Source of the DNA: Xanthobacter sp. YC-JY1
Lineage (GTDB): Bacteria; Pseudomonadota; Alphaproteobacteria; Rhizobiales; Xanthobacteraceae
DNA length: 64,000 bases
Assembly (NCBI RefSeq): GCF_021730305.1
Contig: NZ_CP032674.1
Location: forward strand, 3,829,001-3,893,000
Direction: 5' to 3'
Under the pieces are notes generated by a model. The model saw nothing but the letters and a program-made list of their open reading frames with translations. It was not told where the DNA came from and did not search any database. This document shows positions 1 through 64,000 of this stretch, piece after piece (the first letter of the stretch is position 1; each line of letters begins with the position of its first letter). A program made the position numbers and the translations under genes.

Positions 1-3
1 CTT

Positions 4-765
4 TCAGCGCGCCAGCCAGCCGCCGTCCACCGGCAGCACGATGCCATGCACATAATCCGCCGCGCGAGACGACAGGAACACCGCCGCGCCGCCAATGTCG
101 GTCGGGTCGCCCCAGCGGCCGGCCGGGATGCGGCCGAGGATGGCGGCGTTGCGGTCCGCATCCGCGCGCAGCGCCTCGGTGTTGTTGGTGACGAAATAGC
201 CGGGGGCGATGGCGTTCACGTTGATGCCCTTCGCCGCCCATTCGCAGGCGAGCAGCCGGGTGAGGCCGGCCAGCCCGCTCTTGCTGGCCGTGTATGAGGG
301 AATGCGGATGCCGCCCTGGAAGGAGAGCAGCGAAGCGATGTTGACGACCTTGCCGCCCTTCCCGTCCGCCAGCATGCGCCGCGCGAAGGCCTGGGTGAGG
401 AAGAAGGTGGACTTGAGGTTCACGTCCATCACCTCGTCCCAGTCGGTCTCGGTGAAGTCGAGGGCGTCGGCGCGGCGGATGATGCCGGCATTGTTGACGA
501 GGATATCGATCCGCCCGCCGATCTCCGCCTCGGAGACGATGCGGTCGATGGGCTGGAGCGTGCCGAGGTCGGCGGCGACGGCGGTGAAGCTGCCGCCGGT
601 AGCCGTCACCAATGCGGCCGTCTCGTCCATCGCGGAGCGGCCGACCCCCACGACGCCCGCGCCGGCGGCGGCGAGCGCGACGCAGATGGCCTGGCCGAGG
701 CCGGTATTGGCGCCGGTGACGACGGCCCTGCGGCCGGACAGATCAAACGGAGTCACGACACTCAC
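4..765 (-). CDS. kduD: 2-deoxy-D-gluconate 3-dehydrogenase (KduD), SDR family
   Basis: A 253-residue classical short-chain dehydrogenase. KduD reduces 2,5-diketo-3-deoxygluconate (3-deoxy-D-glycero-2,5-hexodiulosonate) to 2-keto-3-deoxygluconate in the cytoplasm, the step after KduI in pectin-derived uronate breakdown. The nucleotide-binding TGANTGLG motif is at residues 17-24, NNAG at 91-94, the catalytic Ser near 145, Tyr158 and Lys162. The C-terminus VDGGWLAR is typical of the KduD group. Its ATG overlaps the kduI stop by 4 bases (ATGA), indicating translational coupling. It is the last gene of the minus-strand uronate operon visible here; the operon may continue beyond the left edge. The family is well supported; the exact substrate rests on the kduI partner. 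Confidence 0.9.
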   Translation of the reverse strand: MSVVTPFDLSGRRAVVTGANTGLGQAICVALAAAGAGVVGVGRSAMDETAALVTATGGSFTAVAADLGTLQPIDRIVSEAEIGGRIDILVNNAGIIRRADALDFTETDWDEVMDVNLKSTFFLTQAFARRMLADGKGGKVVNIASLLSFQGGIRIPSYTASKSGLAGLTRLLACEWAAKGINVNAIAPGYFVTNNTEALRADADRNAAILGRIPAGRWGDPTDIGGAAVFLSSRAADYVHGIVLPVDGGWLAR

Positions 766-1601
766 TTCAGTTGGTCCATGGCAACCATGTCCATGTCCGT
801 ATAGTCGATATTGTCGCCGCCCATGCCCCAGATGAAGGTGTAGGCGCGCGTGCCGCAGCCGGAATGGATGGACCAGGGCGGCGAGATCACCGCCTGCCCG
901 TCCGCCACCACGATATGGCGCGTCTCGGTCGGCTGGCCCATCAGGTGGATGACGCGGGCGTCCGCCATGAGGTCGAAATAGAGATAGACCTCCGAGCGCC
1001 GGTCATGGACGTGGCAGGGCATGGTGTTCCAGACGTTCCCCTCGTCCAGCTGGGTCATGCCCATCACCAGCTGGCAGGAGGTCACCACGTCCGGGTGGAT
1101 CATCTGGTAGATGGTGCGCCGGTTGGCAGTGGCGGCCTCGCCCAGCAGCATCTTCTTGGCTTGCGCGATCCGCACCACCTTGGTCTCGTGGCGCGCGTGG
1201 GCCGGGGTGGAGAGCAGATAGAAGCGGGCCGGCACATCGGCGCTGTCCGAGATGAACAGAACTTCCTTCGTGCCCATGGGCACATAGATCGCGTCCCGGT
1301 GCCCCAGCGCATGGACAACGCCGTCCACGCTCACCTTGCCGGCGCCGCCGATGTTGAAGACGCCCAGTTCCCGCCGGTCGAGGAAGTTCGGCGAGCCGAT
1401 GGTCGCCTTGTCGCTCTCCAGCGCCAGCGGCACCGTGACGGGCGTGGCCCCGCCGATGACGAAGCGCTCCACATGGCTGTAGGTGAGCAGCACCATGCCC
1501 GGCTCGAACAGGCGTTCCACCAGATAGTTGCGCCGGAGCGCCTCGGTGTCGAAGCCGCGCGCGGCCTCCTGGTGGTGCACGTGGCGCACGTCGATCATCA
1601 T
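762..1601 (-). CDS. kduI: 5-keto-4-deoxyuronate isomerase (KduI)
   Basis: KduI isomerises 5-keto-4-deoxyuronate (DKI), the product of unsaturated oligogalacturonide cleavage, to the 2,5-diketo compound used by KduD. The 279-residue length matches the family. The cupin-type zinc site is visible: His197 and His199 in CHVHD, Glu204, and His246 in WSIHSGCG. The start is an ATG-ATG pair at 1601/1598, giving MMIDVRHV; the open frame extends further upstream but that part reads through the dctM gene in another frame. It overlaps kduD by 4 bases and follows dctM by about 44 bases, so it is part of the same operon. Pairing with a TRAP importer suggests use of imported unsaturated uronates from pectin. 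Confidence 0.93.
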   Translation of the reverse strand: MMIDVRHVHHQEAARGFDTEALRRNYLVERLFEPGMVLLTYSHVERFVIGGATPVTVPLALESDKATIGSPNFLDRRELGVFNIGGAGKVSVDGVVHALGHRDAIYVPMGTKEVLFISDSADVPARFYLLSTPAHARHETKVVRIAQAKKMLLGEAATANRRTIYQMIHPDVVTSCQLVMGMTQLDEGNVWNTMPCHVHDRRSEVYLYFDLMADARVIHLMGQPTETRHIVVADGQAVISPPWSIHSGCGTRAYTFIWGMGGDNIDYTDMDMVAMDQLK

Positions 1602-1645
1602 GGGGCAGTCTCGGGGCAGGAGAACAGGGACGAGCAGAACGGGGA

Positions 1646-2926
1646 CTAGCGGAACGCGGCCGGCAGCCAGAGCGACACCGCCGGCACATAGGTGACGATC
1701 ATCAGCACCGCGATGGAGGCGCCGAAGAAGGGCCAGATGGTCTTCATGGCCTCGCCGATGGTGATCTTGCCCACGGCGCAGCCCACGAACAGCACCGAGC
1801 CCACGGGCGGCGTGTTCAGCCCGATGCCGGCGTTGAGGATCAGGATCACCCCGAAATGCACGGGATCGATGCCGAAGGCCTTCACCAGCGGCAGGAAGAT
1901 GGGGGTGCAGATGATGATCATCGGCGCCATGTCCATGAAGGTGCCGAGGATCAGCAGGATGATGTTGATGAGCAGCAGGATGACGTAGGGGTTCGAGGAG
2001 ATGGCCTGCATCATCTCGATGGTGGCCTTGGGCACCTGCAGGAAGGCCATGAGCCAGCCGAAGGACGCCGCCGTGCCGATGACGAGCAGCACCATGGCCG
2101 TGGTGCGCACCGCGCCCAGCGTCGCCTCCACGAAGCCGGCCCAGTGCATCTCGCGATAGACGAGGGTCGTCACCAGCAGCGCATAGATGACGGCGATGCA
2201 CGAGCTTTCCGTCGCGGTGAAGATGCCCGAGCGCACGCCGCCGAAGATGATGCCGATGAGCATGATGCCGGGGATGGCCGCCACCACCGAGCGCAGCACC
2301 GCATGCCAGCCTGGGAAGGTGCCGGCGGGATAGCCGCGATTGCGCGCCACCACATAGGCCGTGATCATCATCGCCGCGGCGAGCAGCAGGCCGGGCATGA
2401 TGCCGGCGGTGAACAGGTCGGCGATGGAGATCGTGCCCCCCGCCGACAGGGAATAGATGATCATGTTGTGCGACGGCGGGATCATCAGCGCGATGATGGC
2501 CGAGTTCACCGTCACGTTGACCGCATAGTCCTTGGCGTAGCCGTGGCGGGCCATCTGGGGGATCATGATGCCGCCGATGGCCGAGGCATCCGCCACCGCC
2601 GAGCCGGATATGCCGCCGAACAGGGTGGAGGCCACCACATTCACTTGGCCCAAGCCGCCGCGCAGATGCCCGACGAGGCTGGCCGCCATGCCGATGAGCC
2701 GGTCGGCGATGCCGCCGCGCATCATCAGGTCACCGGCGAAGATGAAGAAGGGGATGGCCAGCATGGAAAAGGCGTTCATGCCGGAATTCAGCTGCTGGAA
2801 CACCACCACCGGCGGCAGATCGAGATAGAGCACGGTCGCGAGCGAGGCGAGGCCGAGGCAGAAGGCCACCGGCGTGCCGACGAGCAGGAGCAGCGAAAAG
2901 ACGCCGAAGAGGATGGTGATGGCCAT
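1646..2926 (-). CDS. dctM: TRAP transporter large permease (DctM type)
   Basis: A 426-residue, almost entirely hydrophobic protein of the TRAP-T large subunit family (usual length about 425-430, about 12 membrane segments). It carries family-typical stretches such as MNAFSMLAIPFFIFAGDLM near the N-terminus, GGISGSAVADASAIG, and LIPLMIPPSHNMIIYS-like sequence, and ends near a PAAF motif. With DctQ and DctP it forms a sodium-dependent secondary importer that needs a periplasmic binding protein. It sits 15 bases downstream of dctQ and directly upstream of kduI-kduD, so the cargo is inferred to be a hexuronate or an unsaturated uronate. Confidence 0.92.
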   Translation of the reverse strand: MAITILFGVFSLLLLVGTPVAFCLGLASLATVLYLDLPPVVVFQQLNSGMNAFSMLAIPFFIFAGDLMMRGGIADRLIGMAASLVGHLRGGLGQVNVVASTLFGGISGSAVADASAIGGIMIPQMARHGYAKDYAVNVTVNSAIIALMIPPSHNMIIYSLSAGGTISIADLFTAGIMPGLLLAAAMMITAYVVARNRGYPAGTFPGWHAVLRSVVAAIPGIMLIGIIFGGVRSGIFTATESSCIAVIYALLVTTLVYREMHWAGFVEATLGAVRTTAMVLLVIGTAASFGWLMAFLQVPKATIEMMQAISSNPYVILLLINIILLILGTFMDMAPMIIICTPIFLPLVKAFGIDPVHFGVILILNAGIGLNTPPVGSVLFVGCAVGKITIGEAMKTIWPFFGASIAVLMIVTYVPAVSLWLPAAFR

Positions 2927-2941
2927 GGGTCTGTTCCGGCG

Positions 2942-3517
2942 TCATTCCACGGTGTGGACATGGGCGAGCGGCACCTCGGGTACTCGCCCCTCGGTGAGGT
3001 CGGTGAGGAGCCGCTCGAACGAAAACAGGCAGATGAGCGCGCCGCCGCCGACCAGCGGCAGGTAGTCGACGCCTTGGGGCAGGTCCACGCCCGCCATCTT
3101 GGCGCTCCAGGTGCCCATGGCGAGGTCCCACCCATACCAGGCCATGGCGCCGCCGAAGCCCATCACCAGCACATGGGTTGCGATCTCCATGGCGCGGCGC
3201 ACCGGCGGCGCGGCGAAATGCAGGCCGATCTCGAAGCCGAGATGCATGTTCTCGCGCACGCCCACCGCCGCGCCCAGCAGGATGAACCAGCTCATGAGCA
3301 GCAGCGACAGCGGCTCGGTCCAGCTCGGCGAGGCATTCAGCACGTAGCGGCCGATCACCTGCCAGAACACCGCCGCCGTCATGGCGACGAGGCCTGCCCC
3401 GGAGATCCACAGCGCCGTTCCCGAGAGCAGGCGGACCACCCGCCTCAAGGCGAGCAGCGGCAACGGCCCCTCGGCCTTTCCGGCCCGGCTGGAACGATGG
3501 CTGGACTGACTGCTCAT
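2942..3517 (-). CDS. dctQ: TRAP transporter small permease (DctQ type)
   Basis: A 191-residue small TRAP subunit with four predicted membrane segments and the family hallmark WQVIGRYVLNASPSWTEPL in the first third, followed by GAAVGVRENMHLGFE. The ATG at 3517 (MSSQSSHRSS) is chosen because it gives a normal family length; the longer open frame upstream runs into dctP in a different frame and has no DctQ character. It lies between dctP and dctM. Together the three encode a complete transporter for the uronate operon. Confidence 0.9.
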   Translation of the reverse strand: MSSQSSHRSSRAGKAEGPLPLLALRRVVRLLSGTALWISGAGLVAMTAAVFWQVIGRYVLNASPSWTEPLSLLLMSWFILLGAAVGVRENMHLGFEIGLHFAAPPVRRAMEIATHVLVMGFGGAMAWYGWDLAMGTWSAKMAGVDLPQGVDYLPLVGGGALICLFSFERLLTDLTEGRVPEVPLAHVHTVE

Positions 3518-3576
3518 GCCGCTGCGCCTCCCCGGACAACGACCGGGCCGCTGAAGGCCCGGCCGGTGCCGCGCCT

Positions 3577-4581
3577 TCAGTTCACCGCCCGGATGCGGGC
3601 GACGAGGTCCTTCATCTTGTCGGTGGTGACAAACTTGTCGTAGACCGGCTTCATCGCATCGATGAAGGGCTTCTTGTCCACCTCGTTGATGAGGGCGCCG
3701 CCCTTGACCACGCGATCCTTGGCCTCCGCATCGCGCTTGGCCCACAGCTCGCGCATCTTCTTGGTGGCCTCAAGCCCGGCCTCCTTGAACATCTTCTGGT
3801 CGTCGGGGCTCAATTTGTCGAAGGCGCGCTTCGACATCACGAACACCTCCGGCGCCAGCGAATGCTCGGTGAGCGAATAATACTTCGCCACCTCGTAGTG
3901 CTTCACGGAATCGTAGGAGGGATAGTTGTTCTCGGCACCGTCCACGAGGCCGGTCTGCAGTGCGGAGTAGAGTTCGCCGAAGGGCATGGGCGTCGCATTG
4001 GCGCCGAGCGCGTTGATCATGCCGATGAAGAGGTCCGACTGCTGCACGCGGATCTTCATGCCCTTCATGTCGTCGAGCGTCTTGATGGGCTTCTTGGAAT
4101 TGTACATGGAGCGGGCGCCGGAATCGAAGAAGCCCAGCACCACGAGGCCGTGGGGCTCGAAGGCCTTGGCGATCTCCGCGCCGATCGGCCCGTCCACCAC
4201 CTTGTACATGTGGTCGGTGGAGCGGAAGAGGAACGGCATGCCAAGCACCGCCGTCTCGGGGATCAAATTGTTGAACGGCGCGGTGTTGACGCGGTTGAGA
4301 TCGATGACGCCGAAGCGGGTCTGCTCGATGGTGTCCTTCTCGCCGCCGAGCTGGCCGGAGGAGAAGACCTGCACCTTGTACTTGCCGTTCGACTTCTTCT
4401 CGATGATCTCGCCGAAATACTTGACGGAGTCGACGGTGGGGTAGCCATCCGGGTGGATGTCGGCGGACCGCAGCGTAGTCTGGGCCATCGCCGGCAGCGC
4501 CGAGAGCGCAAGGCCGGAGAGCGCCAGCCCCGATAGCGTAAGGGCAACGGCGCGGGAGGTCAGTCGGCGTCGTGTCAGCAT
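3577..4581 (-). CDS. dctP: TRAP transporter substrate-binding protein (DctP family)
   Basis: A 334-residue periplasmic binding protein. Residues 1-33 are a signal peptide (arginine-rich start, a long hydrophobic stretch, cleavage after LPAMAQ). The mature part shows DctP features: LRSADIHPDGYPTV, FSSGQLGGEKDTIEQTRFG, the conserved arginine region KGMKIRVQQSDL, and ANATPMPFGELYSALQTG followed by VDGAENN. The binding-pocket Arg and the PMPFGELYSAL helix are standard for TRAP proteins that hold a carboxylate. It follows uxaA by about 80 bases with a good GGGAGAA ribosome site. The cargo is most likely D-glucuronate or D-galacturonate, inferred from the operon. Confidence 0.9.
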   Translation of the reverse strand: MLTRRRLTSRAVALTLSGLALSGLALSALPAMAQTTLRSADIHPDGYPTVDSVKYFGEIIEKKSNGKYKVQVFSSGQLGGEKDTIEQTRFGVIDLNRVNTAPFNNLIPETAVLGMPFLFRSTDHMYKVVDGPIGAEIAKAFEPHGLVVLGFFDSGARSMYNSKKPIKTLDDMKGMKIRVQQSDLFIGMINALGANATPMPFGELYSALQTGLVDGAENNYPSYDSVKHYEVAKYYSLTEHSLAPEVFVMSKRAFDKLSPDDQKMFKEAGLEATKKMRELWAKRDAEAKDRVVKGGALINEVDKKPFIDAMKPVYDKFVTTDKMKDLVARIRAVN

Positions 4582-4661
4582 GGGCGTTCTCCCTGTGTGT
4601 CCAGCGGATTTTTCCGCTTATTGCGGCCTTTGCGGCCGTTCACTTCCAACGCGCGCGGCGA

Positions 4662-6200
4662 TCACATCACCGCGCCGATCTGCCAGGGCACGAACTCGGC
4701 ATCGCCATAGCCAAGCTCCTCGGACTTGGTGTGGGCGCCCGAGGCGACGGCCAGCACCTTGTCGAAGATCTCGCGGCCCTTTTCTTCCAGCGACACGCCG
4801 TCGAGCACGTCGCCGCAATTGATGTCCATGTCCCCTTCCATCCGGCGATAGATGTCGGAATTGGTGGCGAGCTTGATGGACGGTGTGGGCTTGGCACCGA
4901 AGGCGGAACCGCGGCCGGTGGTGAAGCAGATGACGTTCGCCCCGCCCGCCACCTGCCCGGTGGCGGCCACTGGATCGTAGCCGGGGGTATCCATGAAGAC
5001 GAAGCCGGCATCCGTCACCGGCTCGGCATATTCATAGACCGCGCGCAGGGTCGAGGAGCCGCCCTTGGCGGCGGCGCCCAGCGACTTTTCCAGGATGGTG
5101 GTGAGCCCGCCGGCCTTGTTGCCCGGCGAGGGATTGTTGTTCATCTCCCCCGCATTGCGGGCGGTGTAGTCTTCCCACCACTTGATGCGGGCAACCAGCT
5201 TCTCGCCCACCTCGCGGGTCGCGGCCCGGCGGGTGAGGAGGTGCTCGGCGCCGTAGATTTCCGGTGTCTCGGAAAGGATGGACGTGCCGCCCTGCGCCAC
5301 CAGCAGGTCGGAAGCGACGCCAAGCGCGGGGTTCGCCGTGAGGGCCGAATAGCCGTCAGAGCCGCCGCATTGCAGGGCCAGCACGATCTCCGACGCCGGC
5401 CGCGCCTGCCGCCGTGCGGCGGCGGCGCGGGGCGCCATCTCCTTCAGCGTACCTAGGATGTGCTCCACCGTGCGGCGCGTGCCGCCCTCGTCCTGAATGG
5501 TGAGGGTGCGGAATCCGTCCGCCTCCTCCACCCCGTATTCCTGCTTGAAGCGGGCGATCTGGAACATCTCGCAACCGAGCCCCACCATCACCACCGCGGC
5601 GAAGTTGGGGTGGGTGGCATAGCCCCACAGTGTGCGCGAGAGCACGTCATAGCCCTCGCCCTTTGAGGCCATGCCGCAGCCGGTGCCGTGGATGATGGGC
5701 ACGATGCCGTCGATGCCCGGAAACTCGCTGAGAATGCCGGAGCGCTCGGCCGCCTGCGCCGCGAAGCGGGCCACCGAGGCCGAGCAGTTCACGCTGGTGA
5801 GGATGCCGAGATAGTTGCGCGTGCCGGTGCGCCCGTTGGACCGGCGGAAGCCCATGAAGTGCGTGCGCTCCGCCTCCGGCAGCAGCGCGTCGTCGCGGGC
5901 ATCGGCGGCGAAGGCGTAGTCGCGGGCGAAATCGTGCAGCACCACATTGTGGGTGTGGATGTGGGCGCCGGGGGCGATGTCTTCGCTGGCGAAGCCGATG
6001 ATCTGGCCGAACTTCACCACGGGTGCGCCGGCGGGAATGGGCTCGATGGCCACCTTGTGGCCGCGCGGAATGCGCTGGATGGCAACGACGCCCGCGACCG
6101 ACGCGCCGGACGCGACCTCGTCCAGCGCCACCGCCAGATTGTCCTTCGTAGAAAGCCGAAGGGTGCGCGGCGCGATGCCCGCCTCCATCCCCATGAGCAC
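4662..6200 (-). CDS. uxaA: Altronate dehydratase family protein (UxaA)
   Basis: Full-length two-domain member (512 residues) of the UxaA/GarD family. Residues 1-100 form the SAF-like N-terminal domain and the rest is the catalytic domain. Conserved stretches include FMGFRRSNGRTGTRNYLGI, HGTGCGMASKGEG, LQCGGSDGYSALTANPALG, GEMNNNPSPGNKAGGLTTILEKSLGA split across the middle, and the C-terminal MEGDMDINCGDVLDG. Altronate dehydratase converts D-altronate to 2-keto-3-deoxygluconate with an iron or other divalent metal. It is the first gene of the minus-strand operon. Its usual supplier, tagaturonate reductase UxaB, is not in this window, so a related aldonate or aldarate dehydratase is possible. 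Confidence 0.85.
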   Translation of the reverse strand: MLMGMEAGIAPRTLRLSTKDNLAVALDEVASGASVAGVVAIQRIPRGHKVAIEPIPAGAPVVKFGQIIGFASEDIAPGAHIHTHNVVLHDFARDYAFAADARDDALLPEAERTHFMGFRRSNGRTGTRNYLGILTSVNCSASVARFAAQAAERSGILSEFPGIDGIVPIIHGTGCGMASKGEGYDVLSRTLWGYATHPNFAAVVMVGLGCEMFQIARFKQEYGVEEADGFRTLTIQDEGGTRRTVEHILGTLKEMAPRAAAARRQARPASEIVLALQCGGSDGYSALTANPALGVASDLLVAQGGTSILSETPEIYGAEHLLTRRAATREVGEKLVARIKWWEDYTARNAGEMNNNPSPGNKAGGLTTILEKSLGAAAKGGSSTLRAVYEYAEPVTDAGFVFMDTPGYDPVAATGQVAGGANVICFTTGRGSAFGAKPTPSIKLATNSDIYRRMEGDMDINCGDVLDGVSLEEKGREIFDKVLAVASGAHTKSEELGYGDAEFVPWQIGAVM

Positions 6201-6244
6201 GTCTCCCCGACCCTTAGCCTCGGCCCCTCCGGGCCCGCGCCTTC

Positions 6245-6274
6245 GTTGACGCTCTTGATATGCTAATATATTAG
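6245..6274 (+). promoter_or_regulatory. Divergent uronate promoter with perfect palindromic operator
   Basis: The gap between uxaA and gntR holds a perfect 12-base palindrome CTAATATATTAG at 6263-6274. A sigma-70-like promoter for the plus strand overlaps it: TTGACG at 6245-6250, 16 bases, then TATATT at 6267-6272. On the minus strand TTGCGG (complement of 6286-6291) lies upstream of TATTAG inside the same palindrome. A regulator bound here would block both operons. The neighbouring FadR-type GntR protein is the obvious candidate; binding is inferred. Confidence 0.7.
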
Positions 6275-6323
6275 TACGGAAGACGCCGCAAGAGCGGGCA
6301 GGCTGCCGGGGGAGGCTGGAACG

Positions 6324-7094
6324 GTGGTGGTGACGGGGGCGGATCTCAGGCGCAGGCCGGCGCTTCGCAGCGAGAATGTCCGTGCGGTGCCGGCCTCATC
6401 GCGCATCCACGCCGCCCTGCGCGACGACATCGTGGCCATGACCCTTCCGCCCGGCGCGCCGCTCCAGGAAAAGCAGATCGCGCTTGCCTACGGCGTCAGC
6501 CGCACGCCGGTGCGCGAGGCCATCCTGAAGCTCGCCGACGAGCGGCTGGTGGACATCTTTCCCCAGTACGGCACCTTCGTCTCGCGCATCTCCGTGCCGG
6601 AGGTGCGCGACGCCATGATCATCCGCAACGCGCTGGAGCGCACCAGCGTGCGCGAAGCGGCCGCCCATGTAGCGTCGCTGCCGGAGAAGGCGCGGCGACA
6701 GGTGATGGCGCCGCTCGTCGCCACCCTGCGCCAGCAGCGCGCCGCCCACCGGGCCGGGGCGCTGGCGGAGTTTCACGCCGCCGACGAGGCCTTCCACCAG
6801 ATCATCGCGGAACTCGCCGGACATCCCAACATCTGGCGGGTCATCCGGCAGGAAAAGGCGCATGTGGACCGCTGCCGCCTGCTCACCCTTCCCTCCCCCC
6901 AGCGCCGCGCCAGCGTCATCGCCGAGCACCAGACCGTGGCCGACGCCATCGGCGAGGGCGATGCGGACGGGGCGGAGAAGGCCATGGCGGCCCATCTCGG
7001 CCGGGTCATCCCCAGCGTCGAGGATCTGGGCGCCGCCCATCCCGATTATTTCGAGGCGGAAGGCGTGCCCGCCGATGCCGTGAACGCGAGGTGA
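6324..7094 (+). CDS. GntR/FadR-family regulator of uronate genes (UxuR/ExuR-like role)
   Basis: A 256-residue protein with an N-terminal GntR winged helix (residues about 20-90: LRDDIVAMTLPPGAPLQEKQ, then AYGVSRTPVREAILKLADE) and a C-terminal FCD ligand domain with metal-binding-type positions in EFHAADEAFHQIIAEL and AEHQTVADAI. The GTG start at 6324 is supported by GGGGGAGG just upstream. The gene begins an operon with uxaC, overlapping its GTG start by four bases (GTGA). It lies opposite uxaA across a palindromic promoter, so it is likely an autorepressor released by a uronate intermediate. Confidence 0.85.
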   Translation: MVVTGADLRRRPALRSENVRAVPASSRIHAALRDDIVAMTLPPGAPLQEKQIALAYGVSRTPVREAILKLADERLVDIFPQYGTFVSRISVPEVRDAMIIRNALERTSVREAAAHVASLPEKARRQVMAPLVATLRQQRAAHRAGALAEFHAADEAFHQIIAELAGHPNIWRVIRQEKAHVDRCRLLTLPSPQRRASVIAEHQTVADAIGEGDADGAEKAMAAHLGRVIPSVEDLGAAHPDYFEAEGVPADAVNAR

Positions 7095-8512
7095 GTTCCG
7101 TGTCCAGCCTCATCCATCCCGATCGCCTCCTGCCCGCCGATCCGTCCGTGCGCGCGGTGGCGCGCCGGCTTTATGCGGAGGTGGAGGCGCTGCCCATTGT
7201 CTCGCCCCACGGCCACACCGACCCGCGCTGGTACGCCTTCAACGAGAACTTCCCCGATCCCGCGCGGCTTTTCGTGGTGCCGGACCATTATGTGTTCCGC
7301 ATGCTCTACAGCCAGGGCATCCCGCTGGAAAAGCTCGGCGTTCCCCGCGCGGATGGCGGCGCCACGGAGCAGGATGGGCGGGCCATCTGGCGGCTGTTCG
7401 CCGCCAACTATCACCTGTTTCGCGGCACCCCCACGCGGGCATGGCTGGACCATGCCTTCGCCACCCTCTTCGGGCTCGAGGAGCGGCTCAGCGAGAGGAC
7501 CGCGGATGCCGCCTATGATCTCATCGCCGAGAAGCTGCAGCAGGAGGCGTTCAGGCCCCGCGCTTTGTTCGAGCGCTTCAACATCGAGGTGATCGCCACC
7601 ACCGAGAGCCCGCTGGACGACCTTGCCGCCCATGCGGAAATCCGCGCCAGCGGCTGGGGCGGGCGCGTGGTGACGGCCTATCGGCCGGACCCGGTGGTGG
7701 ACCCGGAGTTCGAGGGCTTCACCGCCAATCTCGCACGCTTCGGTGAGATCACCGGCGAGGACACTTTCTCCTGGTCCGGCTATCTCGCCGCCCACCGCAA
7801 GCGGCGCGCCTTCTTCAAGACCTTCGGCGCCACCTCCACCGACCACGGCCACCCCACCGCCGCGACATTCGACCTTCCCCCGCACGAGGCCGAGGCGCTG
7901 TTCCGCCGTGTCACCGGCAATGCCCCCGTGAGCGCGCAGGACGCCGAGCTGTTCCGGGGCCAGATGCTCACGGAGATGGCGGGCATGAGCCTAGAGGACG
8001 GACTCGTGATGCAGATCCATCCCGGCGCGGTGCGCAACCATAACGGCCAGATCTTCGCCCGCTTCGGCCGGGACAAGGGGGCCGACATCCCCTCCCCCAC
8101 CGAATATGTGCGTGCGCTGAAGCCGCTGCTGGACCGCTTCGGCAACGAAGCCGGCCTCACGCTCATCCTCTTCACGCTGGATGAGACGAGCTATGCCCGC
8201 GAGCTGGCGCCGCTGGCCGGCCACTATCCGGCGCTGCGGCTCGGCCCGGCCTGGTGGTTCCACGACAGCCCGGAGGGCATGAAGCGCTTCCGCGCCATGA
8301 CCACGGAGACCGCAGGCTTCTACAACACCGTGGGCTTCAACGACGACACCCGCGCCTTCCCCTCCATCCCCGCCCGCCACGACGTGGCCCGGCGCATCGA
8401 TTGCGGCTTCCTCGCCGAACTCGTGTGCGAGCATCGGCTGGACGAGGACGAGGCGGTGGAGGTGGCGCGCGATCTCGCCTACGGCCTCGCCAAGAAGGCC
8501 TACAAGCTTTGA
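7091..8512 (+). CDS. uxaC: Glucuronate (uronate) isomerase
   Basis: UxaC converts D-glucuronate to D-fructuronate and D-galacturonate to D-tagaturonate. At 473 residues it matches the family. The metal-site pair of an amidohydrolase fold is in SPHGHTDPRWY (His40, His42), and QIHPGAVRNHN, TDHGHPTA and GWWFHDSPEGM-like sequence are typical of UxaC. The start could be the GTG at 7091, overlapping the gntR stop, or the GTG at 7100, which is better placed behind GAGGTGAG; the difference is three residues. Its stop overlaps the TTG start of uxuB, so gntR, uxaC and uxuB are translationally coupled. Confidence 0.95.
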   Translation: MSSVSSLIHPDRLLPADPSVRAVARRLYAEVEALPIVSPHGHTDPRWYAFNENFPDPARLFVVPDHYVFRMLYSQGIPLEKLGVPRADGGATEQDGRAIWRLFAANYHLFRGTPTRAWLDHAFATLFGLEERLSERTADAAYDLIAEKLQQEAFRPRALFERFNIEVIATTESPLDDLAAHAEIRASGWGGRVVTAYRPDPVVDPEFEGFTANLARFGEITGEDTFSWSGYLAAHRKRRAFFKTFGATSTDHGHPTAATFDLPPHEAEALFRRVTGNAPVSAQDAELFRGQMLTEMAGMSLEDGLVMQIHPGAVRNHNGQIFARFGRDKGADIPSPTEYVRALKPLLDRFGNEAGLTLILFTLDETSYARELAPLAGHYPALRLGPAWWFHDSPEGMKRFRAMTTETAGFYNTVGFNDDTRAFPSIPARHDVARRIDCGFLAELVCEHRLDEDEAVEVARDLAYGLAKKAYKL

Positions 8513-9987
8513 GCCCGCGGCTCTCGCTTTCGACCCTCGCCGACCTGCCCGCCGCCGTCGCCCGCCCGGCCTATGACATCGCGGCGGCCGAGGTGGGGGT
8601 GGTGCACCTGGGCGTCGGCGCCTTCCACCGCGCCCATCAGGCGGCCTATCTCGATGCCATCCTCGGGCGCGGGCACACGGGCTGGGCGATCTGCGGCGCC
8701 AGCCTGCGCTCGCCCGACACCTCCGACGCGCTCGATCCGCAGGATGGGCTCTACACCCTCGCCGAACGCTCCGGCGCGGGGGACGCTCTGCGCGTCATCG
8801 GATCCCTGCGTCGGTTGCTGGTGGCGCCGCGCGATCCTGAGGCACTGTTGGCGGCCATGTGCGATCCGCGCGTGCGCATCGTCACCCTCACCGTCACCGA
8901 GAAGGGCTATTGTCACGATCCCGCCTCGGGCTCGCTCGATGAGGCGCACCCGGACATCCGCGCCGATCTCGCCAGCCCGCAGCGCCCGGTGAGCGCGCCC
9001 GGCTATTTGGTGGAGGCGCTCGCCCGCCGCCGCGCCACCGGCATCGCCCCCTTCACCGTGCTCACCTGCGACAATCTCCCGGCCAACGGGAAGACCGTGG
9101 CGCGGGTGACCGCCCGCCTCGCGGCCCTGCGCGATGATGATCTCGGCCGCTTCGTTGCCGGCGAGGTCGCCTTTCCCTCCACCATGGTGGACCGCATCGT
9201 GCCCGCCACAACCGACGACGACCGCGCGCTCGTCGCCGCCGGGCTCGGGGTTCAGGACTCATGGCCGGTGATGGCCGAGCCGTTCACCCAATGGGTGGTG
9301 GAAGACCTTTTCCCCCTCGGCCGGCCGCCGCTGGAGGAGGTGGGCGTGGAGCTGGTGTCGGACGTGGAGCCGTTCGAGCACATGAAGCTGCGCCTGCTCA
9401 ACGGCGCGCACTCCACCCTCGCCTATCTCGGCTATCTCGCGGGCCATGCCACCATCGCCGACACCATGGCGGTGCCGGCTTTCGCACGGCTCGTCGCGCG
9501 TCTCCAGGACGAAGAGGTGACGCCGACCCTGCATCTGCCCGCGGGCGTGGATGTTGCCGCCTACAAACGGGCGCTGCGCGAGCGATTCGCCAATCCGGCG
9601 CTCAGGCATCGCACATGGCAGATCGCCATGGATGGCTCGCAGAAGCTGCCCCAGCGCCTCGTCGCCACCGCCCGCGACCGGCTGGCCGCCGGGGCGCCCA
9701 TTCCGCTCCTCGCCCTCGGCGTCGCCGGATGGATGCGCTACGTGACCGGGCGGGATGAGCAGGGCAATGCCATCGACGTGCGCGATCCCCTCGCCGCCCG
9801 CCTGAAGGCGCTGGCAGACGAGGCCGGCCCCGATGCCACCCGCCTCGCCCCGGCGCTTCTCTCCGTGCGGGAGGTGTTCGCCGACCTCGGCGCCGACCCG
9901 CGCTTCGCCGGCCCGGTGCGCGACGCCCTCGCCCGCCTCATGGCGCGCGGGGCTGCGGCGACGGTGGAGGAGATGGCGGGCGGGTGA
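8509..9987 (+). CDS. uxuB: D-mannonate oxidoreductase / fructuronate reductase
   Basis: A 492-residue member of the mannitol dehydrogenase family (long-chain polyol dehydrogenases). It reduces D-fructuronate to D-mannonate with NADH. UxuB-like stretches are VVHLGVGAFHRAHQAAYLD at the nucleotide-binding N-terminus, IVTLTVTEKGYCHD, MVDRIVPATTDDD, the catalytic-region MKLRLLNGAHSTLAYLGYL with the conserved Lys, and HRTWQIAMDGSQKLPQR. The TTG start at 8509 overlaps the uxaC stop (TTGA) and gives the normal length. UxuB needs UxuA (mannonate dehydratase) next, which is absent here; see the findings. Confidence 0.92.
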   Translation: MSPRLSLSTLADLPAAVARPAYDIAAAEVGVVHLGVGAFHRAHQAAYLDAILGRGHTGWAICGASLRSPDTSDALDPQDGLYTLAERSGAGDALRVIGSLRRLLVAPRDPEALLAAMCDPRVRIVTLTVTEKGYCHDPASGSLDEAHPDIRADLASPQRPVSAPGYLVEALARRRATGIAPFTVLTCDNLPANGKTVARVTARLAALRDDDLGRFVAGEVAFPSTMVDRIVPATTDDDRALVAAGLGVQDSWPVMAEPFTQWVVEDLFPLGRPPLEEVGVELVSDVEPFEHMKLRLLNGAHSTLAYLGYLAGHATIADTMAVPAFARLVARLQDEEVTPTLHLPAGVDVAAYKRALRERFANPALRHRTWQIAMDGSQKLPQRLVATARDRLAAGAPIPLLALGVAGWMRYVTGRDEQGNAIDVRDPLAARLKALADEAGPDATRLAPALLSVREVFADLGADPRFAGPVRDALARLMARGAAATVEEMAGG

Positions 9988-10071
9988 GTCCAAGTCCGCG
10001 CGGCACCTGAGCGAGCCCTCTCGGCGCCAGTCAGAGACCGGGGCCGATGGCATACAGGCCGCCCGCGCCGC

Positions 10072-10575
10072 TCAGTGCTTGTTGTTGGAGAGACTGTCCG
10101 ACCAGGCCAGCACGAGGCTCGAGCCCACGAACACCACGTGGATGATGACCAGCCACATGAGCGTGTTCTCGCTCATGGTCCCCTTGTCGAGGTTCATGAA
10201 CGCCTTGAGCAGCTGGATGGCCGAGATGGCGACGATGGAGGCCAGCAGCTTCTGCTTGAGGCCGGTGAAGTCCACCCGCGTCATCCAGTCCGGCCAGTCG
10301 GGATGGCCGTTCGGATCGATCTTGGAGACGAAGTTCTCGTAGCCGGAGAAGATGACGATCACCACGAGGTTGCAGGTGAGCGTCAGGTCCACGAGGGCCA
10401 GGATGCCGAGGATGATGTCGCTCTCGGTGGCCGCGACCGCGTGCAGCACGAAGTGCAGCAGCTCGTGGCCGAACTTGAACAGCAGCACCAGCATGCCCAC
10501 GACGAGGCCGACATAGAAGGGCGCGAGAATCCAGCGGCTGCGGAACAAAATCCCTTCGATCACCCGCTCGATCAT
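10072..10575 (-). CDS. UPF0114 / YqhA-family membrane protein
   Basis: A 167-residue inner-membrane protein of the TIGR00645/UPF0114 (YqhA) family. It starts with IEGILFRSRWILAPFYVGLV and has three or four membrane segments and the signature LTCNLVVIVIFSGYENFVSKID, then a short charged loop PNGHPDWPDW. The function is unknown. The ATG at 10575 is chosen because the family begins close to the first hydrophobic segment and GGGGAGAAGGGG lies just upstream. It converges on uxuB and is a single-gene unit. Confidence 0.88.
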   Translation of the reverse strand: MIERVIEGILFRSRWILAPFYVGLVVGMLVLLFKFGHELLHFVLHAVAATESDIILGILALVDLTLTCNLVVIVIFSGYENFVSKIDPNGHPDWPDWMTRVDFTGLKQKLLASIVAISAIQLLKAFMNLDKGTMSENTLMWLVIIHVVFVGSSLVLAWSDSLSNNKH

Positions 10576-10615
10576 CCCCTTCTCCCCGCTTCCTCCGGCG
10601 CATGATGCACCGCAA

Positions 10616-10644
10616 CGAGCCGCGGCAAGGGTTGCCACGGCTCG
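10616..10644 (-). terminator. Hairpin downstream of the ABC importer operon
   Basis: Two 13-base arms (CGAGCCGCGGCAA and TTGCCACGGCTCG, one mismatch) separated by GGG form a strong stem between the end of the ABC permease gene and yqhA. There is no clear T-run on either strand, so it is either a weak terminator for the minus-strand ABC operon or an RNA-stabilising stem. Confidence 0.4.
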
Positions 10645-10709
10645 CGCACGAGGGCAAGCGGACATATTGGCGTTTGGGCGCGGCGTCCCCCGCGCCCGAG
10701 GGGCGTGCC

Positions 10710-11600
10710 CTACTCCTTCACCGCTCCGGTCATGGACGACACGTAGTAGTCCACGAAGAAGGAATAGAGGATCACCACCGGCAGCGAGCCGATGAGGGCG
10801 CCGGCCATCAGCGATCCCCATTCATACACGTCCGAGCGCACCAGCTCGGTGAGCACGCCCACCGGCACGGTCTTGTTCTCCGACGACTGGATGAAGGTGA
10901 GGGCGTAGATGAACTCGTTCCACGACAGGGTGAAGGAGAAGATGCCGGCCGAGATCAGCCCCGGCACCGAGAGCGGCAGCAGCACCTTGATGAGGATCTG
11001 CCAGCGCGAGGCGCCGTCCACCAGCGCGCATTCCTCCAGCTCGAAGGGGATGGAGCGGAAATAGCCCATCAGCAGCCAGGTGGAGAAGGGCACGAGGAAG
11101 GTGGGATAGGTGAGGATCAGCGCCAGCTTGGTGTCGTAGATGCCGAGGCCGAACACCATGATGGCGAGCGGGATGAACAGGATCGACGGCGGCACCAGAT
11201 AAGCGAGGAAAATGCCGAGGCCGACCCAGCGCGAGCCATTGAAGCGCAGGCGCTCGATGGCGTAGGCCGCGAACACGCTGGTCACCAGCGAGATGACGGT
11301 GGCCGCCACCGAGATGTAGACCGTGTTCCACAGCCAGTGCGGATAGGAGGTCTCGAACAGCAGGTACTTGATGTGGTCCAGCGTCGGCTGCACCACCCAG
11401 AGCGGCGAGTAGTTGTTGTAGTCCGTGAGCTGAAAGTTCGGCTTAACGGCGGTGATCGCCATCCAGTAGAACGGGAACAGCAGCACGAAGACGAAGACGA
11501 GGAGCGGCAGGAAGACGGTGACGACACGCCGGGGCAGGCTGTCGAGATAGCTCATGCCCGTGGAATTGTCGGTCATCGGTGTGGGTTGGGGCTGGGCCAT
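10710..11600 (-). CDS. ABC sugar transporter permease, MalG type (CUT1)
   Basis: A 296-residue inner-membrane permease with six predicted segments. It carries the cytoplasmic EAA loop that docks on the ATPase (ECALVDGASRWQILIKVLLPLSVPGL), followed by FSFTLSWNEFIYALTF, typical of MalG-like subunits of carbohydrate importers. It is the last gene of an operon reading ATPase, binding protein, MalF-type permease, MalG-type permease, 49 bases behind its partner. The substrate cannot be read from the sequence; a sugar, polyol or glycerol-phosphate-like compound is usual for this family. Confidence 0.9.
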   Translation of the reverse strand: MAQPQPTPMTDNSTGMSYLDSLPRRVVTVFLPLLVFVFVLLFPFYWMAITAVKPNFQLTDYNNYSPLWVVQPTLDHIKYLLFETSYPHWLWNTVYISVAATVISLVTSVFAAYAIERLRFNGSRWVGLGIFLAYLVPPSILFIPLAIMVFGLGIYDTKLALILTYPTFLVPFSTWLLMGYFRSIPFELEECALVDGASRWQILIKVLLPLSVPGLISAGIFSFTLSWNEFIYALTFIQSSENKTVPVGVLTELVRSDVYEWGSLMAGALIGSLPVVILYSFFVDYYVSSMTGAVKE

Positions 11601-11649
11601 GGTGGTCCTCGCAGAATTGGGGGGCGGCGCGCGGGCTTGAAGGGCGGGC

Positions 11650-12591
11650 TCAGTCGGCCCCGCCCTGCTGCCACTTGCGGCGCTGCAGGCCGAAATAGCT
11701 GAACAGGATCGCCGCCAGCAGGAAGGGGATCATGGCCACCGCGATGGCCGCGCCCTCGCCCAGCGAGCCGCCGGGAATGGCGCGCTGGAAGGAGAGCGTC
11801 GCCATGAGATGAGTGGAGTTCAGCGGGCCGCCGCGGGTCAGCACGTAGATCAGCTGGAAGTCGGTGAAGGTGAACAGCACCGAGAAGGTCATCACCACCG
11901 CGATGATCGGCGAGAGCATGGGCAGCGTGATGTAGCGGAAGCGCTGCCAGTTGGTGGCGCCGTCCAGCGTCGCCGCCTCGTGCAGGGAGGGCGAGATGGT
12001 CTGCAGGCCCGCCAGCAGCGAGATGGCGACGAAGGGAATGCCGCGCCAGACATTGGCCGCGATGACCGAGGCGCGGGCATTGGTGACGTCGCCGAGGAAG
12101 TTGATGGGCGCGGAGATGAGCCCCATCTTGATCAGCGCCCAGGAGATGATCGAATACTGGCTGTCGAAGATCCACCAGAAGGCGATGGCCGAGAGCACGG
12201 TGGGCACCACCCACGGCAGCAGCACCACGGCGCGGAAAAAGGCCTTGAACGGCAGGTTCTCGTTGAGCAGCAGCGCCAGCCACAGGCCGAGGCCGAACTT
12301 CAGGATCGAAGCGGCGATGGTGTAGAGGAGCGTGTTGAACACCACCAGCCAGAACAGGCTGTCCCCCCAGAGCGACTGGTAGTTCTCAAGGCCGATGAAC
12401 ACGCCCTCGCGGCCGATGCGGGTGTCGGTGAAGCCGAGCCAGACGCCGAGGCCGAGGGGATAGGTGAGGAAGAACAGCAGGAAGACGGCTGCCGGCACCA
12501 TGAAGGCGATGCCGAGCACATGCCGGCCCTGCCCGATGCCGGCCCAGAAGGACCGCTTGTGGGTCGGCTCAGCCGCTGCGACGTTAGCCAT
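11650..12591 (-). CDS. ABC sugar transporter permease, MalF type (CUT1)
   Basis: A 313-residue permease with a first membrane segment around residues 25-50 and the EAA docking loop EAATLDGATNWQRFRYITLPML. The periplasmic segment FVGLENYQSLWGDSLFWLVVFNTLLYT-like is typical of MalF/UgpA-type subunits, here given only in part. It pairs with the MalG-type subunit downstream. A palindromic repeat block separates it from the upstream binding-protein gene. Confidence 0.9.
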   Translation of the reverse strand: MANVAAAEPTHKRSFWAGIGQGRHVLGIAFMVPAAVFLLFFLTYPLGLGVWLGFTDTRIGREGVFIGLENYQSLWGDSLFWLVVFNTLLYTIAASILKFGLGLWLALLLNENLPFKAFFRAVVLLPWVVPTVLSAIAFWWIFDSQYSIISWALIKMGLISAPINFLGDVTNARASVIAANVWRGIPFVAISLLAGLQTISPSLHEAATLDGATNWQRFRYITLPMLSPIIAVVMTFSVLFTFTDFQLIYVLTRGGPLNSTHLMATLSFQRAIPGGSLGEGAAIAVAMIPFLLAAILFSYFGLQRRKWQQGGAD

Positions 12592-12628
12592 GGATGGGTC
12601 TCCGGAAGCTTTTCTTTCTGACTCGAAG

Positions 12629-12749
12629 CCCCTCTCCCCTTGCGGGAGAGGGTGGATCGCGGCGCCGCCGCGAGACGGGTGAGGGGTTGCGCCCCCACCC
12701 GCACCGGCCCCCTCACCCCCAGCCCCTCTCCCGCGAGGGTAGAGGGGAG
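12629..12749. repeat. Intergenic palindromic repeat, family A, copy 1
   Basis: Begins with the hairpin CCCCTCTCCCCTTGCGGGAG (continuing AGGG), passes through GGTGGATCGCGGC and GGGTGAGGGG, and ends with CCCCTCTCCCGCGAGGGTAG (continuing AGGGG). The ends are inverted copies of one another. The same design recurs at 50598-50738 and, with a longer middle, at 54290-54539. All copies lie between genes of transporter operons. Confidence 0.8.
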
Positions 12750-12773
12750 GAGGATGAAGGCATCAGTCCCGCC

Positions 12774-14087
12774 TCAGCGGTAGATGCGCTCGGCGCGCTG
12801 CTGGGCGCGCTTGGCGGCTTCTTCCGGCGTGCGCTGGCCGGTGGCGGCTTCCGCCACCATGTCCACCACGATCCAGTCGGCCATGGCCGCGGCCGACTTC
12901 GGCCCGAGCGGACCGGCATAGCCGTTCGGCTGCAGCGTCTCGGAGGCGAGCGCGTAAGCGGCGTGGATGGGCTTGGAGGTCCACACCGGGTTGTTGGCGA
13001 AGCTCTTCAGCGTCTGGCAGCAATAGGCGCTCGCGCCGGTGAGCCAGGCATTGTACTGGTCGGCCTGGAACATGAAGGCCAGATAGGCCTGCGCCGCCTT
13101 GGGGAACTTCGAATACTTGAAGATACAGGCGGTGGTGGTCTGGTGCAGCTCCACCTTCTTGCCGATCGGGCCGACAGGGAAGTTGGTGGACTTCATGTCC
13201 GCCGCCATCTCGGCGAGCTTGGGGTCGTTGGCCGCCGCGTAATAGACCGACACGCCGTTCGCCGTCACCGACAGGTCACCGGCGATGAAGGCGCGGTTGT
13301 TGTTGACGTCGAGCCAGCTCTCGGTGCCCGGAATGAAGGTCTTGTAGAGCTCGGCCACATATTTCAGGCCGGCGACGGTCTCCGGCGAGTTGATGACGAC
13401 CTTGCCGCCCTCGTCCACCATCTTGCCGCCGTGGCTCCACAGCACCCAGTGGCAGAAATTGTTGCCGTCGCCCACGCCGTGGCCGAGGGTAAAGCCCATC
13501 GGGTGGTTGTTGGCCTTGAGCGCCTTGCCGAGTTCGAGAAGGCCCTTGGTATCCTTCGGGAATTCGGAGAAGCCGGCCTGCTTCACCCAGCTGTCGCGAT
13601 AGACCACCGCATTGCCGATGGTGGCGAGCGGCAGGCCGACGAAGCGGCCGTTGACCGTCGCATAGGCCTGGGAGGCCGGGTAATAGCCGCCATACTGGCC
13701 GGCGAGGCTGGTGGCGAGCTCGGTCACGTCGAGCAGCTTGTCGGGATACTGCTGGGCGTCGTCGAACCACACCCACACGATGTCCGGGCCCGAGCCCACA
13801 TTGGCGGCGACGGCGGCCTTGGGACGGATGTCCTCCCAGCTCTCCTTGTCGATGCGCACATCGATGCCGGTAGCTTCGGTGAACTTCTTGGTGTTGGCGA
13901 TCCAGGCGTCTTCCTCGCCCTTCACGAACGGCGACCAGCGCAGCAGGCGCAGGGAGGCGCCGGCCTCCGGCTGGAACTTGGCGACGGCCTGGGCGATGGC
14001 CTCCTTGGTGGAGAGCATGGGCAGGGCCATGGCGCCGGCCGCAAGGCCCGCGCCGCCCATGAGAAGGTCACGTCTGGAAATGGTCAT
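12774..14087 (-). CDS. ABC transporter substrate-binding protein (CUT1, UgpB/MalE-like)
   Basis: A 437-residue extracytoplasmic sugar-binding protein. The N-terminus MTISRRDLLMGGAGLAAGAM has the twin-arginine (SRRDLL) pattern, so export by Tat is likely, with cleavage near residue 33. The mature part shows family features: LLRWSPFVKGEEDAWIANT, VGSGPDIVWVWFDDAQQYPD, GRFVGLPLATIGNAVVYRDS and FIAGDLSVTANG. It sits between the ATPase gene and the two permease genes, completing an importer. The cargo is unknown; the closest family descriptions are sugar or polyol binding. Confidence 0.88.
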   Translation of the reverse strand: MTISRRDLLMGGAGLAAGAMALPMLSTKEAIAQAVAKFQPEAGASLRLLRWSPFVKGEEDAWIANTKKFTEATGIDVRIDKESWEDIRPKAAVAANVGSGPDIVWVWFDDAQQYPDKLLDVTELATSLAGQYGGYYPASQAYATVNGRFVGLPLATIGNAVVYRDSWVKQAGFSEFPKDTKGLLELGKALKANNHPMGFTLGHGVGDGNNFCHWVLWSHGGKMVDEGGKVVINSPETVAGLKYVAELYKTFIPGTESWLDVNNNRAFIAGDLSVTANGVSVYYAAANDPKLAEMAADMKSTNFPVGPIGKKVELHQTTTACIFKYSKFPKAAQAYLAFMFQADQYNAWLTGASAYCCQTLKSFANNPVWTSKPIHAAYALASETLQPNGYAGPLGPKSAAAMADWIVVDMVAEAATGQRTPEEAAKRAQQRAERIYR

Positions 14088-14167
14088 TGGTCTTCCTCCC
14101 GTGAAGCGTTTCCTCGAGGACGGGCCGTTTCGGACGACAGTCTCGAACGGTCTTCTTTCCCCCTGAT

Positions 14168-14188
14168 CGTGCCGGGGGCCCCGGCACG
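14168..14188 (-). other. Perfect hairpin between the ATPase and binding-protein genes
   Basis: A 21-base palindrome with 10-base arms (CGTGCCGGGG and CCCCGGCACG, one central G) lies 13 bases past the ATPase stop, in the 114-base gap before the binding-protein gene. No T-run follows. It could terminate some transcripts or protect a processed end, giving unequal expression of ATPase and binding protein. This is inferred from position only. Confidence 0.5.
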
Positions 14189-14201
14189 GTAACGGACCTT
14201 G

Positions 14202-15275
<1,074 letters not shown>

Positions 15276-15633
15276 GCAGCGTCCTCTCCCCTCGCCGTTT
15301 CCTCGTACCGCGCGGGGGCCCTTGAGGACCTTGCCCGATGCAGCCGTTTCGATTCTTGGGCCGGAACAGACCTCCGGCCGGGCATCCCTTCCGGAACGCG
15401 GCGCGATCATGGTGCGAGGCGAGAACGGGATCAAGTGGAAATTTAAAACGATTGAAGCTCCATTGGACGAAGGTCTGAGATCGGTCTAGACATACCCCTC
15501 CCGCGGATGAGGCAGCCGTTTCCGGTCGCGCTCCGCGGGCATCGGCGCGGGGTTCGCGGGGCACCGCTCCCGCCTGCCCGCCGGTGACCCATCCGTTTCT
15601 TCCCCTGCCCAGCCGCCCTAGCGGAGACCTGCC
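15276..15633. other. Divergent intergenic region (ABC operon / 2-hydroxyacid dehydrogenase)
   Basis: No gene is seen in these 358 bases. The notable parts are an AT-rich stretch at about 15435-15452 (GGAAATTTAAAACGATTG) in otherwise GC-rich DNA and an 8-base palindrome GTCTAGAC at 15484-15491 preceded by the similar GGTCTGAGAT. These probably mark the ABC operon promoter and its operator; no canonical -35/-10 pair could be fixed. Confidence 0.4.
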
Positions 15634-16590
15634 ATGACCGATGCCGCCCGCCCGGCCCTGCTCCTAACCGGCCCCGTGATGGAGGAGGTCGTCGAGCGCC
15701 AGCTTTCCGGCCGCTTCACCCTCGTGCCCCTGGACGCCCTCGACGAGAGCAATGCCGGCGCGGTCGAGGCCATCGCCACCCGCGGCAAGACGAAGGTGGA
15801 CGACGCCCTCATGGCGCGCCTGCCGAATCTCAAGATCGTCAGCAATTTCGGCGTCGGCTACGACACGGTGGACGCGGCAGCGGCGGCAAAGCGCGGCGTC
15901 ATCGTCACCAACACGCCGGACGTGCTGAACGAGGAAGTCGCCGACCTCACCCTCGGCCTGCTGCTCGCCACCGTCCGGCAGCTCCCCCAAGGCGACCGCT
16001 TCGTGCGCTCGGGACAATGGACCAAGGGCGCCTATCCCCTCGGCCCCACCCTGCGCGACCGCACCGTCGGCATCCTCGGCATGGGCCGCATCGGCAAGGC
16101 CATCGCCAGGCGGCTGGAGGCCTTCGCCGTGCCCGTCGTCTATCACAGCCGGCGTCCGCAGGCTGACGTGGCCTATCGCCATTATCCTGACCTCGTGGAG
16201 ATGGCGCGGGCGGTGGACATCCTTGTCGCCATCATCCCCGGCGGACCGGCGACCAAGCACATCGTCAACAAGGACGTGTTGGAGGCGCTGGGCGCCAACG
16301 GCATCTTCATCAACGTGGCGCGCGGCACCGTGGTGGACGAGGCGGCGCTGCTCGCGGCGCTGCAGTCGCGCACCATCCTCGCCGCCGGCCTCGACGTGTT
16401 CGAGGACGAACCCAACGTGCCCGAGGCGTTCTTCGCCCTCGAAAACACGGTGCTGCTGCCGCATGTGGGCTCCTCCACCCACCACACCCGCACGGCCATG
16501 GGCCAGTTGGTGGTGGACAACATCCTCGCCTTCTTCGACGGCAAGGGACCGCTGACCCCCGTCGCCGAGACGCCCTGGCCGCGCGGCTGA
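15634..16590 (+). CDS. D-isomer-specific 2-hydroxyacid dehydrogenase (glyoxylate/hydroxypyruvate reductase type)
   Basis: A 318-residue NAD(P)H-dependent dehydrogenase with the Rossmann motif GILGMGRIGKAIARR and the catalytic triad of the family: Arg in INVARGTVVDEAALL, Glu in DVFEDEPNVPEAFF and His in LLPHVGSSTHHTR. The short spacing and the VSNFGVGYDTVD segment place it with GhrB/GyaR-like enzymes that reduce glyoxylate to glycolate or hydroxypyruvate to glycerate. GGAGACCTGCC precedes the ATG. It lies about 20 kb from the oxalate genes, so a part in glyoxylate handling is plausible but not shown. Other 2-keto acids remain possible. Confidence 0.85.
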   Translation: MTDAARPALLLTGPVMEEVVERQLSGRFTLVPLDALDESNAGAVEAIATRGKTKVDDALMARLPNLKIVSNFGVGYDTVDAAAAAKRGVIVTNTPDVLNEEVADLTLGLLLATVRQLPQGDRFVRSGQWTKGAYPLGPTLRDRTVGILGMGRIGKAIARRLEAFAVPVVYHSRRPQADVAYRHYPDLVEMARAVDILVAIIPGGPATKHIVNKDVLEALGANGIFINVARGTVVDEAALLAALQSRTILAAGLDVFEDEPNVPEAFFALENTVLLPHVGSSTHHTRTAMGQLVVDNILAFFDGKGPLTPVAETPWPRG

Positions 16591-16727
16591 CCCGCGCCGC
16601 CCTTCGGCTGCGACACGCCGGCCATCGCGCCGGCGCGCGTGCCTGATGATCCCCCGCCCGCGCGGTGCTAGACTCGCAGCGCAACGTGGAGGGGGCGGTC
16701 GAGGCATCGGTCGTGGTGGAGGGCAGC

Positions 16728-17525
16728 ATGGCGGATCTGAACGACGTTCCGATGGACCGGATGCTCCGCGTGCCCTTGTGCCGGATGCTGGCCGCGCCCG
16801 TGCTCGCCGGCCTGTTCGCCATCACGCCCGCTTTCGCGCAGAAGGCCGATCCGGCGGCCAAGCCGGCGCCGGCGCCCGCCGCGGCACCGAAGCTCGATGC
16901 CACTGTGCGTGAGGCGGCGGCCCGCATCGCGGCGCCGCTGCGCCTGTCCAGCGCCGACGGTTCTCGCAGCTGCGCCTTCGCGCTGAAGCCCGATGCCTCC
17001 GGCCCCGGCCTCGCGGTGGAGTTCGACCGGCCCGCCTGCGCCGACATCGGCTTCTCCGCCCAGGTCATCGCCTGGCTGCCCGATCCCTCCGGCTCGATCC
17101 GCCTGCTCAATGCGCAGGGCCGCACCGTGGCCGAATTCACCGAGGGTGCAGGCGGCAGCTACGAGGCGCTGCGCGAAGGCGATGGCGTGTATTTCCTCGC
17201 CAACCCCGCCACGGCCGACGCCACCGAGCTGCGGCCGGAGGAGGTGGTGGGCGACTGGGATCTCGCCCGACAGGCCGGGGCGCCCGTGTGCCGGGTGACC
17301 TTCCTTGATTCGCCGGCCAAGGGCGGCGGGTTCCGCCTGAACATTGCCACCGGCTGCGACGCGGCCTTGCTGCGCTTCGGTCCCACCGCCTGGGACATCG
17401 AGGGCGGCAACATCATCGTCCGTGGCGAGGGTGGCGCCTCGGTCATCCGCTTCGCCCGGCAGGAGGACGGCGGCTGGGCCCGCACGCCGGAACGCGGGCG
17501 TCCGCTGCTGATGACGCGGCCCTGA
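16728..17525 (+). CDS. Exported AprI/Inh-type protease-inhibitor-domain protein
   Basis: A protein of about 265 residues with a signal peptide (MLRVPLCRMLAAPVLAGLF, cleaved near AFAQ) and an Ala/Pro linker. The C-terminal half (about residues 175-260) has the Inh/Omp19 pattern: GDWDLARQAGAPVCRVTFLD, then GGFRLNIATGCD, WDIEGGNIIV and the final VIRFARQEDGGW. The middle part (about 60-165) repeats the same outline: CAFALKPD, a Cys-containing FDRPACADIGF, then IRLLNAQGRTVAEF, so it looks like two Inh-like barrels in tandem, each with a cysteine pair. Such proteins inhibit metalloproteases in the periplasm. The ATG at 16728 has GGAGGG upstream. The target is unknown. Confidence 0.7.
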   Translation: MADLNDVPMDRMLRVPLCRMLAAPVLAGLFAITPAFAQKADPAAKPAPAPAAAPKLDATVREAAARIAAPLRLSSADGSRSCAFALKPDASGPGLAVEFDRPACADIGFSAQVIAWLPDPSGSIRLLNAQGRTVAEFTEGAGGSYEALREGDGVYFLANPATADATELRPEEVVGDWDLARQAGAPVCRVTFLDSPAKGGGFRLNIATGCDAALLRFGPTAWDIEGGNIIVRGEGGASVIRFARQEDGGWARTPERGRPLLMTRP

Positions 17526-17912
17526 CATTCATCCGGCCCCGCCAGCGGGGGGAAACGTTTGCCGGCAGTTCCCGCCAGCCGGCATGACCTGCCCGTTGGT
17601 CACTCCCGCGAGTCACACCCGTGAGTCCCCTGTGTGACAAACCGTGTGATCGGAAAGCGTCACCCGACCGGATCAGGGTACCCGCAGCATGGCCTTTTTG
17701 AGGCGCCCGATCCCTTTCACGGCACATCATTTTCCTGGCAGGAACGGGCCGCCGTACCGTTTCGGGACAGTGCGTTGCAACGATGCAACAGCAGAATCCA
17801 GCAATTCCAACACTTTGCCTAAAGCGAATGCATTCGCTGCCTCAAATTTCGCATTGGACTTGAAGCCGCGACCTGATTTTTATCATTCCAGATCGCTGCG
17901 GGGAAAACCGTT
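17526..17912 (+). promoter_or_regulatory. Porin upstream region with several inverted repeats
   Basis: There is no gene in these 387 bases. They contain three symmetrical elements upstream of the porin: GTCACAC/GTGTGAC arms at 17612-17618 and 17632-17638, GTTGCAAC overlapping GTTGCA/TGCAAC at 17774-17789, and a perfect 16-base palindrome AGCGAATGCATTCGCT at 17823-17838, about 75 bases before the ATG. This suggests control by more than one dimeric regulator, as is common for porins. The -10 region is probably the T-rich stretch near 17876-17885. Confidence 0.55.
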
Positions 17913-18854
17913 ATGAACAAGATTGCAGTCGTTGCCGCTTCCATGCTCTTGGCCGGAGCCGCTTCCGTGGGTGCCGCTGGCGCCGCGGACCTGAGCTCGC
18001 CCATGCCCGTGAAGGCCGCTCCGGCGCCCGATCCGACCCCCCTGTGGGACGTCGCCTTCGGCGTGAAGCTCGGCACCGACTACGTGTTCCGCGGCATCTC
18101 GCAGACCGACGGCAACCCCACCGTCCAGGGTTATGCCGAGCTGCGCCTCTTCGACTGGATCTACGCCGGCATCTTCGCCTCGAACGTCGACTTCCCCCCG
18201 CTCAACCAGTTCGGCGGCTTCACCGGCCTGACCGACGCCTCGGCTGAGATCGACCTGTACGGCGGCCTGCGCCACACCTGGGGCGCCTTCACCGCCGACG
18301 TCGGCTTCGTCTACTACTACTATCCCGGCGAGATCGGCGTGAACACGCTGGGCGCTGGCGTCCCGTCGGTGAACATCGACTACTGGGAAATCTACTTCAA
18401 GCCGACCTACGTCATCAACGACGTGTTCACCGTCGGCGGCAACCTCTACTACACCAACAGCTATGCAGGCTCCGGCTCCACCGGCACCTACCTTTCGGGC
18501 ACTGCCAAGATCGACTTCACCAAGTGGAGCCCGGTCAAGGACGTCGGCTTCTACGTGTCGGGTGAGCTCGGCTATCAGTGGCTCGGCCAGACCGACCTCG
18601 GCAACATCTTCGTCGCCAACTACGAGCTGCCCTCCTACACCACCTGGAACGTGGGCGTCGCCTTCACCTACAAGGCTGCCACCCTCGATCTGCGCTACTA
18701 CGGCAGCACCCTCACCTCGAGCCCGTCCTACGTGTCCGGCGTCGGCTTCGCCCCCCTCGGCACCTGCGGCGTGATCTCGGGCCTGCAGAACGTCTGCGGC
18801 GACCGCTACGTGGCCAGCCTCTCCTTCGACACCACCTTCCTCGCTCTCAAGTGA
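17913..18854 (+). CDS. TorF-family putative porin (TIGR02001)
   Basis: A 313-residue outer-membrane beta-barrel protein. Residues 1-24 are a signal peptide ending VGAAGAADL. The mature protein starts with a Pro-rich linker and then the family signature DVAFGVKLGTDYVFRGISQTD, followed by alternating hydrophobic and aromatic strands (YGGLRHTWGAFTADVGFVYYYYP) and a C-terminal strand ending VASLSFDTTFLALK. It probably forms a general or solute-selective pore. It is monocistronic, with a clear terminator behind it and a complex upstream control region. Confidence 0.85.
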   Translation: MNKIAVVAASMLLAGAASVGAAGAADLSSPMPVKAAPAPDPTPLWDVAFGVKLGTDYVFRGISQTDGNPTVQGYAELRLFDWIYAGIFASNVDFPPLNQFGGFTGLTDASAEIDLYGGLRHTWGAFTADVGFVYYYYPGEIGVNTLGAGVPSVNIDYWEIYFKPTYVINDVFTVGGNLYYTNSYAGSGSTGTYLSGTAKIDFTKWSPVKDVGFYVSGELGYQWLGQTDLGNIFVANYELPSYTTWNVGVAFTYKAATLDLRYYGSTLTSSPSYVSGVGFAPLGTCGVISGLQNVCGDRYVASLSFDTTFLALK

Positions 18855-18894
18855 GGTCGGCCGGGTCGCCTGACCCGGGTCGAGACTGAACAAA

Positions 18895-18925
18895 GGCGTC
18901 GCGCTCTGCGCGGCGCCTTTTTCTT
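18895..18925 (+). terminator. Rho-independent terminator after the TorF-like porin
   Basis: Stem GGCGTCGCGC / GCGCGGCGCC (10 pairs with one G-T) around TCT, followed by TTTTTCTTTT. It is 41 bases past the porin stop. Confidence 0.9.
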
Positions 18926-18968
18926 TTGGGGAAAGGGCTCCGGGCGGGTGTCCCGACTGCTCCGAGCT

Positions 18969-19078
18969 GTCATGCCCCGGCGCGTCCGGGGCATCCACCG
19001 GTCCGCAAGTGCGGTGCCGGGTCTCGACATGACAGCCCGGCCGAGCCGTGGATCGCCCGCACAAGGCGGGCGATGACG
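18969..19078. repeat. Intergenic palindromic repeat, family B, copy 1
   Basis: A 110-base element starting GTCATGCCCCGG...TCCGGGGCATCCACCGG and ending GTGGATCGCCCG...CGGGCGATGACG. Each end can fold on itself and the two ends are inverted relatives. Copies 2 and 3 are at 24507-24616 and 27038-27146. This one lies between the convergent porin and hydrolase genes. Confidence 0.85.
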
Positions 19079-19118
19079 GTCACGCATATCCTTCGGACGC
19101 TCGCCTGCCTTCCCCGCT

Positions 19119-20021
19119 TTACCGCCCCGGCAGCACCAGCACCGTGCGGGTCTTGGGCAGGGTCTCCCGGCTGAGCAGCACGAACGGCTCGGTGGCGCGC
19201 TGGACCGTCCATTCCTGCCCCAGCCGGGCGAGGAAGCGCTCCAGCCCGTACTGGCTGAAATAGTGCATGGGGATGACCAGCGGCGCGTTGATGGATTTCA
19301 GCACCTCCACCATGCCTTCGAGATCGAGCGTGTAGGAGCCGTCCACCGGCGCCAGCACCACGTCGATCCGGCCCAGCGCCTCCAGGTGGTCCTTGGTCAG
19401 AAGGTGGTGCAGGTGGCCGAGATGGGCGATGCACACGCCCGCCACCTCGAACACGAACATGGAATTGCCGTCATATTCCGTGCCCGCCCCGCGGCGGACG
19501 TTGGTGGGGACGTTGCGGATCCACACGTCCTCCACCGTCACCTCATGGTGCGCCGGCGCCCCGTCCCGCCCCCAGCCCCTCAGAACATATTCGATGCCGG
19601 GGTCGGGTGCGTCCGTGTAATGGGTGTCGTGGGCGTGGTTCATAGTGACGATGCGCGGCACCAGATTCGCCCGCACATAATCGTTGTAGTCCGTGACGAT
19701 GCTGACCCCGGCCGGGCTTTCGATGAGGAAGCTCGCATGGCCGATGAAAGTCAGGTGCACCGGCCCCGCCGCCTCGGCGAGCCGCAGCGTGGCCGCGTCC
19801 AGTGCCGCAAGCCGCACCTTGGGCCGCTCGGCCACCATGCGCGGGCATTTTTCCGGCTGCGCCAGCGCGGTCCCTGCCGACAGCGCCATCAGCCCGAAAG
19901 CGGTCGCGGCGAGGAGCGCACGCGCTCGTCCCCCACCGCGACGCGGACGTGATCGCGGCGGGGCCGCAACGGCATGAGGGGAAGACGCGGCAGAGGATGG
20001 GCCAGAGGACGGGGCGGGCAT
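19119..20021 (-). CDS. Exported metal-dependent hydrolase (metallo-beta-lactamase fold, UlaG-like)
   Basis: A protein of about 300 residues with a long positively charged N-terminus and a hydrophobic signal (ALLAATAFGLMALSAGTALAQ). The mature part resembles MBL-fold hydrolases: HLTFIGHASFLIESPAGVSIVTDYN at the start of the fold, the metal-binding cluster MNHAHDTHYTD, IAHLGHLHHLL, a late Asp in LAPVDGSYTLD and a final His in VIPMHYFSQ. The substrate is unknown. The ATG at 20021 is preceded by GGGAGCCGCC and yields a sensible signal peptide. It is transcribed away from the small DUF3096 gene. Confidence 0.8.
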   Translation of the reverse strand: MPAPSSGPSSAASSPHAVAAPPRSRPRRGGGRARALLAATAFGLMALSAGTALAQPEKCPRMVAERPKVRLAALDAATLRLAEAAGPVHLTFIGHASFLIESPAGVSIVTDYNDYVRANLVPRIVTMNHAHDTHYTDAPDPGIEYVLRGWGRDGAPAHHEVTVEDVWIRNVPTNVRRGAGTEYDGNSMFVFEVAGVCIAHLGHLHHLLTKDHLEALGRIDVVLAPVDGSYTLDLEGMVEVLKSINAPLVIPMHYFSQYGLERFLARLGQEWTVQRATEPFVLLSRETLPKTRTVLVLPGR

Positions 20022-20318
20022 GGCGGCTCCCAGCGGTCGCGCCCTCCCCGGCCTGCCGGGCACCGGCGGTGGCAGGCGTGCGCGCGGATGGTCCGGCGAA
20101 ATGCGGATGAAGGGATTGTGCCGTGTTGCACCGCCCGCGCAATGTCGTCGCACGTAACGGCACCGTGAGGCGCATCCCGCGCCGGGTACAACCTCGCGCC
20201 CGGTCCCCGCGCCACGGCCCCCATGACCCCATGGACCTTGCGCCCCGGATCGGCAATCGTGCGCCGCGGCGGCGACGGAGGCAGTTCGGGCCGCCCGGAC
20301 GAAAGGGGAGGCTTCACA

Positions 20319-20459
20319 ATGTCTTTCAACATGGTCATCGTTCAGCCGGCGGTCGCGCTGATTGCAGGCGTGCTGATCCTCGCCTTCCCGCGACTTCTGA
20401 ACGTGCTTGTCGCCATTTACCTCATCATCGTGGGCGTCACGGGCCTCATGGGGCACTGA
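20319..20459 (+). CDS. DUF3096-family small membrane protein
   Basis: A 46-residue peptide made of two hydrophobic stretches, VQPAVALIAGVLILAFPRLL and NVLVAIYLIIVGVTGLM, ending in GH. This matches the DUF3096 pattern. AAAGGGGAGG lies seven bases before the ATG. The function is unknown; it is probably an inner-membrane hairpin protein. The longer open frame upstream has no such character. Confidence 0.8.
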   Translation: MSFNMVIVQPAVALIAGVLILAFPRLLNVLVAIYLIIVGVTGLMGH

Positions 20460-20512
20460 TCGCCCGCGGCTTCAGCAGGGCGGCGCGGGAACGGCCGTCC
20501 GATTGCCCAGTT

Positions 20513-20542
20513 GATGCTTTGTGCGCTGCACGTTAAAGCATC
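20513..20542 (+). promoter_or_regulatory. Nested inverted repeat upstream of ppdK
   Basis: Eight-base perfect arms GATGCTTT (20513-20520) and AAAGCATC (20535-20542) enclose a second small stem GTGC-GCT-GCAC. The element ends 37 bases before the ppdK ATG, so it could be an operator or a 5' leader stem. Confidence 0.5.
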
Positions 20543-20579
20543 CCGCCACTCTGCACATTCCACCCACAGGGCCACCCAC

Positions 20580-23237
<2,658 letters not shown>

Positions 23238-23290
23238 GCCGCCTGTCGCCGCGCGAACAGACCGCGCGGCACAGAGCCTGATTCTGAAAA

Positions 23291-23313
23291 GGCCGCCTCC
23301 GGGCGGCCTTTTT
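23291..23313 (+). terminator. Terminator after ppdK
   Basis: GGCCGCC-TCCG-GGCGGCC stem followed by TTTTT, about 54 bases past the ppdK stop. Confidence 0.92.
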
Positions 23314-23407
23314 GCTGTCCATTCGCGAGCGTGGCCGGAACCGTTGGGCTGCTGTACCGTTTCCTCCGCGCCCCCACGCGAGCGGGGCGGTACATCGGAG
23401 GGACACC

Positions 23408-23659
23408 ATGCAAGAGGCGCAAGTGGGCTGGATCGCCGCCATCATCATCGGCGGCTTTGCCGGGTGGTTCGCCTCCATGTTTATGAAGAGCGACACAGGC
23501 CTCTTCACCAACATCATTCTCGGCATCATCGGCGCCGCCATCGCCAGCTTCCTGTTCGGGCTGCTGGGCGTGGGCTTTGCAGGCTGGCTCGGCTATCTCG
23601 TCGCCGGCTTCGTGGGTGCCTGCATCCTCATTGCCGGGGCACGGGCAGTCAGAGGCTGA
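23408..23659 (+). CDS. GlsB/YeaQ/YmgE-family stress-response membrane protein
   Basis: An 83-residue transglycosylase-associated-family protein with three hydrophobic segments and the Gly-rich patterns GWIAAIIIGGFAGWFASM and NIILGIIGAAIASFLFGLLG. GGAGGG precedes the ATG by five bases. Members are small inner-membrane proteins induced by stress; the molecular role is unknown. The longer upstream frame overlaps the ppdK terminator and is not used. Confidence 0.87.
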   Translation: MQEAQVGWIAAIIIGGFAGWFASMFMKSDTGLFTNIILGIIGAAIASFLFGLLGVGFAGWLGYLVAGFVGACILIAGARAVRG

Positions 23660-23680
23660 CCGCCCGGCCCTGACCTTCGT

Positions 23681-24454
23681 TCACTGAACGAACGTATTCA
23701 CCAGCGTGCCGATGCCGGCGATCTCGATCTCGATGGCGTTGGTCGGCTCCTTCATGGTGCCGACCCCCACCGAGGTGCCGCAGGCGATGAGGTCGCCGGG
23801 GTTCAGCGTCATGTCCTTCGACAGCAGCGAGACGAGTTGCGCCGGCGGGAAGATCATGTCGGCGAGCGGATAGTTCTGCCGCTCCTGCCCGTTGAGGATG
23901 GTGCGCACGCGCGCCGCGGCGGGGTCGAAATCCGTCACGATCCACGGGCCGAACGGGCCGTAGCCGTCGATGCCCTTGGCCCGCGCCCACTGGGGGAAGG
24001 TCGGGTCGCGGTTGAGGATGTCGGCGGCGGTGATGTCGTTGACCACCGTGTAGCCGAAGATGCCGGCGGCGGCTTCCGCCTCGGAAACGTTGGTCAGCGT
24101 CTTGCCGATGACGATGCCCAGCTCGCCCTCATAGACCGTCTTGCCCTCATAGGAAGCCGGCCGGCGCACGACCGAGCCGGGCGCGGAGACGGAGGTGGTG
24201 GCCTTCAGCAGGTAGAGCGGCTCGGCGGGCTCTGCGACCTTCAGCTTGGCCGCCAGCTCATGGAAGTTGTTCCACAAGGCGACGATCTTGGAGGGGGCGC
24301 AGGGCGCCTCCAGCGCCACGTCGGCGAGCTTCAGCGTCGCGCCAGTCGCGGTCGCGCCCGCGAACATGCAGCCCTCGTGCACGGCGATGGTGTCGCCCTC
24401 AAGCGTGCCGAAGCCGATCTTTCCGTCGGCGGCGAAGCGCAGCCAGGTGGTCAT
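23681..24454 (-). CDS. Fumarylacetoacetate hydrolase (FAH) family protein
   Basis: A 257-residue member of the FAH superfamily, which includes fumarylpyruvate hydrolases, 2-keto-3-deoxy-acid dehydratases and oxaloacetate decarboxylases. The metal-site pattern is YEGELGIVIGKTLTNV and the following VVNDITAADIL, with FGPWIVTDFD, GQERQNYPLADMIFPPAQLVSLLS and PGDLIACGTSVGVG. The ATG at 24454 follows AGAGGAAAC. It precedes no obvious partner; a family B repeat separates it from sucD. The substrate is undetermined. Confidence 0.85.
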   Translation of the reverse strand: MTTWLRFAADGKIGFGTLEGDTIAVHEGCMFAGATATGATLKLADVALEAPCAPSKIVALWNNFHELAAKLKVAEPAEPLYLLKATTSVSAPGSVVRRPASYEGKTVYEGELGIVIGKTLTNVSEAEAAAGIFGYTVVNDITAADILNRDPTFPQWARAKGIDGYGPFGPWIVTDFDPAAARVRTILNGQERQNYPLADMIFPPAQLVSLLSKDMTLNPGDLIACGTSVGVGTMKEPTNAIEIEIAGIGTLVNTFVQ

Positions 24455-24506
24455 GGGTGTTTCCTCTGGTGATTGTTTTGGGAACCGCCCTTTGCCTCCT
24501 CTCCGT

Positions 24507-24616
24507 GTCATGCCCCGGCTTGTCCGGGGCATGACACGGCGCCGCGAAAGCGGTGCGGGCAATCCGGCACCCTGCGCGCGGCAGGGTGGATCCCCCGGAC
24601 AAGCCGGGGGATGACG
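24507..24616. repeat. Intergenic palindromic repeat, family B, copy 2
   Basis: Starts GTCATGCCCCGGCTTGTCCG and ends CCCCCGGACAAGCCGGGGGA followed by TGACG; both ends are near-perfect palindromes. It lies between the FAH gene and sucD. Confidence 0.85.
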
Positions 24617-24656
24617 GCGTCATTTCGCGAGGTCAGGCGCGGAAACGCTCCTGTCC

Positions 24657-25541
24657 TCAGCCCTTCAGGACCTCGACGAGGGTCTTGCCGAGGCGGGCCG
24701 GCGAGGGCGATACGCGGATGCCCGCCGCCTCCATGGCCGCGATCTTGTCCTCGGCGCCGCCCTTGCCGCCGGAGATGATGGCGCCGGCATGGCCCATGCG
24801 ACGGCCGGGAGGGGCCGTGCGGCCGGCGATGAAGCCCACCATCGGCTTCTTGCGGCCCTTCTTCGCCTCGTCGGCGATGAACTGCGCCGCATCCTCCTCG
24901 GCCGAGCCGCCGATCTCGCCGATCATGATGATGGACTGGGTCTTGGGATCGGCCAGGAACATCTCAAGGACGTCGATGAACTCCGTGCCCTTCACCGGAT
25001 CGCCGCCGATGCCCACCGCCGAGGTCTGGCCGAGGCCTTCCTGCGAGGTCTGGAACACCGCCTCATAGGTCAGCGTGCCGGAGCGCGAGACCACGCCCAC
25101 CGAGCCGGTCTTGAAGATGTTGGCGGGCATGATGCCGATCTTGGCCTGCCCCGCCGTCACGATGCCCGGGCAGTTCGGCCCCACCAGGCGGCTCTTCGAG
25201 CCCGAGAGGGCGCGCTTCACCTTCACCATGTCGAGCACGGGAATGCCCTCGGTGATGCAGACGATGAGCGGGATTTCCGCGTCGATGGCTTCCAGGATGG
25301 CGTCGGCCGCGCCGGCCGGCGGCACGTAGATCACCGAGGCGTCGGCGCCGGTGGCTTCCTTGGCTTCCAGCACGGTGTCAAACACCGGCAGGCCGAGATG
25401 CACCGAGCCGCCCTTTCCGGGGGAGGTGCCGCCCACCATCTTCGTTCCGTACATGATCGCCTGCTCGGCGTGGAACGTGCCGTTCTTTCCGGTGAAGCCC
25501 TGGGTGATGACCCGGGTGTTGGCGTCGATCAGCACGGACAT
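24657..25541 (-). CDS. sucD: Succinate-CoA ligase (ADP-forming), alpha subunit
   Basis: The 294-residue alpha subunit carries the CoA-binding domain and the phosphorylated histidine. [15 protein letters not shown] and [15 protein letters not shown] mark the CoA site, and the active His251 is in [14 protein letters not shown]. With SucC it makes succinate and a nucleoside triphosphate from succinyl-CoA. The ATG at 25541 shares its A with the sucC stop (TGATG), so translation is coupled; a GTG one codon upstream is possible. It is the alpha subunit type found with normal SucC, not a malate thiokinase subunit. Confidence 0.95.
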
Positions 25542-26743
25542 CACGCAGCTTCCTTCTTCACGGCCGCGACGATCTTCTGCGCCGCATCGTCGAGATCATC
25601 GGCGGGGATCACGTTGAGCCCCGATTCCCGGATGATCTTCTTGCCCTCGTCCACATTCGTGCCGGCGAGGCGCACCACCAGCGGCACCTTCAGGCCGACC
25701 TGCCGCACGGCGGCGATGACGCCCTCGGCGATCACGTCGCAGCGCATGATGCCACCGAAGATGTTCACGAGGATGCCCTCGACATTCGAATCGGCGGTGA
25801 TGATCTTGAAGGCCGCCGTCACCTTCTCCTTGGTGGCGCCACCGCCCACGTCGAGGAAGTTGGCCGGCTCCATGCCGTAGAGCTTGATGATGTCCATGGT
25901 CGCCATGGCAAGGCCCGCGCCATTGACCATGCAGCCGATGGTGCCATCGAGCGCGATATAGGAGAGGTCGTAGCGCGAGGCCTCGATCTCCTTGAAGTCC
26001 TCTTCGCTCTCGTCGCGCAGCTGGGCCACGTCCGAGTGGCGGAAGATGGCGTTGGAATCAAAGCCCACCTTGGCGTCGAGGCAGACGAGGCGGGAGTCCT
26101 TCGTCACCACCAGCGGGTTGATCTCCAGAAGGCTCATGTCCTTCTCGGTGAAGGCCTTGTAGAGGTTGGTGGTGAGCGCGCCGGCCTGCTTGGCGAGATC
26201 GCCGGTGAGACCGAGCGCCTGCGCCACCTTGCGGCCGTGCAGGGGCTGCACGCCGGTGGCCGGGTCCACGGAGAAGGTGTGGATCTTCTCAGGCGTGGCA
26301 TGCGCCACCTCCTCGATGTCCATGCCGCCTTCGGTGGAGACCACGAAGGCGACGCGCGAGGTCGCGCGGTCCACCAGCATGGAGAGATAGAATTCCTTGT
26401 CGATGAGCGCGCCTTCCTCGATGTAAAGGCGGTTCACCTGCTTGCCGTCCGCGCCGGTCTGCAGCGTCACGAGCGTATTGCCGAGCATTTCGGCAGCATT
26501 GGCCTTCACGTCGGCGGCGGTCTTCACCACGCGGACGCCACCCTTGGCGCCCTCTTGCAGCTCCTTGAACTTGCCCTTGCCGCGTCCGCCGGCGTGAATC
26601 TGCGCCTTCACCACGAAGGCGATGCCGCCGAGCTTGCCGGCCGCGGCCTCGGCCTCTTCGGGGGTGAAGGCGGGAAAGCCGCGGGAGACCGGCACGCCGA
26701 AATCGCGGAGGATGGCCTTGGCCTGGTATTCGTGAATGTTCAT
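25541..26743 (-). CDS. sucC: Succinate-CoA ligase (ADP-forming), beta subunit
   Basis: A 400-residue beta subunit with an ATP-grasp domain. The start [58 protein letters not shown] and [17 protein letters not shown] are classic SucC. The GGIMRCD sequence argues for succinate rather than malate thiokinase. GAGGAAACCCCG precedes the ATG at 26743. The usual neighbours mdh and sucAB are not here; instead the pair lies directly downstream, on the same strand, of the oxalate CoA-transferase gene, separated by a family B repeat. Confidence 0.95.
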
Positions 26744-27190
26744 CGGGGTTTCCTCCCTCGTCGAGGGCCGCGTTTGCCGCGGCTCAAGGTGCGCTTTGGC
26801 TGCACATTGCGACGAAAGTCGCAGTCTGCACCCAATCGCGCGCACGCTCCAGTGCGACACGACGCCAGTGGGGCGCCAGTGGAAGCACGAGGCGTGACGC
26901 GCTCGGCGAGGTGAATTTTGCGGACCGCCCTTGCGGACGAAACATCGCCTCTCCCCTCAGGGGCGGCGTGGAGCCGGCGGCCGGAGCGCTCAGCGCATCG
27001 GGCAAGGCCGGAAGGAGTACACGGTGTCGGGCGGATCGTCATGCCCCGGCTCGTCCGGGGCATCCACTTATCCGCATCCCGGTGCTTCAAGACCGGGCAC
27101 CCGATGAGCGGGACGGTGGATCGCCCGGACAAGCCGGGCGATGACGCAAGAGAAAGCGGCGGGACGCATCGCCCCGCCGCAAGGCTCAAA
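26744..27190. other. Gap between the CoA-transferase operon and sucCD
   Basis: This 447-base stretch has no convincing gene. It holds the third family B repeat (27038-27146) and, presumably in 26760-26950, the sucCD promoter, for which no confident motif is visible. Confidence 0.5.
27038..27146. repeat. Intergenic palindromic repeat, family B, copy 3
   Basis: Starts GTCATGCCCCGGCTCGTCCG and GGGCATCCAC, ends GTGGATCGCCCGGACAAGCC followed by GGGCGATGACG, 109 bases long. It lies past the frc1 stop, so its stems may act as an operon-end structure. Confidence 0.85.
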
Positions 27191-28444
27191 TCAGACCACG
27201 CGACCTTCGTGCATGGACTTGATCTGCTCCGGCGAATAGCCGAGCTCCGCCAGCACCTCGTCGGTGTGCTCGCCGAGCAGCGGGGAGCCGGTGACCTCGA
27301 CGGACATGTCCGAGAACTTGATCGGGCTGCCCACGGTCAGATACTTGCCGCGCTGCTTGTGATCGACTTCCACGATGGTGCCGCTCTCGCGCAGGGACTT
27401 GTCCTCGGCGATCTCCTTCATGGTGAGCACCGGGGCGCAGGGGATGTCGAACTTGCGCAGGATGTCGACCGCCTCGAACTTGGTCTTGTCGGCGAGCCAC
27501 GCCTCGATCACCGCGAAGATGTCGAAGATCTTGTCCTGGCGGGCGCGGGCGGTGTTGTAGGCCGGATCGTTGATCCACTCGGGCTTGCCGATGGCTTCCG
27601 CCACCTTGCCCCAGGCCTGCTCCTGCACGGTGAAGTAGATGTAGGCGTTGGGATCGGTCTCCCAGCCCTTGCACTTCAGCACCCAGCCGGGCTGGCCGCC
27701 GCCGCCCGCATTGCCGCCGCGCGGAACCACGTCCGAGAACGTGCCGTGCGGGTACTGCGGGTATTCCTCGAGGTAGCCCACGCGGTCGAGACGCTGCTGG
27801 TCGCGCAGCTTCACGCGGCAGAGGTTGATGACCGCATCCTGCATGGACACGGCGACCTTCTGGCCCTTGCCGGTCTTGTTGCGGGCGTGCAGCGCGGTGA
27901 GGATGCCAATGGCGAGGTGCATGCCGGTGTTGCTATCACCGAGCGCGGCGGCGGAGACGGTGGGGGGACCGTCCCAGAAGCCGGTGGTGGAGGCCGCGCC
28001 GCCGGCGCACTGCGCCACGTTCTCGTAGACCTTCAGGTCTTCGTAGTGGTGGCCGTCGGAGAAGCCCTTCACTGAGGCGACGATCATGCCCGGGTTGAGC
28101 TCGTTGATGTGCTCCCAGGTGAAGCCCATGCGGTCGAGCGCGCCGGGAGCGAAGTTCTCCACGAGGACGTCGCTCTCCTTGATGAGCTTCGTCAGCACTT
28201 CCTTGCCTTCCTGGGTCTTGGTGTCCAGGGTCAGGGAGCGCTTGTTGGAGTTCAGCATGGTGAAGTACAGCGCGTCGGCATTGGAGATGTCGCGCAGCTG
28301 GTTGCGGGTCACGTCGCCCGAGCCGGGACGCTCCACCTTGATGACGTCCGCGCCGAACCAGGCGAGGAGCTGCGTGCAGGCGGGGCCGGCCTGAACGTGC
28401 GTGAAGTCGATGATCTTGATGCCTTCCAACGGCTTGCTGGTCAT
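27191..28444 (-). CDS. frc: Formyl-CoA:oxalate CoA-transferase, paralogue 1
   Basis: A 417-residue class III CoA-transferase. It moves CoA from formyl-CoA (or another acyl-CoA such as succinyl-CoA) to oxalate, giving oxalyl-CoA. The catalytic Asp170 lies in [14 protein letters not shown] and the flexible glycine loop is the full [11 protein letters not shown], as in characterised Frc enzymes. [20 protein letters not shown] and [13 protein letters not shown] are family signatures. At the position of Oxalobacter Trp48 this protein appears to have Gln (TRNQLRD). It is the last gene of the oxc operon. Start at 28444 gives [14 protein letters not shown], the family N-terminus. Confidence 0.93.
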
Positions 28445-28574
28445 TTGCGTTCCCTTTTCAAAAACTGGTCTTCGACAGCGGGACGGCGTCACGCGAGGCA
28501 TCCGCAGTCCCGAAACCTTCCGGCGTCACGGCACGGGGCCGCCGCCGGCTTCACCCGCCGGTTTGCCCGGTCTG

Positions 28575-29018
28575 TTATGCTTGGGATGCCGCCTTCATCT
28601 GCGTCTCGGCGTCCGCGAGGCGCTTGCGAAGGTCGCGCTCCTCCTTCCATCGCGCCGTCTCGTCCCGGATGACCGAGACGATGTGCGTCGGCTCGCCCGC
28701 CGGGGAGGTGAGGAGGGCGACGGTGAAGGCGATGGACAAGGCATGGCCGTCCTTGTGGATGGCCGGCACGCGCAGCAGCGTCGTCCCGTAGCGGGTGACG
28801 CCGGTGCGCATGGTTTCGTTGTAGCCGTCCCAGTGCCGCTGGCGCTGGCGCTCCGGGATGATGATGTCGAGCGACTGCCCCATGGCTTCGTCGGGCGTGA
28901 AGCCGAACATGCGTTCGGCGGCCGGATTCCAGAGCGCGATGTCACCGGCCTTGTCGCAGACCACGATGGCGTCCGCCACGGCATCCATCAGCTGAGCAAG
29001 ATCGAGGGCCGTACTCAT
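28575..29018 (-). CDS. Stand-alone PAS domain protein in the oxalate operon
   Basis: A 147-residue soluble protein made of one PAS domain (about residues 8-120: LMDAVADAIVVCDKAGDIALWNPAAERMFGF onward in pieces, and IHKDGHALSIAFTVALL, HIVSVIRDETARW) and a short charged C-terminal helix (ERDLRKRLADAETQMKAA). It has no kinase, DNA-binding or cyclase part. It is placed between the two frc genes on the same strand, with gaps of 84 and 130 bases. It may sense a ligand or redox state and act by protein contact; the role is unknown. The ATG at 29018 is preceded by AGGAAGACGTG. Confidence 0.82.
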   Translation of the reverse strand: MSTALDLAQLMDAVADAIVVCDKAGDIALWNPAAERMFGFTPDEAMGQSLDIIIPERQRQRHWDGYNETMRTGVTRYGTTLLRVPAIHKDGHALSIAFTVALLTSPAGEPTHIVSVIRDETARWKEERDLRKRLADAETQMKAASQA

Positions 29019-29102
29019 CACGTCTTCCTTTCGAACCTTTCACCTCCCGCCGTCGCCGGCGATGGGGCGGCCCCTTGAAGGACCGCCGCCCCGAGGCGTG
29101 TC

Positions 29103-30380
29103 CTATTCCGCCGCCATGCGGCGGGGGGTGCCGATGGCGCCGGAGGCGCGCAAAGCGTCGATGCGGTCGGGGGCGAGGCCGAGCACGCCGGCGAGCACCT
29201 CTTCGGTGTGCTCCCCGAGCAGCGGCGAGCGCTCCACCTCGACCTGGTTGTCCGAGAGCTTGATGGGGTTGCCGACGGTCAGGTACGTGCCGCGCATCGG
29301 GTGCTCCACCTCCACCAGCGTGCCGGTGGCATAGAGCGACTGGTCCTCGGCGATCTCCTTCATGGAGAGGATGGGACCGCAGGGGATGTCGTACTTGTTG
29401 AGGATCTCCATGGCCTCGAACTTGGTGTGGGCCATGGTCCACGCTTCGATGCGCGTGAAGATCTCGTTGAGGTGCGGCAGGCGCGCGGCCGGCGTCGCGT
29501 AATTCGGGTCGGTCTTCCACTCGGGCTCGTGGATGACGTCGCAGATCTTCTCCCAGACCGGAGCCTGAGTGATGAAGTAGATGTAGGCGTTGGGATCGTG
29601 CTCCCAGCCCTTGCAGCGCAGGATGCGCCCGGGCTGGCCGCCGCCGGAATCGTTGCCGGCGCGGGGCACGGTTTCGCCGAAGGGCACGCCCTCCCCGAAC
29701 TGGCTGTATTCCTTGAGCGGGCCGTTGGCGAGGCGCTGCTGGTCGCGCAGCTTCACGCGGCAGAGGTTCAGCACCGCGTCCTGCATGGCGCACATCACGC
29801 GCTGGCCGCGGCCTGTGTGCTCGCGCTGGAACAGCGCGGTGACGATGCCGAGGGCGAGATGGAGGCCGGTGCCCGAGTCGCCGATCTGCGCGGCGCTGAC
29901 CATGGGCAGGCTGTCGCGGAAGCCGGTGGTGGAGGCGGCGCCGCCCGCGCACTGGGCGACGTTCTCATACACCTTGCAATCCTCGAACGGGCCGGGGCCG
30001 AAGCCCTTCACGGAGGCGAGGATGAGGCGCGGATTGATGGTGGAGAGGCGCTCCCAGGTGAGGCCCATGCGGTCGAGCGCGCCGGGGGCGAAATTCTCGA
30101 CCAGCACGTCGCACTGGCGCACCAGCTGCTCGAGGATGGCCTTGCCCTCGGGATTCTTGGTGTCGAGGGTGATCGACCTCTTGTTCGAGTTGAGCATGGT
30201 GAAATAGAGGCTGTCGGCGCCGTCCACGTCGCGGAGCTGGCCGCGCGTCACGTCGCCCTCGCCGGGACGCTCCACCTTTATGACGTCCGCGCCGAACCAG
30301 GCGAGCAGCTGGGTGCAGCTCGGTCCGGACTGAACGTGGGTGAAGTCCAGGATGCGGACCCCCTCTAGTGCCTTGCCCAT
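29103..30380 (-). CDS. frc: Formyl-CoA:oxalate CoA-transferase, paralogue 2
   Basis: A 425-residue class III CoA-transferase clearly paralogous to the gene at 27191. It keeps [20 protein letters not shown], the catalytic Asp in [14 protein letters not shown] and the CoA-binding segments. Its mobile loop reads [11 protein letters not shown] where paralogue 1 and typical Frc have [11 protein letters not shown], so one loop glycine is Ser and a Trp is Arg. The C-terminus has an extra tail ([10 protein letters not shown]). It follows oxc by 144 bases that contain a GGCGGG/CCCGCC stem. The substitution suggests changed donor or acceptor preference. Confidence 0.9.
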
Positions 30381-30524
30381 CGTATCCTCACAATTCCGCT
30401 CTGTTTTCGTTCCCGGTTTTACTTTTATTGTTTTGGTATCGTCGGGTTGGGTGGCGGGACCTGAGGCCCCGCCTACCAGCCTTGCATCATGAGTGGCGCC
30501 GGATGACTTGCTCCGGGGCGCCGC

Positions 30525-32285
30525 TCACTTCTTTTTCTTGACCACGCTCTGCGGGTTCAGCGAGCCGATGTTGCCGCTCTCGGAGCCGGCGGCCGGGTCG
30601 ATTTCCGCGTTGATGAGGGTGGGCTTGCCGCTATCCATGGCGGCGCTGACCGCGCGATAGAGCTCGTCGGGGGACGTGACGTTCACGCCCACGCCGCCGA
30701 AGGCTTCCATCATCTTGTCGTAGCGCGAGCCGGGGACGAACACCGTGGTGCCGGGATCACGCCCGGTGGGATCGGTGTCGGTGCCGCGATAGATGCCGTT
30801 GTTGTTGAAGATCACGATGGTGACCGGCAGGTTGTAGCGGCAGATGGTCTCCACCTCCATGCCGGAGAAGCCGAAGGCGCTGTCGCCTTCCACCGCGAGA
30901 ACCTTCTTGCCGGTCTCCACCGCCGCCGCGATGGCGAAGCCCATGCCGATGCCCATCACGCCCCAGGTGCCCACGTCGAGGCGCTTGCGCGGCTCGTACA
31001 TGTCGATGATGCCGCGGGCGAGGTCGAGGGTGTTGGCGCCCTCGTTCACCAGCAGCGCGTCGGGACGCTCCTTGATGACGTTCTTCAGCGCGCCGAGGGC
31101 CGAGTGGAAGTCCATGGGCACCGAGTTCTTCAGAAGCTTCGGCGCCATCTTGGCGATGTTGGCTTCCTTCTTGGTGCGGATGGACTCGGTCCACTGGGCC
31201 GGGGGGGTCTTCCAGGAGCCGTCGAGGCGGGCGTTGAGCGCCGCGATCACCGAGCCGATGTCGCCGACGAGCGGGGCCGCGATCTCGACGTTGGAGTCCA
31301 TCTCCTTGGGCTCGATGTCCACCTGGATGAACTTCTTCGGGGCATCGCCCCAGGTCTTGCCCTTGCCATGGGAGAGCAGCCAGTTGAGGCGGGCGCCCAC
31401 CAGCAGCACCACGTCGGCATCCTTGAGCGCGGTGGAGCGCGCGGCGCCCGCCGACTGGGGATGGGTGTCCGGCAGCAGGCCCTTGGCCATGGACATGGGC
31501 AGGAAGGGGATGCCGCTCTTCTCGATGAAGGCGCGGATCTCGTCGTCGGCCTGCGCGTAGGCCGCGCCCTTGCCGAGGATGACGAGGGGACGCTCGGCGC
31601 CCTTAAGCAGCTCGATGGCGCGGTCCACCGCGGCCGGGGCCGGGATCTGCGCCGGGGCGGGATCGATCACCTTGACGAGGGACTTGGCGCCCGCCTCGGC
31701 ATCCATCACCTGGCCGAACAGCTTCGCCGGCAGGTCGAGATAGACGCCGCCAGGACGGCCCGACACCGCCGCGCGGATGGCGCGGGCGACGCCGATGCCG
31801 ATGTCGGCGGCGTGCAGCACGCGGAAGGCCGCCTTGCAGAGGGGCTTGGCGATGGCCAGCTGATCCATCTCCTCATAGTCGCCCTGCTGCAGGTCGACGA
31901 TCTCCCGCTCGGAGGAGCCCGAGATGAGGATCATCGGGAAGCAGTTGGTGGTGGCGTTCGCCAGCGCCGTCAGGCCGTTGAGGAAGCCGGGGGCCGACAC
32001 GGTGAGGCAGATGCCGGGCTTCTTGGTGAGGAAGCCCGCAATCGCCGCCGCGTTGCCGGCATTCTGCTCGTGACGGAAGGAAATGACACGGATGCCCTCG
32101 GCCTGGCACATGCGGCCGAGATCGGTGATCGGGATGCCGGGCACGCCGTAGATCGTCTCGATGCCGTTCAGCTTCAGGGCATCGATGACGAGGTGGAAGC
32201 CGTCGGTGAGCTCACGCTCGGCCTCGGCGGCCGGGTCGATGTGCACCACGTTGTCTTCGATCTTGGACTTTTCCGCCGTAGCCAT
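30525..32285 (-). CDS. oxc: Oxalyl-CoA decarboxylase
   Basis: A 586-residue thiamine-diphosphate enzyme that splits oxalyl-CoA to formyl-CoA and CO2. The cofactor-activating glutamate is Glu73 in [20 protein letters not shown] supplies the Tyr-Glu pair of the active site. The Mg/ThDP motif is [20 protein letters not shown] ending in NNNGIYRG. The C-terminus [17 protein letters not shown] has the Ser of the lid that closes over the substrate, then a lysine tail. It lies 40 bases downstream of the GntR gene and upstream of frc2, so one operon is likely. Start at 32285 with a GGAGATCCTC-type site. Confidence 0.96.
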
Positions 32286-32325
32286 GAGGATCTCCTAGGG
32301 CGTCGTTCCGTGGCCTGTGACCGGC

Positions 32326-33108
32326 CTATTCGGGGAAGACGCCGTGCCGTTCCACATGAGCCGCAAGGCCCATGGTGTGTTCCCGCACCAGGCGCTCGGC
32401 GAGATCTGGGTCTCGGGTCTCGAGCGCATCGATGATCGCCATGTGTTCCCGCATGGAGATTTCGTGCCGGTTCTCCTGCCGCACCGAGACTGCGCGGATG
32501 GCGCGCATGTGCAGGAACAGGTTCTCCGTCATGTCCACGATCAGCCGGCACCCGCCCATGCGGATCACCGCCTGATGGAAGGCGATGTTCGCCTCCGAAT
32601 ACTCGTTCATGTGGCTGGCGAGGGGCTGCGCCTCGAACTCGTGGAACAGCCGGCGCAGGCCCGCAATCTCGCTGTCGGAGGCGTGGGTCGCGGCCAGGCG
32701 CGCCGCCATCGCCTCTAGCGCCGCCCAGACCACGATGAGGTCGAGGATCTCGCGCTTGGTCTTGCGCACCACGAAGATGCCGCGGCGCGGAACGGAGCGC
32801 ACGAAGCCCTCCTGTTCCAGAACGGTCATGGCCTCGCGGATCGGGGTCCGCGAGACACCCAGCGTCTCGGAGAGCTGGCGCTCGTCGAGACGGAATTCGG
32901 TGGTCGAGCCGTAGATATCCATCTGCGTGATGGCGCGCTTCAGGGCCTCGTAGGCCAGCATGCGCAGGCTGGACGCGGCCTCCAGAGGCTCTACCTTGAG
33001 CTTCGGAGGATCAACGACCTCAAGCGCGGGCGTCTGATGCACGGGCGTCTGCACGACCTGGACTTCCTCTCCCTGGAAGCGGCCGCCTTCTGTCGAGGCG
33101 TTCCTCAT
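32326..33108 (-). CDS. GntR/FCD-family regulator of the oxalate operon
   Basis: A 260-residue regulator. About 45 low-complexity residues precede a GntR winged helix (AYEALKRAITQMDIYG, LSETLGVSRTPIREAMTVLEQEGFV) and an FCD effector domain (SEANIAFHQAVIRMGG, REHMAIIDALE). The ATG at 33108 has no good ribosome site; an internal GTG near 33048 behind GAGAGGAAG is an alternative and would remove about 20 residues. The gene is first in line before oxc, with a palindromic site only 15 bases upstream, so autoregulation is likely. Ligand could be oxalate, glyoxylate or an acyl-CoA; none is shown. Confidence 0.85.
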   Translation of the reverse strand: MRNASTEGGRFQGEEVQVVQTPVHQTPALEVVDPPKLKVEPLEAASSLRMLAYEALKRAITQMDIYGSTTEFRLDERQLSETLGVSRTPIREAMTVLEQEGFVRSVPRRGIFVVRKTKREILDLIVVWAALEAMAARLAATHASDSEIAGLRRLFHEFEAQPLASHMNEYSEANIAFHQAVIRMGGCRLIVDMTENLFLHMRAIRAVSVRQENRHEISMREHMAIIDALETRDPDLAERLVREHTMGLAAHVERHGVFPE

Positions 33109-33115
33109 CCGTGAA

Positions 33116-33145
33116 ATACTGTATACGGTGTTCAGAACTCCGTAT
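33116..33145 (-). promoter_or_regulatory. Candidate GntR operator upstream of the oxalate operon
   Basis: ATACTGTAT (33116-33124) and the overlapping GTATAC (33121-33126) run into a 23-base imperfect palindrome at 33123-33145 with perfect ATACGG / CCGTAT ends and GTTC / GAAC inner arms. GTATAC cores are usual for FCD-type GntR regulators. It sits just before the gntR start. Confidence 0.65.
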
Positions 33146-33252
33146 CAATCCCATCTTGCCGGAAATCGGTTGCGCGCTGCAGCACGACCCAAGGTCAGGA
33201 CGGGTGAAACGGTACGGGCGGAAGCATGTGCTCCCGCCCGTCGCCTTGAGCC

Positions 33253-34767
33253 TTACTCGGCTGCCGCCGGCTCCTTGTGCCCGTTCAGCCGGGCCATCAC
33301 CTTCGACACCAGCGGCCACACCAGCATCACCAGCGCCAGGGTGACGATGGAGCCCACCAGCGGGTTGGACCAGAAGATGGAGAGGTGGCCCTGCGAGACC
33401 AGCATGGCCTGCCGGAAGGACGATTCGGCCATGTCGCCGAGCACCAGGGCCAGCACCAGCGGCGCCAGCGGATACTGGAGCTTCTTGAACAGGTAGCCGA
33501 TGACGCCGAAGACCAGCATGACCGCGATGTCGAGCCCGGCATTGTGCACCGTGTAGGCGCCCACCGCGCAGATCACGAGGATGACCGGCGCGATCACGCT
33601 GAACGGGATGCGCAGGATGGCCGCGAAGATCGGAACGGTGGTCAGCACCACGATCAGGCCGGCGATGTTGCCGAGATAGATCGAGGCGATGAGGCCCCAC
33701 ACGAAGTCCTTCTGCTCCACGAACAGCAGCGGGCCGGGCTGGAGACCCCAGATGAGGAGGCCGCCGAGCAGCACCGCCGCCGTGGGCGAGCCGGGGATGC
33801 CGAGGGTGAGCATGGGCAGGAGCGCCGAGGTGCCGGCCGCGTGGGCCGCCACTTCCGGCATCACCACGCCCTCCAGCTCGCCCTTGCCGAAGTTGTTTCC
33901 ATTCTTGGAGAACTTCTTGGCGAGGCCGTAGCTCATGAAGGAGGCGGGCGTGGCGCCGCCGGGGGTCACGCCCATCCAGCAGCCGACGATGGCCGAGCGC
34001 AGGCAGCCGACCCAGTATTTCGGCAGCTTCTTCCAGGTCTCCCACACCACCTTGGCGTTGATGGCGGCGCTCTTGCCCTTGAAGGCGAGGCCTTCCTCCA
34101 TGGTCAGCAGGATTTCGCCGACGCCGAACAGGCCGATGACCGCCACAAGGAAGTCGAAGCCGCGCAGCAGCTCCACCGAGCCGAAGGTCATGCGCAGCTG
34201 GCCCGTCACCGTGTCGATGCCCACCGCCGCGAGGGCGAAGCCGAGCATCATGGCCGAGATCACCTTGGCCGCCGGCTCGCGTCCCATGCCGACGAAGGCG
34301 CAGAAGGTGAGGAGGTAGACCGCGAAGAACTCCGCCGGCCCGAACTGCAGCGCGAACTTGGCGATGACCGGGGCGAGGAAGGTGATGAGCAGCACGGCGA
34401 AGAAGGCACCGATGAAGGAGCCGGTGAAGGCCCCCGTCAGCGCCTCGCCGGCTTTCCCCTTCTGGGCCATGGGGTGCCCGTCGAAGGTTGTGGCCACGCT
34501 CCAGGGCTCGCCGGGAATGTTGAACAGGATGGAGGTGATGGCGCCGCCGAACAGGGCTCCCCAATAGATGGAGGAGAGCATGATGATCGCCGACACCGGC
34601 GTCATGGAGAAGGTGAGCGGCAGGAGGATGGCGACGCCGTTGGCCCCGCCCAGCCCCGGCAGCACGCCGATGAGGACGCCGAGCGCGATGCCGACGAACA
34701 TGTAGATGATGTTCATGGGGTCGGCGAGGACACCGAACCCTCCGATGAGTGACGTGAGCGCTTCCAC
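33253..34767 (-). CDS. tctA: Tripartite tricarboxylate transporter large permease (TctA)
   Basis: A 504-residue membrane protein with about 12 segments. It carries TctA hallmarks: GVLIGVLPGLGGANGVAILL, SSIYWGALFGGAITSILFN followed by IPGEPWSVATTFDGHPMAQK, and GVTPGGATPASFMSYGLA in the second half. With TctB and TctC it forms a carboxylate importer. It lies 144 bases before the oxalate GntR and oxc genes on the same strand, so oxalate or a related dicarboxylate is a plausible cargo. Confidence 0.93.
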   Translation of the reverse strand: MEALTSLIGGFGVLADPMNIIYMFVGIALGVLIGVLPGLGGANGVAILLPLTFSMTPVSAIIMLSSIYWGALFGGAITSILFNIPGEPWSVATTFDGHPMAQKGKAGEALTGAFTGSFIGAFFAVLLITFLAPVIAKFALQFGPAEFFAVYLLTFCAFVGMGREPAAKVISAMMLGFALAAVGIDTVTGQLRMTFGSVELLRGFDFLVAVIGLFGVGEILLTMEEGLAFKGKSAAINAKVVWETWKKLPKYWVGCLRSAIVGCWMGVTPGGATPASFMSYGLAKKFSKNGNNFGKGELEGVVMPEVAAHAAGTSALLPMLTLGIPGSPTAAVLLGGLLIWGLQPGPLLFVEQKDFVWGLIASIYLGNIAGLIVVLTTVPIFAAILRIPFSVIAPVILVICAVGAYTVHNAGLDIAVMLVFGVIGYLFKKLQYPLAPLVLALVLGDMAESSFRQAMLVSQGHLSIFWSNPLVGSIVTLALVMLVWPLVSKVMARLNGHKEPAAAE

Positions 34768-34977
34768 GGGGTCCTCCGTTGCGCCCCCCGGCCGCTTCTG
34801 TGGCGGCTCGCGCGGGGTCGGGCGCGTTGCCTGTTGTGCGTCGATGGTCTCGAATCGATGGATGGGCGTCGCATCGCCCCTGGTCCGCCGGGTCGAGCCG
34901 GGCGGAGATCGTCTTTCGCCTCCCGCGGCCCCGGTGGCGGGGCGCGCGGGCGGGACCGCGGCGCAGGGCGCCGGCGG

Positions 34978-35502
34978 TCAGTAGCCGAGCGCGGTCTCGA
35001 GCGGGCCCTTGGGCAGCGGCACGAGGAACCAGATCTCGAACATGACGAAGAGGGCGAGCGGCACGCCCACGGCGACGGGGATGATCTTCGCCACCGGGTA
35101 TTTGCCGAGCCACCACATGAAGAAGGCGATGAACACCGCCGAAGCGAGATAGATTCCGACGAGGAAGATCAGGCCCACATAGACTGTCGTCGGGATCAAC
35201 ACCTGCATCACCGAGACGAGCTGCGAGCGATCGACGAAGTTTCCAAGGTCGGGATGGCGGCTCACCAGCGCCGTCACCAGGGTGACGGTGGAGGCGATGA
35301 ACATGATGAGGCCGACATAGAAGGGGAAGTAGCCGGCCTGCGGGCCGTCCGACGCCCAGCTCGCGCCAACGCGCCAGCTGTCGGACATGACGACGGCCGC
35401 GAGGGCCATGAACAGCACCGCCACCGCCGCGTCCATGGTGCGGTTGGTGACGGTCTTCTCATTGTGCGCGGTGGGGGCGGAATGCCCGCTTTCGGTGCTC
35501 AT
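34978..35502 (-). CDS. tctB: Tripartite tricarboxylate transporter small permease (TctB)
   Basis: A 174-residue DUF1468-type subunit with four hydrophobic segments, including AAVAVLFMALAAVVMSDSW and, at the C-terminal half, VLIPTTVYVGLIFLVGIYLA and PVAVGVPLALFVMFEIWFLV. The GPQAGYFPFYVGLIMFIAS stretch after the first segment is typical. It is encoded 210 bases before tctA and 273 bases after tctC; neither gap contains a gene. Confidence 0.88.
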   Translation of the reverse strand: MSTESGHSAPTAHNEKTVTNRTMDAAVAVLFMALAAVVMSDSWRVGASWASDGPQAGYFPFYVGLIMFIASTVTLVTALVSRHPDLGNFVDRSQLVSVMQVLIPTTVYVGLIFLVGIYLASAVFIAFFMWWLGKYPVAKIIPVAVGVPLALFVMFEIWFLVPLPKGPLETALGY

Positions 35503-35775
35503 GGGATCAGATCCTTGAAGCGCCCCGCCGGTCAGGCATCCTTCTCAGGCATCCTGCGGGGCTTCAATACGGGGCCGGTCACGGCCGGGGCACACGGCGG
35601 TCATGTTCCGCGCGGCGTCCCGGTTGGGCTTCCCAGATCGGCGCACGGGGTCGGCGGCCGGCTCGGCCCCGCCGTCGCGCGGCGAAGCCTCTGCCGTCCC
35701 CTGCCCTTTCCATGTCGGCGGCCTAGCGGCCGCCGCGGCACGGGCGCCGCGAACCTCGTCGCCTACTTCGCCAAG

Positions 35776-36792
35776 TTACTTGGCGACGAAGCCCGCCTTC
35801 TCCATGAGGTCCTTGTGCGTGGCCTCGGCCTTGGTGAGCCAGGCCGCGTATTCCGGACCGCTCAGGGCCGTCGTGTTGAAGGCACCCTTCTGCATGAATT
35901 CCTGCCACTCGGGCGTGGCGCGGACCTTCTTGAACAGCTCGACGAAGTAATCGACCTGATCCTTGGTGGCATTCGGCGGCATGAGGATGCCACGCAACAT
36001 CAGATATTCGATGTCGAGGCCGGATTCCTTGCAGGTCGGGATGTCGGCCCAGGACTTGCCGTTTGCGATGGGCTCCTTGTAGGGCAGCCGCTGGTAGTCG
36101 AACACGCAGAGCGGCTTCAGCTCGCCCGCGCGCCACTGGGACACCGCCTCGATGGGGTTGTTGACCGAGGCGGTCACATGACCGCCCACCAGCTGGGCCG
36201 CGACATCGCCGCCGCCCTTGTACGGCACGTAGATGAACTTGGCGCCGGTCTTCTGCTCGATCGCGGCAGTGATGATCTGGTCTTCCTGCTTGGAGCCGGT
36301 GCCGCCCATCTTGAAAATCTGGTCGCCGGAGGCCGCCTTGAGCGCGTCCAGGAAGCCCTTCACATCATTGTAGGGGGCCTTGGCGTTCACCCACAGGACG
36401 AATTCGTCGAGCGCCAGCATGGAAACCGGGGTCATGTCCTTCCAGGAGAAGGGCACGCCGGTGGCGAGCGGAGTGGTAAAGAGATTCGAGAGCGAGATGA
36501 TGATCTTGTGGGGGTTCCGGTTGGAGCCCTTCACGTCGAGGAAGCCCTCGGCGCCGGCGCCACCCGACTTGTTGATGACCACCAGCGGCTGGCTCATCAG
36601 GCTGTTCTTCTGGACGATACCCTGGATCATCCGCGCCATCTGGTCGGCGCCGCCGCCGGTGCCGGCGGGGACGATGAACTCCACGGTCTTCGTCGGCTCC
36701 CAGGCCGCATGGGCCATGGCCGGCGCGAGAGCCGCCGTGACCGCGATTGCAGCCACACCTCTCCTGACGATCTTGGCGATTGCCGAATGCAT
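35776..36792 (-). CDS. tctC: Tripartite tricarboxylate transporter binding protein (TctC/Bug family)
   Basis: A 338-residue periplasmic protein with a signal peptide (RRGVAAIAVTAALAPAMAHA, cleaved near residue 29). The mature start WEPTKTVEFIVPAGTGGGAD followed by QMARMI, the VVINKSGGAGAEGFLDV stretch and the YVPYKGGGDVAAQLVGGHV stretch are standard Bug features that hold a carboxylate between two loops. GGGGAGGAAAATCAG precedes the ATG. It is the first gene of the transporter group and is preceded by a 357-base control region. Confidence 0.93.
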   Translation of the reverse strand: MHSAIAKIVRRGVAAIAVTAALAPAMAHAAWEPTKTVEFIVPAGTGGGADQMARMIQGIVQKNSLMSQPLVVINKSGGAGAEGFLDVKGSNRNPHKIIISLSNLFTTPLATGVPFSWKDMTPVSMLALDEFVLWVNAKAPYNDVKGFLDALKAASGDQIFKMGGTGSKQEDQIITAAIEQKTGAKFIYVPYKGGGDVAAQLVGGHVTASVNNPIEAVSQWRAGELKPLCVFDYQRLPYKEPIANGKSWADIPTCKESGLDIEYLMLRGILMPPNATKDQVDYFVELFKKVRATPEWQEFMQKGAFNTTALSGPEYAAWLTKAEATHKDLMEKAGFVAK

Positions 36793-37149
36793 CTGATTTT
36801 CCTCCCCACGTCCGCGTTCTTTTTGGTGCGGATCGCAATTCCAGAGCTTGTTTCAACCGGCGCCTGCTGCGCCGGGCAAGTTCCCGATAACATCAATGTT
36901 CGTCGAACCCCTGGGCTTAGCCTCTATGGAGCAGACGAAAACGGGACTTCAGCCTGTTTTGACATCGCGCATTTTCACCAATACGCGATTTATGCCGGCA
37001 ATTGAGTTGGCGTTCCCACCGTTGCCGTTACGGCGGCTTGGCAAGAGTATAGACCAAGGGAGGGGTGTCAATTGGAATTTTCAATTCGGAATTAGGTACG
37101 TTGTATGCCACAACTTTGGAATACTGTATTCCAGCTACGGAGGGCCGCC
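36793..37149 (-). promoter_or_regulatory. Upstream region of tctCBA with a 17-base palindrome
   Basis: This is an unusually AT-rich, gene-free region. It contains TGGAATACTGTATTCCA at 37117-37133, a perfect odd palindrome whose core ATACTGTAT also occurs next to the oxalate gntR start (33116-33124). Other elements are AATTGGAATTTTCAATT near 37073-37088 and ATCGCG/CGCGAT arms near 36965-36989. The site could serve the GntR at 32326 or the IclR protein whose gene ends 16 bases away. Confidence 0.6.
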
Positions 37150-38004
37150 TCAACGGAAGGCGGCGTAGTCCTGCGGCAGGTTTTCATCGGCACCTGAATA
37201 CAGGCGCGTCATCTGCTCCGCCGCCGCCACCACGCGCCGGCCGAGGCGCTGGATGCGATCCTCGCTCATGCGCACCGCCGGCCCGGACACCGAAACCGCA
37301 CCGATGGGATCGCGCCATTCGTTGAGGATGGCGGCCGCGACCGCGCGCATGCCGGGGGCGTGCTCCTCCCGGTCCACGGCGAAGCCGCGCTCCAGGATTT
37401 CGGCCACGTCGTCCATCAACGCCCGCTCCTCGCGGCGGGTGGCGGTGGTGAAGGGCTCGTAGCGGATCTGGGCGAGACAGGCGCCGCGGAAGGAGGGGCT
37501 CGCGGCGGCGAGCACCGCCTTGCCGGCGGCGGTGGCATGCAGCGGCAGCCGCGCGCCCAGGCGGAAGAAGGCGCGCACGGGGGCATGGGCCTCCGCCTGC
37601 GCCACCACCACCAGCTCCATGGCATCGAACATGGCGAGGTTCACGGTCTCGTCTGTCTCGTGGAGGAGACGGCGAATCACCGGGCGGCCGATATCGGGCA
37701 GCTTGCGGATGCGCAGATAGGCCGAGCCGATGCGGAACAGGCCGAGGCCCACCGTCCATAGGCCGGTGGAGAGGTCGTGATTGACCAGCTGGCGCTTCTC
37801 CAGCGTCGTCAGCAGGCGGTGCACCGTGGAGACGGGCAGCTCGGCGCGCCGGGCGATTTCGGCCAGCGCCATGCCGTCCTGGTCGGCGACCACGCGCAGC
37901 AGGGCGATGGCGCGGTCCAGCGACTGGACCTCGGCCCCGCCCTCCGACGACGTGCCGGAGGCCGGCCGTCCCCTGCGCCGCGGTGCAACCTCGGTGTCCG
38001 GCAT
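37150..38004 (-). CDS. IclR-family transcriptional regulator
   Basis: A 284-residue regulator with an N-terminal winged helix (QSLDRAIALLRVVADQDG, then ALAEIARRAELPVSTVHRLL in part) and the IclR effector domain (LPLHATAAGKAVLAA, GFAVDREEHAPGMRAVAAAI with the conserved Glu, and a late GAVSVSGPAVRM). The ATG at 38004 follows GGGAGGAGAAAG; an in-frame ATG 20 codons upstream is less likely. It is divergent from the PanE-like gene, with an IclR-type box in between, so it probably controls that gene and itself. The ligand may be a small keto or hydroxy acid, as for other IclR proteins. Confidence 0.88.
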   Translation of the reverse strand: MPDTEVAPRRRGRPASGTSSEGGAEVQSLDRAIALLRVVADQDGMALAEIARRAELPVSTVHRLLTTLEKRQLVNHDLSTGLWTVGLGLFRIGSAYLRIRKLPDIGRPVIRRLLHETDETVNLAMFDAMELVVVAQAEAHAPVRAFFRLGARLPLHATAAGKAVLAAASPSFRGACLAQIRYEPFTTATRREERALMDDVAEILERGFAVDREEHAPGMRAVAAAILNEWRDPIGAVSVSGPAVRMSEDRIQRLGRRVVAAAEQMTRLYSGADENLPQDYAAFR

Positions 38005-38100
38005 GCCGCTTTCTCCTCCCACTTCGTTGCCCACCAAACTATCGTTCCCCTCGCCCCCGTCCACCCCGCGCGCTGCCCCTGCGTCAAATTTTCCACGTTG

Positions 38101-38115
38101 CGGAATTAATTTCCA
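38101..38115. promoter_or_regulatory. IclR-type operator between iclR and the PanE-like gene
   Basis: CGGAATTAATTTCCA matches the Escherichia coli IclR consensus TGGAAATNATTTCCA, recalled from memory, at 12 of 14 defined positions. It lies in the divergent promoter. A GTATAC at 38166-38171, 40 bases before the PanE-like ATG, resembles the GntR-type half of the oxalate operator. Confidence 0.6.
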
Positions 38116-38211
38116 TAAGTATGGTGTCGGTCACTTGCCGAACGGCGGGGCTGCCCGCTAATCTGGTATACATAATACGACATAGATCGCGCACTGCAGG
38201 GAGGATCAGCC

Positions 38212-39252
38212 ATGAAGGTATGCATTTACGGTGCCGGAGCCATCGGCGGCTATCTGGGCGTCCAGCTCGCCCAGGCCGGCGCCGAGGTCAGCCTTGTGGC
38301 CCGCGGTGGCCACCTGGAGGCCATGCAGACCAATGGCGTGAAGCTGCTGATCAACGGCGAGGAGCGCGTCGCCAAGGTGCGCGCCACCGACGACCCGCGC
38401 GAGCTCGGCCCGCAGGATTACGTCATCATCGCCCTCAAGGGACATTCGGTGCCCGGCGTGGTGGAGCAGATGCGCCCCCTCCTCGGCAACGACACCTCCG
38501 TCGTCACCGCCGTGAACGGCGTGCCCTACTGGTATTTCTACAAGAATGGCGGCCAGCTGGAGAACCGGACCCTCGCCACCATCGATCCCGGCGCGAAGCA
38601 GTGGGAAGTGCTGCGCCCCGAGCGCGCCATCGGCTGCATCGTCTATCCCGCGACCGAGGTGGTGGCGCCGGGCGTCATCCAGCACATCTATGGCGACAAG
38701 TTCCCCCTCGGCGAGCCGTCGGGCGAGATCACGCCCCGCGTCACCGCCCTCAGCCAGATGATGGAGAAGGGCGGCCTGCGCGCGCCGGTGATGACCAACA
38801 TCCGCGACGAGCTGTGGCTGAAGCTGTGGGGCAACCTCTGCTTCAACCCCATCAGCGCCCTCACCCACGCCACCCTCGACCTCATCGCCGCCGATCCCGG
38901 CACCCGCGCCGTGGCCAAGGCCATGATGCTGGAGGCGAAGGCCATCGCCGAGCGTATCGGCGTGAACTTCCGCGTGGACGTGGAACGCCGCATCAACGGC
39001 GCCGGCGCCGTGGGCGCGCACAAGACCTCCATGCTGCAGGATCTGGAGCGTGACCGCCCCATGGAGATCGATCCTTTGGTCAGCGTCGTCCAGGAAATGG
39101 GCCAGATGCTGGACATGCCCACCCCCACCCTCGACGTGGTGCTCGCTCTGGTGCGCCAGCGCGCCGCCATGGCCGGCCTCGGCGGCATTCTCGCCAACCC
39201 GCCGCTGACCGCCGCCGATCTCGAGCCGCAGAAGAAGGCCGCCGTGCACTGA
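38212..39252 (+). CDS. PanE/ApbA-family reductase, candidate oxalyl-CoA reductase
   Basis: A 346-residue NADPH-dependent reductase, longer than typical ketopantoate reductases (about 300). The Rossmann motif is CIYGAGAIGGYLG at the N-terminus. Family catalytic positions are seen in ELWLKLWGNLCFNPISALTH (Lys, Asn) and in HKTSMLQDLERDRPMEIDPL (Ser, Glu). Location matters: it adjoins an oxalate cluster. In Methylobacterium extorquens AM1 a protein named PanE2 from this family reduces oxalyl-CoA to glyoxylate (established work, recalled). That role is inferred here; ketopantoate reduction is the default family annotation. GGGAGGA precedes the ATG. A strong terminator follows. Confidence 0.8.
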   Translation: MKVCIYGAGAIGGYLGVQLAQAGAEVSLVARGGHLEAMQTNGVKLLINGEERVAKVRATDDPRELGPQDYVIIALKGHSVPGVVEQMRPLLGNDTSVVTAVNGVPYWYFYKNGGQLENRTLATIDPGAKQWEVLRPERAIGCIVYPATEVVAPGVIQHIYGDKFPLGEPSGEITPRVTALSQMMEKGGLRAPVMTNIRDELWLKLWGNLCFNPISALTHATLDLIAADPGTRAVAKAMMLEAKAIAERIGVNFRVDVERRINGAGAVGAHKTSMLQDLERDRPMEIDPLVSVVQEMGQMLDMPTPTLDVVLALVRQRAAMAGLGGILANPPLTAADLEPQKKAAVH

Positions 39253-39320
39253 GCCCCCTCCCCCGATGGCCGGGCCCGCCCGGTCATCGCATGCGGCACC
39301 AGGGTGATGGAAAATGAAAA

Positions 39321-39345
39321 GGCCGGGCGCTTGCCCGGCCTTTTT
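39321..39345 (+). terminator. Terminator after the PanE-like gene
   Basis: GGCCGGGC-GCTT-GCCCGGCC stem followed by TTTTT, 68 bases past the stop. The stem is symmetrical and AAAA precedes it, so it could also work for the small gene on the minus strand. Confidence 0.92.
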
Positions 39346-39443
39346 CATGTCTGTGTCGCTTCAGGAAAACCGCGCTGCCATCGACCTTGCACCCGCCCAT
39401 CGGACGGGAGGCGCCCCCGATGGGCGCCTTGATCGGGATGCGT

Positions 39444-39578
39444 TCAGTTGCTCTCGGTCTGCGCGGCGGCAGGAGAGACGGGGGAAGCGGCGTCGGCCGG
39501 CTGGCTGGCGTTCAGCGCCATGCCTGTCAGCACATAGCCCAGCACGAGAGCGGCAAACACGGCGATTCGCTTGGTCAT
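39444..39578 (-). CDS. Small exported or membrane-anchored hypothetical protein
   Basis: A 44-residue peptide: MTKRIAVFAALVLGYVLTGM gives a positively charged start and one hydrophobic segment, then a short Ala/Ser/Pro-rich tail (QPADAASPVSPAAAQTESN). It is either a lipid-free signal-anchored peptide or a short secreted protein. GAGG elements lie just before the ATG at 39578. No family is recognised. It could be a chance frame, but the composition and start context favour a real small gene. Confidence 0.5.
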   Translation of the reverse strand: MTKRIAVFAALVLGYVLTGMALNASQPADAASPVSPAAAQTESN

Positions 39579-40061
39579 CCTCGATCCTCGGAACTTGCGT
39601 CGCGGCTTCCGTTGCCGACGACACCCTTGCGGCGGTGCAGCACGAATACGCTTCCCGTGCGGCACCGGAGCTGAATGAGTGTGTCAGCACCGGTTCATAA
39701 AGACTGAACGGCACCGGGGTGTTCCCCGGAAATCGTCCGGGGCGTGGCCTGCCCCGCCGGCACTGCGACCGGGGTATCGCCCCCGCGACTCGACCGCAGC
39801 GAAACCGGGTTTACACCGCGCCGCGTCACGTGTCTGTGTCCTGCGAGTCACAGCGCCCCTGCGTGAACCGGGGTGGTAAAGCAGCGGTTTACGCAGGTGA
39901 GCGGGGCCGTGAGCAGCCGGGTAAGGCCCCTGCCCCGCCGGCCGGCGGGAGGCCGCGCCGCGGGCTGGCGAAAGGCCGCGCCGGCAGGTCCGCGCGGCGC
40001 TTTACTCGGATCGTTCGAGGCTCTAAGCGAGGGCACCCTTTCGCGACGCAGCAAGGCGCCC
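39579..40061. other. Gene-free stretch with a 12-base inverted repeat
   Basis: No convincing gene in these 483 bases. CCTGCGTGAACC (39858-39869) and GGTTTACGCAGG (39886-39897) pair over 12 bases with one G-T. Just before it, GCGAGTCACAG and GTCACGTGTCTGTG resemble the GCGAGTCACAC/GTGTGAC element upstream of the porin at 17612. It probably contains the promoter of the DedA-family gene. Confidence 0.45.
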
Positions 40062-40643
40062 ATGCTCCGCAAGCTCTACGACTGGATCATCGCGTATTCG
40101 TCGAAGCCGTCGGCGCCCTGGGCCCTCGCCCTCGTCGCCTTTGCGGAAAGCTCGGTGTTTCCGGTCCCGCCGGACGTGCTCCAGGTGCCCATGACGCTGG
40201 CGCGGCCGGACAAGGCCTGGCGCTACGCCCTCATCGCCACCATCGCCTCGGTGCTGGGCGGCCTCGTCGGCTACGCCATCGGCGCGCTGCTCTATGACAG
40301 CGTGGGCAAGTTCCTCATCGACCTCTACGGCTACGGCCAGAAGGTCGACCAGTTCCGCGCAGCCTATGCCCATTACGGGCACTGGGTGATCCTCTTAAAG
40401 GGGCTCACGCCGATCCCGTTCAAGCTGGTGACCATCACCTCGGGCTTTGCGAACTACAGCCTGTTCTGGTTCATCGTGCTGTCGGTCATCACCCGCGGCG
40501 CCCGCTTCTTCCTGCTGGCGGCGCTGCTGCACTATTTCGGCCCGTCGGCGCGCGAGTTCATCGAGAAGCGGCTCGGCCTCGTCACGCTGGGTCTGCTGGC
40601 GGTGGTGGTGCTGGGACTGGTGGCGGCGGCCTACTTCATCTGA
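40062..40643 (+). CDS. DedA/YqaA-family membrane protein
   Basis: A 193-residue inner-membrane protein of the SNARE-associated (DedA-like, YqaA) family. It shows FAESSVFPVPPDVLQVPM near residue 28 (the F/YxxxxxPxPxE-like loop of the family), GGLVGYAIGALLYDSVG, and GLTPIPFKLVTITSGFANYS with the conserved Pro and Gly, then ITRGARFFLLAALLHYFG. DedA proteins are linked to envelope homeostasis and lipid transport; the exact job here is unknown. The ATG at 40062 is chosen because the family starts immediately before the first conserved helix; the open frame upstream is Arg/Pro-rich noise. Confidence 0.87.
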   Translation: MLRKLYDWIIAYSSKPSAPWALALVAFAESSVFPVPPDVLQVPMTLARPDKAWRYALIATIASVLGGLVGYAIGALLYDSVGKFLIDLYGYGQKVDQFRAAYAHYGHWVILLKGLTPIPFKLVTITSGFANYSLFWFIVLSVITRGARFFLLAALLHYFGPSAREFIEKRLGLVTLGLLAVVVLGLVAAAYFI

Positions 40644-40658
40644 GGCCGCCGGCCTTCC

Positions 40659-41525
40659 TTACTGACCTTTCGGACGCGACAGGACCGAGGCGGTGCCCGC
40701 CGACGCGCTGTCGGTGGTCGCCGTGCCGGCGCCCGCCTTGCGCTTCTGCGGCTGGGCGGGGCTCGCCGGGGTCGCGGAGGGCGCGGCATTGGCCGATTGC
40801 TGGGCGGCGGTCTGCCCGGCCGGCGCATTCGCACTGGCGCCGGGCGCCGGCTGGGCCGGAGGCGTCGCAGCAGCGGGAGCCGGTGCGGCAGCAGGCGCAG
40901 GCGTGGGGACGACCGGTGCGGCAGGGGCCACGGCCGCAGGCGCGGGCGTGACGGCGGCCAGGGTCGCCTCCGGCGGGCGCTGGGGCGGCAGCGGCGCCGG
41001 GGTTCCGGCCATCGAAGGCGACGGGGCGGCGGAATAGGACGGTGCCGGGGCCGGCGGAACGGCACGCGCCGTCGCGGGCGGCGCCTGGCGCTGGGGCGCG
41101 GGAGCCGGCGCCGCCACGGCGGGTCCGCCGGGAATGGTGCGCGCGCTGACCACGCGGCCGGTAAAGGCATTCACCCGCAGCAGCGCCCGCCCCTCCTGAT
41201 CGGATGCGGCGATGAGATAGAAGCGGCCAGAGAGCTTGGGCGCGCCGATATTCCAGTAGCCCAGGCTCTGGACGATGCCGCGGATCTCCTCCGGCGGCAG
41301 CACGGGATAGCGCGCCTGCGGCACGCCATACGCCCCGCTGGGATAGGTGCCGGGGGGATAGGCGCCGGGCGGCACCGGATAGCCGCGCGGCGCAAGGCCC
41401 GGCTGCCCCTCATAGATCAGCACCTGCGCCGCAGCCGGCAGCGCGCTGCCGAGGAGAAGGGCAGAGACGGCCGCCGCGCGCAGCACCGGCCGGGAGCCGA
41501 CGGGAAGAGGGACGGTGTGGGGCAC
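40659..41525 (-). CDS. Exported Ala/Pro-rich protein with PepSY-like region
   Basis: About 288 residues, starting with the GTG at 41525 behind CGGAGC. Residues 1-34 are a signal peptide (RAAAVSALLLGSALPAAAQ). A Pro/Tyr-rich stretch follows, then about 60 folded residues (VLPPEEIRGIVQSLGYWNI, FYLIAASDQEGRALLRVN, GRVVSARTI) that look like a PepSY-type unit. The last 150 residues are low-complexity Ala/Pro and end KRKAGAGTATTDSASAGTASV. It is probably periplasmic or surface-exposed, with the tail acting as a spacer. It converges on the DedA gene. Function unknown. Confidence 0.65.
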   Translation of the reverse strand: MPHTVPLPVGSRPVLRAAAVSALLLGSALPAAAQVLIYEGQPGLAPRGYPVPPGAYPPGTYPSGAYGVPQARYPVLPPEEIRGIVQSLGYWNIGAPKLSGRFYLIAASDQEGRALLRVNAFTGRVVSARTIPGGPAVAAPAPAPQRQAPPATARAVPPAPAPSYSAAPSPSMAGTPAPLPPQRPPEATLAAVTPAPAAVAPAAPVVPTPAPAAAPAPAAATPPAQPAPGASANAPAGQTAAQQSANAAPSATPASPAQPQKRKAGAGTATTDSASAGTASVLSRPKGQ

Positions 41526-41872
41526 GGCGCTGCTCCGGATCGATAGAAGTGGCGTTGGACGCTTCGCATCGATCGGCCGGCGCCTGTGTATCCGGTCTCG
41601 CGCGGGCACGCAGGCTTAAGCAGCATCTGGCGAAGCGCCCGATTCCCGGTCACATAAGCCTTCCAATGCGGCAGCCGTGGGACCGGACGGGGTCGGGCGG
41701 GCGGCATCGGGCGCGGGTGCCCTCGGGAGGCGCCGAAATCCCGTTGCGCGAGGGACAACCGCCCCGTACCGTTCTTGCGCCAGAACCGCCGGTCGCGCAA
41801 TTTTTCGCCAATTTGACCGCTTCTGCGCCATCGTGGCGCTTGTGAGGCTGCTGCTTTTCTGTCATCTTCGCC

Positions 41873-41901
41873 GAGATAGGGCAGTCGTACTTCCCTATCT
41901 C
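41873..41901 (+). other. Nine-base perfect stem in the gltB upstream region
   Basis: GAGATAGGG (41873-41881) and CCCTATCTC (41893-41901) are perfect arms around an 11-base loop. No T-run follows. It lies about 95 bases upstream of the candidate sigma-54 site, where an activator such as NtrC could bind, though it is not a known NtrC box. The rest of the 636-base gap 41526-42161 shows no gene. Confidence 0.45.
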
Positions 41902-41994
41902 CCGTGCGCGCTGAATTGCCGAGCTCACGTTCCACAGGGCTGGCCCGCCGCTGGCCGAAGTCGGACGGAGGCGCAGTTCCGCGCGGCGCGGCTG

Positions 41995-42010
41995 TGGTGC
42001 AAAAGTTGCA
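41995..42010 (+). promoter_or_regulatory. Candidate sigma-54 promoter of gltBD
   Basis: TGGTGCAAAAGTTGCA has the invariant GG and GC at the correct 10-base spacing and matches TGGCAC-N5-TTGCA except at two of the outer positions. A start about 42021 would leave a 140-base leader before the gltB ATG. RpoN control of glutamate synthase fits nitrogen regulation; it is inferred from sequence only. Confidence 0.5.
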
Positions 42011-42161
42011 AAGCAGGTATCGGATATCGCCGGGACGTCCCGTCCGGGCGAAGGGGGTCCGGCGCCCGGCGCGATGCGCACGGGCCCGACAGTCTGGGGA
42101 AGCCGGCGGCACAGCCGGCAATGGCGGGCAGCGTGCTGCCCTATGGAAAAGGAATGGTCAG

Positions 42162-46865
<4,704 letters not shown>

Positions 46866-46872
46866 GGCAGGA

Positions 46873-46919
46873 GCGTCCCCTCTTCGGAGGGGACGCCGGC
46901 CGGCCCCGAACGGCCGGCG
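46873..46919 (+). other. Tandem stems with C(UUCG)G loop between gltB and gltD
   Basis: GCGTCCCCTC-TTCG-GAGGGGACGC is a perfect 10-pair stem closed by C/G around UUCG, an exceptionally stable RNA loop. A second stem, about CGCCGGCC/GGCCGGCG, directly follows. They lie eight bases after the gltB stop in the 197-base gap before gltD. Lack of a T-run argues against simple termination; they may set the ratio of GltB to GltD by partial stop or RNA protection. Confidence 0.65.
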
Positions 46920-47062
46920 AGCGGGCCGGTAGCCCGTGCGGGAACGCGCGCGAAAACCGAGTCCTCAAGCTGGAACAATTCTTGTAATGGAACTGGTGGT
47001 GCGGCACGCGGAGACATCCGGCGCGCGCGGCGGTTCCCTCAAGGTTCGCCAACGAGGTTTTT

Positions 47063-48484
<1,422 letters not shown>

Positions 48485-48530
48485 GGCCCACGGCCTGAGC
48501 CGCAGATCGAGATCGCTTGATCCTGAAAGC

Positions 48531-48563
48531 AAAAGCCCCCGGCCATCGGCCGGGGGCTTTTTT
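48531..48563 (+). terminator. Terminator after gltD
   Basis: AAAAGCCCCCGGCC-ATC-GGCCGGGGGCTTTT, 14 paired bases with T-run, 47 bases past the gltD stop. The A-run on the other side lets it also end minus-strand transcripts. Confidence 0.93.
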
Positions 48564-48629
48564 GTGCGTCGTTGGCGCGGCCCGCATTGCGCGGCGGCTC
48601 GCAGAGCGAGCCGCTTCCCCTTCGCGCCC

Positions 48630-49580
48630 TCAGATGTTCGTCTTGTCGGCGCCCTTCAGCTCCAGGATCTCGCGCGCCTCGTCGGGGCTGGCCACTTCCA
48701 GTCCCAGACCCTCGATGATCTTGGCGGCGAGCTTCACCTGATCGGCGTTGGAGGTGGCGAGCTTGCCACGGCCGGCCCAGAGCGAATCCTCCAGCCCCAC
48801 CCGGATGTTGCCACCCATCGAGGCGGCCATGGCGGCAATCGGCAGCTGGTTGCGGCCGGCGCCGAGCACGGACCAGCGATACTGGTCGCCGAACAGCCGG
48901 TCGCAGGTGCGCTTCATGTGCATCACGTCCTCGGGGTGGGGACCGATGCCGCCGAGCAGCCCGAACACGGATTGCACGAACAGCGGCGGCTTCACCAGCC
49001 CGCGCTCCAGGAAGTGCGCGAGATTGTAGAGATGGCCGATGTCGTAGCACTCGAACTCGAAGCGCGTGCCGTTATCGTAGCAGGTGGTCAGGATATATTC
49101 GATATCCTTGAAGGTGTTGCGGAAGACGAGATCGCGCGTGTTCTCGAGATGCGTCTTCTCCCACGGATGCTTGAACTCCTTGTACTTGTCGAGCAGGTGG
49201 AACAGCCCGAAATTCATGGAGCCCATGTTGAGGGAGGCGACCTCCGGCTTGAAGGTGGCGGCGGGCAGCACGCGCTCCTCCACCTTCATGTAGGGGCTGC
49301 CGCCGGAGGTGATGTTGATGACCGCGCTGGTCGCCTGCTTGATGCGCGGCAGGAAGGGCGCGAAGGCCTCCGGCGTCTGGTCCGGCTGGCCGGTCTCCGG
49401 GTTGCGCGCATGCAGATGCAGGATGGCCGCGCCGGCCTCGGCTGCCTTCAGCGCGTCGGCGACGATCTCGTCCGGCGTGATCGGCAGATAGGGCGACATG
49501 GTGGGGGTGTGGATCGCCCCCGTGATGGCGCAGGTGATGATGACCTTGCGGTTGGATTTCTTGGGGGCGGCCTCGGTCAT
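48630..49580 (-). CDS. Beta-keto acid cleavage enzyme (BKACE, DUF849)
   Basis: A 316-residue TIM-barrel enzyme of the DUF849/BKACE family. These zinc enzymes condense a beta-keto acid with acetyl-CoA and release acetoacetate plus a new acyl-CoA (or the reverse exchange). The zinc pair is His55/His57 in AAILHLHARNPETGQP. Also seen are INITSGGSPYMKVEER, GSMNFGLFHLL, FECYDIGHLYNLAHFL and a late GNIRVGLEDSLWAGRG with the usual Glu. Beta-keto substrates known in the family include 3-dehydrocarnitine and 3-keto-5-aminohexanoate. The next gene upstream encodes a dehydrogenase that could make such a beta-keto acid, so the two are likely consecutive steps. Confidence 0.88.
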   Translation of the reverse strand: MTEAAPKKSNRKVIITCAITGAIHTPTMSPYLPITPDEIVADALKAAEAGAAILHLHARNPETGQPDQTPEAFAPFLPRIKQATSAVINITSGGSPYMKVEERVLPAATFKPEVASLNMGSMNFGLFHLLDKYKEFKHPWEKTHLENTRDLVFRNTFKDIEYILTTCYDNGTRFEFECYDIGHLYNLAHFLERGLVKPPLFVQSVFGLLGGIGPHPEDVMHMKRTCDRLFGDQYRWSVLGAGRNQLPIAAMAASMGGNIRVGLEDSLWAGRGKLATSNADQVKLAAKIIEGLGLEVASPDEAREILELKGADKTNI

Positions 49581-49625
49581 GACGGTCTTGCCTCTATGGT
49601 CGGGAATGTCGGAAAGGCGAAAGCT

Positions 49626-50573
49626 TCAGGCGCCGATGTCCTTGTCGGCCTTGCGCTTGTGGGCGGCCAGCGCCATCAGCCGGCGGTCGCGCCACACCTG
49701 CCGCTCCTGAAGGGCATCGTGGGCGAGGCGCGCGCGGCGCTCGGCCAGCACGGTCTCCAGCACCGGGCCGGCCCAGTCCACGCGGCGCCACTGGTCGGGC
49801 GAGATACGCTCATAGATCTGCTGGTAGCGCGCCACATAGTCCGCGACGCCGCCGGGCGCGTTGAGGTCGATGGTCTCGAACGGCCCCATGAAGGACCAGC
49901 GCAAGGCGAGCCCCTCGCGGATGCCGATGTCCACGTCCTCGACGCTGGCATAGCCGTCCGCCACGAGGCGGAACGCCTCTTCCAGCAGCGCGCCCTGCAT
50001 GCGGTTCATCACGAAGCCGTCCAGCTCGCGCTTCATCACGATGGGCGACTGGCCGGCGGCGCGCATGAGGTCGGCGGCGCGGGTCATGGTGTCCGCGGAG
50101 GTCCAGGGCGCGGGCACCACCTCCACGGCCGGGATCAGATAGGGCGGGTTGATGGGGTGGCACACGCACACCCGCTCGCGATGCGTCAGGGTCTCGGTAA
50201 AGCGCGAGGGCAGGATCGCCGAGGTGGAGGAGGCAAGCACCGTCTCGGGCGCGGCGAGCGCGTCCAGCTCCGCATAGAGCGCCTGCTTGAGGGCGAGATC
50301 CTCAGGCGCATTCTCCTGCGCGTGGACGGCGCCCTCCAGCGCCTCGGCATAGGAGGCGGCGGCGGAAAGGCGCGCGCGGACGGCCTCGGGGCTCGCGCCG
50401 TTGAGGAGGTCGTTGTCCGCGAGGTCGGGCAGCACGCCCTCGATGTAAGCCAGCGCCGCCTCCGGCGCGCCCGACGCCTTGTCGGCGAGCGCCACGTCGA
50501 AGCCGGCGCGGGCGAACGTGATGGCCCAGGCGCGGCCGATGAAGCCGGAGCCGATGATGGCGATCTTGGTCAT
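49626..50573 (-). CDS. 3-hydroxyacyl-CoA dehydrogenase family protein (carnitine dehydrogenase / lambda-crystallin type)
   Basis: A 315-residue NAD-dependent enzyme. N-terminal GSGFIGRAWAITFARAG binds NAD. ASSTSAILPS and CHPINPPYLIPAVEVVP are the subgroup signatures shared by L-carnitine dehydrogenase and L-gulonate 3-dehydrogenase; ELDGFVMNRMQGALLEEAFR and MGPFETIDLNAPGG complete the substrate domain. Such enzymes oxidise a beta-hydroxy acid to a beta-keto acid. It is co-directional with the BKACE gene 45 bases on. A carnitine or other beta-hydroxy acid route is plausible; a carnitine thioesterase gene (cdhB) is not seen. Confidence 0.85.
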   Translation of the reverse strand: MTKIAIIGSGFIGRAWAITFARAGFDVALADKASGAPEAALAYIEGVLPDLADNDLLNGASPEAVRARLSAAASYAEALEGAVHAQENAPEDLALKQALYAELDALAAPETVLASSTSAILPSRFTETLTHRERVCVCHPINPPYLIPAVEVVPAPWTSADTMTRAADLMRAAGQSPIVMKRELDGFVMNRMQGALLEEAFRLVADGYASVEDVDIGIREGLALRWSFMGPFETIDLNAPGGVADYVARYQQIYERISPDQWRRVDWAGPVLETVLAERRARLAHDALQERQVWRDRRLMALAAHKRKADKDIGA

Positions 50574-50597
50574 GACTGCCTCATTGCGGAAGAAAAT

Positions 50598-50738
50598 CCC
50601 TTCTCCCCTCGTGGGAGAAGGTGGATCGCGGCACAGCCGCGATCCGGATGAGGGGGTGGTGTCGTTTGACCGATGAGTGAGATGGTGGAGAGGCTCCTCC
50701 CCCTCACCCCCGGCCCCTCTCCCGCAAGGGGAGAGGGG
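50598..50738. repeat. Intergenic palindromic repeat, family A, copy 2
   Basis: Opens with CCCTTCTCCCCTCGTGGGAG (then AAGG) and GGTGGATCGCGGC, closes with CCCCTCTCCCGCAAGGGGAG (then AGGGG). It lies between the dehydrogenase gene and the LivMGF fusion gene. Confidence 0.82.
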
Positions 50739-50766
50739 TGGCTTTTGGAGATCACACCCCCGCCCC

Positions 50767-53370
50767 TCACAGCCACAGCACCTGCCTCCGAAGGTCGAGG
50801 TCGCGCGCCAGCGGCCGGGCGGGGCCTTCGTGGACCACCTCGCCGCGCTCCAGCACCACCGCGCGGTCGGCGAGGTTCAGCACCACGTCGAGATGGTGAT
50901 CGACGATGACGAGGGTGAGCGAGCGGCGCAGCCGGTCGAAGGCGTCGAACAATTCTTCCGTCACCGCCGGGGACAGGCCCTCGAAGGGCTCGTCCAGCAG
51001 CAGCACGCGGGTGTCGCCCATGAGCGCGCGGGCCACCGCCACCATCTGCTGCTCGCCGCCGGAGAGGAGGTCGGCCGGCGTGTCCATGCGCACCTTGAGG
51101 CGGGGGAAGAGGTCCAGCACCTCCTCCTCGCTGAAATGCTTGCCGGCCCCGGTGATGCGCTTCAGACGCCCGAGTTCGAGATTGTGGCGCACGCTCATGC
51201 CGTGGAACAACGCCCGCCCCTGCGGCACATAGCCGACGCCGCGCCGGGCGATGGCGGCGGAGGAGAGGCCCATGAGTTCCTCACCCGCCAAGGTCAGAGA
51301 CCCGTTCATGGGCTTGACGATGCCGGTGATGGCCTTGAGCAGGGTAGACTTGCCCGCCCCGTTGCGGCCGAGCAGCGCGAGGATCTCGCCCTCCTTCGCC
51401 TCCAGCGAGACGCCGGCGAGGATGCGGCTCTTGCCGTAGAAGGCGTCGATGCCGTGGAGCCTCAGCATAACGGTGTCGGTGGCGGCGGATTCGAGGTCGC
51501 GGGCGGCAAGGGCGGCGGCGCCGGAGCCGATATAGACCTCCTGCACGCGCTTGTCGGAGCGCGCATCCTCCACCGTGCCGTCCACCAGCACCGCGCCATC
51601 GGCCATCACGGTCACCGCGTCTGCCAGCTCGAACACCCGGTCGATGTCGTGCTCCACGAGCAGCACCGGCACCTCGGCGGAAATGTCCTTGATGAGGTTG
51701 GAGACGCGGTTGCGCTCCGCCGCCGCAAGGCCCGCCAAAGGCTCGTCCAGCAGCAGCACGCGCGGGCGGGAAGTGAGCGCGAGGCCCATGTCCAGCAGGC
51801 GCTGCCCGCCATAGGAGAGCGCACCCGCCTCCGCCCGTTCCATGCCGGCGACCCCGAGGAAGGCCACCATCTCCGCCGTCTCGGCGTTGATCTCAGGGAT
51901 GGCGGCGGCATCGCGCCACGGGTTGAGACGGCTCTTGTGGGTGGCCTGCACGCCGAGGCGCAGGTTTTCCTCCACCGAGAGGGTCGGGAACAGGTTGGTG
52001 ATCTGGAAGGAGCGCGCGAGGCCCTTCATGCACACGGCGTTGGGCGAGAGCCCGTCGATGCGCTCTCCGGCGAGGCGGATCTCGCCGGAATTGGGCGGGA
52101 ACATGCCGGAGATCATGTTGAAGGTGGAGGTCTTGCCCGCGCCGTTGGGGCCGATGAGGGCGTGGAGCGTCCGGTCCTTCACCGCCACCGCGCCCGACCG
52201 CACGGCCTTGATGGCGCCGAAGCCCAGGGCGAGGTTCTTCGCCTCCAGGAGCGGCGCGGGGCTCTCCCACCGCGCCCGGGCGGTGAGGGACGACGGCAGG
52301 GGCCGCCGCTCCGCCGAGGTGCGCCGGCCCATGGCGGCGGCCTCGACGGTCTTCTTGCGGAGCGGCGCCAGCAGCCGGCCGGCGACGCCGACGAGCCCGG
52401 TGGGCGAGAAGACGATGAAGGCCATGAACAGCAGGCCGAACCAGAACAGCCAGTTCGCCGTCCACATGGACAGGAACTCGCGGAACAGCACGAAGAACAG
52501 CGCGCCCAGGGCCGGCCCGAGGAAGGAGCGCATGCCGCCGATGACCACCATGGCCAGAAGCTCGCCGGAGAAGGCGATGGCGATGGGATCGGCCGAGGCG
52601 AAGCGGTGGTTGAAGGCGAGCAGCGCCCCGGCGAACGCCGTGAGGCCGGCCGAGAGGGTGAAGCAGGCGATCTTGTAGGCCCGCGTATCGTAGCCGATGA
52701 AGCGCGCCCGCTGCTCGTTCTCGCGGATGGCGACCAGCACCGTGCCCACCGGCGAGCGCACGAAGCGCTGGAGGGTGAGGATGATGAGGAAGGCCGCCAC
52801 CGCCACCACCCAGTAGAAGGTGGCGTTGCGATCCACATCGAGGCCGAGGAAGGGGCCGCGATTGACGCCGCCGAGGCCGTTCTCGCCGCCGGTCACGGCG
52901 GTCCAGCGGAAGGCGACGGTATAAGCGAGCGCCGTCAGCGCCAGCGTCAGCAGGGAGAAATAGACGCCGCGCCGGCGCAGCACCACATAGCCCACCGGGA
53001 TGGCCGCCAGCGTCACCAGCACCGCCGCCGGGATGGCGAGCACGAGGCCCCAGTCCGGAAACAGCCGCTGCTGGAGGAGCGCCGCCGCATACGCGCCGAG
53101 GCCGAACCAGGCGCCATGGCCGAAAGAGACGAGGCCGGTGTAGCCGACGAGCAGGTTCAGCGCCATGCAGGCGAGGGCGAGGATCACCACGTCGGTCGCG
53201 GACGTCACCGTCAGTCCGAGGGCGGAGAGCAGCGCCGGCAGCACGGCGAGCGCCGCGGCGGCGACGATGAGGTTGGCATTGCGGGCGAGCATCGCGGCTC
53301 CTGAGGCGGGAGGGGTCGCAGTCACGAAAGGGGCGGCGGAGGCGGCGGGCGCGGGAGAGGCCTTGGGCAT
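50767..53370 (-). CDS. LivM-LivG-LivF fusion: branched-chain-type ABC permease and two ATPases in one protein
   Basis: One uninterrupted frame of 867 residues joins three proteins that are normally separate. About 30-335 is a LivM permease (LLVGYTGLVSFGHGAWFGLGAY, YKIACFTLSAGLTAFAGALLA). A linker of about 50 residues (RKKTVEAAAMGRRTSAERR) leads to a LivG-type ATPase: Walker A GPNGAGKT near 406, LSYGGQRLLD, VLLLDEPLAGL, VEHDIDRVFELAD. A second linker leads to a LivF-type ATPase: GRNGAGKS near 667, YVPQGRALFHGMSVRHNL, LLSGGEQQMVAVARAL, VLLLDEPFEGLSP. The ATG at 53370 is five bases past livH. With LivH and the binding protein it forms an amino-acid or amide importer for the BKACE pathway genes downstream. 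Confidence 0.9.
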   Translation of the reverse strand: MPKASPAPAASAAPFVTATPPASGAAMLARNANLIVAAAALAVLPALLSALGLTVTSATDVVILALACMALNLLVGYTGLVSFGHGAWFGLGAYAAALLQQRLFPDWGLVLAIPAAVLVTLAAIPVGYVVLRRRGVYFSLLTLALTALAYTVAFRWTAVTGGENGLGGVNRGPFLGLDVDRNATFYWVVAVAAFLIILTLQRFVRSPVGTVLVAIRENEQRARFIGYDTRAYKIACFTLSAGLTAFAGALLAFNHRFASADPIAIAFSGELLAMVVIGGMRSFLGPALGALFFVLFREFLSMWTANWLFWFGLLFMAFIVFSPTGLVGVAGRLLAPLRKKTVEAAAMGRRTSAERRPLPSSLTARARWESPAPLLEAKNLALGFGAIKAVRSGAVAVKDRTLHALIGPNGAGKTSTFNMISGMFPPNSGEIRLAGERIDGLSPNAVCMKGLARSFQITNLFPTLSVEENLRLGVQATHKSRLNPWRDAAAIPEINAETAEMVAFLGVAGMERAEAGALSYGGQRLLDMGLALTSRPRVLLLDEPLAGLAAAERNRVSNLIKDISAEVPVLLVEHDIDRVFELADAVTVMADGAVLVDGTVEDARSDKRVQEVYIGSGAAALAARDLESAATDTVMLRLHGIDAFYGKSRILAGVSLEAKEGEILALLGRNGAGKSTLLKAITGIVKPMNGSLTLAGEELMGLSSAAIARRGVGYVPQGRALFHGMSVRHNLELGRLKRITGAGKHFSEEEVLDLFPRLKVRMDTPADLLSGGEQQMVAVARALMGDTRVLLLDEPFEGLSPAVTEELFDAFDRLRRSLTLVIVDHHLDVVLNLADRAVVLERGEVVHEGPARPLARDLDLRRQVLWL

Positions 53371-53375
53371 GTCGG

Positions 53376-54257
53376 TCACTCGAAGCGCAGGATGCGCTCG
53401 CCGAACAGGCCGCGCGGACGGGTGAGCAGCACCGCAAGCATCAGGACGTACATGGACGCCTCGGCCGCGGGCGGGATGAAATAGACGGTGAGGCCGCGCA
53501 CAAGGCCCACCAGCAGCCCCGCCGCCACCACGCCCCAGAAGGAGCCGAGGCCGCCGATGACCACCACCACGAAGGCGGCGGTGAGGATTTCCGAGCCCAT
53601 GGCCGGATGCACGCCGGAAATGGGCGCGAGCATGATGCCGGCGAGGCCCGCAAGGCCGATGCCGATGGCCGCCACTGCCGTCAGATAGGGGGTGAGCGAG
53701 ATGCCCAGCGCGCCCACCATGTCCGGGTTCTGCACCCCGGCCCGCACCACGCGGCCGAAGGCGGTGCGCTGGAGCAGCAGCCACAGGCCGAGCACCGCCG
53801 CCGCCGCCACCACCAGAATGGCGAGGCGATAGCGCGAATAGATGAAGTCGCCGAGGAACACCTGGCCCTTCAGGAAGGCAGGGATGGAGAAGGGAATGGG
53901 CGTGGCGCCGAAGGCCATGCGCAGCGCCTGCTCGATCACCATGGCGAGGCCGAAGGTGAGCAGCAAGGAGAGGATGGGATCGGCCCGGTAGAAGCGCGAG
54001 AACAAGGTGCGCTCGATGACCATGCCGATGAGCGCCACGGAGAGAGGCGCGGCGACGAAGGCGGCGGGAAAGCCGAAGCGGTTGCCGACCTCGACGCCGA
54101 TATAGGCGCCGATGGCATAGAAGCCGCCATGGGCGAGGTTCACGATGCCGCCGAGGGAGAAGATGAGCGAGAGGCCGAGGGCGATCAGCAGATAGGCGAC
54201 ACCCACCAGAAGCCCGTTGAGCAATTGCTCGATGAGGAAGACGAGTTCCATGGGCAT
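53376..54257 (-). CDS. livH: Branched-chain amino acid-type ABC permease (LivH)
   Basis: A 293-residue permease with about eight segments. Family patterns are EQLLNGLLVGVAYLLIALGL and IVNLAHGGFYAIGAYIGV at the N-terminus, and the late GGLGSFWGVVAAGLLVGLVRG. The ATG at 54257 follows GGAGAAGACTTC; the codons upstream are part of a longer open frame. It is the partner of the LivM part of the fusion protein encoded right behind it. Confidence 0.9.
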   Translation of the reverse strand: MPMELVFLIEQLLNGLLVGVAYLLIALGLSLIFSLGGIVNLAHGGFYAIGAYIGVEVGNRFGFPAAFVAAPLSVALIGMVIERTLFSRFYRADPILSLLLTFGLAMVIEQALRMAFGATPIPFSIPAFLKGQVFLGDFIYSRYRLAILVVAAAAVLGLWLLLQRTAFGRVVRAGVQNPDMVGALGISLTPYLTAVAAIGIGLAGLAGIMLAPISGVHPAMGSEILTAAFVVVVIGGLGSFWGVVAAGLLVGLVRGLTVYFIPPAAEASMYVLMLAVLLTRPRGLFGERILRFE

Positions 54258-54289
54258 GAAGTCTTCTCCGGCCTGAATACCGATCAAAA

Positions 54290-54539
54290 GCCCTCTCCCT
54301 TGCGGGAGAGGGGAGGCGTTTGCGCCCCGGACCAGCGATGGCGGAGCCGGAGCGCCGAGCCGGGGTCTAGCGGAAAGTTCGGCGAAGCCGGCAAAGCCCC
54401 GCCACCCTCCCCGCTTGAGCCGCCTTCGGCGAACCCTTGCGCTGGGCCCCGGCTCGCATTCCGCTCACGCTGCATGCGTCCGGGGCGCGAGGGCGGTGCA
54501 GGAGCGGGCCGAACGCCCTCTCCCGCAAGGGGAGAGGGG
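54290..54539. repeat. Intergenic palindromic repeat, family A, copy 3 (long middle)
   Basis: End hairpins GCCCTCTCCCTTGCGGGAGA (54290 on) and CCCTCTCCCGCAAGGGGAGA (54516 on) match the other family A copies, but about 200 bases of unrelated sequence (GGACCAGCGATGGCGGAGCC and similar) lie between. It separates the binding-protein gene from livH. Confidence 0.7.
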
Positions 54540-54547
54540 AGGAATCC

Positions 54548-55828
54548 TCACCCCGCAGGGAAGGTGCAGGCGTTCTCTTCCGGGGTGGGGGCGATGGCGG
54601 AAAGGGCGGTCTCGGCGCCCGGCACCGCAGGGCCGAGGATCATGAGGTCCCACTGGTCCTTGACCTCCGCCACCGGCCGGGCGGTGACGGTGTACATCTC
54701 CTGGATGAGCTGGTGGTCCCAGGAGCGGAAATAACCCTTGCGCGCCTTGAGGATATCCAGCTCCGGTTCCTTCTCGAAGAAGGCGATGAGGTCGGCCGCG
54801 GTCGTGCTCTTGGTCTCGATCATAGCGCGGGCCACGCACTTGGTGGCGACATAATCGCCCCAGGCTTGGTTCTCCGGCGGCTTGCCGAACTTCTTCACGA
54901 AGGCCGCGACGAAGGCCTTCGAGCCGGGGGTCGGCACATCATGGTGCCAGATCATGGGCCAGATGCCGCCGAAGGTGCCCTTGCCCGCGCCCCAGGCCAC
55001 CGCCGTATCGAAGCCGAAGCCGCCGAACGGATACTTGAGGCCGAATTCCGAATACTGCTTGATGAAGTTGGTGATCTGGTTGCCGGCGAGGTTGGAGATC
55101 ACCACGTCGGGGCGCGCCTGACGCACCTTGAGCAGATAGGGCGAGAAGTCCGTCGCGTCCGTGGGCACCAGCTCATCCGCAACCACCTCGCCACCATTCT
55201 GGGCGATGTAGCGCTTGGCGACGCGGGAGAGATCGTGGCCGAAGGCGTAATCGGCGGTGAGGAAGAAGAGCTTCTTGCCCTTGATGAGGCCGTCGCGCAG
55301 CATCGCCGCGCCCACCGCCTTCACATATTGGGTATTGGCGCCTTCCACATGGAACATGTAGCGGTTGCAATCCTTGCCGCGCAGGGCATCGGAATTGCCG
55401 CCGGTATTGACGAATACGGTCTTGTTGCGCGCCGCGACCTGCGCGATGGCCAGCGCCGAGGCGGAGGAAATCTCGCCCACGATCACCGCCGCCTTGTCGC
55501 GCTCGATGTAGCGCTCCGCCTTGGAGGAGGCGGTGGCGGGGTTCACGCTGTCTTCCATCACCAGGTTGATCTTGCGGCCATTGATGCCGCCGGCCGCGTT
55601 CAGCTCCTCCACCGCGAGCTGCACGCCCATCTGGCCGTAGGCGCCGAGCGGGCCGAGGAAGCCGGTGAGCGGGGTGAGGTGGCCGAAGGTCACGGTGTCG
55701 GCCTGCGCCTTCACGATGGCCGGCATGCCGACGCCGCCGAGAAGCGCGGCCGCGCCGACGCCCTTCAGGAGCGTGCGACGACCGACGGATGCGGACGCAA
55801 TGCGGGCGTGATGGGGAATGTCGTTCAC
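54548..55828 (-). CDS. ABC transporter substrate-binding protein (LivK/amide-binding type)
   Basis: About 426 residues with a twin-arginine-like leader (VGRRTLLKGVGAAALLGGV, cleavage after IVKAQ). The mature part starts TVTFGHLTPLTGFLGPLGAY and has AVEELNAAGGINGRKINLV, VGEISSASALAIAQVA, FFLTADYAFGHDLSRVAKR and PDVVISNLAGNQITNFIKQ: the peripla-BP-6 fold used for branched-chain amino acids, amides and related compounds. The GTG at 55828 has GGGAGGAGAC upstream; an ATG at 55846 would overlap that site. It is first in the operon, divergent from the GntR gene. The ligand is unknown. Confidence 0.88.
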   Translation of the reverse strand: MNDIPHHARIASASVGRRTLLKGVGAAALLGGVGMPAIVKAQADTVTFGHLTPLTGFLGPLGAYGQMGVQLAVEELNAAGGINGRKINLVMEDSVNPATASSKAERYIERDKAAVIVGEISSASALAIAQVAARNKTVFVNTGGNSDALRGKDCNRYMFHVEGANTQYVKAVGAAMLRDGLIKGKKLFFLTADYAFGHDLSRVAKRYIAQNGGEVVADELVPTDATDFSPYLLKVRQARPDVVISNLAGNQITNFIKQYSEFGLKYPFGGFGFDTAVAWGAGKGTFGGIWPMIWHHDVPTPGSKAFVAAFVKKFGKPPENQAWGDYVATKCVARAMIETKSTTAADLIAFFEKEPELDILKARKGYFRSWDHQLIQEMYTVTARPVAEVKDQWDLMILGPAVPGAETALSAIAPTPEENACTFPAG

Positions 55829-55923
55829 GGCGTCGTCTCCTCCCATGGATCCGGCTGGACGTTGCGGCGGCAGGATTTTTCCCGTTCGGACCGCACCGGA
55901 ATGATTGCCGACTGGCTCGGCTA

Positions 55924-55951
55924 TCTGTTATCTGTGATCACACATAGCAGA
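55924..55951. promoter_or_regulatory. 28-base near-perfect palindrome in the GntR/ABC divergent promoter
   Basis: Ends TCTG and CAGA, centre TGTGATCACA (55933-55942), with TAT/ATA in between; 24 of 28 bases are symmetrical. The TGT-N4-ACA centre is the form expected for FCD-type GntR regulators. It lies eight bases before the GntR ATG and about 100 bases before the ABC operon start. Confidence 0.75.
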
Positions 55952-55959
55952 CGCGGATC

Positions 55960-56715
55960 ATGGAACACAAGACACCTTCCACCGGAGACGGCGATGCCGG
56001 AGAGGTCCGCGGCGAAGAGCCGGCGGTCACGCTCGATGCCCGCGTCGGCCGCATCGTCCGCCAGACATTGGCCGATCAGGTCTATGGCGATCTGAAGGAG
56101 CTGCTGCTCTCCGGCCGCGCCGCGCCGGGCGAGCGCTTCACCCTGCGCGGGCTCGCCGCCGCCATCGGCACCAGCGCCATGCCGGTGCGCGAGGCGGTGT
56201 CACGGCTGGTCGCCGAGAATGCGCTGGAAGTGCTGCCCAACCGCGCCGTGCGCGTGCCCCTCATGTCCCGCGCCCGCTTCGCCGAACTGCGGCTCATCCG
56301 CACGAGCCTTGAAGGCCTCGCCGCCGCCACCGCCGCCCGCGAGGCGACGGATGATGAGATCGCCGAGGTGATCCGCTGCGAGCGCGCCTTCGCCGCCGAG
56401 CGCGACAAGAAGAAGCCGGACGGCGCCGCCGCCATGCGCCACAACAAGGACCTGCACTTCGCCCTCTACCGCGCCGCCCACCTGCCCACCCTCATGGGCA
56501 TGATAGAGGGTCTCTGGCTGCAGATCGGCCCCGTGCTCAACCTCGACTTCCGCGCCGGTCCGGAGCGGGTGCGGCAGGGGGAGGCCCACCTCCACCACGC
56601 TCAGCTCGTCGCCGCCCTCAAGGCCCGCGATTCGGACGCGGCACGGGACGCCTTGGTCGCCGATATCTGGAGTGCGGGCGACTTCATCCTCTCGCGCGAC
56701 GTGCTTCCGGACTGA
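55960..56715 (+). CDS. GntR/FCD-family regulator
   Basis: A 251-residue regulator with an N-terminal acidic tail, winged helix (QTLADQVYGDLKELLLSG, AIGTSAMPVREAVSRLVAE) and FCD domain (MRHNKDLHFALYRAAHLPTL, HLHHAQLVAALKARD with ligand/metal histidines). The ATG at 55960 lacks a clear ribosome site and is very close to the operator, suggesting a short-leader or leaderless transcript. It likely controls the divergent ABC-BKACE operon and itself, and perhaps the SDR gene 72 bases downstream. Confidence 0.87.
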   Translation: MEHKTPSTGDGDAGEVRGEEPAVTLDARVGRIVRQTLADQVYGDLKELLLSGRAAPGERFTLRGLAAAIGTSAMPVREAVSRLVAENALEVLPNRAVRVPLMSRARFAELRLIRTSLEGLAAATAAREATDDEIAEVIRCERAFAAERDKKKPDGAAAMRHNKDLHFALYRAAHLPTLMGMIEGLWLQIGPVLNLDFRAGPERVRQGEAHLHHAQLVAALKARDSDAARDALVADIWSAGDFILSRDVLPD

Positions 56716-56787
56716 CTCGATTCCGAACACGCGCCGAACGGCACCTGACACCACCGATACCCCACAAGAAAACCTCGGGAGAACGCC

Positions 56788-57564
56788 ATGGACCTCGGCA
56801 TTGCCGGCATCCGAGTCATCGTCACCGCCGGCGCCGGCGGCATCGGCCTGGAGATCGCCCGCGCCTTCCTGAAAGAGGGCGCGAAGGTCGAAGTCTGCGA
56901 TGTGGACGATGCCGCCCTGGAAGCCCTCGGCGACACCGCCCCGGGGGCCACCGGAACCTGGTGCGACGTGTCCGACCGCGCCTCCGTCGCCGCCTTCATG
57001 GAGGGCGCGCTGGGGCGTCTCGGCGGCCTCGATGTGCTTGTAAACAATGCGGGAATCGCTGGCCCCACCGGCCGCGTGGACCAGATTTCTCCGGAGGACT
57101 GGGACCGCACTCTGGCGGTGGACATCACCGGCCACTTCAACGTCACCCGCCTCGCCGTGCCGGCCCTGAAGGAGAGCGAAAACGCCTCCATCATCGGCCT
57201 GTCCTCGGCCGCCGGCCGCTTTGGCTTTCCCCTGCGCTCGCCTTATGCGGCGGCGAAATGGGGGGTGGTGGGCTTCATCAAGTCCCTGGCCATGGAGCTG
57301 GGCGAATTCGGTATACGCGCCAATGCCATACTGCCCGGATCGGTAGACGGTCCGCGCATCCGCTCGGTGTTCGAGAACAAGGCGCGCGAGCGCAACATGT
57401 CCATGGAGGAGGTGCAGGCGATGGCCCTCTCCGCCACTTCTCTGAAGCGCCTCATCCCGCCGCAACACCTTGCCAATGTTGCGGTTTTCCTGTCATCTCC
57501 GATGGGCTCCACCATCTCCGGCCAGGCCATCGCGGTGGACGGCGACATGCAGATGCTGGTGTAG
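56788..57564 (+). CDS. Short-chain dehydrogenase/reductase
   Basis: A 258-residue classical SDR. Cofactor motif TAGAGGIG at 13-20 (with Ala where many have Gly), NNAG after DVLV, catalytic Ser in SSAAGRFGF and Tyr/Lys in SPYAAAKWGVVG. AGAACGCC-type site weak, GGGAG seven bases before the ATG. It follows gntR on the same strand. It could oxidise a hydroxy acid in the same catabolic route; the substrate is not evident. Confidence 0.87.
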   Translation: MDLGIAGIRVIVTAGAGGIGLEIARAFLKEGAKVEVCDVDDAALEALGDTAPGATGTWCDVSDRASVAAFMEGALGRLGGLDVLVNNAGIAGPTGRVDQISPEDWDRTLAVDITGHFNVTRLAVPALKESENASIIGLSSAAGRFGFPLRSPYAAAKWGVVGFIKSLAMELGEFGIRANAILPGSVDGPRIRSVFENKARERNMSMEEVQAMALSATSLKRLIPPQHLANVAVFLSSPMGSTISGQAIAVDGDMQMLV

Positions 57565-57577
57565 GCGCCTGAACCGC

Positions 57578-57621
57578 CGCCGCCCTCCAGCCCAGCCGGA
57601 GGGCGGCGAAAGTTCTTTCTT
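57578..57621 (+). terminator. Terminator between the SDR and aldehyde dehydrogenase genes
   Basis: CGCCGCCCTCC / GGAGGGCGGCG stem (11 pairs) followed by AAAGTTCTTTCTT. Placed between convergent genes, it probably ends the SDR transcript. Confidence 0.75.
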
Positions 57622-57630
57622 ACCTGAGGG

Positions 57631-59073
57631 TTAGATCCCGGCCTGCGACACGAACTTGGGGTTCAGATAGGCCTCGATGGCCTCCGAGCCGCCCTCAGAG
57701 CCATAGCCGGAATCCTTGATGCCGCCGAAGGGAACCTCAGGCAGCGCAAGGCCCAGATGGTTGATGGTCATCATGCCCGCCTGCACCCGGTGCGCCACCT
57801 GCTGGGCGGTCTTGGCCGAGCGGGTATAGGCATAGGAGGCAAGGCCATAGGGCAGCCGGTTGGCCTCGGTGACGGCCTCCTCGAAATCCGAGAAGGGCAG
57901 CATCATGGCCAGCGGACCGAACGGCTCCTCGTTCATCATCCGCATCTCGCGGGTGACGCCCGTGACCACCGTGGGCTCGAAGAAATAGCCTTTGTTTCCA
58001 ATGCGTGCGCCACCGGTCGCCACCTCGGCCCCCTTCTGGCGGGCATCGGCGATCAGGGCTTCCATGGCCGGGATGCGGCGCTCGTTGGCAAGCGGGCCCA
58101 TGGTGGTGCCGGCGTCCAAGCCATTGCCCACCTTCACCGCCTTAGCGACCGTGACGAAGGCATCCACAAACTCCTCGTAGACGTTCTCCTGAATGAGGTA
58201 GCGGGTCGGCGAAACGCACACCTGCCCGGCATTGCGGAACTTGGCGGTGGCGATCTGCTTGGCCGCGGCGGTCACGTCCGCATCGTCAAAGACAATGACC
58301 GGCGAATGGCCCCCCAGCTCCATGGTGGCGCGCTTCATGTGCTCGCCCGCCAGCGCCGCCAGCCGCTTGCCCACGGGCGTGGAGCCGGTGAAGGTGATCT
58401 TGCGGATGGTCGGGTGCGGAATGAGATATTCGCTCACTTCCGCCGGCACGCCATAGACGAGGCCGATGACGCCGGCCGGAATGCCCACGTCCACGAAGGC
58501 GCGGATCAGCTCGGCGGGCGAGGCGGGCGTCTCCTCGGGCGCCTTAACGATGATGGAGCAGCCCGCCGCCAGCGCGCCGCACAGCTTGCGCACCACCTGG
58601 TTGATGGGGAAGTTCCACGGCGTGAAGGCCGCCACCGGCCCCACCGGCTCCTTGATGACGAGCTGATAGACGCCGGGCGCGCGGGCGGGAATGACGCGGC
58701 CATAGGCGCGGCGGGCTTCCTCGGCGAACCAGTCGATGATGTCGGCGGCCGCCAGCGTCTCCATCCGCGCCTCGACCAGCGGCTTGCCCTGCTCCAGCGT
58801 CATCAGCCGAGCGATGCCGTCGGCGCGCTCGCGCAGCAGGTCGGCGGCCTTGCGCATGAGCTTGGACCGCTCAAAAGCCGACACCTTGCTCCAGGTCGCG
58901 AAGCCGCGCTGGGTGGCCTCCAGCGCCGCGTCGAGGTCGGCGCGCGAGCAGTGGGCGACCGAGCCGATCTCCTCCTCCGTGGCAGGATTGATGACCGGGA
59001 TGCGGCGGCCCCCCTCGGCATCGCGCCAGACACCGTCGATGTGGAGCTGGACGTTGGGATAGGCGTCGGACAT
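57631..59073 (-). CDS. gabD: NAD(P)-dependent aldehyde dehydrogenase, succinate-semialdehyde type (GabD-like)
   Basis: A 480-residue aldehyde dehydrogenase. [20 protein letters not shown] with Asn154, [22 protein letters not shown], the general-base Glu252 in [16 protein letters not shown] and the nucleophile Cys286 in [13 protein letters not shown] are all present. The [15 protein letters not shown]-terminus and [11 protein letters not shown] resemble GabD-like succinate/glutarate semialdehyde dehydrogenases. AGGAGGAAG precedes the ATG at 59073. It is a single gene; a link to GABA or another semialdehyde from the neighbouring pathway is possible. Confidence 0.88.
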
Positions 59074-59367
59074 TTGGCTTCCTCCTAGGGGCGCCGCACC
59101 GTGGACCGCGCGGGCGCCGGTCGAATCGGGCGTTCGAATCGGGCCTTGCGCCCCGGTGCGCCGTGGGCCGCCGTTCTTCGACCATCTGGCGAAGCGTGAC
59201 GGGAGACGAGACCGGATGTGGAATGGCGGGCAGGCGCCGGGGCGGGCGGTCATCCTATGCGGCAAAGGTGCAATTGAGAACCTGCGGTGCGCGCGGGGAA
59301 ACCGGGGGGAGGTCCGCAGCGTTGGCATGGCTGGACGGCGAAACGCCGGGCCAGTCCGGAGGACCCC

Positions 59368-59661
59368 ATGAACACCGCGAACCTGCAATTGGAAGGCGTG
59401 CTTCTCGCCTTGTCACGCCTGCTTGAGACCATGCGGCATAAGGGCCTCCTCACATCCGGAGAGATCGAGACGGCACTCGCCGAGGCGGAGGACGCCTGCC
59501 GCCGCGATGCCGCCTGCCGCACCATCAGCCCGGGGCAGGCCGAAGGGGTGCTGTTTCCCATCCGCTTCCTGCGCGCGGCCACCAATCGCCAGGAAGGCAC
59601 GGCCCCGACCTTCACCGACATCGCCACGTCCATCGGCGAGAACAAGGACAGGCACGGCTGA
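59368..59661 (+). CDS. Small conserved hypothetical protein
   Basis: A 97-residue helical, soluble protein: [40 protein letters not shown], then a linker ([19 protein letters not shown]) and a polar C-terminus. Two cysteines lie in [20 protein letters not shown] precedes the ATG. No family is recognised with confidence. It stands alone before the HlyD/FUSC pair. Confidence 0.65.
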
Positions 59662-59799
59662 GCCGGCGTAGGGCGCCGGAGCTTCTCAAATCCGGCTCTG
59701 GCGCCGAGGGGTTCCCAAAGGGTATCAAGCGGGGGTACGCCCCGGCGCGGCGGGCGGTTGACCTCCGCATCCGCGGAGCGGTTCTGTGGGGAGGCGCCG

Positions 59800-60780
59800 T
59801 TGCTGTCCTTCGTCGAACGCCATGTGGTCGCCTCGATCCTCGGCGCCGTGGTGCTGGCGTTCCTCGTTTACGAGACCTCGGTGCGCTTCTTCGCCTATTC
59901 CGGCGATGCCTATGTGGCGACGGATGTCATCTTCATCGCCCCGGAAGTGTCCGGCCCGCTCGCCAAGGTGGTCGTGGGCGACGATGCGCCGGTCGCCGCC
60001 GGGGCCGTTCTCGCCGAGATCGAGCGCCAGCCCTTCGCGCTGGCCGTGGCGGCCGCCGAGGCGCAGGTGACATTGGCCGCCGAGCGCATCCGCCTCGCCG
60101 AAGCGGCGATTGACGAGAGCACGGCCATGGTCTCCGCCGCCCGCGCCTCCCTCGACAATGCCCGGCGACAGCAGACGCGCTCGGAATCCCTTTCCCAGAC
60201 CGGCGACATCTCCGCCGAGGCGCTGGATATGGTCAGGCGCGATGCGGTGGTCGCCGCCGCCGACCTGCAGAAGGCGGAGAGCCTTGCGGCGGTGGCGCAG
60301 ACCCTCGTCACCGTGCGCCGCGCCGAGCAGGCGACCGCCGCCCAGGCCCTCGCAAAGGCCAGTTACGAACTCTCCCGCACCCGCATCATGAGCCCGGCGA
60401 AGGGGCGCGTCGCGCCGCTCACCGTGCGCACCGGCGACTATGCCACGGCGGGCAAGCCGCTCGCGGCGGTGGTCTCGGACCTCGACTGGCACATCGTGGC
60501 AGCGGTGGACGAGCGGCACCTGGCGCGGCTGAAGCCGGGCCAGAGCGTGCTCTTCACCATCGGCTCCGACCCGTGGCGGCCGCACTGGGGCACGGTGCGC
60601 TCCATATCTCCCGGCATCGCGCGCAGCGCCGGCGAGGATGGCGCCCTGCCCTACGTGCCGCTGAGCACCGACTGGATCCGCCTGCCCCGCCGCTTCCCAG
60701 TGCTCATCGACATGGGCGACCTGCCGGCGCGCGAACGGCTCTATCGCGGGGCCGATGCCCGCGTACTGATCTGGTTTTGA
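59800..60780 (+). CDS. HlyD-family membrane fusion protein (AaeA/EmrA-like)
   Basis: A protein of about 326 residues with one N-terminal membrane anchor (VVASILGAVVLAFLVYETSV), a lipoyl half (IFIAPEVSGPLAKVVVGDDA), a coiled-coil hairpin of about 110 residues rich in Ala/Glu/Arg, the second lipoyl half (TRIMSPAKGRVAPLTVRTGD) and a beta-barrel end. The TTG at 59800 behind GGGGAGG is preferred; a TTG at 59758 would add 14 residues. It overlaps no gene and ends four bases before the FUSC gene, forming a two-gene efflux unit of the p-hydroxybenzoate (Aae) type. Confidence 0.83.
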   Translation: MLSFVERHVVASILGAVVLAFLVYETSVRFFAYSGDAYVATDVIFIAPEVSGPLAKVVVGDDAPVAAGAVLAEIERQPFALAVAAAEAQVTLAAERIRLAEAAIDESTAMVSAARASLDNARRQQTRSESLSQTGDISAEALDMVRRDAVVAAADLQKAESLAAVAQTLVTVRRAEQATAAQALAKASYELSRTRIMSPAKGRVAPLTVRTGDYATAGKPLAAVVSDLDWHIVAAVDERHLARLKPGQSVLFTIGSDPWRPHWGTVRSISPGIARSAGEDGALPYVPLSTDWIRLPRRFPVLIDMGDLPARERLYRGADARVLIWF

Positions 60781-60784
60781 GGCG

Positions 60785-61807
60785 ATGGCCGCAGCGGGCT
60801 GGAGCGCGCGGCAGGGGCTCATCACCGCCGCGAGCGTGGTGCTCGCGCTGCTGATGGCGGCGGCGCTCGGGCTTGAGGGCCTGTGGTGGGCGGCGATCTC
60901 CGCCTGGATCGTCTCCAATCCCGACTTCTCCGCCTTGTGGCGCAAGGCGGGCATGCGCCTCGCCGGCACCGCAGTGGGCCTTTCGGCCGGCTACCTGCTG
61001 GCGCTGGCGCTGGAGGGGATTCCCCTCTTCCAGGCCCTCGCCCTTTTCATCATCTGCGGGGTCGGCTCCTACCTGCGCTTCTCCAGCCGCTACGGCTATG
61101 CCTGGTTCTACGGCACCATCACGCTGATGCTGATGCTGGCGGTGAGCATCCTCGAGACCGAAGCGCTCTTCTCCTTCGCCGAGAACCGTTTCCTGGAAAT
61201 CGCCTGCGGCGTGGTGGCGAGCGCGGTCGTGCATGCCGTTGGGCGCCCGCGCAGCGATCGGGCGGCGCCGGCAGCGGCGCCCGTACCGGCGCATCCGGCG
61301 GACCTTGATCTCATGCATATCGGCCTCGTCGCCGGCATCTCGGCGGTTGCCATGGTGACATTGTGGTCGTGGTTCGACCTGCCGTCGCTGCCGCAGGCCA
61401 TCGGCTCGTCCCTTGCGGTGCTGGACCGGGATTTCGGCACCATGCGCGTGCGGGGGCGCCAGCGCATGCTCGGCTGCGTCCTGGGCGCGCTCGCGGGACT
61501 GGCCGCGCTGCTGCTCCAGCTCGACACTCTTCTCGTCTATCTGACCGTGCTCGCGGGCGGGATCTTCTATTTCTCTCGCCTGCACACCGGCGGCGGGCCG
61601 CAGAGCTATATCGGGACGCAGGGCGGCGTCGCCTTCATCACCGCGCTCGTCACCGACGGCGGGCCACCCGCCGAGCTGATGCCGGTGGTGGAACGCCTCG
61701 CCGGCATCTTCATCGGGGTCGCCCTGATGCTCATCGCATCGTTCGTCCTGTCCGCGCTCCAGCACAGGCGACGCGCGTCCGTGGAGGCGGCCGACCCGTC
61801 CGGTTAG
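60785..61807 (+). CDS. FUSC-family inner-membrane efflux protein (AaeB-like)
   Basis: A 340-residue membrane protein with two blocks of hydrophobic segments (residues 10-150 and 175-325) separated by a Pro/Ala-rich cytoplasmic linker. LWWAAISAWIVSNPDFSALWRKAGMRLAGT is the family start (wording split here), with the conserved G/R around RLAGTAVGLSAGYL. It is shorter than AaeB (about 655), matching the compact FUSC form. Coupled to the upstream HlyD protein, it probably exports aromatic acids or similar compounds. No outer-membrane partner is encoded beside it. Confidence 0.82.
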   Translation: MAAAGWSARQGLITAASVVLALLMAAALGLEGLWWAAISAWIVSNPDFSALWRKAGMRLAGTAVGLSAGYLLALALEGIPLFQALALFIICGVGSYLRFSSRYGYAWFYGTITLMLMLAVSILETEALFSFAENRFLEIACGVVASAVVHAVGRPRSDRAAPAAAPVPAHPADLDLMHIGLVAGISAVAMVTLWSWFDLPSLPQAIGSSLAVLDRDFGTMRVRGRQRMLGCVLGALAGLAALLLQLDTLLVYLTVLAGGIFYFSRLHTGGGPQSYIGTQGGVAFITALVTDGGPPAELMPVVERLAGIFIGVALMLIASFVLSALQHRRRASVEAADPSG

Positions 61808-61825
61808 GGGCGGCCGGCGCCGCGA

Positions 61826-62521
61826 TCAAACCATGACGCGACGCAGGAGCCGCCGTGTGAGGCGGGCCGGCCCATAGTGCCACGCGAGCGTCATCCTGTC
61901 CGCGAACGCAATGCGGGCAAGCCTGCGCGGCACGAACCAGGCATTGTGCCCGGTGCGACGGACCGGCACGTAACCATGCGCCTGCAGCAGGCGGCGGCTG
62001 CGGCCGAAATTCACCCGGTCGTCGATCAGGATGAGACGCGGCTTGAAACGGGACGCAGTGAAGCCGGATAGCACGTCCGCCTCCGTGCCGCCCACGTCGA
62101 CGGAGAGGAAGTCGAAGCTGGTGACGCCCGCTTCCGCCAGAATGTCATCGAGCGTTCTGGCCGCAACCTTGATCATGCCGTTCGGCTGGTCGCCGGGGAA
62201 CAGGTGCGACCGCGCCTCCCATCCGAGAAGCCAGAGCTGAAGTGTGTCTGGTGCTCCAGGCCCCGCACAGGCGACCGGGACGACCGGGGACTTTCGCGTC
62301 GTCTCCAACGCCTTGGCCAGCTCGACGGACGGCTCGATGAGCAGCCCTTTCCAGCCGTTCAACTCCAGATGATAGGTCTGGTTGCCGCGGATGGGATCAC
62401 CCGCACCGACATCGACGAACGTGCCGACGGCATTTCCGAGCCAAGCCGCCACAAGACCTCTCTCATGGTAAGAGGGATTGATGACGCGACCACCGTCATC
62501 AGCAAAAATAGCTGCACCCAT
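61826..62521 (-). CDS. FkbM-family methyltransferase
   Basis: A 231-residue SAM-dependent methyltransferase. The SAM motif is GTFVDVGAGDPIRGNQTYHLE, followed by WKGLLIEPSVELAKAL, the DDILAEAGVTSFDFLSVDVGGTEADVL pattern (motif with Asp and Glu, given in parts) and PRLILIDDRVNF. FkbM-type enzymes methylate sugars or other hydroxyls of cell-surface or secreted glycans. GGAG is six bases before the ATG at 62521. It stands alone between the efflux genes and an AT-rich gap, which may point to transfer. Confidence 0.83.
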   Translation of the reverse strand: MGAAIFADDGGRVINPSYHERGLVAAWLGNAVGTFVDVGAGDPIRGNQTYHLELNGWKGLLIEPSVELAKALETTRKSPVVPVACAGPGAPDTLQLWLLGWEARSHLFPGDQPNGMIKVAARTLDDILAEAGVTSFDFLSVDVGGTEADVLSGFTASRFKPRLILIDDRVNFGRSRRLLQAHGYVPVRRTGHNAWFVPRRLARIAFADRMTLAWHYGPARLTRRLLRRVMV

Positions 62522-62703
62522 GGCACTCCACCCGCTTAACTGCGAGGAAAGTGCCCGGATACCAAAATTTTCACAATGCTAATCGAGTTCAAATTCTAGC
62601 CATAACATTCAGAATGAACCTATTTAATCTCGAATATGAGGCCAAAAATAGTTCATTGCAGATTTTAATTCTCAGAAAATACCAGTCACATTCAGACAAA
62701 CTA
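62522..62703. other. AT-rich gap before the FkbM gene
   Basis: From about 62563 to 62705 the sequence is clearly AT-rich (TTTTCACAATGC, AACCTATTTAATCTCGAATA, AATAGTTCATTGC) against GC-rich surroundings. A 108-residue frame crosses it on the plus strand but has no family character and overlaps the regulator gene. It probably holds the fkbM promoter and marks a recombination edge. Confidence 0.55.
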
Positions 62704-63456
62704 CTAAATGAGCGCACGGAGGGTTTCGGCAAAGCGTCTGCCGGCCTGGCGAACGGATGCCCCACCCTTGTGGGTGAGCTGGAGCCATACCCTTCGGCGA
62801 TCCTCGGGGTCGGGATGCCGCTCGACGAGCCCTTCCTGCTCAAGCGCTTCGAGGCGACGCAAGGCCGTGGTGGTTGAGGTTCCGGCCCCCGCGCACAAAG
62901 CCGAGACCGAAACCTGCCGGCCAGCGGCCTGCGCCATGGCGAGATCGAGCAGCATTTCCCAGGCGGCATCTCCGCCGGCAACCCTCGGAAGTACCCGCTT
63001 GCGGTCCATGCGCAGGCCGTCGAGCAGGCGCAGGAGAGCCAGAGGATCGTCGAGCAAGGTCGCCGCCCGGCGCTTTTGAACGGAAAGATCGAGCGCACGG
63101 CGAATGGCGGCCACGAGTTCGGCGATTTCGACCGGCTTCTGGAGAAAATCCACCGCGCCCATACGCAAGGCGGCAATGGCATTCTCCATCGATGCATTTC
63201 CCGTGAGGATAATGGGAAGAATCTGCGGACCTTGGCGAAGCTCACCCACGCGACGGATCAGCTCCAGACCGTCGAGATCCGGCATGGCAAGGTCAGTGAC
63301 CAGCACGCGTATGGCGAAGTTCTGCTCGACGACATCGAGAGCGCTCAAAGGCGATGACGCGCAGACGACTGGCAGATTCTCGAGCGCGAGGCCCTCTCGC
63401 ACCTCAAGAAGGAACTCTTTGTCGTCATCGACGACAATAACAGCGACATCCCGCAT
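62704..63456 (-). CDS. Response regulator with receiver and MarR-type DNA-binding domains
   Basis: A 250-residue fusion. Residues 1-122 are a receiver domain: acidic pocket Asp10-Asp12, phospho-acceptor Asp55 in VLVTDLAMPDLDGLEL, Thr85 and Lys107 (VDFLQKPVEIAEL). Residues about 125-250 are a MarR-like winged helix: LALLRLLDGLRMDRKR, recognition helix around TSTTTALRRLEALEQEGLVE and the wing HPDPEDRRRVWLQLTHKG. Most receivers are joined to OmpR, LuxR, Fis or LytR domains; MarR is unusual. No sensor kinase is next to it. The DNA-binding helix TTTALRRLE and the DRR wing are intact, so it is probably functional. Confidence 0.85.
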   Translation of the reverse strand: MRDVAVIVVDDDKEFLLEVREGLALENLPVVCASSPLSALDVVEQNFAIRVLVTDLAMPDLDGLELIRRVGELRQGPQILPIILTGNASMENAIAALRMGAVDFLQKPVEIAELVAAIRRALDLSVQKRRAATLLDDPLALLRLLDGLRMDRKRVLPRVAGGDAAWEMLLDLAMAQAAGRQVSVSALCAGAGTSTTTALRRLEALEQEGLVERHPDPEDRRRVWLQLTHKGGASVRQAGRRFAETLRALI

Positions 63457-63812
63457 TGCCCAACTGCCATCACGCGCGCCATGGCTGCCCCCCGGCAGGA
63501 ACAGCCTTCGGCACGGGAGTTCCTGTCACCACCACTCCAAAGGTCAAGCTAGGTGGGTATCATGCTAGGTCGGCGCAATCCAGTTCAGATCGATCCAATC
63601 CATCCCCATTTGGATCAATTTTCGCAAAGGAGCAGATATTTAGAGTTGATTGAGTGCCGTATAGGTCAACCCAGGTGTAGCCCCCCACACCACGGGAAAG
63701 CCTTCGGAGGTATTATAGGCGTGCTCTCCGGCCGTAAGCGGCAAGTGAGACTCTCACGCCGATCACCTAACGGCACCTCAGGAAGGGATGCGGGAAGTCG
63801 CGCGGTCCCGGC
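63457..63812. other. Gap between rpoH and the receiver-MarR gene
   Basis: No gene is seen in 356 bases. A minus-strand TATAAT (complement of 63712-63717) could be a -10 box of a promoter reading toward the regulator. A 13-base palindrome GTGAGACTCTCAC lies at 63745-63757, and GATCCAA/TTGGATC arms (63592-63598, 63610-63616) form a hairpin in the would-be leader. Confidence 0.45.
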
Positions 63813-64000
63813 TCAGGCCGAGACCGCCTCCGGAGCCTCGATCTGCCGAACGCGGTCCATCACCGCCTTCTGCACCTTCTCGAACGCCCGCACCTCGATC
63901 TGGCGCACGCGCTCGCGCGACACGCCGAACTCGGCGGCGAGGTCTTCCAGCGTCATCGGGTCGTCGGAGAGCCGGCGCGCCTCGAAGATGCGACGCTCAC
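63813..64000 (-). CDS. rpoH: RNA polymerase sigma-32 factor (RpoH), C-terminal part
   Basis: Only the last 61 codons are in the window; the gene continues past the right edge. They encode sigma region 4.2: ERRIFEARRLSDDPMTLEDL followed by AAEFGVSRERVRQIEVRAFE and KVQKAVMDRVRQ. This form, with DDPMTLEDLAAEFGVSRERVRQIE, is the RpoH type rather than RpoD. It would direct heat-shock transcription; alphaproteobacteria often have more than one copy. Confidence 0.88.
   Translation of the reverse strand, partial: ERRIFEARRLSDDPMTLEDLAAEFGVSRERVRQIEVRAFEKVQKAVMDRVRQIEAPEAVSA

Follow-up and report, generated by a model that had tools for sequence, protein, structure and literature searches.

Does the panE-like gene of Xanthobacter sp. 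YC-JY1 encode a ketopantoate reductase of vitamin B5 synthesis, or a reductase that turns oxalyl-CoA into glyoxylate? The gene shares the window (the whole stretch of DNA analyzed, 64,000 nucleotides) with genes for oxalate degradation, and Schneider et al. reportedly found in 2012 that PanE2 of Methylobacterium extorquens AM1 is an oxalyl-CoA reductase. An earlier reading of the DNA, made without database searches (the sequence-only reading), had proposed oxalyl-CoA reductase rather than ketopantoate reductase for the gene product (P0001). The tree, the gene neighborhood, and the published genetics of a close homolog in Cupriavidus necator support that proposal and lead us to favor it. From these comparisons we infer that P0001 is very probably an NADPH-dependent oxalyl-CoA reductase working in the direction of glyoxylate (EC 1.2.1.17; glyoxylate dehydrogenase, acylating; PanE2/ApbA2 type). 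The function is already known from two other genera, and the Xanthobacter gene adds one more case. No paper on the Xanthobacter gene was found in literature titles and abstracts among the matches listed, the scope of which lay mostly outside subscription journals.

The panE-like gene and its oxalate locus

Default annotation gives P0001 a vitamin B5 name, as had been anticipated: Pfam identifies ApbA and ApbA_C domains, and the best NCBIfam model is NF005089 ("2-dehydropantoate 2-reductase"), which P0001 matches at 525 bits (cut-off 223). The protein is also, as the sequence-only reading had it, longer than housekeeping PanE (303 residues in E. coli). The excess consists of an insert of ~20 residues (105–124) and a C-terminal tail of ~22, which is about half of the extra length and is missing from many orthologs (324–325 residues). 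The closest match among named loci is that of X. aminoxidans, with 99% identity over the length of P0001.

Counted away from panE, the minus strand carries the IclR gene, tctC, tctB, tctA, gntR, oxc, and two frc genes in this order (Table 1). The earlier placement of the gene beside oxalate genes and an IclR-type regulator therefore stands as far as the oxalate locus goes but was loose on distance, as the divergent IclR gene adjoins panE and the start of oxc lies ~6 kb off. For the IclR-family regulator, the nearest model is BhcR, at 289.5 bits and below the cut-off of 350. The tctC-type protein probably serves oxalate uptake. In frc copy A, the TIGR03253 match begins at residue 23, and the listed start may be too far upstream. 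Genes for a glyoxylate sink, gcl (1166 bits), hyi, and tsr, occur elsewhere in the genome.

Table 1. Genes and candidate regulatory sites of the oxalate locus, in window positions
Feature	Positions	Strand	Remarks
frc copy A, formyl-CoA:oxalate CoA-transferase	27191–28501	-	TIGR03253, 741 bits, above cut-off
frc copy B, formyl-CoA:oxalate CoA-transferase	29103–30380	-	TIGR03253, 713 bits, above cut-off
oxc, oxalyl-CoA decarboxylase	30525–32285	-	TIGR03254, 1024 bits, above cut-off
GntR/FCD regulator	32326–33108	-	Pfam match
CCGTATACAGTATTTCACGG	33109–33128	.	Upstream of gntR-oxc-frc, given on minus strand; AGTATTT part conserved in 10 aligned loci
tctA-type membrane protein	33253–34767	-	PF01970
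tctB-type membrane protein	34978–35502	-	PF07331
tctC-type solute-binding protein	35776–36792	-	PF03401
Palindrome TGGAATACTGTATTCCA	37117–37133	.	Candidate GntR (FCD) operator; 325 bases upstream of tctC
IclR-family regulator	37150–38064	-	Divergent from panE; GTG start listed, true start may be downstream
Candidate IclR-type site TTTTCCACGTTGCGGAATTAATTTCCA	38089–38115	.	Between iclR and panE
CTGGTATACATAATAC block	38163–38178	+	Between IclR-type site and ribosome-binding site; conserved in 13 aligned sequences
Ribosome-binding site GGAGG	38200–38204	+	Precedes ATG at 38212
panE-like gene	38212–39252	+	346 codons open, 346 aa (P0001)

Phylogenetic placement and sequence features

A tree was constructed from 91 hand-picked proteins, without fragments and near-copies. 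All 70 rows of the oxalate clade group on a single branch (98/84) that unites P0001 with Methylobacterium and Cupriavidus proteins and has one long-branched control (L161) inside it. Next outside is a group made up of PDB 3ghy, L085, and L160; a further branch (100/100, length 1.35) separates all of these from E. coli PanE and the other PanE-family paralogs of the family. When the tree was repeated with seven long or odd rows removed, including L161, the oxalate-clade rows made up one side of a branch with an SH-aLRT value of 90 (quick search). A tree was the check that the sequence-only reading had named, and P0001 stands apart from bona fide PanE in both. The Methylobacterium rows, from M. 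bullatum (L082) and four genomes assigned by the search to a single genus outside the family (L183–L186), were taken as PanE2 relatives, and these congeners stand in for the AM1 protein. P0001 is only 48–50% identical to them and 71.5–72.5% identical to its counterparts in two C. necator genomes (L075, L077), which fall in the same subgroup. Identities between the C. necator and Methylobacterium proteins (48–53%) agree with the 51% given for ApbA2 and PanE2 in the passages of PMC7486775 cited here.

P0001 has the ApbA fold and the catalytic Lys, Asn, Ser, and Glu of ketopantoate reductase, and shares both with E. coli PanE/ApbA at 24% identity. For the ligands of the E. coli enzyme we use what we take to be the established numbering: K176, N98, N180, N184, N241 (in the substrate site), S244, and E256. 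K176, N98, N180, N184, S244, and E256 correspond to K204, N102, N208, N212, S273, and E285 of P0001; N208 is kept in 69 of the 70 clade rows and the others in every row. N241 is different, with His in its place (H270) in 70 of 70 clade rows and in one of 17 controls (L145). The same position is Phe in 3ghy, L160, and L085 and His in L161. Residue R31, which in E. coli PanE binds the 2'-phosphate and is a presumed mark of NADPH use, is kept in P0001 and in only 58 of the 70 clade members.

The insert, which E. coli PanE lacks, follows N102-G103 and marks a group larger than the oxalate clade, because the 3ghy group has it too. PDB 3ghy, a putative ketopantoate reductase of Ralstonia solanacearum, is the closest solved structure (42.7% identity) and differs from P0001 in lying outside the oxalate-linked clade. 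It is also the best fold match (TM 0.85–0.87) of an AlphaFold model of P0001 with a pLDDT of 84.4, falling under 50 at residues 269–276, the H270 loop. Two motifs, N-G-x-P-x-W-Y (102–108) and H-x-T-S (270–273), occur together in all 70 aligned clade members.

Gene neighborhoods in relatives

Neighbors of panE were sought by tblastn with proteins from the window and from relatives, in stretches of up to 10 kb on either side, and the thresholds were fixed after the match lists had been inspected. Oxalate genes were oxc, frc, oxlT, acyl-CoA ligase, and an Oxc-like TPP enzyme, and glyoxylate genes were gcl, hyi, and tsr. The acyl-CoA ligases were counted as presumed oxalyl-CoA synthetases, NCBIfam giving no name above cut-off. 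Within the P0001 subgroup, an oxalate or glyoxylate gene was found in 72 of 79 named loci, and six of the seven misses are on stretches shorter than 12 kb. Among named loci of at least 18 kb the count is 50 of 51 (the miss is L067), and among further regions from family genomes it is 14 of 15 (the miss is L130), compared to none of 20 hand-picked control regions, which surround other PF08546 proteins and include three shorter than 18 kb (L142, L145, L153). Fisher values overstate the evidence because the named loci are redundant, with many from Ancylobacter and Azospirillum. Of the 79 named loci, 29 have a transhydrogenase gene (pntA or pntB) close by and 25 have gcl, hyi, or tsr, which fits an NADPH-driven reduction towards glyoxylate. 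Six Rhodopseudomonas loci (L064, L068, L071, L074, L076, L078) have frc and a transporter by panE and no oxc match in the locus.

Neighborhoods in the wider clade are more varied. Oxalate or glyoxylate neighbors were found in all five short loci of the Methylobacterium type and in all ten of subgroup C, the latter by acyl-CoA ligase alone. They occur in only 4 of 15 regions of subgroup B and 0 of 5 of subgroup E, where the partners are solely genes of the fumarylacetoacetate hydrolase family (FAHD), so not every clade member need use oxalyl-CoA. Co-occurrence with oxc at the level of whole genomes was discarded as evidence, because oxc is present in 28 of the 35 genomes that have the subgroup and in 45 of the 65 that lack it, a difference short of significance (P = 0.35); this count scores G024 and G096, which have gene fragments only, as without the subgroup gene and credits G072 with oxc on the basis of pieces that fall below cut-off.

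Several other arrangements were observed in these regions. The L067 locus, from Azospirillum soli, has two panE-like genes of the P0001 subgroup (at 10001 and 16774), 6.8 kb apart. Single open reading frames of 606–620 aa in L125 (8935–10797), L126 (8944–10764), and L128 (8185–10005) join an FAHD domain to a PanE-like domain, a fusion confirmed for L128; in Methylobacterium, Ancylobacter, and Rhodopseudomonas, a separate FAHD gene lies next to panE. A TPP enzyme ~25% identical to Oxc lies beside frc in L084 (18883–20634), with relatives in L035 (3625) and L131 (3164); the genome of L131 (G036) gave no canonical oxc match. This enzyme is a candidate for a second type of oxalyl-CoA decarboxylase or lyase. 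A SucC/SucD-like pair occurs downstream of panE in L014 (11896, 13095) and many other loci. The L014 pair is 36% and 51% identical to a Phyllobacterium pair, and might act as an acyl-CoA synthetase on oxalate or malate. In two genomes of one genus, remnants of a broken panE-like gene (L140, 11038–11343; L141, 11244–11515) are near oxc and frc matches.

Pantothenate synthesis and paralogs

Searches of the Xanthobacter genome with P0001 and with PF08546 gave one match each, P0001 itself, so the second, shorter panE that the sequence-only reading had proposed to look for was not found. The genome has one panB and one ilvC, and a search for a PanG-type reductase (PF10728) gave no match. With no second PanE, panB present, and the catalytic residues kept, P0001 may have a part in pantothenate synthesis, either as its only role or as a further one. 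We weighed a bifunctional enzyme, one that reduces both oxalyl-CoA and ketopantoate and, as the sole PanE-family protein of the genome, also serves pantothenate synthesis. This explanation overlaps with the favored one.

The P0001 subgroup (at least 66% identity, full protein), oxc, panB, and PF08546 were counted in the same set of 100 family genomes. In 12 of these the subgroup protein is the sole PF08546 protein, and all 12 have panB, which together with the retained catalytic residues speaks for two activities. The subgroup is present in 35 genomes and panB in 33 of them; the remaining two (G056, G077) have the subgroup gene and oxc without a panB match, which speaks against a bifunctional enzyme. 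A PF08546 match is absent from six of the 100 genomes, and all six keep panB, so ketopantoate reduction there, if it occurs, is done by something else. For the same reason, the lack of a second panE, which the sequence-only reading had held to count against its own proposal, is real in this genome but has little force, and does not make P0001 the PanE. An alternative enzyme is available in IlvC, for which ketopantoate reductase activity is reported in Salmonella in the part of PMC5965847 cited here; by analogy, IlvC may reduce ketopantoate in Xanthobacter. Given also the position of the gene in oxalate loci, we consider a bifunctional enzyme unlikely.

Comparison with known systems and direction of the reaction

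Among the closest systems described is apbA2 of C. necator, which lies near frc-oxc and whose product is put forward as a probable CoA-acylating glyoxylate dehydrogenase. Its deletion lengthened the doubling time on oxalate from 6.5 to 10 h, and loss of the glycerate pathway had a similar effect (13 h) (cited passages of PMC7486775). The apbA2 counterparts from two further C. necator genomes, the subgroup members L075 and L077 (~72% identity), likewise lie near frc-like and GntR genes. Their loci have FAHD, pntAB, and OxlT genes, whereas the Xanthobacter locus has IclR and TctABC genes, and the C-terminal tail is longer in the Xanthobacter protein. PanE2 of M. extorquens has been characterized and used in vitro as an oxalyl-CoA reductase, as stated in the section of PMC8411744 cited here. 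Its congeners, through which the comparison was made, fall in the P0001 clade and have the run oxlT-FAHD-panE-acyl-CoA ligase (OxlT named by TIGR04259); the neighbor there is the acyl-CoA ligase, in contrast to Frc in Xanthobacter.

The same enzyme could also work mainly in reverse, oxidizing glyoxylate to oxalyl-CoA (CoA-acylating), with Oxc and Frc burning the oxalyl-CoA to formate and CO2. This is the direction that Claassens et al. put forward for growth of C. necator on glycolate, and deletion of frc-oxc slows a C. necator strain without the glycerate pathway; the oxidative route is secondary in that work, as far as the cited passages go (PMC7486775). Oxalate carriers, pntAB, and gcl as neighbors point instead to import and reduction. 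The reverse direction agrees with the favored explanation on the enzyme itself, and as the main direction we judge it improbable. That P0001 is an ordinary ketopantoate reductase lying near oxalate genes by chance accords with its Pfam and NCBIfam names, its conserved catalytic residues, and its being the only family member in the genome, but is highly implausible given its place elsewhere in both trees, the neighborhood contrast (50 of 51 against 0 of 20 controls), the insert and H270, and the C. necator genetics.

Upstream sites and regulation

The core of the candidate IclR-type site TTTTCCACGTTGCGGAATTAATTTCCA (38101–38115) matches 12 of the 14 specified bases of what we take to be the E. 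coli IclR box consensus, a score reached in 0 of 2000 shuffles of the region. The TTTTCCACGTTGCGGAATTAATTTCCA pattern was found in none of 100 shuffles, though it was drawn from the same site. Other Xanthobacter loci have the same core at 12 of 14 (11 in L007), and the box is complete (14 of 14) in L038, where panE sits between iclR and gcl. The TTTCC of TTTTCCACGTTGCGGAATTAATTTCCA is kept in all 13 aligned upstream regions. As a family-wide mark the box was rejected, Aquabacter and Azorhizobium reaching only 9–11 of 14, values that shuffles also give. It was likewise rejected as proof of a regulon through gcl, upstream of which there is no box in the same genome; the 11 of 14 matches in L162 (4337, 11707) are not upstream of gcl (8734).

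The CTGGTATACATAATAC block may be an extended -10 element, a GntR half-site, or an overlap of the two. Similar sites occur upstream of gntR-oxc and tctC, with seven matches in the window versus 1.7 expected, two of the seven being the two strands of one palindrome. In the portions of PMC11323563 cited here, DNA binding by BhcR responds to glyoxylate and oxalate, and G160, A161, D212, S239, and S241 are the IclR residues that bind glyoxylate oxygens (Table 1 of that paper). The IclR-family neighbor of panE keeps A161, D212, S239, and S241 and has Ala for G160. Expression of panE is probably set by this IclR protein, a candidate glyoxylate sensor, and possibly also by the GntR regulator encoded with oxc.

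Proposed route and its meaning

In the proposed route, TctABC would import oxalate, and Frc would load CoA from formyl-CoA onto it. Oxc would decarboxylate part of the oxalyl-CoA, regenerating formyl-CoA and yielding formate for energy; P0001 would reduce the remainder to glyoxylate and CoA, and Gcl, Hyi, and Tsr would take glyoxylate to glycerate. Because it is a 2-oxo-acid thioester, oxalyl-CoA could bind like ketopantoate. The hydride would be transferred to the carbonyl of the thioester while K204 and E285 act as usual in the family, and the resulting hemithioacetal would break down into glyoxylate and CoA. H270, specific to the clade, may supply a proton to the departing thiolate, as the catalytic His does in HMG-CoA reductase. 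A bolder reading is that the clade is a ketopantoate reductase turned into a cysteine-free thioester reductase by a single Asn-to-His swap in the substrate site (H270), the loop after Asn-Gly having been there beforehand. The result would be a one-step mechanism convergent with that of HMG-CoA reductase: a hemithioacetal forms, His protonates the thiolate, and the aldehyde leaves. In Xanthobacter the same enzyme would still be the only PanE of the cell. As a whole, this reading is unlikely.

In four of the five subgroups of the clade (A, B, D, and E, those scanned), members score above the NF005089 cut-off, and the name 2-dehydropantoate 2-reductase that the model gives them could be mended with clade-specific residues. 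A rule combining N-G-x-P-x-W-Y and H-x-T-S would separate the oxalate clade from PanE. The vitamin B5 name conceals the assimilatory branch of oxalate metabolism from genome-based models of soil carbon cycling. Genomes with a P0001-type protein as the only PanE-family protein also raise the question of which enzyme makes pantoate in Xanthobacter. If the proposed route is true, Xanthobacter can build cell material from oxalate.
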